A stretch of DNA of 64,000 nt, from NCBI GenBank assembly GCA_023897205.1, contig JAHWDD010000008.1, positions 2,170,001 through 2,234,000 on the forward strand, in the 5' to 3' direction. The notes beneath the pieces are model-generated. The model saw nothing but the letters and a program-made list of their open reading frames with translations, made no database searches and was not told where the DNA came from. The stretch comes from Exophiala sp. HKRS030 (taxonomy: Eukaryota; Ascomycota; Eurotiomycetes; Chaetothyriales; Herpotrichiellaceae). Of this stretch, positions 1 to 64,000 are shown piece by piece. Made by a program: the position numbers and the translations under genes. How positions within the stretch are numbered: the stretch's first letter is position 1; each line of letters starts with the position of its first letter.

Positions 1-344
1 TGTCCATCCATCCAAGATTGTCCCGACTCTCGAAATATACTTTGATTTTTCGTATCCACACCTCAGCAAGAATGTCCTGATGAAGCAATAATGATCAGTT
101 AGATGCGATAGTCTCGCAAGAATGAAGACATTGTCGCATCTAGACTTTCGAGACCATCATCGAATGATACTTTGGATAACGGCAATACAATTGGACTGGA
201 CTGAGAATTCGTTGCCCCAGAGGTATAAAGTCATGAAGACACACCTCGAGGTTATGCCAAAATCAAACAACAGTCTTCATCATTTCTTATCTCCAATATC
301 GTCTTCTATTCCCTTTCCACCAGATCTTGATTCAAAAGCCCAAT
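1..344. other. left-edge non-coding stretch
   Basis: No convincing gene is seen. It ends at the ATG of the dehydrogenase gene and should hold its promoter and 5' leader. A short open frame from 122 overlaps the start of that gene in another frame and has no recognisable protein character. Confidence 0.5.
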
Positions 345-1517
345 ATGCCCAACCAAACAGGATTTGTTGCCATTGTTGGTGTGGGGTTCGTCGGTGAATC
401 TCTCCTCAAAGAGTTCAGCTCAGTCCACCCTACCATTGGCTTTGATATCTCGGAGAAACGTATCTCAGAGCTTAGAGACTCGTATGCCGGCAACAAGCAG
501 GTTCTTCTGACCTCTGATGAGGCAATGCTCGATGAAGCACAGCACTTTTTGATATCAGTGCCTACTCTTCTAAAGGCAGATCATTCAGTCGATTTTTCCC
601 ATCTCAAATCAGCCTTGTCGACTGTCTTCCGACATGCAAAGCCTGGCAATACCATTGTCATTGAAAGCAGTGTCTCGGTGGGCACAACGCGTCAGCTCTT
701 TCAAGCCACAGGGAACAAGTTCCACTGCGGTATGTCTCCAGAAAGAGTCGATCCAGGACGCAAGTTCCCTGCTGCACACGACATTCCCAAAATCATCTCA
801 GGCCTGACCCCAGAGTCACTGGATATCATCAAGACTCTATACTCATCAGTCTTCCACCATGTCGTCCCAGTCTCAACTCCCGAGGTTGCAGAGATGACTA
901 AACTCTTTGAGAATTGCTATCGCATGATCAATATCGCATATGTCAATGAAATTAGCGACGCCTGCCGAGAATTGGGCATGGATCCTAATGAGGTTATTGA
1001 CGCTGCGTCAACTAAGCCCTATGGCTATCAAGCCTTTCGACCAGGCATGGGTGTTGGTGGTCATTGTATCCCAGTGAATCCCTCATACCTCTTCGCAACA
1101 TGCCCATCGCTACCTGTCTTGGAGAAATCAACTACCTTGATGAGAAATCGGCCTATCATGCTTGCACGGAAGTTATATGACACATGTGTCTCTACTGCAC
1201 TGGCATCAAGCAACATGGCACCACGTGTTTTGGTCGTCGGTGTTGGCTTCAAGCCTGGACAATCAGTGCTGTCAAATTCACCGGGCATTGACTTTGCCAA
1301 AGAGCTGTCACGCCTTAGTTGTGACAGGTTGGCATTCTACGATCCTCTAGTCCAACAATCAGCCATTCCATGGATGGAGAAGCTTGAGACAGATGGCTTC
1401 AGTTCCGAGGAGATTGCGGCTGACTTCGACCTGGTTGCTATCTGCTCTCGACAGCACGGAGTGGACTGGGATGTCCTAAGTGGGCTCCCGGCTGACATGG
1501 TCTGGTCCTACGACTAG
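345..1517 (+). CDS. nucleotide-sugar dehydrogenase (UDP-glucose/UDP-HexNAc 6-dehydrogenase family)
   Basis: A 390-residue single-exon protein of the UDP-glucose/GDP-mannose dehydrogenase family, which oxidises the C6 hydroxyl of an NDP-sugar to a uronic acid with two NAD+. Seen: N-terminal Rossmann loop GVGFVG, SPERVDPG, a central helix KLFENCYRMINIAYVNEI, the active-site motif GGHCIPVNP with the catalytic Cys at residue 241, and a C-terminal GVGFKPG Rossmann segment. The STKPYG...GMGVGGHC context resembles the WecC/WbpA/TviB branch (UDP-HexNAc dehydrogenases) more than classical UDP-glucose dehydrogenase, so the substrate is uncertain. The frame extends upstream only through a TTG codon; the first ATG is 345. 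It lies about 1.7 kb upstream of, and on the same strand as, a GT2 synthase, so supply of a uronic-acid donor to that enzyme is a plausible inference. Confidence 0.88.
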   Translation: MPNQTGFVAIVGVGFVGESLLKEFSSVHPTIGFDISEKRISELRDSYAGNKQVLLTSDEAMLDEAQHFLISVPTLLKADHSVDFSHLKSALSTVFRHAKPGNTIVIESSVSVGTTRQLFQATGNKFHCGMSPERVDPGRKFPAAHDIPKIISGLTPESLDIIKTLYSSVFHHVVPVSTPEVAEMTKLFENCYRMINIAYVNEISDACRELGMDPNEVIDAASTKPYGYQAFRPGMGVGGHCIPVNPSYLFATCPSLPVLEKSTTLMRNRPIMLARKLYDTCVSTALASSNMAPRVLVVGVGFKPGQSVLSNSPGIDFAKELSRLSCDRLAFYDPLVQQSAIPWMEKLETDGFSSEEIAADFDLVAICSRQHGVDWDVLSGLPADMVWSYD

Positions 1518-3262
1518 GCAAAATTATGTAAATGCGGATTTGGTTGACAGGATGGGAATGTGCAGCTATGGGATACCAAAATAAAGTCTCACTTGGACCG
1601 AGTTCGACTTTACCACGGCGTTTGATGTCAGAGGCGTTTTTGGGAATGGGATGTTTTATGAATATCAAGATACTTCACAAAGTATGAATAGCTAAGTTCA
1701 AGCTAGACCTTTTATAGCAAAATGACATTACCAATCAAAGGAATGTACCATCAAAGTGATCATTCAAGTCATATTTCTTTACCGATACTGTTCTTGTTGT
1801 TTGGCAGTGGTGCAGATCACGAGTGACTCCCAGAGCAGGATTCGTACGTGATCAATACACTTGGGCCGAAGAAGCAGCCCTTCAGACCATCGAGAGCGCA
1901 CAATGACCAATGGAGAGCCTGGACGGAGACAGATTGCTTGGGCTAGCAGCTGCACAAAGAACGTGCATTACCATGGTTTTTCTGTTAGTCACTGCATGTC
2001 ACTGTTATACAGTTGTGGAGTGGGCACGTGCCTGTCTTACAATGCTTTCTCCACAGACGACATACGTCCGGATCATTTCTAGGCTCTTCCACCTCTGATG
2101 TCTACGGGTAATCTTGCACACCTTGAGAGGTTACCCACCACATCACCTCCAGACTCTTCTTCGCCTTCCTTCTTCAACCAATATTTCCAAGGCCGTGCCT
2201 CGGGTCTACATCAATTACTGGAAGTGGTAGTTCGGCCATCAACACGAAGGACCAACGTTATGGACCTGACCAACTTGGTCGATTCAGATATCTCTCCGAG
2301 ACGAGCAGATGAAGATCATGGCTGCACCTTGAAAATCTAATCTCAAACTTACACAAATAAACAAGATCGGCGCCGATACACCAAAGTTCGTAGGTTCCGA
2401 ACCTTGATTCAAGCCCTCAGCCTTGCAGTTCGTGTCCGTACGGATTAGTGTTCACAGTCGACCTCACCAGTTCTGTTTTTGGGGACACTGGCCAGACGTT
2501 CGCGTTGATCACCCGCTTCACTAGAGCGGGTTTTCCATATCCCACAGCCACTTCTGTCATATCATAGCGTTGGCCGCTATTGATTTGCCTCTTTTTACCT
2601 GGGCTGCAACCGACGGACCGTGCTCATCATGACAACGGTCCAGACCTCGAGACGGGGAACCCCGTCGGCCTTAGCATGACTATCCGTATATTGATAATGC
2701 TGGGTTTGCATTCCTCAGAACTATCTGTGCGTATGTCTGAGCTTTTCTTGAACACCAAACTTCGCTCTGGTAATTGTGCACGGCATCGAGAGGCCGTACA
2801 CAATGACACTGCCCATGGCAACCATCCTATGGTCCTCGATACCACCTCTTGAGTTGCACCGCGATGGTTCCGATCGCTGTGAACGAGTGGCTGGAAAACT
2901 AGGAATCTGATTTTTGATTTTGCCAACGATACTGATGAGGATTTTCTCGGATCTGACCTTCTATGTCGCTTGCGAATTCATCTAGTCGCTGGAGTCCATC
3001 GAAGCAAACCATTCAGTCCCACCCCCCCCCCCCCCCTCCTCTTCCCACCCTTACCACCAAAAGTGAGACCCAACATCGACCGTTGAACTCTTGGATATCT
3101 TCTCAAACTCATCATATTCTCTCGTGTCATGTCTCAATCAAAGACAGAAACTCAACAATACCCGAGTTTTTATGCATCAAAAGTTTTGTATGCTGATTTT
3201 TACCAAGGAGTGACTTTAAAATCTACTGAATCAAGTCGGCGTACTGTCGTAGATCAAAATCG
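1518..3262. other. intergenic region upstream of the GT2 synthase
   Basis: No gene is supported; several open frames of 60-100 codons have no recognisable features. It contains an uninterrupted C tract at 3022-3036 in the likely 5' leader or promoter of the downstream synthase gene. Confidence 0.5.
3022..3036 (+). repeat. poly-C tract (15 C)
   Basis: An uninterrupted run of fifteen C about 230 bases before the ATG of the GT2 synthase, followed by a CT-rich stretch. It may be a pyrimidine-rich promoter or leader element. Its true length is doubtful given the evidence for under-called G/C runs elsewhere in this window. Confidence 0.85.
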
Positions 3263-6228
3263 ATGTCCTCGCCCAATCTTCACGGAAACTATTTCCATAG
3301 TAGACGACAATCATCACTTGAATCAACAGCACTATCGCTCCAGTCCGTCGATCATGATGTCGCCCGCGCTCAGCGACAACGGGATGAAGACCCTGTCTTC
3401 TCGTTCGAGACGACTCCCCGTGACGGCGTCACGGAGGCCAAATCCACAGAAAAGGGACATGCCATCAGCATCCAGTCGCAATCACCATCACAAAGCAGGA
3501 GGGAAAGCACTGTCAGAAAGTCAGATGACATCTTCCCACTCTCAGTATCGCAGCCAGGGACCGAATTTCGCCCAGCCTTCCGAGATCCATTCGACGAAAA
3601 CTACTCAATGCTACCAACGATGTCAAACAGAGCAAGCAGCGATGTGTACAGGAAATCAAGTTATCCACCACCGACAGGTACAAGAGAAATTACAGCACAT
3701 CAACCAGCCAGGAATTTCTCGCGTCCATCGTACGCTCCTTGTAACGAGAAACTCGTCCGGATCCCCGATCCTAGTCGTTTCCCGCGGATCGAGGAGGCGG
3801 CTCGGCGACCGTCATTGTTGCTGAGGCGAAAGTCTTCGGCTTTGAGCGTCCAGAGTCAGTATCCTCAAATTGCGGATCCTAAAGATCCTGCGAGAAGACT
3901 ATCGTCTCGAAATCTCTTTACTCAGAGGACGGTTTTCTTTGGCACCATCATTTTACTCAACATCACCTGTCTGACCGTGGCTTTGGCAGTCGGTACTGGT
4001 CTATGGGTCTTTATCTTCATCCTGATAATTAAGAGTAAAGATGTACTTTCCTCACTCCTGGCCCAATCTGTATGGTGGGAGAGTCGATCTATCACTGGTT
4101 TAAGCCACGAGCTGAGGTACCCCAAAAGTGGATCCTATCATTGATCCCGGCATATTCGGAGACCGAGGAACAGATTGTCAAGTGCATTTTCTCACTACGT
4201 GACAACGGAACTGCTCCTCACAAACAACTCATGTGTGTGCTCCTTGATGGCAAACCGCGGGACATCCAATCAAAGTTTACTGAACATATTGCTTCAATTG
4301 AAAGACCTTATGTGTCATTCAAACACAAGAAAGGTGAATTGATGATCCATATTGGCTTCCTCGAGGACATACCAGTCATCGTGATTGAGAAGAAAAGGAA
4401 TGCCGGCAAGAAAGATTCTCTGATCCTTGGCCACGACCTATTCAACTATCCACGACAGAATGTTCCTCTATACACAAAACTCCTGCGTGAAGAGATCTGG
4501 GAATCCGTACTACCAGATCTTCTCGACGGAGAAAACTTCAAAGGCTTTGACATGATCTTTTGCACCGACGCTGATTCTATCATCCACAAAGGCGCGCTCG
4601 CTTCATTGACCAATGCCCTTGCGCGAGATGAAAACTCAATCGCCGCGTGCGGTCTTGTCTTGGTCGAACTTGAACCAGGATTCGAATGGTCAGTTTGGAA
4701 TCTTTACCAACAATTTCAATACTCCTTTGGACAATATGTTCGTCGTCGAGCAGAGCATTTTTGGGGCAAAGTGACCTGCCTTCCTGGTTGCATTACTATG
4801 ATTCGAGTCCGTCCTGAATGTGCCGGGGCAATTGAAAAGTATGCTGAAGCCGTTACAAGCTTACCTGTCATCAAACACCAAGTGCAATATTTGGGTACTG
4901 ATCGACGTTTGACATACTCGCTGCTCTCCCAAGACAAGAAGCTCACTACCTTGTTCGTGCCCGAAGCCGTTAGCGAGACAGTTGCACCACAATCCTTGAA
5001 ACATTATCTCAGTCAACGACGCCGCTGGGGTTCTAATGCATACTTCAACAATTACTTTTACATGACCGGCACCAACATGATCTGGATCACACGTCTGGCG
5101 GCTTTTGTCGATATCCTCCGTCTAAGTATGGTGTACTACCGCTTCGCCAATACGATCATGCTGTTTTACAATATTGGAATCATGGCTTCTCGGGGTACGT
5201 TCAATGTCGTTCAGATTGTGCCATTGCTGGCCGTTAGTCAGATCCCAACTTTGTGGTATGCAATAAACGTGATCATAGTGAAGGAATTAAGAGTACGCGC
5301 CCACAAACTCGTACTAGGGGCCATCATCAACAAGTTCATCGCGCCTTTCATCTCCATGACTGTGTTCTACAATGTTGCGAAGAACGTCGGGAGCCAAGGT
5401 AAGGCTTTTCATCAAGTTGCCACTTATCCAGAAGTTGCTGACACTATCATTCTAGTTTGGGGTATCTCTGGCATCACCGCTACAACTGCTACTGCTGCAA
5501 CCGCTGCCGCCGCCGCAACTACCGCCGCCAATGCTGCAGCTACAGCTGCTGCCGCTGCCGCCGCGGCGGCCGCTGCCGTCACTGCCACCATCAATGCCGC
5601 TACTGCCACTGCCGGCATGGCGAATAGCCCTCTACTACCATTATACAACGAACCTGGCACGACGGTACCACTTGACGAGGTCGTAGTTGAGGGCCAGGAG
5701 GATGAAATTACGCCCGTTGCACGATCGCGTGAAGAGTCCCTGTCATCTCAGCCCTGGCATAGAGGGTCAGTCTCATCGCAATATAATCACCGAGGGTCAG
5801 TCTCATCACAACAACACCGCCGAGGATCGTTCTCGTCACAGCCCTTGCGTAGAGATTCGGTCTCAGTACAACCTTTGCGTAGAGCATCTATCGCATCACT
5901 ACCAGCCGCCGACCTCCTCGCATTGCGCACATCCATCTCCGAAGCTAGCACCGCTGTACTGCACAGAGGTTCTATCTCATCACTGTCTCCCGCCGATCTC
6001 CGCGCGATACGTGCATCTATCTCAGCTGCCAGCGCGGCGGCTGATGCCGCGGCAAGCGCTGCTGCCACGGCCGCCGAGGCCGCCAATACTGCTACGGATG
6101 CCGCTGCTGCTGCTACTGTCGCGGTCGCTGCCACTGCGAGTAGCACCGGCACTGATCCTGACTTGCTGCAGAACGAACAATTCATGGCACGACCGCCTCC
6201 TGCCGAATCTCGCCGAATCTGGAGATGA
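3263..6228 (+). CDS. GT2 synthase, chitin/hyaluronan synthase-like, with Ser/Ala-rich tail (one apparent frameshift)
   Basis: A large membrane glycosyltransferase of family 2 that should build a processive beta-linked polysaccharide at the plasma membrane. The N-terminal ~220 residues are basic and Ser-rich; a hydrophobic segment around 3940-4030 gives one or two TM helices. The catalytic part shows SLIPAYSETEEQ, KRNAGKKDS, FCTDADS (metal-binding D-x-D type), GKVTCLPGCITMIR and the processivity motif QRRRW, then further TM segments. The tail carries an Ala-rich tract and RRxS repeats. The frame changes at 4077-4079 (GGG): one extra G gives SVWWGESIYHWF and a continuous 988-residue protein. 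A GT-AG intron at 4035-4081 would also bridge the frames but has a weak GAG acceptor and would remove plausible coding sequence. Chitin versus hyaluronan-like product cannot be decided. Confidence 0.85.
5464..5623 (+). repeat. GCN-rich alanine low-complexity tract
   Basis: In-frame run of GCN codons with ACN and AAT encoding an Ala/Thr-rich segment directly after the last membrane-associated part of the GT2 synthase. A second Ala-rich block lies at about 6025-6140. Both also read as long open frames on the reverse strand, which are shadows. Confidence 0.8.
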
Positions 6229-6534
6229 GAAATCTTTTCGTTACAACAGCGTGATGAAAGAGGCTGCCACTTCACTGTCAATGTAATGCTAGGAGTAGAT
6301 ATTCATTTTCTGCATGTTCAGAGTCTGGCGCATAATAAAAAAAGTCTCGCTCATAAATGAATGATTCTGAGTTGCATGGTTCTTAATCCTAAGCTTTTGC
6401 TCGATTCCTCGATAGTCACATCTAGCTGCCAGCTCGATTTTTCGAACAGCGCTCAACGCTGTGGCTCAGGCTGGTACCAACAACGCCTTCCTGTACATAT
6501 ACTTGATATTCAACCACATATATCATGCTTTCGT
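6229..6534. other. convergent intergenic gap
   Basis: About 300 bases between the 3' ends of the GT2 synthase (+) and the PEX4-like gene (-). It should hold both polyadenylation regions, for example an AATAAA-like AT-rich stretch near 6330-6345. No gene is seen. Confidence 0.5.
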
Positions 6535-7344
6535 CTACTCGCCCAACTTCCCTCCACTCCCCTTGAACTTCTCACTGATAAACCCGGCCTTCCCTTCGCC
6601 AGCCCACCTCTTCTCGCCAGTCCAGAACCTAACCAGCCCCTCGGCGGCAATCTCATCACCCTCACGGTATAAATTGGCGATATCGACATTCAACGGCGAA
6701 TCCAGGCCAGGCGCACTCAGCAACTGCTGGATGGCCGACACCGTCGTGCCAAGGTTATACGCGGCACTCCAATGCTCCCCGGACAACAGCGTCAGGCAGA
6801 TCTCGCCCGTGCCGAAGTGCACGTTCGGGTGGCAGATAGGGGTGGAGAAGATGATCTTGGGCGGTGCCTTCGGGTAGTTTGGCGGGACGGTGATGGTTAG
6901 AAGCCATAGCCCGCCGTGGTATGGTGAAGTGGCATCCCGTGGTCCCTTGAGCACCGCTTCCCAGTGGAATAAGTCCGACTCGTCGGCGGGGCCGAGATGG
7001 AGGACGGACTCGGGCGGTGAGGTTTGCAGTGATTGAAGTTCGTGCGTGAGGCGTTTGAGCGCAGACTTGCCGCTGCCGCCGCTGCCGGCTGTATTGGTGG
7101 ATGATGACGAGAGCATGGAGGAACGGGAGGCCGCGGTGCGGACGCTAGATGAAGAAGGTCGGTGTGAAGGACGAGCAGAAGGAGGAGGAGGGGGAATGAA
7201 TCTGACTGTTCTCGGTCGGACGAGTGATGTGATCCTGTTGACTAGGGAGTTCCGTCTGTAAAGTTCACTGGGTGGAGAGGTATGGCGGAATCGGGTTCTG
7301 GCACGGCCTTGACTTGCGCTGGAGAAGCGGGCTTTCTCAGGCAT
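6535..7344 (-). CDS. PEX4: ubiquitin-conjugating enzyme E2, peroxin-4-like
   Basis: An E2 enzyme. Residues ~95-269 form a UBC fold with the HPN motif (residues 172-174) and catalytic Cys183 in GEICLTLLSGEHWS. The pattern PLNVDIANLYREGD...GLVRFWTGE matches fungal peroxin-4, which monoubiquitinates the PTS1 receptor Pex5 (and PTS2 co-receptors) for export from the peroxisome membrane. The first ATG (7344) gives 269 residues with an Arg/Ser/Pro-rich extension of roughly 75 residues that is unusual for Pex4 (normally about 165-190). The next in-frame ATG, at 7116, gives 193 residues, close to the family norm, and may be the true start. Single exon, no frame lesion. Confidence 0.85.
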   Translation of the reverse strand: MPEKARFSSASQGRARTRFRHTSPPSELYRRNSLVNRITSLVRPRTVRFIPPPPPSARPSHRPSSSSVRTAASRSSMLSSSSTNTAGSGGSGKSALKRLTHELQSLQTSPPESVLHLGPADESDLFHWEAVLKGPRDATSPYHGGLWLLTITVPPNYPKAPPKIIFSTPICHPNVHFGTGEICLTLLSGEHWSAAYNLGTTVSAIQQLLSAPGLDSPLNVDIANLYREGDEIAAEGLVRFWTGEKRWAGEGKAGFISEKFKGSGGKLGE

Positions 7345-8264
7345 GCAGTATTAATATCTTTGAGGTGGTAGTGTCATGCTTTTTGGAAGTTGCAGTTTGG
7401 GTGTCTGAGTTGTTAGACCTTTGAGCTGTGGGGCGAGGCTGGGTGGGCTGGCTGGCCTGCTGGTGTGTTGTGTCGTGTGTTGTTGACGTCGGAGTTTAGT
7501 TAAATATTAGAGTTGGCCGACCCCCAGCCTTGGGATGAGCTTACAGATCGCGTTAGCCCAAGCCTTGTACGCCTCGGCTTCAATTACCATGGTACAGTAC
7601 AGTAGTAGTGTGATGAACGCTCTACAAACAATGAGGCTCATGCGTCAGACTAAGCACCGAGGAGAACGGGAAGTCAGCTTGAAAAGACTTTTTCGGAGTC
7701 TATGGCACGATTGAGAACTTGAATTTGGGCTCTGGTGAGACATCCGTCTCTCGCATCGTAATTGCCTGGACTGAGAAGAATCACGCTGTGTAAATGATCA
7801 TGGAGATGTAATTAGTGCATTCAAATCTTTGCGGAAGATTCCATTTCGCCAAAGGTTCGAAATACTAGACCGGCGCCTTTGTCTGGACGCTGAGGAAGAG
7901 ATGCGATGGGGTGCCCATGAATCCTTACCTACCGTGCCTACCTATCGATGCACCGTGAAGACTTCGTGCATGTCTTCTCCAAATCTCCCCAGTCCCGCAC
8001 ACGCGAAGGACGATCTCTGCTTAAGCTTTCCAGGGGTAGATCGAGCACTTTCAGCACGCTAAAGAAAACGTTCCAGGCCCTTACTCTTTAGTAAGTTAGG
8101 CGTGGCCAATCCCCATCGCCGCAATGAAACTTATCGTGTCCAAGTCCTCATCGCGACATTTGATGTCCAAACCCTAGGAAGAACCATTTGGGCGACACCA
8201 GAGTAGTTCGCAACTTAGCGGAGCGCCTTCTAGACTCTCGACATTCTGTCCCACCGACCTCGAG
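7345..8264. other. divergent promoter region PEX4/NTH1
   Basis: About 0.9 kb between two divergently transcribed genes, probably containing both promoters. A short frame at 7829-8062 shows no protein-family signal. No RNA gene or repeat was recognised. Confidence 0.5.
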
Positions 8265-9668
8265 ATGCGTACCTCCAAAATCTCCCAAGAAACAACCCGC
8301 ATCTTCTCTGCAATCTCGCCCAATACTCTCGGCACGAGTCGATCCACACGAAGCGCGAAGAGGATAGCCAGTTTCGCTTTGGGCTACAATGGCGAAGTCG
8401 AAGTCAAAGAAGAGACGGACGTGTCATTCACCGACCGAGATAGCGCGGTACTGAGCCACACGCCAGACATTGAAGATGTGCTTCCACCAGAGACTGCCAT
8501 TCGGCAGAATAGAAAGAGGAAGTTAGGTTCCGCCGGTCCAGAACCGGGTTTGGTAGAATCTACAACACAGATCAAGTCGGAGATAAAGGTGGAAGACGGC
8601 ACAAGAGCGATGAGTTCTACTATCACTAGAAACGTGCGAAGAACCCCTCGATCTGTCCGAGTCAAGAGCGAGCCCGATCAGGACCAAGAAGAACTTGCTA
8701 TCGACAACGACAAGGCGACATCAGCGACCGCCTCTCCAGGTAGACCGAGATCCAAGGCTCGACCCAAGATTCCCGCTCGCCGTGCAATCTCCCCTTCGAC
8801 AGGCGAGACCAAGGTCACCCCTCCGTCGAACTGGTCCGAGATATACTCGATCGTGCAGGCCATGCGCGAACGCAACCCCACCGCTCCCGTCGACACTATG
8901 GGATGCGAAGATCTGTACTGGCGCAGCGCACCAGACAAGGAGAAACGCTACCACACGCTCACCGCGCTGATGTTATCATCCCAGACCAAAGACACCGTCA
9001 CCGCAGCCGCAATGCAGAGACTACACACAGAACTGGTCCTGCTTGACAACCCCAAAGACCAAGACCAAGACCTCGAGAAGTCTCCATCGACACTGACAAT
9101 CGACAACATCATCTCCGCGACGCCAACACATCTCGACAACCTAATATCCAAAGTCGGCTTCCACAACAACAAGACACGATTCATCAAAGCCACGGCGCTC
9201 ATCCTCCGCGACAACTTCAACTCCGACATCCCATCCACCATCTCCGAACTGACATCGCTGCCGGGCGTGGGACCGAAAATGGCATACCTCTGCATGTCTG
9301 CGGCGTGGGGCATCGACCAGGGCATCGGCGTCGACGTGCACGTGCACCGCATCACGAACCTGTGGGGGTGGCACAAGACCAAAAACCCCGAAGAGACGAG
9401 AGTCATGCTGCAAGCTTGGCTGCCCAAGGATAAATGGCACCACATCAACAAGATGCTGGTCGGGCTCGGTCAGACCGTCTGTCTGCCGGTCGGCAGGAGG
9501 TGTGGCGAGTGTGATCTGAGTGGCACCGGGCTGTGTAAGGCTGAGGTCAGGGGCTGGAAGCCGAAACCTAAATCGCCCGTCAAGGCGAGGCTGAAGGTTG
9601 AGATGGAGGTGGAACCAGATCCCGAGCTGGAGAATCTGCTTGTGAAGAAGGAAGAGGACAATAATTAG
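8265..9668 (+). CDS. NTH1: endonuclease III homologue, bifunctional DNA glycosylase/AP lyase
   Basis: A 467-residue single-exon protein. The first ~185 residues are basic and low in complexity, and probably carry nuclear and/or mitochondrial targeting. Residues ~190-430 form the HhH-GPD domain: SSQTKD near 238-243, the helix-hairpin-helix LPGVGPKMA with the predicted Schiff-base Lys338, and the catalytic Asp357 in GVDVHVHRITNLW. A [4Fe-4S] loop has Cys406, 413, 416 and 424 (C-x6-C-x2-C-x7-C); the last spacing is longer than the x5 of bacterial Nth, as remembered for fungal Ntg proteins. It removes oxidised pyrimidines and cuts the abasic site by beta-elimination in base excision repair. Confidence 0.93.
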   Translation: MRTSKISQETTRIFSAISPNTLGTSRSTRSAKRIASFALGYNGEVEVKEETDVSFTDRDSAVLSHTPDIEDVLPPETAIRQNRKRKLGSAGPEPGLVESTTQIKSEIKVEDGTRAMSSTITRNVRRTPRSVRVKSEPDQDQEELAIDNDKATSATASPGRPRSKARPKIPARRAISPSTGETKVTPPSNWSEIYSIVQAMRERNPTAPVDTMGCEDLYWRSAPDKEKRYHTLTALMLSSQTKDTVTAAAMQRLHTELVLLDNPKDQDQDLEKSPSTLTIDNIISATPTHLDNLISKVGFHNNKTRFIKATALILRDNFNSDIPSTISELTSLPGVGPKMAYLCMSAAWGIDQGIGVDVHVHRITNLWGWHKTKNPEETRVMLQAWLPKDKWHHINKMLVGLGQTVCLPVGRRCGECDLSGTGLCKAEVRGWKPKPKSPVKARLKVEMEVEPDPELENLLVKKEEDNN

Positions 9669-10398
9669 GTAGTTCTGACTGTCCCATATACAGACCATAT
9701 GTACACTAATTACATGCTCACTATGACTTGTCGAATACATCCTGTCAGCGCTCTATTTATCTGTGGTGATAGCCCGAATGTATAGAAACGCAAGATACGA
9801 AGAGATCCAAATGCAACAGGAATGCTGGATTTCCAGCGACCGATTTCTCGGCCGAAGACGCTCTTACCCTGTAGCAGCAAGCAGATCTGTTTGTATGTTC
9901 GTAATGGAGATCGACTTTGCATTGTGACAGGACCAAAACATATCCCTTTGTCCCCCCTCCTCTCACGCTCTCACTCTCTCCGCTGTATTCGTGGTACTCC
10001 TTGCAACGCAACATAAAACCGGTGAAAGTGCCCGAATCTCTGCTTTTGCACCAGTAGGAAAGTCGCTAAATGAAATCTATGCCGTGCTGAATCTAATGAT
10101 GTGATATACAATGACAGCAGCGCCACGCTAATCGACACCGGAATATTTCCCGGGGTTTGAGAATGGTGAGACCCGAACGTCGAGTCGAAGGACGATGGCT
10201 GGGGGTACGATGGACGCTGGCTGGAAGGAGATAAGTAGATCCACTATTGAACCGTTTCGATGCTCGACTGTTGCAGCGAAGAGGGGTTGTGGTTTTGTTT
10301 GCCCGAGTTCGTGGTTAAGTGGTTTCGACGAGATCGTTGTGGATTCATCAAGAGTGGCGACTTTGATCTTTCTAATTCGTAGCACAGACTGCGTTAGC
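9669..10398. other. convergent intergenic region
   Basis: Lies between the 3' ends of NTH1 (+) and the pepsin-fold membrane protein (-). An 85-codon reverse frame at 10128-10385 could be reached from the upstream gene by using a different 3' acceptor, but it shows no family resemblance. No RNA gene or repeat was recognised. Confidence 0.45.
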
Positions 10399-12140
10399 TC
10401 ATGAACTACACTAAGAAGGAGAAGTGAGAGAAGAGGCGTCTGAGGATATATTGGTGACTTACCTTGGTTGTTATATCGCTGCTGGTCGAACTGTCCCCTC
10501 CTGCCCGCACTTCGCTCGGTAGTTCATATACTGCCTGAGTCGTGGCGCTGCCGAGTTCACTATATGTATTCGTCTTTGTCTCTCGTGATGGCGAGTACAT
10601 TTCTGCGCGCCCTATTGAGTTGAGTTGCGAACCCGTTGGAGGATTGGCGTACATTTCGATAAGTGGCGAGTCCGCTGCCGGAACCGGTATGTACTGGTTT
10701 GGATGATAATGGCCACCACCGGGTAATTCCTGTGTCTTAGACGTTGATGTATATCCTGGAGCAATGTGCTTGGACTTCTCTTGTCGGCGACGGCGTAGGA
10801 TGAAAAATATCACTAGGATTAACAAAGAGACGGCGCCAATCCCGCCGATAACGCCGCCGACGATGGGTCCGATGGGTGTACCGTTGTCTTTGCTACTCTC
10901 GGAGCTTGATGTCGATCCTGGGAGGGTCGTTGTTGTGGATGGATCAACAAGGCCTTCACAGAGACTGGCTTCGATAACCCCTCCGCCTTGACTAGCGAAG
11001 TTCTGGCGGATAGCAGGTGCGAGTCGGAATTCTCCTTCATCCACATCAAATACCATATAGTTCATGGTCAGGTACGGTAGTCCCCACGAAGGAATGGTGT
11101 CGGAGTTGGTGACATTTTGCAATAATGCCGTATCGATCGTACTGTCTGTGACGACCAGGGATCCTGTCGCATTGTAACCCCTAGGTCGGCTGAAGAGCTC
11201 GGAGCGCGGAATCTCGGTCACATAACCGTCTTGTAATGTCACGCGAAGTGTTCCATTTGGTGCGCCACCGCTAGACCGCAGCCACGTGAGACTGTTGAGA
11301 CTCGAGTTATACTCCCCATCTGTCGCGCGAGCGAAGGTTTCGAAAACATCTTGCGGGACGCCCATGAGGTCTGAGGCCGGATTCAGGGAGATCTGGAGCG
11401 CCTCTGTATTACCAGTGAACAGAGACACGGTGTCATTGTCTGTGATCCATTCCATGTCTCGTATCTGTATGCAGGCACGGCACGTGTCTAGACTGCGAAA
11501 TACTTCGAAGTCTGCCCCGACTCTTGCTTGATCATATCCGCCAATGATTAGAAGTCCATTTCGAGGTTCGCTGACCGAACGACTGCCAGTCCACAGGCCC
11601 CAAGAACGGAGTGGGGCAAAGCCATTTGTGACAAGTGCTTGCAAAAAGGTAGAGTTGGGACCGATCCCAAGAACATTCCGGGTAACTAAACATGTCAGAG
11701 AAGCTCAAGAAATCAATCGAGCAATATGACATACTTCGATCTTCTTCCGTATCTGTGGTAAACGGGAACCCATAAATACTTGTCTCATTGTCCAAAGTGA
11801 GGATATCGTTGTAATAGTCGAACTCTGAAGCATTATTGCGACCAATAGTACCATTCCAACCATCGATGGTAGCCGATACGGTCTCGGATGAGGACAGACT
11901 CGCGTCATAAACTCCACCTCGCCGAGAGATACACGCATAGTCAGTCGAGGAAGAACATCCATCCGCTCGAGCAACCCAAGTTTGATCGACTATCCGCGGT
12001 CTGAAGGAGAAATTTTGCGCAGGTTGGCCGAGTCCAGCCTCAATACCCCATGCTGGTGCTGCTGTTCCATTCGAAGCAACATTATGAGTGAAGATCGAGA
12101 ACCGTACCGGTGGCGAAGTGTTTAGACACTTTCCAACCAT
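10399..12140 (-). CDS. pepsin-fold (A1-like) type I membrane protein, probably catalytically inactive
   Basis: Exons 12140-11735, 11685-10463 and probably 10410-10399. The first intron has GTATGT, CTGAC and TTTAG, and restores ITRNVLGIGPNSTFLQALV, a characteristic A1-family stretch. The ectodomain is rich in N-glycosylation sequons and ends in GLPYLTMNYMVFDVDEGEFRLAPA. The first aspartate motif expected after the GxPAQ-like GLGQPAQNFSF is replaced by IVDQTW, so DTG is absent. A single TM follows (IVGGVIGGIGAVSLLILVIF), then an RRRR stop-transfer and a ~110-residue Ser/Pro-rich cytosolic tail. A strong GTAAGT donor at 10462 and a TTCTTAG acceptor suggest a 52-nt last intron and a very short last exon. 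No signal peptide follows the available ATG, so an upstream exon may be missing. A wall-stress sensor or pseudoprotease role is inference only. Confidence 0.72.
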
Positions 12141-13144
12141 GCTGTGAGAGGTATATTATTGCAAGCAATGGATATCGAATCTCTCCAGACAAGAGTTGTA
12201 TCGAATAACGTCCTATTGCAAGAGGTTAGAAACTCAAGTCTGCTTCGACCCACCCTGACTGGCTGTTACTTCATGGCCCATGGCTATAGTTATGTTTTTC
12301 AGAGGCACGGGACGATTGGCAGGTTGAGCCTCTAACAGGCTTGGTGGACATGGAGATGTTTCCTAACATAGACTTTCAGGCATGTCGTGGCGGAGAAAAG
12401 ACTCCCGTGAAAGACGGGCTGGGGCCATTGTATACCCCGTGGTTTCAAAAGACGAATAATCCTGGTCAAAAGCTCTTCAGACGTTGTGAATAGAGCAGAC
12501 TGGTCGTCTCAGATGGCAAAATTTGGTACTTAAGGCCTCCCAAATAGCGATTCCACTATCTAAGGCCCCGTGGGCCCCAAAGGCGGAATTTTGGTTCCTT
12601 GGTAGCGCCGTGATCGGTGAAATTGGACTGCGATGCCAACAGTCTCCAAACAGGCCACTGCACGGTCGATCTTCATACAAAGATGTGACACTTTCATGGG
12701 TTTTTGTTCTCAATTGTGTTAGAGTACCTTGACTCGAATTCGCCGATACCAATTCTGACAGCAGAACGAGTACTGCACCTTTTTTTATCTTGTGACGTAT
12801 CATTATTGTAAGCTAGACCCAAGTCCTGGTGCGGGCCCTACCTCTGGTTTAGGTAATGCTGAACGAGAATCGGAGCTACGAGCAGACCTAACAAGTCAGC
12901 CAGGTGGTTGACAAGAACGAGGTCTTGTCTGTGTAGAGATAATATGTTTGTCATCATGTAGGACATGGCAGACAAAATCGCATGATGATTGTATTAATAG
13001 TGCATTGAGGAGTGGACCTGAAGCGCAAAGCCTCAATGCCAAGAGGGATCGGCGTTCGGAGGACTTGCTCCTAGAAGAGCATCTTAGTCATCCAATAATC
13101 CTCTACAACATATATTATCTTCCCCAAAAATTTGTCCAAAACAT
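12141..13144. other. intergenic region upstream of the pepsin-fold gene
   Basis: Should contain the promoter of the reverse-strand gene and perhaps a missed first exon with its signal peptide; I could not identify one. It runs up to the 5' end of the tRNA gene. No other gene is supported. Confidence 0.45.
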
Positions 13145-13181
13145 GGTTCTATAGTGTAGTGGTGATCACACCGGATTTTGA

Positions 13182-13205
13182 GAACCTTTATTGGCACAGA
13201 AGATC
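13182..13205 (+). other. canonical anticodon-loop tRNA intron (24 nt)
   Basis: Inserted one nucleotide 3' of the anticodon, between positions 37 and 38, where the tRNA-splicing endonuclease normally cuts in eukaryotes. Confidence 0.85.
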
Positions 13206-13227
13206 TTCCGGTAACCCCGGTTCGAAC

Positions 13228-13278
13228 GTAAGTCGGACATTAAAGATTCTGTTTCTGTGCTCGCGCTGACCATCTCAG
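13228..13278 (+). other. spliceosomal-type intron inside the tRNA T arm (51 nt)
   Basis: It starts GTAAGT, has the branch-point consensus CTGAC at 13266-13270 with the branch A nine bases before the end, a pyrimidine-rich middle, and ends CTCAG. It contains no T4 run, so Pol III would not be stopped inside it. Its ends coincide exactly with the junction of T loop and 3' T stem. Confidence 0.85.
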
Positions 13279-13300
13279 CCGGGTAGGACCTATCATAAAC

Positions 13301-13306
13301 TTTTTT
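13301..13306 (+). terminator. Pol III terminator (T6)
   Basis: A run of six T ten bases after the tRNA 3' end, as expected for RNA polymerase III termination. Its position downstream of the split 3' half argues that the whole 147-base interval is one Pol III unit. Confidence 0.85.
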
Positions 13307-14275
13307 GCATTTTTAGGAATGGTTTTTTTTTTTCGTTTTTGTCTTGTGGTGTCTTGAATTGTATGTTGTGGGATTCCAGTGTGGTCTGTGGCATGCCCCG
13401 ACAGTGCGACTTTCTATGAATCATCGAAACTTAAAGGAGGATACTGGAACCGCGCTAACCTTTTTCGTCCGGTGCATTTTCCTGAACATCTTGGACAAAG
13501 TAAGGAACACATTGAGCAAGCGGCGAAGGCAAATGGGCACTGTAGCGAACTCGAAAGGTGCAGCAGGTATAATTGTCAACGATTCAGTACGTTCAAAGCC
13601 CAACGTTTGATCGCTCCTACAACACAGTGTTGCACTATTAGGACTTGTAGTAAGCATCTGTTCCGATATGGACTGCTGTTTGTTCGTTTCTGCCATGAGA
13701 CAAGTCGAACCTGCAACACATTATACAATACATGGTCAATATACCTCCATATGAGGCGAAAGAGGTAAAGTTTGAGTGTAATATTGTGATTCATTTAATC
13801 ATCTGCAGTATCAATCCTGCCGTCTTTGTCCGTGATCAATCCGCGATGTTGTCCGATCCATAATGTTACATTCATGCATTGTCCACCGAGTGATGCGTTG
13901 AGGTCCGAAGTCATGCTTCGTCGCTCAAAACCGTAGCGAGGTATACTCACTCCGGCATCCACCATACACTGTATGACAATCTCATACTCTTCATTTTCCC
14001 GTGCCTTGCGAGAATGAACGCTTCAACCCATACCCTGTTCTAAATTTCTAAACCTGGGATAGAAAAAGAGTAAATCACCGAGCAGAAAGAGGCAGAACAA
14101 ATTTTCTCTTCCGCTCCACGTAACGCCAGGTGGTTCTCCCGTTGTGATGTCTGTAAAGTGATCGCCATGCTAAATAAAAACCTTTCAAAGCCCGGAGACA
14201 AGCTCCGAGGCAGAATATTGGAAAGCTCAAGTGAGATTCGTGGGAAGGATGACCATGAAATCGCAAGAAGCAGTT
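13307..14275. other. intergenic region between tRNA-Gln and GDP-mannose pyrophosphorylase
   Basis: No gene is supported. An overlapping pair of open frames on + (13344-13768) and two on - lack homology signals and good start contexts. The right end contains the 3' UTR of the reverse-strand pyrophosphorylase gene. Confidence 0.45.
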
Positions 14276-15537
14276 TTACATGATGATGGAGGGCACTAAG
14301 AGAACAATGTCAGTCAGATCGCCTTGGGTGTTGGGCTTCCTCGGTGTTTTTCACATACCTTCGACGTTGGCCTTGATGCTCTTGTGAGGCAAGACGCTTC
14401 CACCATTGACGTAGATCTCGTCGCCGATCGAAACATCTTCACCCAGAACAGTGACGTTTTCGAGTCTAGCCCATCGGCCGACCTTTGATTGCCATCCTGA
14501 TCACGTTTAGCAATTGCGAAGGGCAGGGCCGTAGAAGTTTACTTACCGACAATGGTCGACTTGACCCAGGCGTGGTCCTTGACCTGGCTGTCTCTCAACA
14601 GGACAGATCTTTGAAGTCTGACACCGTCACCAATGACACAGCCAGGGCCAATGGTCACGTTAGGGCCAATGCGGCAGTTCTTGCCAATCTTGGCAGTAGG
14701 GTCAACCAAGACATTTCCACCATAGACGAAATCAGCGCTAGAAGGAGCAAGTTCCTTGGAGCCCTTCTTGGTCAACGAAGAGAGGTACAAGCATGTTCCG
14801 CTGAGGAAATCCTTGGGTTGACCGACGTCCATCCAGTAACCCTCGAGATCCATGGAGTGGAGTTGACCGTCCTTGGTCATGGCAGGGAAAGTCTCCTGTT
14901 CGATGGAAGTGGGTCGGAGTTCGATTCTGTCTAGAATGCTGGTGTTGAAGATGTAGATACCGGCGTTGATGCGGTTACCCACGAACTCAACGGGCTTCTC
15001 GACGAAGCGATCGATTCTGGAAGCATGTCCAGGTTGATGGACAACAACACCATACTTGCTGGGCTCCTCGACCTTTGTGACCATGATCGTACCCTCATTT
15101 CCGTGGGCGTTGTGGAATGCAGCAAGATCTTTGAAGGGGTAGTCGCAGATGACATCTGAGTTGAGAACGAAGAAAGGCTTATCGTCCTTGGCCAGGACCT
15201 TCTCGGCCAACTTCAAGGGACCAGCAGTTCCTAGAGGTTCCTGCTCGACGGAGAATGTGATCTTAACGTTGTATTCCTTCTCGTACTCCTCCAATGCACC
15301 AGCCATGACTTCTGGGCGGTAATTGACAGCCAAGACAATGTCTGTGACACCGGCGGCAGTCAGAGCCTCGACTTGGTGCTGGATCATGGGTCTGTTGGCA
15401 AACTCGACGAGGGGCTTGGGTTTTGAAAGGGTGAGAGGTCGAAGTCTGGTGCCGAAGCCACCGACGAGAATGAGGGCTGCAGCTGGTTAGAGACATCCTG
15501 ATGACCTGGCTCAACGTATCTGTGACGTACCCTTCAT
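14276..15537 (-). CDS. MPG1: GDP-mannose pyrophosphorylase (mannose-1-phosphate guanylyltransferase)
   Basis: Catalyses mannose-1-phosphate + GTP to GDP-mannose, the donor for N-glycans, O-mannosylation, GPI anchors and mannan. Exons 15537-15531, 15476-14547, 14496-14359 and 14295-14276 give 364 residues, the usual length. Introns begin GTACGT, GTAAGT, GTAAGT-like and GTATGT, and end CAG, CAG and TAG. The seven-base first exon ends at an early intron and restores [19 protein letters not shown], the nucleotidyltransferase signature; [10 protein letters not shown] and [19 protein letters not shown] follow. The C-terminal half is a left-handed beta-helix of hexapeptide repeats ([19 protein letters not shown]), ending PSIIM. 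The frame is intact. Annotation from the longest open frame alone would miss both ends of the protein. Confidence 0.96.
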
Positions 15538-18365
15538 GGTGAATGAGTAGAAATTGCGAGTTGAGGTAGTGTTGGAGGGATATAAGTCAACGGCGAGTGT
15601 GGTCGTTGATTGGTCTGATATATGGTTCAGTACAACTGAAGAACGAGTGAAAGGTAGTTCAAGGACTACAGGGTAGGATGAATACCGGAAAAGATGTTCA
15701 AAGAGCAAGAGGAGAAAAGAGAAGGAAAGCTCAGGCTCGTGCAAGGAGGTTTATATCGAAAGGACAGATGCACCGTTACAGTGGACAATTTTTAGCCTGT
15801 GAGGGTGACAACTTTCAGACTTTGGACCATCCAACGTGATCTGTTCTGGGTGCTGATCGTGGCCGAGTCTGAGCCCTGGGCTGCAGGGGTATGACCAAGT
15901 GGAGAGCGGATACTTATTACAGTGTGGTGGCTAGGTGGGTGGTGTTGCTTGGTGGATCCTCGTTAGTTTAGGGACTGTATAATCAGCCTAGGCAGGCCGA
16001 GAGGCTCTTGGACAGCCTAAGGAGCCCACGGGAGGCATGGACGCCCGCCACGAACGTGGACGTGGACGCGGACGTGGGCGGGCACTTTACCCCTTCACGC
16101 CTAAATGCAAATGTGAAATAGATTTCCCCATTCATTGTTCTTGATTCTTCCAGCTCAAGCCACTGTTACTCCCTGCCAGGCTATTTGAATAGCTCAACTC
16201 CCAAACAATAGATCCCGTGGGATGAAGATTGTTCTTTTCCGTAGTGGCCCGTGGGCATGTCTCCGACCTTGTATTTCAATTTCACCCTCGGGCGTGGGAT
16301 CTTCACCTTTGGTTGCAGGCTACGGCTGACTTTTAATTTATCGATAGCGACGGGCGCCTTACTACTTCAGGGACCCCGGGAAATTTCCTACCAGGTCCCC
16401 GAAAACCCTGAAGTGTGGAAAGACTCACAAAGGGACGACTGACTACGGGTCCCACGACCGTCCACGAAGCCCACCCTGTGAGAGCTCAGCCCAGTGCCAT
16501 TTCTGTGCCATTTCTGTGCCCACTGTCTACCGCATAACGCCTAGTAAAAGGGCACGATGGCACCACCAAATGGGCAAAACGTGCAACCACCGAATTCTCG
16601 AATTGAATCTCGACTCTTGACTCTTTGACTCTCTGTTCGGAACAGCCGCGACGAAGTCTAAACACATGCCCCTTTTCGCATTGTCCCCTCTCGACTTCCG
16701 GGAATCCATCAAACTAGGTCAATCATCTGCAACACGCAGACAGCCACGGATCTTGGATTGGCGCGTACCACGGCCTTTGCCCCCTTGGTTGCCCCCTTCA
16801 CATGACAGCCTCAAGTGCAATTTCAATAGCAAACCTTCAAATCTATCCACGGCCCCGTCTATTTCCGATTACCGCCATCGATGCAGTATCTTGGAACCTG
16901 TATACCCATATATCCAAGCAGCCTCCGAAAGCCAAAATCGATTTCGAGATAGGCAGTACAGAGTATAGTCCTGGTAGTAGGTAAACTACCTTTGTTCGAT
17001 CCTGTTCAATCCAAGCTTTGGCCCCCTTCCGTCGTTCTTCTGGATCAGCCACCCACACGGCAACAGCGGTTGGGCGTCGATAGTGCTACCGTCTCTTTGA
17101 AATGGCTCTTTGTAAGTATAGAAGTGGTAGCCACGAAGATGTGCAGGTGGTACCGTAGTACTAAAACCTCTACCCCCTTTGTTCAGTCGACCCTCAGCTC
17201 GCAAGGAACCATGCCATTAAAGTTTTTCTACAATTAAAGCAAACGGGGGATGTCCACGCGATGTCGCGACCCGTGACTGTGACTGACGCGAGAACCTAGA
17301 ACCCTCGCACGAGCCTCCTCCGTGCGCTCCGTGCTCCATGCTCCATGTTCCCCGACACACAACGACACATCGACACCTCGACTGATGGCCCTAATAAGTC
17401 GCAAGCCCCAAGGCGACTTGAAGCCTGAGGCCCTTAGCAAGCACTTCCAGGCCATCCTCCCAATCTGATTGGAGATTGCTTTGCAGTCGGGCGATTCCAT
17501 GATTCAGGCGAAATCAGCTAGCTGGGTCACGAGGTATTAACTACGTACCTAGTCGACACTCTCATTCATTCACCGTTGTTTCCTTTTACCTTTTTTCACT
17601 GCCACACTCACTTAGGACACAGTCTGGGATTACGTTGTTGGCACCTCCTTTTTTTCCTTCTTTATTATTCTTATTGTTATTATTATTATTTACATTCCAC
17701 GAGTGGTTTTATTTTTGCCTCCCCGAATTTGGCTTTGCCTTGCTTCGTCGTCAGGGTCATTGCGTCTTGGCTGTGAGGCTTACGTGCCCTTGGTTCGACC
17801 AAGGGGAAAAAGGCTCGTGAATCTCAAATTAGTGACATACTTCCCTTTGGCCTAGTCGTACATGTCACTGTGTCCTCAAGTCACAAGCGTCAATAATGTT
17901 TCAGCATCAGTTCATGTCGGCACTCTGAGCGACTTTTCGGCCAATGACTGAATCTCACCCGACTCAGGGGTGCGAGATACTTGGTTCATGGTATATGGTA
18001 TTATTATGTATTCTTTGTTGCCGTTAGTCGAATATTCGCCCAGAACGCTGTCGTATCCTCGTGACTCGCTAACTACCAGGTGATGCTAAAATACAAGGGG
18101 AGAGGCCGTTCTCCAATTGAACCCGCCTACTTCGTAACGCACTGACGTCGTCCCCAACCATCTCCGCCTTCTCAAGATGGCCAACTAGATATTACATCCT
18201 CCAACGCGACTCGAAGAGAGCGCGGCCCGTCCAGGTTATTGCTCCAAAGCAGATCCAATTGCTTGGTCGAACCGTTATGTCCTTTTGCTCTTTATCGTCT
18301 GATGGCACCTTATCGTCGAAAAATTCCACGAGATTGTATCAAACAAGAAAGTTCCTGAATTCCCA
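15538..18365. other. 2.8-kb gene-poor region
   Basis: The longest stretch without a supported gene. The left part should hold the promoter and 5' leader of the pyrophosphorylase gene. It includes a GC-rich imperfect repeat of ACGTGG/ACGCGG units near 16052-16082, a TTA-rich stretch near 17655-17695, and a perfect hairpin at 17787-17805. Open frames here are short and featureless. A long non-coding transcript or strongly diverged exons cannot be excluded. Confidence 0.4.
17787..17805 (+). other. perfect 8-bp hairpin with 3-nt loop
   Basis: CCCTTGGT, loop TCG, ACCAAGGG. It lies in gene-free sequence. No downstream T run makes it a terminator, and eukaryotes do not use such terminators. The function is unknown and it may be chance. 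Confidence 0.6.
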
Positions 18366-19557
18366 TCATTGCGTGTCATCAGGGAGGAAGCCGTAACCAC
18401 CACCGCCACCTCCTCGCTTTCTTCGACCTTTGGCCCCTGTCGAGCTTGGACCGTCTCTTTCCCCCACAAATTCCATCAACCAATCCCGCACTTTCCTGAC
18501 CTTGAAAACTTGAGGATCCTTCATCGATGCTGTTCGCAGATTTGACACTGAATAGACACCACTCAAGTCATCATCGTCGACTTTTTTGCGGTATAGTAGA
18601 TCAATCTTGGTGACGTCGCCCTTCAGACTCTGACCATGCACTTTATCTCTGAAGGAACTCAAGGCCACATTTTGCAACAGGACCACGTCTCGTGGTCGCA
18701 TGCACCGGAGATTTCTTCGTAATGCACTTCTCGATCCTTCAGGCGCTGCGTTGGCTCCGTCTTTCCAATTCACTCTCATCTCTCGCGGCAGCCACATGGT
18801 GATACTAAAACCTGTCTTCGTATCGTCTCCCACAACCATCTCAACAAGTTCCGTCTCCCTCGGGTTACCGTACTTTGCTCCCGTGATCACCGTTCGAGGA
18901 GGCGAGATGGAAAGAATGCCGACGATCAGATTGACAGTCATCGTCTGAGGTTCGATCGACGTCAGATATCTTGCATTGGGAATATCCTCTAGATCACTCA
19001 AATGTTTCGGTCGTGGTGCTTGACTTAACCTCCTTTGCGAAGGGCTTCGAATAATTCCCCTCCCCCGCCTGGTGTTTGTGGAAACATCTCCTCATTACTC
19101 TCATAGAGAGGCGTACCCGGTGTATAATCTGAAAATCCACTTAATTGTGACGATGGAATGGCTCCATGTATGGCAAAGGAATGATCGTAATATTCCGAGA
19201 GTGCCTCGGATGTACTGAACGACTCTATCGACCCTCCGAGGGCTGCGACTCGCTGGCGCTGAAGTCACTACCTGGCGTCTGCGTGCCAACATATTCCTCT
19301 GCGCTGAAAAACTCGGCACCACTGCGGTCCAGGCTGTCAGGTTGGGGGCGAGGGTCGATGTTGAGCTTGGGCAAAATAGGCCGCATCTGGAGTCTCTGCG
19401 TGGTGATTTGCCTCCATTGGGCGCCAAAAGCCTTTGAAGAGGGGGATGTTGGTGAGGTCAAGGACTCTAGATGTGATGTTTCTGGGAGAAGGGATTTCTC
19501 GCTCCAATCGAGCTTGGAATGCTCCGGCGCGCCTGCCAGGATGATCATCCGGCTCAT
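18366..19557 (-). CDS. OB-fold-like nucleic-acid-binding protein, hypothetical (two apparent frameshifts)
   Basis: I recognise the C-terminal ~210 residues only as a conserved fungal OB-fold-like domain (TVNLIVGILSIS...TELVEMVVGDDTKTGF...PRDVVLLQNVALSSFRDKVHGQSL), followed by an Arg/Gly tail. An ORF beginning at 19001 is a TTG artefact: the frame is open farther upstream. Adding one base in the C run 19062-19066 and one in 19232-19234 (+ strand) joins three frames into a continuous 397-residue protein from the ATG at 19557, reading FSTSEALSEYYDHSFAIHG and then RRLSQAPRPKHLSDLED across the joins. Another open frame over 19330-19580 (including NIPLFKGFWRPMEANHH) looks protein-like too, so the true N-terminus may differ. 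Function unknown; ssDNA binding is inference. Confidence 0.6.
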
Positions 19558-21050
19558 CTATACCCGAAAAATCGCTATGGTGAGATGTTGGAGTGTGGTG
19601 TTGTATTATTGGTGTTCGGGCGCAAGGACCTTTGACCGCTTCTACCTTTGATCCGAGGAGCCGAGCTGTCTGACGAAATAAATGACCAGTCGTACTAAAA
19701 CCGATTCACAACGCGCATGTCAAGTCTAAGAAATGTGCGAGGACGAGAGAAAATTGCTCCAAGGGTGTCCGTGAAATCTTCAAATGTTTTCCAAAAGAGG
19801 TTCACGAACTCCCAAGTATAATAATGGACAAAGTCAAATTGGGTATGGGAAAACGATCGATGGCGGAAGTGGCGGATGGCAAGACCTTTTAATACGACTT
19901 GTAATTTGTTGGTGCCTTGGACCCTTGATGCTGTGGGTTGTTGTTGGTCACGATTTTAGCACCGATGTTCCAGGGGGTCCTTAGCTGTTTGCGGTTGGTT
20001 GTTAGACCGTATATCGTAAGAATGATGATGGCTAACTAGATCGTAGCCTGTTTGGAGCGGCTCGATTGGTGGCTCCGGGGAATGCGGGCACAACCTGGGG
20101 GTGAATTGGTTGGGAAAAGAGGGAGAACAGTCGGTGACGGAGGTGAAATCAGGTTCTGAAAGATGGTCTCCTGATCAACTTCTGATTGTGAAAAAGTGGC
20201 TGCCTTGAATTGAAGCAACGTCAATGGGCGATCTGACCTTGGTCGCCATTGCGAGAAAACGGTTTTGAAGAGTCGAGATAAAATTGTTGGGATCAATTTG
20301 TCTGGGGGAACGCTAATGCCGGGTGACGCCTAGCCTTAATCAGTGCTAACTTGTCAAGTTACTTGGTTTGAAGTTGTTTGGGCGTTCGAGTGATGGGTTC
20401 GGAAAGCAAAGCTCCATGGCCGGAGAGGGCCTGCACTTAAGTCTTTGATCAATGCCTATTGGTCTCCTTCGGGCTTGGAGGCCTTTTGGAGGCAACCCCC
20501 TGCTGCTGCCTCAGGCGCTGTATGGCTGGTTTCAGGGCCCCGAGCGGTTAGTGACGTGGGACAAATTTGCCCGCTTGTTAGCGTTTTTCTAGGCAGCCTG
20601 GCAGCTCGTTGAGTGGTTGCAGCATGTCAAATTACCGCTAGTCACCGAGTTAACTGGCTAACGAAGTAGAAGAACAGGCCGAGGCTCCGAGACTTGGAAA
20701 AACTAAGCCTGCTAAGCAAAATCTCTCAAGGCTCCACGCCCAAATCCCAAATACGAGATACGTGTCGCACATTCGAAGTCGACGCGATCGATCGAGCTTG
20801 TTACTTTAGGCAGCAAAACAAAGACATCGTCGATCAATCCAGAACTTTGGAGAAATGAATTACATAACGTGTCGTTGCGACTAGCTTGCTCTTCTGCGCT
20901 ACTGGAGGGAAGAACTTTAAAGTACACCGTGTCCTTTTGCTTGACGCGTGCACTCAACTGTCATTGAATGCGCGTTCGAAGAGCGGGCGTCAGTGCATCC
21001 CTCTATTCTATCCTCAGAGTTGAGCTGGCGTGCCTAGCCTCGAAGTCCAG
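19558..21050. other. intergenic region
   Basis: About 1.5 kb between the OB-fold-like gene (5' side) and the 3' end of the acid phosphatase gene, both on the reverse strand. Short open frames have no recognisable features. A possible upstream exon of the OB-fold gene may lie near 19560-19700. Confidence 0.4.
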
Positions 21051-22996
21051 CTAAACCTCCATGACCCTGTCACTACTCTGATAAAACTCTAACCCCGATC
21101 CGAAAGCGCCGTTGAGTGCACGTTTGGAAATGGGGACCCCGTTGGTGACATTCCCATATGGGGACGAAGGATACTTTCCGAAACAGCTATACTCGTATTT
21201 GGCAGTTTCCAGCAAACTGCTGAAGACCTGTAGAACTGTCGAAAGTTCGCACCACCCGTCGTCTCTTTGTTCGCACTCAGGGTAGCTTCTGTGCAGCGGT
21301 ACTGTGCGCTGATTGATTGACAGGTGCACATATGTTGTGGCGTTTCCACTGTCGTAGAACTCTGCAGCAGTCGTGTTGGTGCTAGTAGGTCTGATAGCTT
21401 TGACCGGATGAGGCGCCTTGATGATTTCCCAGACCTGCGAGTATTTTGGGTTCCACGGTCAGCTTTGATTTCTTTCTTCTATCTTCGGTGTCCAATCCGC
21501 AACTTACCATGCGAGCGCCGAATGGAGTCAAATGCGACACGATGAGCTGCTGGTTTGCTGGCGGACCCGTCGCTGGCAATGGCTGTGCGAATTGCTTCAA
21601 CCCGAACGCTGTGATGACCGACATGATATTGGTGTCATGCGAGAAGTCGAAGTACAACGTCTGATTTAGTGGGAAGGTAGAGTTCATCTCATCTAAGGTT
21701 GCGTTGACGTTGGTCGTCCCAGGTGGCAGGTTATATAGGTGGCCCTGGAGTCTGGCGTACAGTTCCTCCACCCAGCCGATACCTATATGGCAAGTCAGCG
21801 CTCTGTCAGACGAGATTCGAGCGAAGCAACTTCTTACCAACACCTCGTCCGGTTGGCGAGGCGAAGCCGTTGTTACCATTGAACTGCAGATCGATGCTGT
21901 ATTCAAATCCCTGCCACTCTTCAAAGGTGAACAGGTCACACCAGCTCGAATATCCCTATAAACAAGTCAGGACCCTGCAATGCTCAGAAAGCATCGCGAT
22001 ACTAACAAAAGCCACAGTCTCATAAGGGCACAACGTCTGGGCGTTGTACGAATCTGCAACAGACCAATTGTAATTGCCAGACAATGCACGAAGTCGCTTT
22101 GTCGCATTTGCAAGGTAGATATTCTCCCAAATCAACGACGCATTGCTACCACCTGTCGACTGATATGAATTACTGTTATTGCACTGGTAGTAACCGGCCA
22201 GAGAGTTGTTGAAACCGTTCTGCTCGATGATCACTTCAAGTGTGGCGTTCTGAGTCCATTCGAGGCCAAAGAAGCCTGCCATAAAATACTCGGCAGATTT
22301 GAGCATTCGATCCTGGGTGGGGGTGCGGGCAATGATCTTGGTCGAGGTATTATACAACTGACCTTCCCGGAATGAGCGCCAACTTCTCTAGAAACCTTGG
22401 ATTCGACTCACCATAATTATAGTAAAAGAGCACACCACTGTCGAAGAGCTCTTGACGCCCCCGAGCGACCAAGATCTCCGCTCCTAGCTGATACATCCAG
22501 CTATTGAGGAAGGCTAGATCTCCCGTCCACTGCGCGGTCCCGTTCAAGGTCAGGTTACGGATCTTGCGCCCGAAGGACGCCACGGACGATGTGCCGGTGG
22601 GATATCTCGAGCCATGACGGTGAAGGACATGGACCTGAGAAATATTTGCACCCGGCGGCGGAGGATATTCGTTGGCGCCGAAACCCGCGGGTTGGGGAAA
22701 TACGAGCTCAATTGCCCATGCAGTTGAAATATGCTAGACTTGTTCACATTGCCAGAGATGGGCAGGTTAGTCTCCAGGGGCGTGTTGGGTACGAAGGAAG
22801 CCTCCTGACCGAAGGGAGCAGGATTTGTCTGGGCCAAGAATGGTGCGATCAAGCCTGTCACAGTTGGCCCAGCCCAGATCTGTGGTGTCGTTTGAAAATA
22901 GTCTGGTACGGTGAGAGAAGGCTGTGTCTGTCTTGGATTGAGCACCGCAGCACCGGCAAGGCCCGCGGAGAGGAAGACGGCCTTCAAGAGAGACAT
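21051..22996 (-). CDS. histidine acid phosphatase, phytase-like, secreted (one apparent frameshift)
   Basis: A secreted phosphomonoesterase of the histidine phosphatase superfamily, branch 2. Exons 22996-22412, 22362-22007, 21955-21838, 21782-21508 and 21434-21051 fit all splice phases and give 572 residues if one base is added at the C run 22684-22686. A signal peptide (MSLLKAVFLSAGLAGAAVL) leads; the catalytic motif is HRHGSRYPTG and the proton-donor motif is FSHDTN. GYSSWCDLFTFEEWQGFEYS and SPTGRGVGIGWVEEL are typical of fungal phytases and acid phosphatases, and many N-glycosylation sequons are present. Without the added base, the frame is lost between QLHGQLSSYFPNP and GFGANEYPPPPG, upstream of the active site. 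All introns have GT...AG with pyrimidine-rich 3' ends. Phytate as the substrate is not proven. Confidence 0.88.
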
Positions 22997-24065
22997 GTTG
23001 CTGTAATCAACTGTTGTTTAGAGGTGAGGGAGTCTCAGAGAGTAAAGCTTCAGACGCACCCGAGACGAAGCTGCACAAGGTGGAACAATGGGGATACTTA
23101 AACCTTTACTTCAAGTCGATCCGGTGTCTCTTTAGTGACCGACATGGTACTGCACCAGGCTCACAACATGATCATAGCCATGCACGTGGCTAACCCGGCA
23201 TTGCTAAGAAGCGAACTCGAGAACGATGGGCACGATGGTGCGCAAGAGAACATATGTTGAGGCGAGTGAATGAGCAATAGGCAAACCAGTTGTGGGGTTT
23301 GAGGACCTCAAGCGTCGTCATAGCCATGCTAGCTTTAAAGCACAACAAGCTCGTCAAGCTTTGCAGTCCGTAGAGCTTGTCCATTCCTGCTGCCGATCAT
23401 CTAGATATCATTACATCTTGCAAGGTAGGATAAACTCAGAACGTGTCAATGAGGGAAATGATCATTGGTCAAAGCGTGAACCCTGAGCCCTGTTCGAAGT
23501 CTCTTACTAGTTGACTAGTTAGCTTGGAGTTGCGGAGCATTGAAGAGCCAGTGTCACATTTCAGCATGGCACGGCTATCAAGAACCGATGGCTCCAGTTG
23601 GCGAATGTAGTTTGTAAACGGAGTAAATCAGACCCTACAGTCTCACACTGGAGCTTGCGCTATAATGGAGGAAACAAGGGACATGAAGTCATGTGCCTGT
23701 CTGAGGCCTCTCAAATGCTAGGTGATTTCCTCAAGCAATGCAAAGCTCTAGCAGCTGTTTCGATTTCAGCCCAGAAGCTAATTATTTAGGACGTCAATAT
23801 GGATGGTATCGCTGTGCATGGACTGTGACTGTCACCACCTCAATTTTCTTCCAAACCAGGAGGGATTTTGACCCCGTTCTGCTCTGTCGGCATTTCCCCA
23901 TTAGGTGCTCTATATATTTGGTGCTGCGGTCGCTGCAAATCGTTTGTAGACTTCTCGTCCCGATGCCTTCTTTCGCTCAGTAATGTAACGCCTTGACGCC
24001 AGATTTCACGAGCAACATAGACCCAATGTCTCCGAAGAAACAGACCACAGAATCATGTTCCGGGA
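22997..24065. other. intergenic region
   Basis: Contains the promoter of the phosphatase gene on the left and the 3' UTR of the SRP40-like gene on the right. No gene, RNA gene or notable repeat was seen. Confidence 0.45.
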
Positions 24066-25397
24066 TCAGTCATCAAATTTGAAGCCTTTACCTCCACTGA
24101 TGTCGATTGGTCCTCCGCGGTAACTTCCACGCTTCTTCTTATTCTTTTCCTTTGTGAAACCTTTACCGCGAGTAACGGAGAGATCATTGTACGCCCTATC
24201 TGCATACTCGTAGCTGACATAGGCATTGCTGACATGGCTGTCAGCCGTCGCTAACGCTGACAGTTGTGCTAACGGCGTAGGTTTGGCCCCAGTACGCTTT
24301 TTGGTGGTTGACGTTGTGGTTGAAATCTGGACTTTTCTTCCCTCTTCAGAAACGACCTCGGAATCAAAGGTTGTAGTCTCAACGAGGACATTGTCACCCT
24401 GAACCGTGCCCGAAGATTCGGAATTATCTTCAGATGGAGTCAAAGCACTGGTACCCAGAGCCTTTGTACTAGTAGATGGATCAACGATATCGTCGTCATC
24501 GCTATCATCTGAAGAAGATGCGTGGGCGTTGGCGTTATCAGATTCCTCACTGCTGCTCTCGGAACCAGAACTTTGCTTGGATGCTTCTGACTCTGAAGAG
24601 GAATCCCCGCTTGAAGATGAGGTATCTGAAGATGAAGAATTCGCACGCGCTATCTCTGAGGTTTGCTTGACTTTGGTTCTCTTCACGGGTCGATTGCTTA
24701 CAGAAGAGTCTGAATCAGAACTTGATGAGCCCGATGAACTGGACTCTGCCTTGCGTTTGAGAGATTTCTTGACGAGGGCCTCAGTTTGATCAGTAGTGCG
24801 AGGACTCCTTGTTGATATGACTGTTTTCTTGGCGTTGCGGACGGTCTCATCCTCATCATCCGCATCGCTGTCTGAGGAAGAGCCAGAGGACGAGGACGAT
24901 GAAGAAGACGAGGAGGAGGAAGAGGAGGAAGAGGAACTTGACGACGAGGACGAGGACGATGATGATCTTTTGGTCTTCTTCGTTCGCTTTAATCTCATAG
25001 TATCTTTGGCCGAGGAAGCAACCTTTTCTGCATCTGTCGAATCATCCTCGCTACTTGATGTATCAGTAGAGCTGCTGCTACTCGAATCCGAAGAGCTGCT
25101 GTCTGGCGACTTTGCCTTGTTCTTTGTTGTGGAATCTTTTTTAGGCTTCTTTAAATTCTCTTGACTTCCCGCGGTCGTATAACCGCTATCGTTGTATGTT
25201 TCAACAATGTCTTCGAGTTTGACTCCCTTGGAAACGAGATCTGCCTGGGTGGATTCGCTGGGCTGCCGTAATTTCTTGAGCTCTTTTGCTAGTGTTTTGC
25301 TAGTGGCATCCAGACCATGATCTTCGAAAAACTTTGCAATCAAAGATAATGTTTGCACCGAAGGCGTAGTGCTTTCGGCCGTCTTCTTCTGCTTCAT
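24066..25397 (-). CDS. SRP40: SRP40/Nopp140-like nucleolar phosphoprotein
   Basis: A 443-residue single-exon protein. The N-terminus shows a LisH-like helix (TLSLIAKFFEDHGLDATSK). The middle ~270 residues are long Ser runs alternating with acidic and Lys/Arg blocks, ideal casein kinase 2 targets. The C-terminus is the conserved SRP40 domain (SNAYVSYEYADRAYNDLSV, RGGPIDISGGKGFKFDD). Yeast Srp40 and vertebrate Nopp140 chaperone box C/D and H/ACA snoRNPs in the nucleolus. The Ser-rich core produces long acidic shadow frames on the other strand. A run of nine C (G9 on the + strand, 25402-25410) lies immediately upstream of the ATG. Confidence 0.93.
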   Translation of the reverse strand: MKQKKTAESTTPSVQTLSLIAKFFEDHGLDATSKTLAKELKKLRQPSESTQADLVSKGVKLEDIVETYNDSGYTTAGSQENLKKPKKDSTTKNKAKSPDSSSSDSSSSSSTDTSSSEDDSTDAEKVASSAKDTMRLKRTKKTKRSSSSSSSSSSSSSSSSSSSSSSSSSSSGSSSDSDADDEDETVRNAKKTVISTRSPRTTDQTEALVKKSLKRKAESSSSGSSSSDSDSSVSNRPVKRTKVKQTSEIARANSSSSDTSSSSGDSSSESEASKQSSGSESSSEESDNANAHASSSDDSDDDDIVDPSTSTKALGTSALTPSEDNSESSGTVQGDNVLVETTTFDSEVVSEEGRKVQISTTTSTTKKRTGAKPTPLAQLSALATADSHVSNAYVSYEYADRAYNDLSVTRGKGFTKEKNKKKRGSYRGGPIDISGGKGFKFDD

Positions 25398-25401
25398 CTT
25401 T

Positions 25402-25410
25402 GGGGGGGGG
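25402..25410 (+). repeat. G9 mononucleotide run before the SRP40 start codon
   Basis: Nine G on the + strand, that is C9 in the transcript, four bases before the ATG. Its length should be regarded as approximate. Confidence 0.8.
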
Positions 25411-25971
25411 TGTGCGGTGTGGAGATCGGGCAGTGTTTCAATTCGATGAAATTAAAAGAACCGTATATTAAGATATTTCTGGCCCTGCTAACCTCAAAAC
25501 TCGATCTTTTCTGAGCTATAAACGCTGTGCATATGATCGTGGAATCAAGAAGAGAGGTTTGAAATGTTGTTGCTGGTAAAGCGACATTGACAAGATTCGA
25601 AGGGGAAAAAATATTTCTCCAACTGCAGGTGCGCGAGTCATTTAGATGGACAGACAGGGTAAGTGCGGGCAAGGGTGGGCTTTTGGAGTCTAGCATTAAT
25701 GGCCCACCGTAGTAGGGATTGGGTGGAGCACACTTATTCTTGATCCCTCCATTCAGCGTCAAACATCGAAGTTGAAGTGAGACTGAGAATTTAGAGAGGC
25801 AAAGGCGAAGATGGGCCGTTGCGGATTATCTACTATCTTTAAGGTCAGCACTGAGACTGCGTGATTGGCTGGTATTACTACGACTCAGGACCTTGAGTGC
25901 ACCAGACTCAACGCTGTTTTCTGACTGTGGCTCAAATGTCTTCTGGTACAGTGTAGCGAGTCGTGACTTGT
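25411..25971. other. intergenic region SRP40/ASK1
   Basis: About 560 bases holding the promoter of SRP40 and the 3' UTR of ASK1, both on the reverse strand. No gene is supported. Confidence 0.45.
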
Positions 25972-27403
25972 TCAGAATGTCTCGTCTTCGAGATTTGCGG
26001 CTTTCCGTACGACACTCGGGCTGTTCTCATCCATTCCATACCCAGGGGTTTCGACTCCCTGAGTGAAGTCAATCTCTTCATCGAAATCAATCCCAGCTGT
26101 TGTCAAGATATCGTCCAAGATTTTTTTCGATGCCTCCTTTGCTGTGTAGCATTAGCGACTCTGGAAGGGCTTTGCAAAGATCAAAAGGATAGGCATTACC
26201 TGGCGTTTTAAGAAGTCGGTTCTGCGGGACGTGAAATTGCATGGTTTTAGGAGGACTCTGGCCATATGCAAAGTCCCCATCCAAATCATCCTCATCCTCA
26301 TCACTATCCCAGATTCCGGGCGTCCGTGAGGGCTCTCCCGGTGGCTTTGCGGCTTTACGAACTGGGGTGAGGACGCTCACTCCTGGGACGCGTGGCTTGC
26401 GCTCCGGCGAGGTGAAGATCTCAGGGTGTAATTCTGGAGGTACAACCGGGCTCGACGATAACATTACGTGAGCGCGAGGATTTCGGCTTTGTTGTATCGT
26501 CGCCGGGGTTGCTGCAGCCCTAGAAAAGACACCAGTAAAAGGACCAGTCTTTAATGGCGTTGCCTGTACTCTGTAATTGCGATCCAATACCCGGTGTAGT
26601 AGAGGATCTGTCTGCTTACGAGCAGTAGAAGGTCTCGGGATCGACGTGGGCTGTGGAGGAAGGGACGGCGAAGACTGGGGTGTTGTGATATCCTCTAAGG
26701 CGAACGTAGGTCGGCCAGGTGTTTCGGGTGCCTTTGATGGAGATATAGCGGAGGTGGCCACAGTAGTGTTATTGATTTCCTGGCGTAAAGTTTCGTAGGG
26801 AGATGGATAGTCAGCAAAGGTAGCTTGTTTTAGGTCGTGCTTCGTCGTAGGCCTTGGAGTACTATGCGAGGGCGAGATGGACAAGTTCGAGAGATCCAAA
26901 TCCTGTATCGAATCTGTCGAAATATGCTGTGCCGAGGGCGTTTCGTAAGATTCTGAAGTCTCTAAAGTTGTGTGCGTGGCAGTCGTGTTCGACTCGTCGT
27001 TGCCAGTAACATCTGGGTTATCGTATTGGCTAGGTTGTTCCTCGTAGCCCGAGAGAGAGACATTCGCGCTGGCTTCGAAGAATTGCTTCCAAAACTGAAA
27101 TGGTTTGAGCCTTGAGCCACGATCTACATAGTAATGGACCTACTTTAGAGCCCTCCCATACATCTTTGGAATGCGCAGTGTACTGTTCAACGACCGGTAG
27201 GATACTAGAAGTGACTATGCGATGCGCACGGCTGAAGTTGTGATCGATTTCTACGTCAATAGTGTTTTAGCCCAGGTTCTTAGCACGTGTGATTTATAGG
27301 TTCGCATACCTTGTAGGGTGAGAGTGATGGACTGCTCCAATTTTTCCAATTCCTCGGTCAGAGTCAGGGATCGACCCTGCGAGGCAGAAGCGATTCGAGA
27401 CAT
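25972..27403 (-). CDS. ASK1: DASH (Dam1) complex subunit Ask1
   Basis: An outer-kinetochore microtubule-coupling subunit. Exons 27403-27310, 27250-27144, 27094-26200 and 26141-25972 match in phase and give 421 residues. The joined N-terminus reads TEELEKLEQSITLTLQEIDHNFSRAHRIVTSSILPVVEQY...SKDVWEGSKFWKQFFEASAN, the conserved Ask1 helix. The central region is Pro/Ser-rich with many minimal CDK S/TP sites, consistent with known cell-cycle phosphorylation. The last intron restores LLKTPAKEASKKILDDILTTAG, the conserved C-terminal Ask1 motif. Introns are 49-59 nt with GTATGC, GTAGGT and GTAATG donors. An ATG two codons upstream (27409) is an alternative start. The longest single open frame misses the kinetochore-binding N-terminus. 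Confidence 0.95.
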
Positions 27404-27952
27404 GTTCATGATAGGACACGCATTGGTAAAGAATTCTTTGTGTTGTGTCACAGCGACGCTTCCATGAGAGATACGCGTTGTTTGAATGTACCTCCGTAGA
27501 CCAACTGTGTGGCAGACGCGCTGGCCTCATAGTATGTGCCCAATGACAAAGCAGAATACGCTCACCTCGGCCTTTGGGGCGGCTGGGCGATTTTTGTGGC
27601 TCAGTGGCACCTGAGTGGCACTTGAGTGGCATCTGAGCTCTGAGCAGCCCTTAGGGGTTCTCTGGGAGTGAGGGGCTGATGGGGCTCAACCGTGCGGGGA
27701 ACTCGTATGTGGCAGTGGTCAGAGTTCACGGTGGCGCAGCACTTCTCCGCTCTGGACAAACTGAAGGCTGCCGTATAACCCTGCTCGCATGGACGATTCC
27801 TGATCTCGACCCATTCTACGCTCGTTCTCTAACAGGCTGACACCATTCAAGTTTGGAACTGCGTCTCTTCAAACCGATTCCCACCTCCCACCTCCCTCCA
27901 TCGTCAAGATACAGAGAAAACATTGCAAGAGAAAAGCCGTGCAGTGGTCGAC
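27404..27952. other. divergent promoter between ASK1 and the one-TM protein
   Basis: About 550 bases with both flanking genes transcribed outward. It contains a short repeat GTGGCACTTGAGTGGCA-type (CCTGAGTGGCACTTGAGTGG near 27610-27630). No gene is seen. Confidence 0.5.
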
Positions 27953-29103
27953 ATGCCGGCTCCTCTCGCTCGAGGTCTGTGCCCTGACTCCTTACATCAT
28001 CACCACTTCAAGAAGCATGCTTGGTGCAGAGATGTCATTACTGGCTCCGACATTTTCGCATCCTCACTTTTCCAGTCCCGAGTAACCGCTAATTATGGTC
28101 CCCCAGCAGGCATCATCATCACCGTCAGCGTGCTGGTAGCCGCTAGCATTGCCGCGTACGAGAATCCTCAAGTGAGAGCATGGGTTCAAAGAACGAGACA
28201 GAAGATTGCCATGGGCCTGCACTCCCTTGGAGACGAAATTGGTCCTGCGCCTCAACGACGTTCCATCGATATCTCAATGCAGGAAGACAAAGGGTCTGCC
28301 GCTGAAGCACGTCGGCAGCAGGTTCGGAACGAGATCATGGAGCGAGGCCGTTTATTGGAGGAAAGAAGGAAGAGGAGGAAATCGGGTCCAGGGACTGAAG
28401 CTCTCTCTCCCAACTTTGATACTTTGGTCGATGAAACTGGTCGTCTGCGGAGTGCCGATCAACAGAGCGGCAACCTCAATGCATCAAGCACGGCGCTGGA
28501 GGCTATTGGTGAACACGGCGGCGTACGACAGAGGCACGGGGAAACCCAACCCGAATCTCCATCTTCTCTAGCTTCACCAGCGCACCCAGAAACTCGGGAA
28601 GCGAGCAGCCAATTTGAGACCAGTCCATTTGAGTCCAGGTACGAGCGCGAAATGCGGGAGGCTTGGAATATCCCACTTTCGGACAGACGGATTGAGATTC
28701 CTTCGACCCACGCTTCTGAGAGCCTTATCGAACTCACACCCACAACTGAGGATTTTCCTGATCCAGAAGTCTCGGTGCCGTCAGGTGCATATCTACGCCG
28801 ACCGCTGGAGCGCTCTGATTATTTTTCAGCTCCAGCTTCCAATAGCTCACATACTTTTTCAGACCATTCATCCACAGCGTCTTTGAGGCTTCGGGCCAGT
28901 GAGCCCGTTGTCGATGTTCGCCATCCAGAAGAGTTTGCTCAACCAGGAGCTTTGACACCGAGTATCGCTGGGAGTTTGACTGAAATTCACCCAAATGAGG
29001 CTGATGATAGTGGCGATGATTTGTTGAGCGAGATTGGAGACGGCATCCGCACCCCGGCAGCATGTGGACTGATGTAGACAGCACGGTCAGTGGGGAGAGA
29101 TGA
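27953..29103 (+). CDS. conserved one-TM protein of unknown function (one apparent frameshift at the C-terminus)
   Basis: From the ATG at 27953 the frame encodes a TM segment (AGIIITVSVLVAASIAAY), then ENPQVRAWVQRTRQKIAMGLHSLGDEI, a motif I recall only from unnamed fungal proteins. A basic coiled-coil-like stretch (EARRQQVRNEIMERGRLLEERRKRRK) and a Ser/Pro-rich, probably disordered C-terminal half follow. The frame as given stops at 29077; one extra base in the CCCCGG at 29052-29057 instead gives RTPGSMWTDVDSTVSGER ending at 29103, which resembles the usual end of the family, for 383 residues. The first 50 codons look unlike the rest, and a short intron from about 27976 to a CAG near 28075 is possible. 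Function unknown. Confidence 0.65.
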
Positions 29104-29958
29104 GGAGATGGATGTTATGGGCTCGTAATGTTCTTTTCACCGTTGTGTTGCAATCTCTTTGAGCATGGCTGGGTGTTCTGGCGCTGGTGGATCTGAAAGA
29201 TATTGAGGGCATCTAGATTATCATGGTCCCTGCCAAGCAACAAATCCAGGAGGTCTGATTGAGAGAACCTACCATCTTCGTACTGGGTATTCTGAAGGTC
29301 TCATTTCGCATATACATCTTCATTTGCCACCTGTTTTGCTCCCACTCTTATTCTGCAACGCAAAATCGACTGGCACAGTCTTCATGTGTCGTCTGCAACA
29401 TTTGCTCAATACATGGCCGACTTGCTACAAGTGGTAGCCACAACGAACCGATCTAGTGGCTTGACCACATGCACACAAACAAGGCAAGTCCGTTCGAGGG
29501 TTATAGGTTGTTGCATTCGTCATCACTTCACTTTACACTTAATTTCGTTGTTCTTTTTTTTCAATCTGGCTCATCGGTGAAAGCAGTCTCCTTAACACTC
29601 ATTTCAAGCTCATTGCGTTGCAGGGTCCAGACCGTGCAGCCTACGAGCTTCGAACTTTGCTCAAGACCTATTTTAATTAGCCTTTGAGGATCTTGAGCCT
29701 CTTGGACGCCCTCTTACAGACTCTTCTGAACCCCCAATAACGAGCATACGTAACGAAATCAACCCGAGCGGGTTTGACTTATTCTTCCGTATCACTACAC
29801 TCTCCACCATCGACTGCACATAGTCTGCCGAGAGCGAAGCCTCGAGCCGCCGACCACTGCTCGCTTGGTGGACCATATATTGAGTTCCATCATCAACGTC
29901 AATCCTTACAAACCATACCCGGATAAGAAAGATTTCGTCTCACCTGAAAGCTACGAGG
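29104..29958. other. intergenic region
   Basis: About 0.85 kb between two + strand genes, with the promoter of the chitin synthase-like gene. No gene is supported. Confidence 0.45.
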
Positions 29959-32381
29959 ATGGCCTCAGAATACCAAACAGGCCCGTGGTCTGTCCCTGAT
30001 GTGCGATTCCTCCGCCTTTTACTGCGTCTTGGGACTCACAACATGATAGATAGTGGCCATATCACTGATTGGCCCTTTGATCATCGCAGCGTTCGTCGAG
30101 TCCTTCCTGTGGGTGGCAGCTTTTTGCTACTGCCTTGGTAAAGCATATAAAAAGGCAGATCACTGGTCTCAAAAATTTTTAGCTGCTGTTGGTGCGGTGT
30201 TGTTCTGTGCCCTTAGGTGTGTGCGACCTTCCTGAAATAGAATCCGACTAACGCTTTCTCATAGAGGTATATTCCTACCGGTAATGATCGCAACTCTCCC
30301 ATTGCCAAGTCGGATTACACAATATTTTCCGCGAGTACTAGCAGATTTCCTGATGAAGTTTGCTTTCTACACCTTCGCTCTCCTTCTCATCGTACCATGG
30401 CTGCTTTGTGTATACCGCATTGTGGTTGTACCTCTCGGTCGCAAGAGGAGGATCAAGTATCTGCTGAAGGAACGAACTGCACCTAAGATCGTCGTGGTCA
30501 TGCCGGTCTACAAGGAGCCACCAGATACTTTGTGGACCGCAATAAACTCTGTGGTAGACTCCGACTATCCAAAGTCTTGTATGCACGTCTTCGTCTCATT
30601 TGATGGTGATGGTATTGACGAGCTTTACCTGAAAACGGCCGAACGTTTGGGAATACCCATCACCTTGAAAGACTTTCCCAAGTCAATCGACGTGGCATAC
30701 AATGGTGTTCGCATCACTTTATCAAGGTTTCCTCATGGGGGAAAAGACACTGTCAGAAGGCCACTTTTCTGCTCATTGATAAAATTTACAAACGTTATCT
30801 GCAAGAGAAAGATGATTTTTTCATCTTATTCATCGACTCGGATTGTATCCTGGACCCAGTCTGCATCCAAAATTTCATGTACGATATGGAATTGAAACCA
30901 GGAAACAAGCACGAGATGCTTGCAATGACCGGGATTATCACATGTCGGACGGACAAGAACTCTTTTCTAACCATAATGCAAGACATGGAATATCTGCATG
31001 GTCAACTCTTTGAAAGATCTGTGGAGTCAGGATGTGGCGCAGTGACCTGCCTCCCAGGGGCACTTACACTCCTTCGGTTCTCAGCCTTTCGCAACATGGC
31101 CAGATTCTACTTCTCTGATCGAGCAGAGGAATGTGAAGACCTGTTTGACTATGCCAAGACGCATCTAGGCGAAGATCGCTGGTTGACACATTTATTCATG
31201 CTTGGTGCCAAAGGGCCATATCAAATCCAGCTGAGTACGAGCGCTTTTTGCAAGACCGAGGCAGTTCAAAGCTTTCGTGCACTAATCAAGCAAAGACGAA
31301 GGTGGTTCCTAGGATTCATCACTAACGAAGTCTGCATGTTGACAGATGCACGTTTATGGAGGAAGTATCCGTTCCTCTGCTTGTTACGATTCATGACGGT
31401 CACCATCAGAACAACGGCCTTGTTGCTGCTCATCACCCTCATCTCATTGTGTTCCACTTCGAGTGACGTGCAACGTCTTCCCTGGGAATTCATGTGTGTA
31501 TCGTGTGGACTCAACTGGGCGCTGATGTTTTACTTTGCAATCAAGCTGCATAGATGGAAATCGATTTTGTATCCACTAATGTTCACTATCAGTCCGTTCT
31601 TGAATTAGGTGTTCATGGTTTATGGTATTCTCACTGCCGGACAGAGAACGTGGGGCGGTCCTCGAGCAGACGCTGGTGCAGCTGACTCCAAGACCACCCC
31701 ACAGCAAGCCATCGAGCATGCTATCGAGACTGGCGATGATCTCAATATCCTGCCCGAGACGTTCAAGCCCGCAATAGAAAGTCGGCGACGACGAACACGA
31801 CCGTCCGGCTTGCATCCTTCGTCAAGTGTCGAAGGCAGGTTTGTGCCCGCCGAACCAGGGCCAAGCCGTTTGTGGGAGAAAGCACTCGCATCTCCCACAC
31901 CTTCGGAGACAGAAATGGGCTATGGACGACGGTGGGAGCACCATTCGCTAGATATGAGTGATTCCGAGGGAATCTCGATCCATACTCCTCAGCGGATTAG
32001 CAGTTTCTCGGGGAAGATCGGGGTTTGGGGTTTCAGTCCGATGGGCAATATGAGCATGATGCCGCAGAGCCGACTTCACACGGACCACCTGCTTGTCGCC
32101 ATCGAAGAAGTACCATGTCCGCGCCTTCAGCATATCGAGCGCCCAGAGATGTGAGCGTGGCGGCAAAAACAAGACGACGAACGTTGTCTTTAGGTTTGGC
32201 TGACCCAACGGAGTTATCAAGACATCTGAGTGAACTCGCTGCCCAGCAAAACACTATCGATAAGCGCATTGCCGTGGTTCAGCGGAGTCCTCTTGGTAGG
32301 ATAAGTCCACTGACGGCAGTGGCCATTGATGACAACATACTCAGTCTGCGTGACGATCAGATGAGATCTTATCCTAAGTGA
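29959..32381 (+). pseudogene. chitin synthase, class VI/D-type, multiply disrupted
   Basis: GT2 chitin synthase of the type called CHSD/class VI in moulds, which polymerises UDP-GlcNAc to chitin at the plasma membrane. One intron (30217-30264: GTGTGT, CTAAC, CATAG) joins exon 1 (WSVPDVRFLRLLL, TM segments) to GIFLPVM and the catalytic part: VVVMPVYKEPPDTLW, FIDSDC, TCLPGALTLLRFSAF, LGEDRWLTHLF and QRRRWFLGFITNEVCMLTD, then GQRTWGGPRADAGAAD and the tail MSAPSAYRAPRD. Lesions: a frame slip near 30052 (one base too many or two too few); a missing base in GGGGG 30737-30741, restoring PHGGKRHCQKATFLLID; an in-frame TAG at 31606-31608 where the family has Trp (NW-FMVYGI); and a missing base in GGGG 32020-32023. 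Two resemble the homopolymer errors seen elsewhere, but the stop codon and first slip do not, so a genuine pseudogene is possible. About 792 codons if intact. Confidence 0.7.
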
Positions 32382-32964
32382 TAGGCTGAGGACGGGGTTG
32401 CCAACGTACACGCTGTTCGAGGGCAAAGGAGGATGCCTGGTTGCCGATGGCGTTCATGTGACATAAAGCTTCGCGTCTGGAATCAGCCAGCATAGCCTTA
32501 ATCAGGGAATCGAAGGTATCGCTATGACAATATTATAGGATGAATACAAGTGACTATCGTTAAAAGACCACAATCGAGTTATTCATATCTGTACTAAGTA
32601 CGCAAGAATTGCTGGTGGTTGCGATCAGATTGGTTCTATTTAGATGAAGTCCTACGGGATACTGGGAAGTGATAGAAGGCCCACCTGGGTGAATGAGGCT
32701 CCAGGACAACTCGGCAACAATGAGTAACAATGAGGCGAGACATGACAAGGAGGAAAACCAATCCGCTGCCTGAACCACAACGTTGGGCGCGCTGGAGGGG
32801 TGGCCTGGTCGACGCTCATTGGCGGATTGGCGGACCATTTTGTCACTGCGTGGCTCTGAACATCCGCACCTTGATTGTTTGCTCCTTACGGGGCTGAGTC
32901 GTCGCGATAATATCTGTGGCGGTTCGTCTAATCAATCAAAGGATCTGTTCCTTTTTCGCTCTCT

Positions 32965-32989
32965 AGGTAGGTACATGCCTTACCTACCT
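32965..32989. repeat. inverted repeat AGGTAGGTA / TACCTACCT
   Basis: Nine-base arms separated by seven bases, with a third GGTAGGTAGGTAC copy at 33036-33048. It lies in the promoter region of the Hsp110 gene. It may be a protein-binding site or a simple microsatellite remnant. Confidence 0.6.
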
Positions 32990-33123
32990 GTGGTTGAGGA
33001 CAGTGAGTTCTTCACTTCCCTGCCCGGCAATCATGGGTAGGTAGGTACAGTACCTGGAGGTTGCCTGTCAAAATTCACATTAGGAATGCCAAGCCTTCGA
33101 CGTAGTTGGTGTGGAGTGTTGGA

Positions 33124-33151
33124 GGTTGGCGGTTGGCGGTTGGCGGTTGGT
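33124..33151 (+). repeat. tandem GGTTGGC heptamer, about 4 copies
   Basis: Three perfect and one imperfect copy (GGTTGGT) in tandem, about 290 bases before the Hsp110 start codon. Confidence 0.85.
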
Positions 33152-33441
33152 GGGTTGAATCTTCTCGAAGTTGCCAGCGGAAGCCGGTGAGTCGCCAGGA
33201 AAAAAGCCCAATTGCATTTTTTGGTGACGGTCGCAACCTTGCCGTAATCTGAAATCTCGTTGTCCTTACCACTCCTCTACCATTTATCCTGCACCTGCTG
33301 AATTCCTCAACCTTTCCAGCTATACCCACTTGCGTCCTACCTTGATTCATATCCCTTCCATCACCTGAAGGAATCAACTTTGCAAACTCTTGCAGAGACC
33401 AATTTCCGGCCCGCATCCAACAATTGACACAACCCTTCGCC

Positions 33442-35770
33442 ATGAGTGTTGTTGGCATAGATTTTGGTGCTCAGAGCACAAAGATTGGTGTTGCCCGGAA
33501 CAAGGGTATTGACATCGTAAGTATCTTCACGAGACCTCTTCCACCGGATGAGTTTACTGACCCTTGCAAAAGATCACAAATGAGACCTCGAATCGTCAGA
33601 CACCGTAAGTCTCCCGCTTTGCGCATCCTTGCCCCCATTAGAAGTCTCAAAATTGACAACCTTGGACAGATCTCTAGTCGGATTCGGCCCCAAGAGCAGA
33701 TATATCGGAGAAGCTGCAAAGACTCAGGAAATCTCAAACCTCAAGAACACCATCAGTTCGTTGAAGAGGCTGGCTGGCCGAACCATCAACGATCCCGAAG
33801 TCGCCATCGAACAAGAATTTATTACAGCTCCTCTGGTCGACGTCAATGGACAAATCGGTGCCGAGGTGACATATCGAGGCGAAAAGCAGAAGTTTTCTGC
33901 CGTCCAACTTATTGCTATGTATCTGGGCAAAATCAGAGATACTGCAAGCAAAGAGTTGAAGTTGCCTGTCAACGACGTCGTTATTGGAGTTCCACCTTGG
34001 TTCACCGACGTGCAGAGACGAGCCATCATTGATGCTTCCGAGATTGCCAGCCTGAAGACCCTCCGTCTGATCAACGACAATACTGCTATTGCACTCGGTT
34101 ATGGTATCACGAAATCCGATCTGCCAGAAGGTGATGCCAAGCCTCGTCGTGTTGTCTTTGTCGATGTCGGCTACAGTGACTATACTGTATCCGTTGTTGA
34201 GTTCAAGAAGGGCGAACTTGCGGTCAAAGCTACCGCCTTCGACAGACATTTGGGAGGTCGCAATTTCGACAAGGCTCTGGTCGATCATTTTGCTGCGGAG
34301 TTTAAAGAGAAGTTCAAGATTGACATTTCTACCAACGCGAAAGCAACTACTCGAGTCGCAGCCGCCGCCGAGAAAGTCAAGAAAATCTTGTCCGCCAATG
34401 CCCAGGCACCTCTCAGTATTGAATCTGTGATGGACGATAAAGATGTGCGAGCATTGCTCAAACGCGAAGAGTTTGAGGAACTCATCAAACCATACATCGA
34501 GCGGATCACCGCACCCCTCGAGCAGGCCTTGGCCGATGCCAAATTGAAAGTTGAGGATATCGATGCCATTGAAATGGTCGGTGGCTCCACTCGTGTCCCT
34601 GCCATCAAAGAACGCATTAGCAAATTTTTCGGCAAGAGTCTATCTTATACACTCAACCAAGACGAGGCCATCGCTCGAGGCTGTGCGTTCTCATGCGCAA
34701 TCCTCTCGCCTGTTTTCCGTGTCCGAGACTTCTCTGTGCACGATATTGTCACATATCCCATCGAATTCATCTGGGAGCAATCACCAGATATTCCAGATGA
34801 AGACACCAGCTTGACAGTGTTCAATAAGGGTAATGTTATGCCATCTACCAAGATCCTTACCTTTTATCGTAAACAACCCTTTGACCTCGAAGCCCGGTAT
34901 GCCAAGCCCGATCAACTACCTGGCAAGGTCAATCCTTGGATTGGGCGTTTCTCCGTCAAGGGGGTCAAGGCTGATGACAAGGATGACTTCATGGTGTGCA
35001 AACTGAAAGCCCGCCTCAACCTCCATGGTATCCTCAATGTCGAATCAGGATACTATGTCGAGGATGTTGAGGTCGAAGAGCCTGAGCCAGAAGCGAAGAA
35101 AGAGGGCGATGCCATGGACACAGATCAGGCCAACGGTTCAGCCGAAGCCAAGCCCAAGTTGCGCAAGGTCAAGAAGCAAGTTCGGAAGGGTGACTTGCAA
35201 CTCATCGCAGGCACCGCATCATTAGACGAAGGAGGAAAGAGTGCTCTGGCCGAGTTGGAACAACAGATGTTTATGGAAGACAAGCTCGTCACCGACACCG
35301 AAGACAAGAAGAACGAGCTCGAAGCATACATTTATGAATTACGAGGCAAGATCGATGATCTATATTCAGAATTTGCCAGTGACGAGGAAAAGGAGAAGAT
35401 CCGAGACAAGTTGGAAAAGACAGAGGTAAGCGCGCATTAATTCATGCAAAGTTTTGAGCATTAAACTGATGTTGTGCAGGATTGGCTCTATGATGAAGGC
35501 GACGATGCTTCCAAAGCGCAGTATGTGGCCAAATTCGATGAAATTCGATTCGTTGCGGGACCGGTCGTGCAACGATATCTTGACAAAGTAGAGGCTGAAC
35601 GCGCTGCTGCAAGAAAGGCAGAGGAAGAAGCTGCGGCCAAGAAGAAAGCCGACGCAGATGCGAAGAAGAAGGCTGAAGAAGAGGCCAAGAAGGCAGCTGA
35701 GCCCCAAGACACAGAAATGAAAGACGCGGAGGCCGAGACAGTGAAGCCTGACAGTGTGGAGGAGAAGTAA
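33442..35770 (+). CDS. SSE1: Hsp110-type Hsp70 nucleotide exchange factor (Sse1/Hsp88)
   Basis: A cytosolic Hsp110 that releases ADP from Hsp70 and holds unfolded substrates. Exons 33442-33516, 33573-33604, 33670-35425 and 35480-35770 give 717 residues, the family length. The N-terminus reads MSVVGIDFGAQSTKIGVARNKGIDI, then NETSNRQTPSLVGFG across two introns. The Hsp70 ATPase domain shows VGVPPWF-type VIGVPPWF, LRLINDNTAIALGYG and EMVGGSTRVPAI. The acidic loop in the substrate domain and the missing EEVD end are typical of Hsp110 rather than Hsp70. The last exon encodes a helical bundle and a Lys/Ala/Glu-rich tail. Introns are 54-65 nt with GTAAGT-like donors. The frame is intact throughout. 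Confidence 0.96.
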
Positions 35771-37381
35771 GGAGGCTAAGGCTGAGGCGAAGGTTTGGTT
35801 GGACTGTCTGTATCTCTGAGTTTGGAAGGACAACGAAAGAAAAATGGAGGCAACTAGATAGATGGCCAGCTGAAACTCTACACGTGTGGACAGCGAGGAC
35901 CTTTTTCATGATGGATATGTCGTGCAATGCATAGCGAGTGGACCGAGCAACATGGGCGTCGCAGGAGACTTCGGTTGCAGAGCACTCCAAATAGAAAGTG
36001 AATGAATGATTACAGAATTTCTTTTCGTATTCTAAAGGGAGGAAATGTGTTGGTCAGTTGGACTCAGATGCAACGGCCATCACTCGTCAGGGTCACTATC
36101 AGTCCTAGCTAGGTACATATGTTCCCGGTCGCTGGATGGTACAGGTAGCAGTCCTCTTTGTAGTGCCCAGAGACAATAAGATACCGAACAAGCCAAGCCA
36201 AGTCAATCAAGTGCATCCAAGTCTTGGACGATAAGAGGATGTGAAGGCCGAGGAGCCTTCTCGCACTTCGTTGCAATCAGTAACTTAGCTACATGCCTAG
36301 TATCATTTTTCACGGAGTATGTGGTAACTAGTGGGGGTCATCAGCGTAATTAACACGTATTAAAGACAAGGCTCCAAACACGTGGATTGCCGAATTGTTA
36401 CCGAATTTTGCCATTTCGAGGACGCGAGCATCTGCGATTAGTCGTCCGAGAACAAACTTCATTTCCCAACCGACAGAACTTATGACATGACGGGTGCGAC
36501 ATCAGCTACGCACGCATTCCAGCCGACACTAAGTAAAAGTATCAGGTATGGCTAATCAAAAAGAAAAATGTTGTTTTGTGATCATTCTCGTGACTCAAGA
36601 CCCCAGGCGGAGCGAGGAGCCGAATGGCATGCACCGAGCACCTTGACCAGCCAAACTTGACCCGAGAATTGTAGATGGCTAGAGGGTGTCTATTGTGCGG
36701 AGTACTGCTCATTATGAGGTAGGCCTTCCTCGTACTCAATGACCGCTGGAGCAGATACATAGATTCTTGCTGGGAAGTCCTGTAAGACTTTAGTCCGAGA
36801 TATCAACGAAATGGATTTTCATGGGGATGCGCACCGAAAGGCACAGTACCACGAGTACCTAGGCACGCTTGGTAGGGGCCGTAGCCCAGCACCTTAGCAT
36901 TTGCCCCATCGGCCGCCGCTCTTACAGTACGGAGTCCACCTGCTTCCACGGAACTGAGGGGCACGAAACGGTGTAACATCCGTGTCCACGGTTCGAACCA
37001 CCTATAGACGGAAGCCCCGGCGCAGGACTCCAGAATACTGGACTCTAGTCTCTCTCTTTCTAGTCTCCAAGCACTCCGTAAAGTCTCGGTTCAGAGAGAT
37101 TTCCTCTGTGGGAGGCGCTAGGGGGACCACTGGGGACTACGGGGTTCACTTACTGGCCAATTGCAGAGCAGTCTCGCCTCCAAAATCTTACCGAGGCATC
37201 TTTTCCATTCTGGGGGATTGATGCTCACGGCCTTTTCTCACAAGCTCATAAGTTTGTGATCATCCAGTTTCGCAAACATCTTCTTTGTCATCTTCTGCGA
37301 ATTTCCTGCTTCCTTCTTCCTTCTCCCTCAAACACGACGACATCTTCGAATCCACTACATCCTCTCAATCAGCAAGACAAA
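35771..37381. other. 1.6-kb intergenic region
   Basis: Between SSE1 and the thiolase gene, both on +. A B-box-like GGTTCGAACC at about 36990 does not belong to a foldable tRNA. No gene is supported. Confidence 0.45.
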
Positions 37382-38823
37382 ATGGCCACTCAGAGACTAG
37401 GCTCGATCATTTCCCACCTCACCCCCGCGAAGACCGGTGTCGCCGCCATGTGAGTAGTTTGGAGTCCACAGCATTACACGTTCTATGCCTTGAAAAGATC
37501 TGTACTGACTCTCCGTCCACAGCACTCAACAGAACCCAGATGATATTGTCATCACCCTCGCCATTCGAACTGCCCTGACAAAGGGCAAGAAGGGTGGCTT
37601 CAAGGACACCAATCTAGACTACATTGTCTACTCGCTCTTAAAACAAGTCATCGAAAAGAGCAAAATCGATCCCTCACTCGTCGAGGATATCTGCCTGGGG
37701 AATGTCTCCGAAGCAAGAGCTGCATATATCGTCCGAGCCGCCATGTTGGCTGCCGGATTCCCTCACACAGCTGCTGCGAGCAGTGTCAACCGATTCTGCT
37801 CCTCTGGTTTGAAGGCTGTTCAGGATATCGCAAATCAAATCTCGAACGGCAGCATTGATATTGGTGTTGCTGTTGGAGGTGAGAGTATGTCTACCAGCCG
37901 TGACGATCTCAAGCCCTTCCACGACGAAATCCTCAAGAACCAAGAAGCCGCAGACTGTCTACAACCTATGATCCAGACATCCGAGAACGTGGGCAATGAT
38001 TTCAACATCTCAAGAAGACAACAGGATGAATATGCCAACGAGAGTTTCAGACGAGCTGAGGTTGCTCAAAAGGCTGGTTGGTTCGACGATGAAATTGTTC
38101 CTGTCACCACGAAGGTCAAGGACCCCAAGACTGGCGAGTTGAAGACAGTCACTCTTACAAAGGATGAGGGTCCACGATACGGAACAACCGTCGAGTCTCT
38201 AAGCAAGATTCGACCTGCATTACCGCAATTTGGTGACAAAACTACAGGTGGTAATGCCAGTCAGGTCACTGACGGAGGTATGTTTGGTTCTTTTCCATCA
38301 CAACAGGTCAATCATTAACATCGATACTTAGCCGCTGCCATTCTCCTGATGAAGCGATCCAAGGCTATCGAACTTGGACAGCCTATCCTCGCTAAATTCG
38401 TTGGCGCCACCGTCGCTGGTGTTCCTCCCCGTATCATGGGTATCGGTCCATCTGCCGCTATTCCCAAACTCCTCCAAAAATTCCAACTCACAAAGGAAGA
38501 CATTGACATTTTCGAAATCAACGAAGCTTTCGCTTCAATGGCAGTCTACTGCGTAAATGTCTTGGGTCTTGATCACGCCAAGGTCAACCCTCGGGCGGTG
38601 CCATCGCTCTAGGTCACCCTCTTGGTGCTACTGGTGCTCGACAAATCTGCACAATCTTGAGCGAGGCCCGGAGGACGAAGGCAAAGATTTTGGTTACATC
38701 TATGTGTGTAAGTAAACACCGGCCTCTACTCCTTATTGATATGAACCCCACTGATTCTGTTGTGAATTATAGATTGGTACTGGCCAGGGTATGGCTGGCT
38801 TGTTCGTCAATGAACAAGCGTAA
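37382..38823 (+). CDS. peroxisomal 3-ketoacyl-CoA thiolase with PTS2 (one apparent frameshift)
   Basis: The last step of fatty-acid beta-oxidation: thiolytic cleavage of 3-ketoacyl-CoA to acetyl-CoA and a shortened acyl-CoA. Exons 37382-37449, 37523-38277, 38332-38707 and 38773-38823. The N-terminus has RLGSIISHL, a perfect PTS2 nonapeptide (R-L-x5-H-L) recognised by Pex7. The acyl-accepting Cys115 lies in NRFCSSGLKAVQ, with NEAFA and the C-terminal SMCIGTGQGMAG holding the second cysteine. The frame breaks at GGG 38593-38595; one extra G gives KVNPRGGAIALGHPLGATGARQ, with the conserved GGAIALGHPLGATG motif intact, and a 416-residue protein. As written, the frame would end just before the catalytic His loop and lose the second cysteine, which is unlikely for a core enzyme. 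Confidence 0.93.
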
Positions 38824-40404
38824 TATGGTACTATAATGTTCAATACAGGCGGTCCTGATTGAAAAGTGTTCAGCACATAGTGGAATGATTGTATATGCCA
38901 TGCTTTAAGTCTGTGCCTGATTCTTTACCTGAACGTGAACCCAAATCATGCTCCCGGCGACGATGAAACGGCTAGAATTGAGACCCTCCACCTGGCCTTG
39001 CAACACCGAATAGGATGATTCGACTGCTACACAATCTTTCGACAATGTGGTGACTGATGATGACCTCGTAAGCATATGAACCATGATCTAGGCACCATGG
39101 GTATACAAACGATAAGAGGGCCAATTCTGTAGGCAGCGGTGATCTATATCCCTTGCCCACGCAATTCAAACGCTGGTTAGAACCACCAGGCCGCTCCACA
39201 TACTCTGCCTCCGCTGCATGCTCTCTGTCCCTTTCCATACCACACACACAGAAATGGTAGATATCACTTCACGCAGAATCCGACGTTCGCACTCAACAGC
39301 CCAGCCTCAAGACCAGCACCAACTGATTACCCACCCTATCACTAGTTACGTTGCCGTAGGGTGCCAACCTCACAGACAGCACACAACAGAACCTATTCAG
39401 CTACTGCATTCTATGGACGAACGGCCAGGAAAATTCAACCTCCAACCAATATCGACACGAAGCATTCCAAATCCCACAAACTCTAAACATGATGCAGATC
39501 CCCATGTCCCTGTGCTGTAGTCAAGAGTGTTTCCTACAAGTAAATACAACAAAGGTACTAACTAAGGTATGTAAGAAAGAAACTTTGACGCAAACCCCGC
39601 AAAATCAAAAACTCGATCCAAACTTCCAAGCGGTCGATGTGCTTCTGAATCCTGATGAGTGGGTCGACAGATCGCCACTAACTTGACTACCCTGGGGTTC
39701 GTTTATCGTCTTCGAAGATGGATCCTGACACCTGCCTGAGTGGCGCCGCGCCAGTCGTTTTCATTGGCCCTGTGTGGGTTTGCAACTCTCCCGAGATGCA
39801 TCGCGCGTGAATTGTGAGAATACTGAGGGGGGGTCTAGATGCTGCTGCTCCTCCATCATGGTTTCCCGAAAATCCCATGCCTCTGACGAGTTATGTACCT
39901 AGCTATGCTTTCTGTCCTGGCTTGAGGGTCTCTCGGAGATGAGGGAGCTTGATCTCTATGTATGTGAAGAAAACAGAACCAAAAACTGCCCCTCCCTCTT
40001 TCTCTCTGTTTGTCTTTCTATCTGCTCGTGCCTCTCTCTCCCCCACCTCCTTTCTTCTAGGGACCCACTGTCCCAATGCACTGGTGACCCGTCGTGGCTC
40101 TTGTCCAAACTGTGTGACGTAGACGAGTCGCCTCTGTGTGCATGTTGTCCTGTGATCGAGGGGACGATCCTTTGGGCCGTGGTGGAGTGGTGGGATGGCA
40201 TTCGTAGCGTAGATATATACATATGCATCAAATGATGCTGCGCAGTCCTTGAAAGACCTCACCCTGCTCTTTAAACCTGCCTTTGTTCCTTGAACATCAC
40301 AATTCCCGGGCCTTTGAGTGATATTCTTGGTCGGCGTCTGAGGGTTCTATATCCATACGTACATCCTGTCATATTTGTCCGATCAGCTCGGAAAGACGCG
40401 AGTC
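38824..40404. other. 1.6-kb intergenic region
   Basis: Between thiolase and the catalase-like gene, both on +. Short open frames on both strands lack protein features. A CT-rich stretch lies near 39990-40055. Nothing else was recognised. Confidence 0.45.
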
Positions 40405-41926
40405 ATGTCGTGCCCTGTCCAGCACAATGTGCACACCGGCGAGAGAGCAAACGGGACAGTCAAAGCCAATGGGGAAGAGAAGCCTGCTCCTGGAGAATAT
40501 ATTCGATGGTATGTTCTATCTGCACGTCTGCCATTGCCCTAATCTTAACGCATCTTGTATCTTCTTGTGCTGGCTTGTGGTTGTTCGTGGGTAGTGTGCG
40601 AGCGTTTACTGACACTCGCTGCCGGAATGTAGGGATGCGAAAGGAGTCGAGATGCAACAGCCTGGTGAGAAGGAGAAGATCCAAGCTGTATCCGACCAGT
40701 TCAATCGCTTCCAGATGATGAATTTCAATGAGCATCATCATTGTCTTCGAGGCACACATTTGAAAACTCAAGGAGTATGTCAACTTCTGTCCTCCGCGTC
40801 CTCTTGGTTGTGACAATGCTTTCCTTCTCCAAGTCTCCATTCTCGATGTTATTTTTTGTTCTCATGCTTACCTTATCTGCGCAGTGTGTTATCGGCAAAT
40901 TCACCGTTCACAAAGACCTTCCGCCACACCTAGCGCAGGGCATGTTTGCCGAGTCAGGGACTTACGATGTCATCATGCGATACTCATCCTTGACCCCCAA
41001 ACTCGTGCCCGACAATGTTCCCGCACCCCGTGGTATCGGAATGAAGATTTTCGGTGTCAAGGGAGAGAAGATCTGGGGCGAGGACAAGAACACTCAGGAT
41101 TGGACGTTCAACAATTACCCCATTCTCGAGTTGAGAGATCCGGAAACCACATACGAGATTGCGGATAGCCTTGAGAGGAATTGGAATGAGTTGCCAAAGT
41201 TTGCAGAGGAGCAGTCCAAGAGGGTCGATGCTGATGTCGCTACTTATGGTAGCCAGTTGCCCAGGCAGCATAGTGAGTTCACATTTGATCACATTCGGTG
41301 CCTTTTCATGCCAAAGAGTTGTGACTGACTAAAGTTGTAAATCAGTGGTCGCCATGCCAGAATACTCACAGTCAGCATATCGCTTCGGCGACTACGTCGC
41401 CAAGTACGGCGTATTCCCGCTTGGTGAAGAGCAAAAGAAACTCGAAAAGACCTATATCAAAGATTCGGATCCAATCAATGTCATCTCGCAACACACGCGG
41501 GATTTCCACTTGAACAACAAAGTAACCTACTCGTTTTGTGCGCAACTGTTGCAGAATCTAGAAGAACAGCCAGTGGACGACATTGGTATTAAATGGGACG
41601 AGAAGAAATACCCGTTTGAACAGATCGCTACCATCGAGTTTGAACCACAAGATAGTTGGATCCCTGAGTTCCGCGTGTGGTGGGACGATCGTATCACCGT
41701 CAATTCGTGGCATGGACTGAAGACTCATCAGCCTTTGGGAAGTACAAACCGTTTGAGGAGGGTGGTCTATGCTGAGAGCAGGAAACTGAGGTTGAAGGTC
41801 AATGGATACAAAGATTATGTCGAGCCTGAGAGCCTCAAGGAGGTTCCTGTGTCTGGCAACCCACCGCAGACGAAGTTGCCATTCCAGAATGCCACTACTT
41901 CGAAGGCGGTAGAGGCTTCTGCATAG
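40405..41926 (+). CDS. catalase-like haem protein
   Basis: A 404-residue protein with a small catalase-type fold (the catalase-related family), probably binding haem and acting on H2O2 or organic peroxides. Exons 40405-40508, 40633-40774, 40885-41272 and 41346-41926 agree in phase; donors are GTATGT, GTATGT and GTGAGT. Seen: QFNRFQMMNFNEHHH, LRGTHLKTQGCVIGKFTVH (the distal His region and beta-barrel start), SGTYDVIMRYSSLTPKLVPDNVPAPRGIGMKIFG, DWTFNNYPILELRDP, and a C-terminal helix MPEYSQSAYRFGDYVAKYG that should contain the proximal haem Tyr. No signal peptide and no C-terminal SKL-type PTS1 are present, so a cytosolic location is likely. It is shorter than classical catalases (500-750 residues) and lacks their C-terminal flavodoxin-like domain. 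Confidence 0.87.
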
Positions 41927-42450
41927 GAAGTAGTCCGTAAGACTGGAGGAGTGCCACACGGTAATTTCTGATTTACAGCATTCCAGTAAGGATTCTTCCA
42001 ACTAACAAACGAATCTGTGCAACAATGCTACTAAGAATCAAAGTTGAGTTTCAACTTTCACAAGAAGTAATGCCAAGACCTTTGCGGGCTAAGATCCGCC
42101 CCGCCATTCTTTTTAATCATTGACCAGTCACAATTGCAGCAGGAATTTTTCCAGAGATCGCCTACTCCATATGAATTCTTGTTGCTTTGCCCGGTGAACC
42201 AGTATTTTCTTGACAGTTACACCTTGCACATCCAAAGCAAGTGACCTTCTCATAGCAGTCGCTACACAAGAGAAATAATCCCTTCGTTTATTGTCCTGTA
42301 TCTCAACTGTACTCTTTTCCGCCACTCTGTGTCCGCCTTCAAAGAACGAAGATCCCCGCACCGCAGAAGCACCAGCGGCTGCTGGACCTGGCATAACTAC
42401 ACACCACTTGACGGATCTCTATCTCTTAACCGATCGCAACCGTATTTGCC
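41927..42450. other. intergenic region
   Basis: About 520 bases between the catalase-like gene and the La gene, both on +, with the La promoter. No gene is supported. Confidence 0.45.
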
Positions 42451-43931
42451 ATGTCTGCCGAGGAAACGGTTACCGATGCGGTCCAGACTCCAGTCAACCA
42501 AAATGCTCAAGCCGCAGAAGATGCAGAGAAACTGCTAGCTGAACTTCAAAATGAAACCGCACCCACCCAGACAGCAGATACTACTGGCTCCAACGGTACC
42601 AAAGAAGAGCCAGCGGTAGACTCGGAAGACAAACAGAAGCCAGAAGAGCCAAAGGCCGATGATAAGAGATCAGACGATCGCAATGGACATTCAGATCGTC
42701 GAGGAGACAATCGAGAAAGACGTCACAACCGAGGAGATTTCAAGGGTCGAGGACGTGGTCGGGGTGATCGCAACGGCGGTCGTAATTATCGCGACAATAT
42801 CAAGTCAGATGTGACCACTCAAGAAGAAAGCAGCGATCCCGTTGCCATTCGCAAGCAGGTATGAGAGAACGAACTTGTTATTCTCAGATTGGAATTGCTA
42901 ACAATAACTTCCCTTAGATTCATTTCTATTTCTCAGATTCCAATCTTCCCAAGGACAAGTTCCTCTGGGAACAAACTGGAGGTCCTGAGAACAAACCTAT
43001 CGAGCTTGAAACTATTCACAAGTTCAAGCGCATGACCCACTTCCAACCCTTCTCCGCCATCGTCGATGCCCTCCGAGAATCCACGTTTGTCGAACTCACC
43101 GACAACGATACCAAGGTACGGAGACGCGAAGCTTATGAAGCGAACAACACATCCGGTCCCGAAGACGCACGAAGTATTTATGCCAAAGGATTTGGAGACG
43201 AAGTTCCCAGCACACAGTTCGACATTGAAGCCTTCTTTGCCAAATACGGACCAACAAATGCTGTTCGCTTGAGACGTTCAGATCAGAAATTGTTCAAGGG
43301 CAGTGTCTTTGTCGAGTTTGAAAATGAAGATCTCGCCAAAGCATTCCTTGCAGCGGATCCCAAACCCACATACCAGGGTAAGGAGTTGCAGATTATGAGC
43401 AAGACGGAATATTGTAGCAAGAAAGTTGAGGACATCAATGCTGGTAGAATTAGACCTAATGGCGGTCGATTTGAGAGGAACAGAGGTGAGAATAGAGATC
43501 GTCGTGACGGCGGGAACAGACGCAAGAGGGACGACGATGATGACCGTGACTGGAGAACCCGCCGGGACGAGGATCGCAAGCGTGGCTTCAAAGACGAGAA
43601 TCGTCGTGGAGGGCGAGGATCAAATCGTGGCTCGGGTGGGGGTAGATCTCGTGGTGACGATGTGGATGATCGGTAGGTTTCTTATCCAGCGCTATTCATG
43701 ATAATTCCCAGCTGACATGACTACAGTGGCATCCCTACAATCAAATCATCTGCGCCCAAAGACGGTGGCCGGGACGATGCCATTGCAAAGGCTCGAGCTG
43801 CAGTCGAAGCCGACAACAAAAACGATGCTGTCGAAAGCAAAAAGCGTGCCAGAGAAGATGACGGGGAAGCCGAATCAGAACGAGAGGTCAAGAAGGTTGA
43901 TGCTAAGGCTGAGGCGGAAACTACATCGTAA
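42451..43931 (+). CDS. LHP1: La protein homologue (RNA chaperone of Pol III transcripts)
   Basis: Exons 42451-42858, 42918-43672 and 43727-43931 give 455 residues. The acidic and RG-rich N-terminal ~135 residues are unusual in placing an RGRGRGDR stretch before the La motif. The La motif starts at IHFYFSDSNLPKDKFLW and is followed by an RRM (ARSIYAKGFGDEVP...GSVFVEFENEDLAKAF). The C-terminus is Arg/Asp- and RGG-rich with a basic nuclear-localisation-like region. La binds the 3' UUU-OH of nascent Pol III transcripts, protects pre-tRNAs and helps their folding. Introns are 59 and 54 nt (GTATGA, GTAGGT). It may be relevant to maturation of the unusual tRNA-Gln in this window, though this applies genome-wide. 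Confidence 0.93.
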
Positions 43932-44705
43932 CCGGTCATTTCCATGGCATCGAACCACAGTCGACCGCATCGCAGGCTTGATTATCGGTGCAAGATATCA
44001 AGCAGCCAGCAATGGTCTGTACGAATCATCGCCCCTTTAGTAGCATTGGTCTGGGTCTCAACAGATGCGGCCTGGAGATCGTTTCCAGGGCGCTGCATGC
44101 AGTTTCACACCCTTCCGTCTGTTGACTGGAAAGAGTCGTTCTGATTGACTCAAGAATTGCATGGTAATCAAAAAGGCGTCCGGACATCGGAAAGTAAAGG
44201 ATTTTGTCGTTGTACCAACGGACCATGGTTTGTGCCATCTAGGAGTTGCTTTAGACTATGCCTAGGTGATGAATAAAGTCGTTTTTCATGGCGGTCCGGA
44301 TTTTGCACTCGCCGTACTTTTTCCATACTTTAGAGATCAGCTAGTCCGAAGGACTATGGACGGAGAGCGTCGGCGGTTGACGGGGTCTGGAACCACAATA
44401 ACTCTTCGTGTCGAATACAGCTTCCGGAGCACGACCGGATCTGCAGTCCTTGATCGCCTCGTGCACTGCTTACATTCGTGCCAGTATGGTGGTCGCTTGT
44501 CCTAGTCGGCATCACGTGATTCTTCCAACTCATCAAGTTGAAAAGTTGTTCCGTCTCCGAAGCGCGTGGATTCGCCCTCGAAGCAGTAATCCCATTTCTA
44601 CCACCCAAGTATATGATATGAGAAAAATCCGCCTCCGCCGAATTCTGGTCTGTTCACTCTCCCCATGAAGGCAGTATCTATCAGCCCCCAAGCACTCATC
44701 ATAGC
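43932..44705. other. intergenic region
   Basis: About 770 bases between the La gene and the cyclin gene, both on +. Open frames on either strand here lack features. No RNA gene was recognised. Confidence 0.45.
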
Positions 44706-46403
44706 ATGAACGGCGCCGGTGAAACACCGCCTAGCAAAAATGCAGCCACTACTAATGCAGCTATCGCCAGCGCCGGTTCAAACTCTGGCGCTGGCGCTGG
44801 CGCTGGGGCATCAAGTGCCTCCCCTTCAACACCAGGAGGTGTCCGGCGTACGGGGCCTATGCCAAATTTCGTCTCCGTCGCAAAGGCATACATGTTCCAA
44901 CAGGAGATTGACCAGTGTCTGATTGTCACGGGCGTAAGTCCTGCCCGAGAGGACAATCTGAGACTGGCGGGCGTTCAATGGATTGAGAATGTCAGGAGGG
45001 TTTTGAAGTTGTGAGTCTTCACGGGCGATGTCGACTTGGAGAGTTTGCGCAAGAATCTATCGATGTGGTTCTGATGGACGCGTTGATTCTCCTGGAATTT
45101 CCGAGGCTGACGTTTTACTTGCGCTTGTGTTTCCTCCAGGCCGGTCAAAACATTTGATACCGCGGTGGTATACTATCACAAATTCCGGTTACAGCATTCT
45201 GATAGTGAGTACAAACTTGTGGTGAGTGATGACTCGTCTTCAGAAACTCCTCAGGATACTGCAGATCTAAAGATAAATTCTATAGGACGCTGCTGCAGCT
45301 GCGTTGTTCTCGGCCTGCAAAATCGAAGACACTCTCAAAAAGTCGCGCGACATTCTCTGTGCGGCACATAATATGAACGCAAATCGCCATGATCAGCTTT
45401 CATCGGATGATCAGGTATGTTCACACATTCCCAGGCAAGACAACGAGCTTCTGATCTCTCAACATGTCGCTTTGTCTTCATCCCCATCGTGTCTGAGAAC
45501 AAGTACTCAATTTTCATCTTCCACGTTTAGATCTTCGAATCACAATCCCGTGTAATATTGGGCCTCGAGCGCCTGATGCTAGAAGCTTCTGGCTTCGATT
45601 TCCGCAATCGACATCCACAGCCCTTTCTACTCAAACTCGCCAAATTTTACAATTACTCAAAATCATCTCCTGTCGTCAGAACCGCATACTCCATATCTCT
45701 CGACTTATACCGGACTTTCGCGCCACTAAAACAACAGACCGCAACCATGGCCTTCGCATGTCTCGAACTCGCAGGCCGTCTTCGATCAGAGGAGGATAGA
45801 GTAATCTGGGAAGGACGAGATTACGCTATCTGGAAAGTTGATAGAGCTATGGTCATGGGTATGTTTTCTTTATGACTTTGAAATTTCTTTCATTTTCCCT
45901 CGTCTCAACATCCCATTTTCGAACTCCAAGCTGTGCTGGATATATGTTGATACCAAGAATTTAGAAACACTACTCGACCTCCTCGAACTGTACACACATC
46001 ACCGCAATCAAACCGCCATTGGGCCAGACTTTGCCGTTGAGACGTTTCTCGAGACCCGAATCCCCTTAACAAGGAATGTCAAGAGAAACACCTCCCCAGA
46101 TTCACCGCGTGGATCGAAGAATCACGACTAGTCGCACAAGGTACTCACGCCTCCGGCATAGGCAATACAGGTACAAACCCAAGAAGCAACGGAATGTCAG
46201 CGAATGGCAGTCATAATCAGCATGGTAGAGGCGGCGGACCAGGAAAGAATATCAGTCCGAGGGATGTCAATCCAAGCATGGGGAACAATCCCACGAGGAC
46301 AAAAGTCGGAGAACGTGGAAAAGATGGCACGATTCGATTCATTCTCAATCCGGATAGGGAAACGGAGGAGAGAAGGGTTGTCGAGACTTTTACGAGAGCA
46401 TGA
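44706..46403 (+). CDS. CTK2: CTD kinase cyclin subunit Ctk2-like (one apparent frameshift)
   Basis: The cyclin partner of CTDK-I, which phosphorylates Ser2 of the RNA polymerase II CTD during elongation. Exons 44706-45010, 45140-45221, 45286-45414, 45531-45858 and 45965-46403, with introns of 129, 64, 116 and 106 nt, longer than most here. Joined, they read NLRLAGVQWIENVRRVLKLPVKTFDTAVVYYHKFRL, DAAAAALFSACKIEDTLKKSRDIL and GLERLMLEASGFDFRNRHPQ, the cyclin boxes of Ctk2. The C-terminus ends DGTIRFILNPDRETEERRVVETF. The frame breaks at CCCC 46062-46065; one extra C gives RIPLNKECQEKHLPRFTAWIEESR and a 427-residue protein. The N-terminal 45 residues are a Gly/Ala low-complexity stretch with GGCGCT repeats. 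Confidence 0.92.
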
Positions 46404-47240
46404 TTTTAGGGGTTCAATGTCCGAAATTGAAATTTGGCGAGGTTGATCGGAAGGCGTCAAATCTCATCAGACCCCAGGCGTTATGGAACATCGTATCTGA
46501 CCCACCCGTGAAGGATCTAGGAATGAAGCATCGGGAAAAGCAATTCTGTAAATCTACTCGAGTTCGTTGGATGTTTCGGGACAGTACAACATCTCCTGAA
46601 GGCGTAGATTCGCCGCTGGCATGGTTATCCTGAGCACAAGGTCATTGACTTAGCACCACTGCTTCATTGATGGGGGCTCTTCTCAATTGGACACACCAGG
46701 CGCAAGGATTTTCGCACTCAAGGACTGCGGGTGTTTTTCCGACAAAGATAAATACGCCTCGTTCATGAGTTCCTCCGCGAGGGAGGATGACTTTTCGTTC
46801 AGTCGTTCACCTAGTGTGTACAATCTTCTCGTCAAGTCTACCGAGCTATCGGGTCCCGCACCGTGCGAAGGGATGCCCGCAATCGTGTAAGGTCAAGCAC
46901 CTTGAGATTTATGTGGCGAACTCAGACGGGCAACATCCTAGGATAAAGTCGAGTTGGAGGGGTGAAGACAATTTGAATTTAAGAAGGCGATTCGTCCCCT
47001 GTGGATTTGCCTTTGTAATGCTAATATGATCGATGAACAACAATTCTATCGGATCGTGCCTGTAAACCAAAACAACGTTCGACCGATGATGTGATGCACC
47101 AACAAGATCACTCCAGGCTTGCATATCCAAGATTTTTTCGCTCAATTTTATCCAACAAGAGTGTCTCCAAACATGCACCAACCAAATGATGATCTACAAA
47201 CTCCTGCTTCCGTAGCCTCACCAACGTCATCACTCCAATC
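46404..47240. other. convergent intergenic region
   Basis: About 0.8 kb between the 3' ends of the cyclin gene (+) and EXO70 (-). No gene is supported. Confidence 0.45.
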
Positions 47241-49136
47241 CTACAAACTAGCCAGCATCGCTGTGAGCTCCGCCTTGCTATACTTGACGACCTTCCCCTT
47301 CCCTTTGTCGACCTCATGGTACCGATCCCAGAAGCGGGTATACAAGGGATCAATGGTCGCTTGAATCTCGCGACTCACACTACTGCGCACCTCGTTCTCC
47401 ATGTGCAGACTCTTATGCCGCACGACCAACTCGTCGAACGAGGCGTTGAACAGTTTGAATTTTTCCTTGATTTTGTCCTTGTCCTTGGAACCAAGCGATT
47501 TGATGATCTGTGTCGAGTCGATTGCGGATCCTGACATCGGCCTTCCAGCGCCGGATGTGTGAATCGTATCCAGGAGATGCGAGCTTGGTTCACGCCATGC
47601 TAAAAGGTATAATGACGACGCTGTTTTGCGGTAGCCATCGAGCTTTTGTGAGTGAGGATTTATGCCGAGGTAGCGAGCGAGATCGGGGGAGGAGTTGATG
47701 GAGCGGGTGATAACGGCTACTGTGTTGAGGAGGAATATTCCTTGGAGGGGTTTGGTGCGGTGAAGTGTTTGAGAGCGGGCGTTGAGTGTGGAGAAGAGGG
47801 TGTCGACTATGTCGAGGAGGTAGTGGGACAGGAGAGTGGGGTTTTCGGTTGATGGTGTGAGCTCGAGGTTGAGTTGTGAAGCGGACGCTGGATTTGCGGC
47901 GGATCTCCAGTTTCCATCGCCGAGAGAAGTGAGAAGCGCGAGGAGGGGTCGATCGAAGGTTGCAAGGTTTTGGAGACGTGTCCCAGTCTGTGATACAAGC
48001 GGGACGGTATTGCCATCGGTTGGCAGGGTTGCTATTGATTCCGCCTGCTTCTTGGTTTGATTGAGGATTTCATTGAGAGAGGATCGAGCGGTCTCCCGAA
48101 GTGGTCTTAGAGCGTCCGAGAATTGTGAACGGAGTTGCCCTGTTCGCGACTCTATGCGGTAGCTTATGGGTGTGACTAGATCTAGGATCTCGTAGGCCAG
48201 GAAGCAGTCGGACAAGATGCGTGACTTGATGACAGAATTGAGCTCCGCAAGGGTTCGTGTAAATGTAGACATAGTTTTGGCACAGGTAAGTGACAATACT
48301 CGGCCAGCATCATTTCGAAATATTCTCGAGGTATTTTCTGCTTCAGCTTGAAACATGGCTTCAATTGCGGTTGCGTAGGCACCGACACCGCTTGTGCCCT
48401 CGCGGTAGATGGCAGTGTCATTGGCCCTCCTTTTCGATGTGCTGATGGCGGCGGTTGACAGGTTTTGGAGGCTGTTATGTAGGTATTCACCTCGGACTTC
48501 AGCATAAATGCGAGCGGCGGCATCGTCATCTCGTTGACCCAATCTCGCAGAATGGGCGCCGGCAGATTCTATTGCCATGGCCATTTGACTTAAAGATTGA
48601 CTCTTCTCGGCGGAAATGGTGGGAAAAGGAATCTGTTTTGTAATATAGTGGAGCGGTTCAACGGTGTTTGCATCTTCCTGTAGCAGTTGCCGATACGTGT
48701 CGTTAAGCTGGTTAATTCCAGTTGAAAGGAGGTTATGGAAGTCGGACGTTGCCTGCTGATTCGAGCGAAGCCCTGAAGTATTCAAATCATTCAAAGCCTT
48801 GTCCACACGCTTCAAGGCACCAAGGTATTGCGGCAATCCAGAATTCTTGGGCCCTGCTCGAATAATGCCTTCTTCCCTTCCTCTCGCATCAAGTGGCTGT
48901 CTCAATTTCTCGATTGCCTCATTGACTTTTTCAATGTTGCGATTCGTCACCTGAAGTTGTTGTGTGTTACTGTAGATGGGACCTATAGCATCCTTGACTA
49001 TATTTCCGCTGCTATCCAAGCGCGACAAGCTTGCTGTGATGCGCTTGGTCAGGTCTTTGGTCTTGCCTAGAGTAGCGATCAGGACTTCAACTTCGGCACT
49101 CTCTTCCGCAAACGCGGCATTCTTTGGCCCGACCAT
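47241..49136 (-). CDS. EXO70: exocyst complex subunit Exo70
   Basis: A 631-residue single-exon protein. Exo70 binds PI(4,5)P2 and Rho GTPases and tethers secretory vesicles to the plasma membrane, here presumably at hyphal tips. Seen: N-terminal coiled-coil helices (AEVEVLIATLGKTKDLTKRI...NRNIEKVNEAIEKLRQPL), ALKRVDKALNDL, the rod-like alpha-helical CorEx bundles, and the C-terminal basic helix with FWDRYHEVDKGKGKVVKYSKAEL, which matches the conserved Exo70 end involved in membrane binding. Family length is about 620-640. The frame is intact and it has no introns. Confidence 0.94.
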   Translation of the reverse strand: MVGPKNAAFAEESAEVEVLIATLGKTKDLTKRITASLSRLDSSGNIVKDAIGPIYSNTQQLQVTNRNIEKVNEAIEKLRQPLDARGREEGIIRAGPKNSGLPQYLGALKRVDKALNDLNTSGLRSNQQATSDFHNLLSTGINQLNDTYRQLLQEDANTVEPLHYITKQIPFPTISAEKSQSLSQMAMAIESAGAHSARLGQRDDDAAARIYAEVRGEYLHNSLQNLSTAAISTSKRRANDTAIYREGTSGVGAYATAIEAMFQAEAENTSRIFRNDAGRVLSLTCAKTMSTFTRTLAELNSVIKSRILSDCFLAYEILDLVTPISYRIESRTGQLRSQFSDALRPLRETARSSLNEILNQTKKQAESIATLPTDGNTVPLVSQTGTRLQNLATFDRPLLALLTSLGDGNWRSAANPASASQLNLELTPSTENPTLLSHYLLDIVDTLFSTLNARSQTLHRTKPLQGIFLLNTVAVITRSINSSPDLARYLGINPHSQKLDGYRKTASSLYLLAWREPSSHLLDTIHTSGAGRPMSGSAIDSTQIIKSLGSKDKDKIKEKFKLFNASFDELVVRHKSLHMENEVRSSVSREIQATIDPLYTRFWDRYHEVDKGKGKVVKYSKAELTAMLASL

Positions 49137-49745
49137 CTGACCGTGCTGAGCCCTGTCGGACTGGGAATCAATAGATGATCAACGCCACACAAGCGAATCC
49201 TACTGGTGGAAGTGATAACTTTTGAGCACTGGTGTAAAGGCCTAGTCATGAAGCTGACACCCTGCCTAGATTCAAGGGTTCGAAATGGATGACTCTTTCA
49301 ATTGGAAAGCTCGTACATAACATTAACAGACAGGGGTTGCGACTGACGATATCCCGAATCCCAATAGCGTTAATGGATACCGATATGTGGTTGAGGTAAT
49401 GTCAAGGGATGTACTCAATTGTTCGTTGTAGTCATTGTGAACTCGTGGTATGGATTCAGTAGTGGATTAGGATCAAGCTTCCGATGATTTAACCTTGTTA
49501 GGCTTAGTCCAGGAACCGGGGTCGGTATCGACTTTTCCCGGACGTCATTGGAATCAACAAAATCCTGGTCCAGAGGACCTACGGAGGAGGTACCGAAGCT
49601 ATTACCACATGCGCCACAATGCGCCCACCTTTTCGAACCCGAGAGCAGAGGAAATATAGAGCCACTCCTCCTCTATTTACGTCTTTGATGGCTATGGCCT
49701 CTGATTTCTTCTGACACCATTTGCGTCTGCAGCGCTCCGATCATT
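49137..49745. other. divergent promoter EXO70/phospholipase
   Basis: About 600 bases between divergently transcribed genes, containing both promoters. No gene, RNA gene or repeat was recognised. Confidence 0.5.
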
Positions 49746-52241
49746 ATGAGCGCTGCGAGGCTCCTTTCGTGGTCGCCGCTACGGTACACGGCCTTCGCAG
49801 CAGCTGCATATGCTGGAATTCATTCTTCATGCAGACGACCAAACTTGGTCAGGCTTGATGGCCCTTCTCTTGCTGCACTGCCACAACAACCCCCTTCTCG
49901 ATCCTATACAGAGCGACTTCAAAGGAATTTCCCACACGAGGATGCCAAAACTGCCTCTAAGAGAGGCGATGCGAATATTATTGATAAGAGCAATGATAGC
50001 GACATATACGCGCCTGCCTTTGAGGATGACGATGAAAATGCATGGTCTTCCTTCTCACGGAACTTTCACAACGTAGGAGAAGGTATCACAAGGATAGAAT
50101 GGTCTGGCTTGGGAGACAAGATCACAGATTTCGTGGTGCCCAATTGGGCATGGCTACTCCCAGACGGAATCGAAAAGCTACGTTCTGAGCTATCCATGGA
50201 GCCCGGCACACTAGCGGATGAAATCTGGCAGGAAGCCCACGACCCTACAATTAATCCGGAAATATTATGGGAGGCCAAAGTCCGTGTTGGGGATACGTTA
50301 GGCAAAGATGAACTCGAGTTTCGTCGTAAAAGGAAACGTCTCGTGATGAAAGCCCTGGCCAAGTATCTCGACCTCGACGAGAAGGATATCCATCCGGATG
50401 ACGTGCCTACGATAGCCATGTGCGGTAGTGGAGGAGGTTTGAGGGCTCTGGTTGCAGGAACTAGCAGTTACTTATCAGCACAACAGGCGGGTCTCTTCGA
50501 TTGTGTCACTTACACTGCTGGAGTAAGCGGTAGCTGTTGGCTTCAAAGTCTGTTTTTCTCTTCATTGGGAAAACAGGATTACCACCAAATGATCAAGCAT
50601 CTCAAATCAAGGATCGGCACACATATTGCTTTTCCTCCACCGGCATTGAAGCTGATCACCAGTGCGCCGACGAATAAGTTTATCCTCAGTGGATTTATCG
50701 AGAAGCTCAAAGGTGACCCTGGGGCTAATTTTGGCTTGGTTGATGTCTACAGTGGTCTGCTTGCCGCTCGACTTCTTGTGCCGAACGGAGATCTTGACGT
50801 TAGAGACAGTGATCTCAAACTATCCAATCAACGCACGTACCTCGAGAACGGGGAATATCCAATGCCTATATACACTGCTGTCAGACATGAAATACCTGTG
50901 GATGCGGAGGAGGTGGAGGAAGCCAAAGATAATCTGGCGAAAAAGCAAGAGATCAAAGATAGAGCACGAAAAGAAGCGTGGTTTCAGTGGATCGAGATGC
51001 ACCCATGGGAGGTCTGGTGCGAAGAATTCGGTGCCGGTATTCCTACGTGGGCTTTAGGCCGTCCCTTCAACGAGGGTCGAAATCAGTTGTTGGATTCACG
51101 TGTGGCTTTGCCCGAACTGAGGCAGAGTCTTTTGCTCGGTATATGGGGTTCAGCTTTCTGTGCTACCTTATCTCACTACTATAAAGAGATCAAGCCAGCA
51201 TTGCTTGGATTGGTTGGTTTCGCTAGCATCAACGAACTTATGGAAGAGAAAAACGATGATCTTATCAAAATCCACCCCATCGACCCCGCTACCATACCAA
51301 ACTTTGTGTATGGTATGGAAGGCCAGCTGCCATCAACATGTCCAACATCGGTCTTCAAAACCGACCACTTACAGCTGATGGACGCCGGAATGAGTAATAA
51401 TCTGCCCATATACCCACTGTTACGACCAGGAAGGGATGTCGACATTTTAATCGCCTTTGATGCTTCTGCTGATATACAGAAAGAGAATTGGCTGTCTGTA
51501 GTTGACGGATACGCCAAACAACGTGGTATTAAAGGTTGGCCCCTGGGTGCTGGCTGGCCCAAATCATCCTCAAAACCGGAAGAGAATGCCGAAGCTTTGG
51601 CGGAAGCCCAAGCCACTACACCACAAGAAGCCGCCGGAAAATTGGCTGAGGCGAGGGAGGAGAATCGTGAGCAAAAGAGACACGAAGATGACACGAAAGA
51701 ACCGCCGAATCTCAAGAGTAATAAAAACTCTACAGAGCCAAATTCAGAGACAGGAACCAATGTGCCCGAAAGTCCCACAACCAAATCAAAACCTGATGCC
51801 ATTACCACAGAACTTGGTGCTTGTAACGTCTGGGTCGGTACGAAAGAAGAGCGATCCACCACTAAAGAACCTCCCCCGTCCAAGCTTCTCGCTTGGGACA
51901 ATCCTTCCGACTCGACTTTCCATTTGACGAAACCAGAAGCTGGCATTGCTGTCATCTATTTTCCTTTACTCCCAAATCCTAAAGTTGAAGGCGTGGATCC
52001 CGACAAGAGCGATTACCTCTCAACCTGGAACTTCATTTACACACCGGAGCAGATTGACAATGTGGTGGAATTGGCGAAGACCAATTTCCAAGAAGGAGCC
52101 GATGTGACAAAAAGGACAGTCAGGGCCGTATATGAGCGGAAGAAAAAGGAGCGCGAAGATAGAGAGGCAAAGGCGATGAGAAAGACGTGGAAGACACACT
52201 TGAGGGAGCATGGGGATGGGTTCACAGGGGCTTGGAAATAG
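49746..52241 (+). CDS. cytosolic phospholipase A2-type lysophospholipase
   Basis: An 831-residue single-exon protein with the cPLA2/lysophospholipase catalytic domain, which uses a Ser-Asp dyad to release fatty acids from glycerophospholipids. Seen: the oxyanion-hole Gly run TIAMCGSGGGLRAL, nucleophile Ser261 in GVSGSCWLQS, and the Asp546 motif MDAGMSNNLPIYPL. A hydrophilic Lys/Glu/Pro-rich insert (~ residues 615-690) separates the domain from the C-terminal part. No C2 domain is visible. The N-terminus (MSAARLLSWSPLRYTAFAAAAYAG) has Arg and no acidic residues and could be a mitochondrial presequence or a weak membrane anchor. It is distinct from the secreted, GPI-linked fungal phospholipase B. 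The frame is intact. Confidence 0.9.
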   Translation: MSAARLLSWSPLRYTAFAAAAYAGIHSSCRRPNLVRLDGPSLAALPQQPPSRSYTERLQRNFPHEDAKTASKRGDANIIDKSNDSDIYAPAFEDDDENAWSSFSRNFHNVGEGITRIEWSGLGDKITDFVVPNWAWLLPDGIEKLRSELSMEPGTLADEIWQEAHDPTINPEILWEAKVRVGDTLGKDELEFRRKRKRLVMKALAKYLDLDEKDIHPDDVPTIAMCGSGGGLRALVAGTSSYLSAQQAGLFDCVTYTAGVSGSCWLQSLFFSSLGKQDYHQMIKHLKSRIGTHIAFPPPALKLITSAPTNKFILSGFIEKLKGDPGANFGLVDVYSGLLAARLLVPNGDLDVRDSDLKLSNQRTYLENGEYPMPIYTAVRHEIPVDAEEVEEAKDNLAKKQEIKDRARKEAWFQWIEMHPWEVWCEEFGAGIPTWALGRPFNEGRNQLLDSRVALPELRQSLLLGIWGSAFCATLSHYYKEIKPALLGLVGFASINELMEEKNDDLIKIHPIDPATIPNFVYGMEGQLPSTCPTSVFKTDHLQLMDAGMSNNLPIYPLLRPGRDVDILIAFDASADIQKENWLSVVDGYAKQRGIKGWPLGAGWPKSSSKPEENAEALAEAQATTPQEAAGKLAEAREENREQKRHEDDTKEPPNLKSNKNSTEPNSETGTNVPESPTTKSKPDAITTELGACNVWVGTKEERSTTKEPPPSKLLAWDNPSDSTFHLTKPEAGIAVIYFPLLPNPKVEGVDPDKSDYLSTWNFIYTPEQIDNVVELAKTNFQEGADVTKRTVRAVYERKKKEREDREAKAMRKTWKTHLREHGDGFTGAWK

Positions 52242-52688
52242 TTCTTTCGCCAGTCTCGTGTCAAGAGCCTTGATAGTTCAACAGGATATCATTTGCTCAA
52301 AAGCACTCATCTGTGTCTATAATGTGTATGATCAGTATGCTTTCTGCAACTCATCGGGCCAGACAAATCCCGCGCTCGGCTCACCTTCCGTGCATCTCTT
52401 CTCCACGTGCCGGTGCTGGAGATCGATAACATCGTCCCTTTGATCTTAGTAGCTTACAATAGTCATCTTGTCGCAGAAAACATTGGATATTCAATGTTGA
52501 CCTAGTTTTCGATCTTCTGGCGTCTCGCGCGACGACAATATTCGCAATGTCATTATGAGCACCGCTCGCTGACGTACTAAAAGTATGTCCTTGCACACAT
52601 CCCAGTATATCCGAAGCATTGAGGACGGGTGCAGACAAGTCTACGGCCTCTTCGGAGAGCGGAACCTAGATTGATTGAGCATACAACA
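52242..52688. other. short intergenic region
   Basis: About 450 bases between two + strand genes. The downstream frame runs upstream to a GTG at 52629, but the first ATG is 52689. No gene is supported. Confidence 0.5.
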
Positions 52689-53969
52689 ATGCCGCCAGCT
52701 TCCAGAGGCCTGGCTCGGCTCTTCGTTCGGTTCTCCCATCCCCTACCGATCACCACATTCTATCACGTCTCTGTCCGTCGTTACGCTCGCCCCGTGCGCC
52801 TCCGCTCCCCGATAAAATGGCAGAGCGGTCGAGGTACAAAGCCTGCAGGTCTCGAGGAAGAGCAAGAACTCCAACAGTCTATTCCGCGACGCAGATCAGA
52901 ACATGAGAACTCCTCGGCAGACCAAGAGTGGACCTCAGAGTCTTTCCCCGCAGACACAGCGTCATCTAGGAAGCCTTTTTTCAACGCGTACTTGACGCCG
53001 ACTTCGCGACGCTGGTTGTACCGACTCCTAATGATCGCACCGCCGTTACTCTTGCTCTACACGGAGTTTCCTGTCAGTGTACTGTACGTGCAGGGTGGGT
53101 CGATGGCCCCGACGCTCAACCCAGATTATGACCCCGACGTACCCAGTAGTGGACGCACCGATACCGTTGTGGTGCAGAGAGTGACATTTGGGAATTATAT
53201 GTTGCAGCCCAAGCTTTCAAAATGGGAGGTCGAAAGAGGGGATATCGTGGTGTATACTCAGCCTATCACAGGAACAAGGGCAATTAAGAGGATCGTTGGT
53301 GTGCCGGGAGACATTGTCACACCATTAGAGGGATATGAGGGGCTCGATGGCGAAGAAAAGAAAGCGGTAGTCGTCCCGTACAACCATCTTTGGGTTGAAG
53401 GAGACGTCAACGTGAGGAAGAAGAGTTTTGACAGTAACTGGTATGGACCTATTAGTCAGAATCTGGTTGATGGGTTTGTCAAACTTGTCAGGGGGAGGGA
53501 TGGGTGGAGAGTTCTATCTAATGATGGCGAGGAAAACTCCACATACCCGGCTAAAAGAGATGGGCGAGTCGAAGAAAATGCGGTGACTGACGCCATGATC
53601 AACCCCGATCAAAAAGCTATAAGCCAAGGCTGGGAGAATGGCACTGCAGAGAGGGAATTGCAGACGATACGTATGAGAAGGGCCGATCTACCCACTGTCA
53701 TGAGAAATCCCATACAATTGCTGAAATTACGCAAACTATACGAACAGGCTGTTCTTGTGGTCGAACACGGCGATGAGAAGACGAGTCAAGTGGCCAGAGG
53801 GATCGAGGAGGAGTTGGGTGCGGCATTTGAGGCGGTTGGTTTGAATCGTGATGGCACCAGAAATCAAACACCTCCACCTCCTGCACCAGATGGTAAGGAT
53901 GAGATGGCAAAGCAGAGGTTGCAGAGATATCTCGAAAAGAACAAGGCGAAAACTCAAGAGGACGGCTAA
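52689..53969 (+). CDS. mitochondrial inner-membrane signal peptidase-like protein (S26 family)
   Basis: A serine peptidase of the signal peptidase I family, Imp1/Imp2 type, that removes bipartite targeting signals in the mitochondrial intermembrane space. From the ATG at 52689 it has 426 residues. The N-terminal ~90 residues are Arg/Pro/Ser-rich, consistent with a presequence. A hydrophobic segment (LYRLLMIAPPLLLLYTEFPVSVLYV) precedes the catalytic Ser138 in GGSMAPTLN; general-base Lys200 lies in GTRAIKRIVGVPGD. YNHLWVEGD and DSNWYGPI follow. The PDYDPDVPSSGRTDTVVV insertion and a ~170-residue C-terminal helical extension make it much longer than yeast Imp2 (177). Imp2-type assignment fits better than Imp1. 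Confidence 0.85.
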   Translation: MPPASRGLARLFVRFSHPLPITTFYHVSVRRYARPVRLRSPIKWQSGRGTKPAGLEEEQELQQSIPRRRSEHENSSADQEWTSESFPADTASSRKPFFNAYLTPTSRRWLYRLLMIAPPLLLLYTEFPVSVLYVQGGSMAPTLNPDYDPDVPSSGRTDTVVVQRVTFGNYMLQPKLSKWEVERGDIVVYTQPITGTRAIKRIVGVPGDIVTPLEGYEGLDGEEKKAVVVPYNHLWVEGDVNVRKKSFDSNWYGPISQNLVDGFVKLVRGRDGWRVLSNDGEENSTYPAKRDGRVEENAVTDAMINPDQKAISQGWENGTAERELQTIRMRRADLPTVMRNPIQLLKLRKLYEQAVLVVEHGDEKTSQVARGIEEELGAAFEAVGLNRDGTRNQTPPPPAPDGKDEMAKQRLQRYLEKNKAKTQEDG

Positions 53970-54587
53970 GTCTGTTGAACAGGGCATGCTGAGTGAGGGT
54001 TGAGGATTGTTCCATTATCGACCAGGCAGCCTATATGTTTTAAAAAGTCCGCAAATGAAGACATGCACGGGTTGTGACCTCGAGATATCGGCCCCGAGAC
54101 TATCCCTGATGGTCGGGTAAAGCATCTCACATTACGGGGCGAAGCGACCTCGGCAGGAGATGCTTCTGAGGTCAGGAACCTGGCTTCTGCTCGAGATGGC
54201 GGACTGACGATGACGCTATGGTGTGACCGAAGTGTCCCATCCACAAGGATTAAATCAATTGTAAATCTGTTGGTCCGCGTTGGACGAACATATGTGCGGA
54301 GGGCACCTTCCTCAACGCACAGAGACTTCTCAGGAAGTCTTGCACAACAGTGTGACACCACCTGTGGAAGACTGGGAATGCAATCTAATCTTTGGTCTTT
54401 ATAACCATATATTCATGATTTCGTTATCACCTAATATTTTGCGTCAAACATTCTGACCGTCTTTCCACCCGAGGCTGTGGTGAGACTGCTTGAGCCAAAG
54501 TAGATCGAAGGTCTTTTGCCTGACAGCGCTGCTCGAGAATACCTAGGTAGGTAATCAAGCACACTCCGCACCCACTTAACTAGACCT
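53970..54587. other. convergent intergenic region
   Basis: About 600 bases between the 3' ends of the peptidase (+) and GLTP (-) genes. A 131-codon reverse frame at 53966-54361 has no recognisable features. The right part contains an ACCTAGGTAGGTA stretch near 54541, similar to the repeats before SSE1. Confidence 0.45.
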
Positions 54588-55241
54588 CTACCATTTAGCC
54601 TCTTTGCTTGCTAGGAATGTCTTGAGAATAGCAACTCTTTCCTCCAACGCAGAAACCCACTTCTCTAGTTGATCTTTGACCACCTCAGGACTTGTCCCTT
54701 CTCCAACGACCTTGGCATAGAAGTCCTTTCTGTATGGTGTGGCACTCATGGCTGCACTGAAAACAGGCTTGATCAAGAAGCTGTGATGAGGGGCCAGAGT
54801 GTTCTTGTAGCTTGCTCTGAAACCGTCTGCTAGTTCCTTGTTGGGCTTCTGTTCTGTAACGGCGACGCCTGAGTTGGCAGTGATATCGGCTCTGAGAGCT
54901 TGAGCTGTGAAATCCAAGCCTCTGACTAACCACAAGAGTCCTTCGGTGGCCTTGTGAGATTTGGAGGCAAGTTCGGCTTTCACCAAGGATTGCAGTGTAG
55001 TGGACTCGCTAGGTGCAGCCTTCAGTCTGTCCCGAACTTTTCCTACATTCCCAAGCATGTCATTCTTGACGGGCGTGAAGGCTACAGAGCCGAGAAGGTC
55101 GAACAAGGTAGTGGTCGCCTCGGAAGCGTCGATGAATTCAGACGTAGAAATCCCCTGGTCGGCACCAATTGGGACATCGGCGAAATGAACTTTGAGGACG
55201 TCAAACCAGGTCTTGCCTGCAGGGATTTGAGAGGCAGACAT
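54588..55241 (-). CDS. glycolipid transfer protein, HET-C2-like
   Basis: A 217-residue single-exon protein with the all-helical GLTP fold, which moves glucosylceramide and related glycolipids between membranes. Seen: EFIDASEATTTLFDLLGSVAFTPVKNDMLGNVGKVRDRL, with the conserved D and N/K/W headgroup-site residues; TEGLLWLVRGLDFTAQAL, with the stacking Trp; and LAPHHSFLIKPVFSAAM. Closest to Podospora HET-C2, a heterokaryon-incompatibility determinant of the same family, but incompatibility activity cannot be deduced here. No signal peptide, so cytosolic. The frame is intact and uses the first ATG. Confidence 0.94.
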   Translation of the reverse strand: MSASQIPAGKTWFDVLKVHFADVPIGADQGISTSEFIDASEATTTLFDLLGSVAFTPVKNDMLGNVGKVRDRLKAAPSESTTLQSLVKAELASKSHKATEGLLWLVRGLDFTAQALRADITANSGVAVTEQKPNKELADGFRASYKNTLAPHHSFLIKPVFSAAMSATPYRKDFYAKVVGEGTSPEVVKDQLEKWVSALEERVAILKTFLASKEAKW

Positions 55242-55670
55242 GATGATGTCGGATGGAGAGAATTTGAAGTGTATGAAGAATATGTTCGACCACTGTCAAC
55301 TTGTAGATGTGTCTGTTGGGAATTACTGTGGAATCAGTATTGAGCCTTCACCGCGTTCTCTGAAAGCATGTGGATGTCCTCAAGGAGTCCCCGCACTAAG
55401 AAGTCAATAGGAGAACTTCGGCATAGTTACCTCGCGTGCCTCGATAGTCATTGTACCTCTTGCCCTTCAGATTGCGGCTTGACGTCATTGCTTCCCTCTT
55501 GTTGATGCTTGATCACCCGCGTGGAGAGAGGCGCAGGTTAATTCTTGAAGCAAAAATCCAGGCAAGGCGTTACACTTGAAATGAGCCACGACGTCGTCGC
55601 GTCCAGCGATATATAATGATATCTCCTCTCACTTTTCCATGCAAACATTAAGCTGCCCACAAATTCTACA
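55242..55670. other. divergent promoter GLTP/SPO71-like
   Basis: About 430 bases between divergently transcribed genes. A TATATAATG stretch lies near 55610, about 60 bases before the ATG of the downstream gene. No gene is supported. Confidence 0.5.
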
Positions 55671-56063
55671 ATGACAACTGCCAGAGTCATGCCTGTGGGA
55701 AGCTCGACCAGCAGCTATGAGGCCAATAATCTCGACTCAGATTCCTATACTGCGCAAAGACTGAAGCACGCTTCACCCGAGCACCTTCACCTAACATCTC
55801 GCCGCTTCTTCATCGGCCCTATACCGGAAGGATGGCTCAATAGTAATAGAAAATCTTGGTACAGGAGAAGGCTCGAACTGAGTAACTATTCCTCAAGATC
55901 AGCGACCTTCAAGGCTGCTGCCGATCATGGACCACATCATAGGACGTTAACCGGTCTCGATGGTCCTTCTACGGCTGCTAGAATGAGCTTCAGCTTCCCT
56001 CAGCCAGAAGATGTCGATGATCAGGCTTCCAGTGGAGGGACCACCACAGATGTTGATACTGAG

Positions 56064-56110
<47 letters not shown>

Positions 56111-58989
56111 AACAGAAACCAGAAATATTGCTCCTTTACCTACGAACGATGTTGAAGATGTCCCGGCTGAAGTGGAGTCCATGGAAAGACAAGACAATGG
56201 TAATGAGAGGGCAACTGCGGGGGCCAGGCTTGTGTCGACTCACGCGTGCATGCCGAGCCGAGTCATTTCAACACTGAGGGCAATCAAAAACGTGTGAAAA
56301 CAGATACAAAATCCATAGGTCCTGAGTCTTTCCAGACTGCAAGAGAGCAGTCTATTGGAGATGAACAGCCAGCCCCGTCATGAAGCCGGACAATCAAGAC
56401 GACAATCAGGACAACCGCAACGATGACTCTGACACTCAAGGGCCCTCTAATCGAGCGTCTTTGCAACCATCTGGTTTCACTGTAGAAAGTCTTGACACAA
56501 ATTCGAGAACTGGTCTGCTAGCAGCAGACAACGATCAACGGATTCGAAGAGACTCCCTGAAGCACCATGAACCAGCACCTGTCCATGATGACGGCACTTA
56601 TCAACTCGGACGTACGCATACTGGAGTTAGATTTAAAGTCTCTGAAGGCGTACAACATGGCCGCCATCGGATTGGTAACAAGGCTGGGAGAGCCAAAGAT
56701 CGCGTGGTGAATAAAACACTTCGCAGAAATCCGCTCCGTGAAGGCACCATTGTCAAGATGGAGTTGATGCTTACACGGATTGACATGACTATACAGCAAG
56801 TTCCAGATGACTTTGACGAGAACGAAAGCATCAAGGTAGAAACAAGGCCATTGGAAAAATGGAGAGAATTCATGATTGTTGCACGGAAGAGTAAACAACA
56901 GGATGACCATGACTTTCGTCTTCAGGTTTATAAGACAAGAGTTATCCCCGAAATCGATGATGGAAAGTCTAAGAAGAAGCCAGCCCACGAAATTCGGCTT
57001 GATCCAAGGACAGCTCGAGTTAACTTATATTCATCCCTGGATAAGACCGTGGTAATCTGGCACCCTTACAGGAAGGGAACAAGAATATTCATTATGCGGC
57101 CTAGCTCAACCGCTCATTCAGTTGAATGGTATACGTTCCTAAGGGACGCACTAGGCTGGCAAAGACCGGCCACTCTTCAAATCGATGTCCCTGACCTGGA
57201 TGTTGTTCTAAAACTAGAGAAACCCTTTGAGGACCTTGAAGTTGCTGGACGAGGTGCTGCCGACGAAGAGACGGCTGTTGCTCAAACTGTGGCTGCCGAG
57301 AAAGCGGTGGCAGGGAGAATCATCTCTCAATGTATAGAGATGCTTGAGGGCGATCCGGAATGGTCAAGCGTCCTCAAATCTTGGAGTGAGACTGCGAAGA
57401 TGGGCCTTGCGTGGAAGAGGTACGATCGACTGGAATGGGTCTACGGGGCTAACGAGCAGAAGATGTATGGGTCAATGGCAATGCAAAAGTACTATGATCT
57501 TGAATTGCGACCCAAACAACACTTCCCAACCACTGCTTATGGTAAGAAGGGCAAGCTTCACGAAGAGCCTGCTCCGATTGAAGGATTTCTGGTCCGTCTT
57601 ACGTCTCAAAAAGGTGTTCAGCAAAGATTTGGGAAAGCTTTCTTCAAGAGGTTATACTTTTCCACACAAGACCAATTTTTGATGTTCAACAGACCGGCCA
57701 AGTCCACTCCACCACATCCACCACGGCTTGCCACCATTAACAGCACTGAAGTACCTTCCGCTCACGAGATCGTCGAGAAAACACCCCTTATGTTCGATGT
57801 GGAGCCTTACAAGCTACGTGATGGACAACTGTCTTGGCTATCATCTGGCAACAGATCGTCCGCACATGTTCATGATCGGGACGCTGTCGAAGAAGCAAGA
57901 CGCAATGTGGCGAATATTACCGACGCGGATGGGTATATAAACATGTGCTATATTCGAAAGGTTCGAGTGATGCACTGGGGAGCATCTCCAGCTGACGAAA
58001 CCTTAGAATGTGGTTCAGATTCTGATGTGGATTTTCACGAAGACGTTAATGACACTACGGCAGAAGATGGTACGACTAAAGGAATTGACGACGAACGTGT
58101 CTTCGAGATTCTCCTCAACAACGGTCTCGTCATTCGACTCCAAACATATTCCAAACAAACCCGCGACGAGTGGATCCGTCGTCTCCGCAAGCTCGTGAAG
58201 TATTGGAAGCTGCGAACCACAGCGGAAATGGATACGTACAAAGCAATCCGCCGTGCAAATCTTGAAAAACTGAATGTTGATGAGGAAATGGAAGCCATTC
58301 TTGGTCAGTTCGCTAGGAAGTGGGAAGTGAGTCGTGCTCAAGCATCACCTGAGTTGTACAACATGTGCGGTATCAGCAGCTGTCGAAGCATAACCATGTC
58401 AGGACCATTGTACATCAAGACTCGGCGCAGAGCAACTTTCCACCGCAGCCAAGTCATCCTTACTGGAGGTCAGCTGCTTGTATACCAAGGTTCAGTCCGT
58501 AAAACAACAGGTGAACAGATAAAGCATATTCACCAAGAGAAACAGCAAGTGATTGATCTCAAGCATTGCTACGTATACAGTGGTTTGATTGTTGAGGATG
58601 ACCTGCTGTATCAGAATAAAACATTCGATGCTAACCACCCTGGCATGGCTGCCTTGCCGCGAGTCTATCCTGAGGACGGGTGGACGAGTGCGGACATTGA
58701 TGTTATGACATGTTTCGTGGTCTGGATGAACAAACGCAAAGGCTGGTTTAGAACAGCTGCTGTAGCAGCCAAGAACGACAGTGATCGTGAACAAAAACAG
58801 TCCGGCAAACGTGCAACACTGAGGAGAGTCCGACAGCTAGGTGTACCAGGAAGAGGGATGGTGTTTAAATGTCGCAGTCGAGCCGAAAGAGACCATTGGG
58901 TTCTCAGCGTTGCGAGTGAGATCGAACGACTAGTTGAGAGAGAAGCCGAAGAGCTCGGCGATGAGGAAGAAGTCAGGTTCGATGGTTAA
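55671..58989 (+). CDS. Spo71-like PH-domain protein (two apparent frameshifts)
   Basis: A 1106-residue single-exon protein if one base is added at GGGGG 56219-56223 and one at CCCC 56373-56376; the three open frames then join exactly and the length is divisible by three. The first join restores GGQACVDSRVHAEPSHF, the second restores DEQPAPVMKPDNQDD. The N-terminal ~350 residues are disordered, with a poly-Asp run. The rest shows two PH-like regions: GTIVKMELMLTRIDMTIQQVPDDFDE...EFMIVARKS...VVIWHPYRKGTRIFIMRPSS, and a later GPLYIKTRRRATFHRSQVILTGGQLLVYQG that ends at WVLSVASEIERL. This architecture matches Spo71, the yeast sporulation protein acting with Vps13 at the prospore membrane, and the Mug56-type proteins of other fungi. 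Role in ascospore formation or lipid transport is inferred from the family. Confidence 0.85.
56060..56110 (+). repeat. GACGAT microsatellite encoding poly-Asp
   Basis: About eight tandem copies of the hexamer encode fifteen consecutive Asp in the disordered N-terminal region of the Spo71-like protein. Length is likely to vary between strains. Confidence 0.9.
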
Positions 58990-59603
58990 CCTGGTGTTTA
59001 TACATGACATGATAGCTACTTAGTAGCTTGATGTACTTTCTTAGTGTTGAAGCCATCATCTTAACACAGGAACAAAGTCGAGCGGCTGGTCTTCGGTATC
59101 TGGAACACAGGACAGCAGCACATACCTGGCGAATGGAGTGTCGATATTCGATATTTATGAGCATTAGTAGTATTAGTATATTAGGATCTAGTATTTATGG
59201 TCCCAATGCATATATGTAAGATTACTTCAAAGACACAATTATGAAGATGTCGCCTGTTGTTTGAACTTGGTTTCATTTTCGACTACTTTGGTACTTAGAT
59301 TATTGTGTACTAGCACATGCCACCGACCGGTTATTGTCAGTATCTACCCCAGAAGCTCAACACATTATCCTTGGTCTAGCTCCTGAACCTACGGAAGAGC
59401 CCGTAAACTGAAGGTACTTGGAGCCTCCTTATTCATGATTCCACGATGCTACTCAAACCACAATGATAGCTAACAACGGAACCCCATCACCACGTAACCG
59501 ACGAGTGTGCAGTCTGAATAGCCGCTTCGAGTATTTGATATCCGTCTCCGCGCCGACCTGTAAGGGGCCAGTGCACTTACCTAGTTTGCACGGTGTACCT
59601 GGC
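58990..59603. other. convergent intergenic region
   Basis: About 600 bases between the 3' ends of the Spo71-like gene (+) and the VIT/VWA gene (-). It includes an AT-rich TAGTATTAGTATATTAGG stretch near 59165. No gene is supported. Confidence 0.45.
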
Positions 59604-62600
59604 TCACCAGCTCGTAAACTCGTCCGATGCAGCAGAAATTAGCCTCGATACCTCGTCGTCACTTCCGGTTTGGGCCTTCAACCAGGCTTTCGCCTTGTCG
59701 ACGACCATTTCCCACACGTCGCGCTCAGCGGCGACGAATTTCTCCAGCCACGCGACCGCCAGGACTGTGGCCCATGTCTTGTCGTCTTTGACTCGGTGTT
59801 CGGTCGTAGATGGGACGTTGATGAGGCCTAGGAGGTCTTTGCTTAGTGACCACGATCCGTCAAATGCTTGTAATTCGATGAGCGCGTGCATTTTGCTGGT
59901 TGGGTCTGCGGCTGTTGACGATGTTCGGGCGTCCGGAGTTGGTGCTTCAGCTTCTGACGCTCGCCGCATCATAAAGCGTTTCTTGTTCTGTTGCTCGAGG
60001 AGCATGAGTTGCATTTGGTAGTCTTGGAGCGCGTGGTCGGATTGTGTGTTAATGGGCACGGCGGCACCACCGGGAGCGGGAGCGGGAGGTGGTGGCCGTG
60101 CTGCAGCGGCGGCCGCTGGTGGTATTGATGTAGGTGCTGATACTCGTGCACGCACGGGAAAGGGTGATTGTGGTGCATACTCATGAACTCCGATTGCTGG
60201 CGTCGCCGCCGTGCTATAATGATGAGTGTAGCTCTGTTTATTGGAGGACCCGAATAATGATTGCTGGCCGCCGAAGACGCCAGCAACGGCCGCACCGAAT
60301 CCGCTCCGTTTGCGCTCGCTGGTTAAGGCTCCATCAGCTGTAGGAGCCGATAGTGGTGCGGCAGACCTGAAAGCCATGCCGAAGGCGCTTGGCTTGCTCG
60401 CTTTGGGGACCGCAGCAGACGACAGAGAGGCCAAGGCACCTCCGCCACCAAAGGCATGGCCACCGCTCACTTTTTTGCATTTTCTGCTCGCTTGGATATG
60501 GGCTGCACCTCTTGAAAATTCCTCCCCTGCTTTGTTTGTATCAGCAAAAGATGCAAAAACAGAAGAAGCGCGGTTGTGATCAGAGGGGTGGGAGAGATCC
60601 GTGGCTTGCTCATCATCTTCATCTTCATCGGGGAGAGCCATGCATGCGGCTTCGGCCATTTCTTTTTCATAGGTAGCCAAAAGATCTTGATCAACAGGGG
60701 GAGGTAGAAGAGCTCCTGCCGGCGAATATTCAGTGGATGGAAATTGTGTAGACTGTTGGTAGGGAGCACTTTGGCGAGTGCTGGGACCAATTTTCTGGCC
60801 AGCATAACCGAACGTCTGAATACTGCTTGAGAGATTCATATGGAGTGGAGATTGCCCGAATATGTTCCCAGAGGGGAGACTTCACTGGAGATGGTACCAG
60901 ATCCCGCAGTTTGAATCGTGCTTCCGAAAAGGCCAGTACCACTTAGTTTACGGACGGTCGAGGAAGCATTTTGACTGTTGGAATTGTTGCCAAACCATGA
61001 TGAACCGAAACCAGGTTGATCACGACTCCTTGTTGCTTGCGTTCCGAACGGGGATGAGCCTTGTCCATGGAATGAGGCAGATAGGAGGGTGGCAGGAGGA
61101 AAAGACGAGGCAGACTTAGACTTACGCTTATCTGTATCCGAATGAATACGCATGGTGTTGATGCTATCCACTGGTACCTTGGAACCATCGGTTTGATTCT
61201 CAACTGCGACGAATGACGTCCACTTTCCGCCAACTTGGAATTGAACGCCTAGTCTGACTGCTTCCCGCTCAACGATTAGATCCCATTGTCCATCGTGCAG
61301 AGTTTTGAGGAGTCTAGACTGCGAGTCTTGAGCTTTGATGAGCCAACCTCGACCAGATTCAAGTTCCTGTACTGCTTTCTTGGCGGCTAATTGGTGGATA
61401 GTTTGACCAGGACCCACGTCTTGAACGGGAATTTCCAGCTCCAGAATACCGTGTTCACTTGTTCCACGAAGCTTGACGCTTTTGATGGCCTTCTTAGGCG
61501 AGGTTGGGCCAAGAATAAGGTAGACAGTAGTCCTGTTGAAAGAGAACAATGCCGGGATTATCTGAGGAGTTTGCAAAACCGCGGGTATATCAATATTGGG
61601 AAGATGATCGTATCGACCGGCTGGCGGGTTGGTCGGCTCTTCGACAGAATCTGGGTCGAAGAGCGAAATGACCTTCTTTGAGGGTTCTTGGTTTGTGCTT
61701 GGGATGAGCGTTTCGGCCGACCGATTGAAAGAGTCTACCATCTCAAAGTCGTCTCCAGATACCGAAGATTCCTTATCATCATACGTGATATCAAGTGAGT
61801 AGTCGGCGATATGTGGGGTGAGGGCACCTTTCAGCATGCGCACAACCCTGTTATCCATCTTCTCAGCCTCTCCAACAAATTGAGCAAACCCATTACCGGC
61901 TCTAGCAATGCCTTGAACAAGAGCAGATGAAGCCCCGTTGCCGATGCCAAGGGTGAAAAATCGAGCCTTCTCAACACCATTGATGTAGTTGAACAATTCA
62001 TTCTGGTTCCAAATCTCACCGTCGGTCAATATCATGACTTCCAGAGGAAGACTTGTGAATCGCCGGCTTACCGTCTGCCTGACTGGTTCAAGCATCTCGG
62101 TTCCGCCGAAGTTTGCGGCAAACGATTCAAGGTGTTTGAGTGCATCTGCCAAACTTGATTGGTCGTAGGTTTTACTCTTGTTGAAGAGAAAAGAATGATT
62201 GGAGCCAAAAGAGCAGATGTTGAATTTGACCCCGATAGGTAACGACTTCAGGAAGATTTTCATGGCAGCAACGACCAGGGCGATTTTCCCGTCCATGCTA
62301 CCACTCCGATCAACGACGAAAACGATCTCAGGGGATATGTTTGGAAGATTGAACTTTGGTACAAGCGTGGTCATGAGAGCACGTTGATTGGGGATTGTGG
62401 GATGAGTTTCGAGCAGAGCACGAGGGATGTCATTTCCTTTCGAGAGAATGACAATAACGAAATCTTTGTCAAGCTCGGTGTTTCCAAGCGTCAGAGTGGC
62501 TGAAGCGCGGTTTGTGTCGAAGGCGTCGGTATCCATTACAGAAGTTCGGCCCATTGTGACGGCTATTGGATGGCTCGGAGACTGAAGGCCGCGAATTAGG

Positions 62601-63207
62601 GCGTTTGCTTCAAGAGTGACATCCACTGTAATGGCAATTCCAGAATCGGTTGATACGTTCCTCGCAGCAAGAGCCGCAGAGGATTCTGTCGACGTCAATC
62701 CATAGCGTGGAGCGATTATTGTTGGGATGGTGAATCGGGTTCCGTCGGTTTCGGCATCATGCTTGAGTTCTCCAAGATATGTGATCTCAACCAAGACCTT
62801 TTCATTGGCGGGTACATTGCCAATAGATGTGGTAAAGACATCGGATGCCTCTGGTAGTTGTTGAAGCAGACCAGCGGTCTCTCCCCGAGCAACGGCCTCC
62901 TGGTAGTCTACCTTGGCCTGCTGCTTCTCCTTGACTATACCCACGATCGTCTTGGAACCAATTGAACAAGTGAAACCAACGACACTGACTCCGTCATAGA
63001 GCGGGAATGTGTATTGGAGTTCCTTGAGACTCGTGGCTTCTGGATTGATAAAGGTCTGTCTAAGGGTTGTCCGTGATGTGGTTGCGAGAATTGTTGTAGA
63101 TGACGAGAGTTGTACTTGTGGGAGATACTTTCTTGCGCCAGCAGGCCCCAGGGATGTTGGACGATGCCGACATACCAACATCCACAAAAACGAGGATTGT
63201 ACGCCAT
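59604..63207 (-). CDS. VIT and von Willebrand factor A domain protein (two apparent frameshifts)
   Basis: Reads as one protein of 1201 residues from the ATG at 63207 if one base is added at CCCC 63146-63149 (+ strand) and one at GGGG 60873-60876. The first join gives MAYNPRFCGCWYVGIVQHP continuing into GPAGARKYLPQVQLSS; the second gives SPSGNIFGQSPLHMNLSSS. A VIT domain (residues ~40-160; LKELQYTFPLYDGVSVVGFTC, GIVKEKQQAKVDYQEAV) is followed by a VWA domain with a complete MIDAS start DRSGSM and later TDGEIWNQ. The C-terminal ~300 residues are Ala/Pro/Gly-rich and end in a conserved module (MHALIELQAFDGSWSLSKDLLGLI) resembling the end of PARP4/VIT-VWA proteins. Inter-alpha-trypsin inhibitor heavy chains share VIT-VWA, but no signal peptide is seen, so an intracellular scaffold is likelier. 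Function unknown. Confidence 0.87.
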
Positions 63208-64000
63208 GGCTAATTTCTTGAAATTTAATGTTTGGAGTTCGTATGAAGAGGATCTCTGATTGTCCACATCAAGAGGGAGGCGAGGGATGGACAATTTTAT
63301 ACCCGTCCACCTACCTCCAGGCAACTGCAAGGCAGATCCTGTTTACCTAATTAGGCATAGTTTGATGTTTCTTGACCAATCATGTGGGGGCGCAGCAACC
63401 TCATCCATGCACTATCCCAGCATCTGGCTGCACCAGGCTGCCTCCCTGAGGTGGTGATGGAGTGTCCACAGCAAGCGAATGAGTTTGCAGTTTGATGCTG
63501 CTCTGTTCTTGTTATCGTGAGTTTGCCGTGTCTTCATCTAACACGAACTTGTGCTGCTCAGCTTGTGATAGACTTCTTGCGATGGAATGTACTGCATGAT
63601 TTGGCCGCAATGGTAGTCCGCATATATCAAATCTTGTTGGACAAACTCACATTGTTAGATAGTCCTTATCGGAAGTGTGGCCGATAGGTCCTCAAATCCA
63701 TCCGCAATTGAGCGGCGAAGATATTGGGTTCCTGGTTGTCGTTCAAAACATGCCAGGGTGATGATGACAATTGGACGAAACATGTTAAGCTTTCGCAGGC
63801 TGACCAGAATAACAAGCAGCCACCGGCTCAGTGCTGGGGTATATTGGCACCCAGTTTGGGACTAGGTACTCCGTGGATGCTCGGTGTCTACGCTTTGTCT
63901 TCCTTTATGACTCAGATGTGTACTTCGTAGAATGCCATAAGTGTAAGAATGACTTGAGGGAGGTAGGCACTTGGGTGGCACGTGTAGGAGACTCCCGCCT
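63208..64000. other. right-edge non-coding stretch
   Basis: Promoter side of the VIT/VWA gene. Short open frames have no recognisable features. No RNA gene or repeat was seen before the window ends. Confidence 0.45.

Follow-up and report, generated by a model that had tools for sequence, protein, structure and literature searches.

Probable U2-type spliceosomal introns in tRNA genes of Exophiala sp. HKRS030

Analysis of a tRNA-Gln(UUG) gene of Exophiala sp. HKRS030 revealed a 51-nt insert in the T arm which, judged from its sequence, is very probably a spliceosomal intron of the U2-type GT-AG class and would be one of at least 14 such introns, distributed over 12 tRNA genes, that would be removed by the spliceosome. 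The gene lies in a 64,000-nt stretch of DNA that was analysed as a whole (the window, G000:C8:2170001-2234000), from a genome of 59.8 Mb in 50 contigs. Best local alignments showed Hsp88 and mannose-1-phosphate guanyltransferase to be 95% and 96% identical, respectively, to the Exophiala mesophila proteins, from which we conclude that the host is a chaetothyrialean fungus near this species.

The tRNA-Gln(UUG) gene occupies positions 13145-13291 of the plus strand and is interrupted twice, by a 24-nt intron at the canonical position 37/38 and by the 51-nt insert. The 5' exon (13145-13181), delimited from the sequence, an ARAGORN call on the spliced gene and a stem count, comprises the acceptor 5' strand, the D arm and the anticodon 5' strand, with the anticodon TTG at 13178-13180 and the A box TAGTGTAGTGGT, a match to the A-box pattern, at 13152-13163. 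It is followed by the ordinary 37/38 intron (about 13182-13205; ARAGORN i(39,24) and stem count), which had gone unmentioned in the preliminary description and whose ends are uncertain by one or two bases. The middle exon (13206-13227; sequence and stem count) carries the anticodon 3' strand, the variable loop, the T stem 5' strand and the T loop TTCGAAC, which is the B-box core. The insert (13228-13278), located by ARAGORN, a deletion scan and comparison with other inserts, separates T-loop position 60 from T-stem position 61; it begins with a predicted 5' splice site GTAAGT (13228-13233), contains a predicted branch site CTGAC (13266-13270) with the branch A at 13269, 9 nt before the insert end, and ends with a predicted 3' splice site CAG (13276-13278), all exactly where the preliminary description had placed them. 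The 3' exon (13279-13291; sequence and stem count) supplies the T stem 3' strand CCGGG, the acceptor 3' strand TAGGACC and a discriminator T, and the complete gene is followed, as had been described, by a T6 run of the Pol III terminator type (13301-13306).

Removal of the insert and the 37/38 intron yielded 20 of 21 stem pairs (acceptor 7/7, anticodon 5/5, T stem 5/5, D stem 3/4) together with the T loop TTCGAAC, which bears out the earlier claim that deleting these 51 nt restores a perfect T stem and acceptor stem. ARAGORN called no gene in the unspliced sequence and tRNA-Gln(ttg) in the spliced one, and the Rfam tRNA model scored the unspliced gene at 16.1 bits versus a cut-off of 29. When GT..AG stretches of 42-75 nt were deleted on both strands of the window, one of 16,335 deletions restored a tRNA, and this was exactly 13228-13278, whereas none of the 55,979 control deletions did so (AG..GT 0/16,040, CT..AC 0/16,335, TG..GA 0/23,604). 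Deletions of 20-100 nt around the gene gave an ARAGORN call in 45 of 10,704 cases, with 42 of the 45 being 49-53 nt long and starting at 13220-13231; ARAGORN alone thus locates the ends to within a few bases, and it is the perfect T stem and T loop that settle their exact position.

A genome-wide search for GT-AG inserts in other tRNA genes, as the preliminary description had proposed, revealed at least 11 more genes, so that at least 12 tRNA genes with 14 inserts outside 37/38 were found among 60 tRNA genes read in the genome. The inserts occupy eleven sites, namely that of the window Gln(UUG) gene (60/61) and ten others in the further genes: 46/47 in two Arg(UCU) genes (L007, L041), 32/33 in Pro(AGG) (L069), 18/19 and 27/28 in two Ala(AGC) genes (L079 and L068), 26/27 in Lys(CUU) (L078), 24/25 plus 26/27 in a second Lys(CUU) gene on the minus strand (L084, G000:C10:880060-880470), 28/29 in Lys(UUU) (L103), 54/55 in Trp(CCA) (L071), 24/25 plus 55/56 in a second Trp(CCA) gene (L101), and 61/62 in Glu(CUC) (L113). 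For Trp (two genes), Lys(CUU) (two), Lys(UUU) (one), Arg(UCU) (two) and Ala(AGC) (two), all genes found are interrupted.

The total of 60 genes is made up of 42 genes over the cut-off in an Rfam tRNA family scan of the genome (63 of 1707 candidates scored), 17 pattern loci and the window Gln gene. Both Arg(UCU) genes, with their GT..AG inserts in the variable loop, were among the 42 genes of the Rfam scan; the 17 genes were added after reading of loci obtained with short D-arm patterns and one T-arm pattern, plus one place matching a B box followed by a 5' splice site. Accordingly, 10 of the 12 interrupted genes came from searches asking for neither splice site, the Gln gene being the starting finding and the Glu gene L113 coming from the B box plus 5' splice site pattern, a search that required a splice site; in L079, L084 and L101 the pattern matches ran over the first bases of the insert. 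For counting, the B box plus 5' splice site pattern was useless, as it gave fewer hits (257) than its reversed control (368); the first 100 of the 257 places were listed, 24 of these were fetched (5 + 19), and one place was the Glu gene. The other patterns gave 80, 22, 27, 26 and 10 hits, which overlap and which all were known genes or loci that were fetched and read. Among the 151 loci fetched from pattern hits (L060-L210), 17 hold a tRNA gene, and in the other 134 no tRNA was found undeleted, with any of 12,697 single GT..AG deletions or with control deletions. A query of ten fungal tRNAs matched just one gene, which was already known.

Applied to the 12 known interrupted genes, the single GT..AG deletion script returned a spanning call in 11 and missed the Trp gene L101, for which two deletions are needed; the Lys gene L084, which also needs two, gave calls of the wrong isotype. 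Inside the known interrupted genes the three sets of control deletions produced 30, 59 and 31 calls versus 59 for GT..AG, because ARAGORN tolerates long introns. In view of these control calls and misses the script is a finder and not a proof of boundaries, and wherever the tRNA fold was compatible with more than one splice boundary, GT..AG decided.

Several observations were made on individual loci. In L084 the two GT..AG inserts flank an exon of 2 nt (CG); the position of the second is that of the insert in L078, and the first lies at 24/25, as does one in the unrelated Trp gene L101. Of two Pro(AGG) genes that closely resemble each other, L069 has site 32/33 filled by a 50-nt GT..AG insert, and in L070 this site is empty. 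The Ala tRNAs (UGC, AGC) of L038, L068 and L079 have a Pro-like D arm (TGGTCTAG.GGTATGA), and G3-U70 was seen by eye in L038; possibly, these are Pro tRNAs remoulded into Ala tRNAs. An Asn(GUU)-like locus with a repetitive 37/38 intron (L045, G000:C9:88086-89145) remained under the tRNA cut-off and stands outside the 60 genes.

All 14 inserts are bounded by GT..AG and measure 48-58 nt. A G at position +5 is present in 14/14 inserts and in 7/7 protein-gene introns of the same genome, compared with 3/33 ordinary 37/38 introns. The motif CTRAY with its A 9-13 nt before the end was found in 13/14 inserts, the exception being the second insert of L084 with CTCAT; shuffled sequences gave a mean of 2.2/14, and 0 of 20,000 shuffles reached 13. 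In the 33 ordinary 37/38 introns (7-53 nt, ARAGORN-placed), GT..AG was found in 2/33, allowing slides, and CTRAY in 2/33, a control better suited to judging the ends than the branch site, since these introns are shorter. The seven protein-gene introns, which were placed by aligning Exophiala mesophila proteins under a requirement for GT..AG, have 5' sites similar to those of the inserts and CTRAY in 5/7; five lie in the window (50-65 nt), and the other two, of 106 and 118 nt, are from the C6 copy. Hsp88 of the C6 region was left out of this sample. The insert length is within the range of these introns, and the inserts combine the features of the U2 type, namely GT..AG with a 5' consensus including the +5 G, and CTRAY near the 3' end. 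Comparison of the insert cores in all pairs revealed a mean identity of 0.57 and a maximum of 0.68, with no indication that the inserts form a family of recent copies.

The C6 copy belongs to a region that is syntenic with the window parts around Hsp88 and mannose-1-phosphate guanyltransferase. The second Hsp88 copy (window 33584-35440 versus G000:C6:2033869-2035641) has a protein identity of 87%, gene order is conserved but rearranged, and the host genome looks duplicated or hybrid. At the place in the C6 region matching that of the window gene no tRNA-Gln was seen, and hence the region provides no syntenic empty site for the Gln insert.

With the inserts removed, 245 of 252 stem pairs formed over the 12 genes, and in 10 of the 12 the acceptor, anticodon and T stems were fully paired (7, 5 and 5 pairs, respectively); the T arm of the Ala gene L079 is flawed, and the Ala gene L068 has one unpaired acceptor position. 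ARAGORN called 12/12 spliced genes, nine with the expected isotype. Given the unspliced genes, it made no call for four, assigned a wrong isotype to seven and the right one to a single gene, and found none of the four genes with a T-arm insert.

It is conceivable that the interrupted tRNAs are parts of longer non-coding Pol II transcripts that are spliced in the ordinary way, with no Pol III transcription involved, and the state of the internal promoters lends some weight to this. The A and B boxes had been described as lying upstream of the Gln insert, which holds for the A box and for the B-box core GGTTCGAAC, whereas the last C positions of the B box lie beyond the insert; the unspliced gene therefore lacks the final consensus C of its B box and retains no match to GWTCRANNC. 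In both Trp genes (L071, L101) the T-loop B box is cut in two by the insert. Such damage to the B box, which is clipped in the Gln gene and divided in the two Trp genes, should make transcription by Pol III weaker. The anticodon arm of both Trp genes reads GTTCGACTCC, a full B-box match and thus a candidate B box, which lies only a few bases from the A box in L071 and which the D-arm insert of L101 moves about 60 nt away from it. Against Pol II transcription, a run of T5 or longer starts 1-42 nt downstream of 12/12 interrupted genes and none occurs inside any gene (background, 54 of 1279 50-nt tiles of the window plus strand); this fits Pol III transcription, and a Pol II transcript would not need such runs. 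The absence of T4 from the Gln insert, noted earlier, was confirmed, TTTT being present in the anticodon loop, however. Over all inserts no T4 occurs versus 3.0 expected from shuffles (P 0.033), which says little about Pol III, as the protein-gene introns are also poor in T4 (1 in 512 nt, n = 7). Taken together, transcription by Pol II alone appears improbable.

Alternatively, intron-like elements might have inserted into redundant tRNA genes that are now dead. A second Gln(UUG) gene at C10:310822-310922 has a 37/38 intron and no T-arm insert, and a DNA search of the genome showed it to match the window gene up to the exact insert point. Several intact Gln(UUG) genes had been named as grounds for regarding the window gene as a pseudogene; with one uninterrupted gene found, this argument stands by half. 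Because such a cousin exists, the window gene alone may be dispensable and, taken by itself, may be a young pseudogene. Truncated tRNA fragments also occur in the genome. L100 is a truncated Trp-like fragment whose likeness to L101 fades at the D-arm insert of the latter, and L106 is likewise truncated, an initiator-Met-like copy that lies about 3.4 kb away from L005, the intact gene; tRNA debris in this genome, as represented by these two, is truncated.

As an account of the whole set, however, death of the interrupted genes is at odds with several observations. The pattern matches listed (3-mismatch patterns, hits read) included no uninterrupted gene for Trp, Lys or Arg(UCU), and the terminator-like T runs are retained in 12/12 genes. 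Insert positions are shared by the two Arg(UCU) genes (46/47), the two Lys(CUU) genes (26/27) and, with a one-base slide in the T loop, the two Trp genes (54/55 and 55/56). Comparison of these partners showed differences in 11 of 63 stem pairs, seven of which are changed on both sides and none of which is broken; 10 of the 11 lie in the acceptor stem, the two strands of which flank every insert. Among genes without a shared position, the two Ala genes differ by two non-pairs and Lys(CUU) differs from Lys(UUU) by one. A relationship can still be recognised between the insert cores of the Lys partners (3 of 2000 shuffles reached their score) and, weakly, between those of the Arg partners (57 of 2000), and those of the Trp partners are not detectably similar (689 of 2000); the splice signals stay although the cores have drifted. 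It is thus very improbable that the interrupted genes are pseudogenes.

That the inserts are ectopic tRNA introns cut by the tRNA-splicing endonuclease via a bulge-helix-bulge, as in Cyanidioschyzon merolae, where one such intron interrupts the T loop of tRNA-Gly(CCC) at 55/56 (PMC3978253), is extremely unlikely, since the full 4-bp central helix that separates the two 3-nt bulges of this motif is missing in 14/14 inserts (0-3 of 4 pairs, exact register only scored), cleavage by the yeast endonuclease is described as strictly at 37/38 (PMC4033280), where none of the 14 inserts lies, and GT..AG, the +5 G and CTRAY are of no use to this enzyme. In the window, no match reached the Rfam gathering score; a SNORD44 match at 12917-12962 (17.3 bits versus a cut-off of 40) was weak and taken as chance. 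Group I and group II introns possess a catalytic core and are far longer than 60 nt, and a self-splicing intron of either group was ruled out by the insert length and by the Rfam result.

The preliminary description had left three readings side by side (splicing of a tRNA precursor by the spliceosome, a recent insertion, and a neatly disrupted pseudogene), of which the first is favoured by the further interrupted genes, the shared positions and the stem changes that keep pairing. For the Gln gene this would proceed as follows. Pol III apparently transcribes the gene to the downstream T run; the spliceosome would recognise GTAAGT, the branch site and CAG, excise the 51 nt and join TTCGAAC to CCGGG, whereupon the T arm and the acceptor stem, which are predicted to fold only after this removal, could form. 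The tRNA-splicing endonuclease would then cut the ordinary 37/38 intron. This enzyme needs the folded mature tRNA body, which cannot form as long as the T, D or anticodon stem is split by an insert, and the spliceosome would therefore have to act before the endonuclease. In L084, two splicing events would take place around the 2-nt exon CG, which requires stepwise removal.

Beyond the single gene, it appears fairly likely, as far as the genome sequence can tell, that tRNA maturation in the host lineage has come to require the spliceosome as one of its enzymes. Decoding of UGG, AAG, AAA and AGA would rest wholly on Pol III precursors that the spliceosome must splice before the tRNA endonuclease acts, twice in two genes, one of which has a 2-nt exon between its two inserts; introns would have been gained repeatedly at eleven cloverleaf sites, so that the tRNA genes would record spliceosomal intron gain into non-coding Pol III genes. 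To our knowledge, the spliceosome does not trim tRNAs. If the spliceosomal reading is true, two splicing pathways share a substrate and essential tRNAs depend on both, and the spliceosome can act on uncapped, short, highly structured Pol III transcripts. The 14 intron cases in tRNA genes, including the filled and empty Pro(AGG) site, offer material on intron gain. Since programs that search for tRNA genes with 37/38 introns overlook such genes or assign them the wrong type, tRNAs absent from fungal annotations may have escaped detection without having been lost.

Among known systems, nuclear tRNA introns are described as lying exclusively at 37/38 and being cut by the tRNA-splicing endonuclease (PMC3978253), and a 2026 review classes tRNA splicing as spliceosome-independent (PMC13149111). 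Ordinary 37/38 introns likewise interrupt tRNA genes, and many host genes that were read carry one too; whereas such introns are endonuclease-cut (PMC3978253), and the 33 of the host are without the spliceosomal signature of the inserts, the latter bear it. The cases of ectopic introns named in PMC3978253 are C. merolae, with a bulge-helix-bulge, and the nucleomorph of Guillardia theta. Their introns lie off 37/38 like the host inserts, sometimes several per gene in C. merolae, where the 37/38 intron is removed last; the C. merolae introns form a bulge-helix-bulge and many of those of Guillardia are without a defined motif, but a spliceosomal signature as in the host is not mentioned for either in the relevant passages of this source (PMC3978253).

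In the open-access full-text literature, mostly judged by title and abstract, no report of spliceosomal introns in tRNA genes was recognised. Some fungi have spliceosomal introns in nuclear rDNA; like the host inserts, these are mRNA-type introns in a structural RNA gene that is not made by Pol II, but they concern Pol I and not tRNA. Closest to the host inserts is the case of the fission yeast U6 snRNA gene, where an mRNA-type intron, thought to stem from reverse splicing, interrupts a short Pol III transcript as in the host tRNA genes (PMC10484740). In contrast to that case, a spliceosomal RNA with one intron near its catalytic bases, the host inserts are spread over eleven cloverleaf sites in several tRNA families. 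We conclude that, as a class of tRNA introns for which no described counterpart was found, the host inserts belong with the mRNA-type introns in RNA genes that are not transcribed by Pol II.
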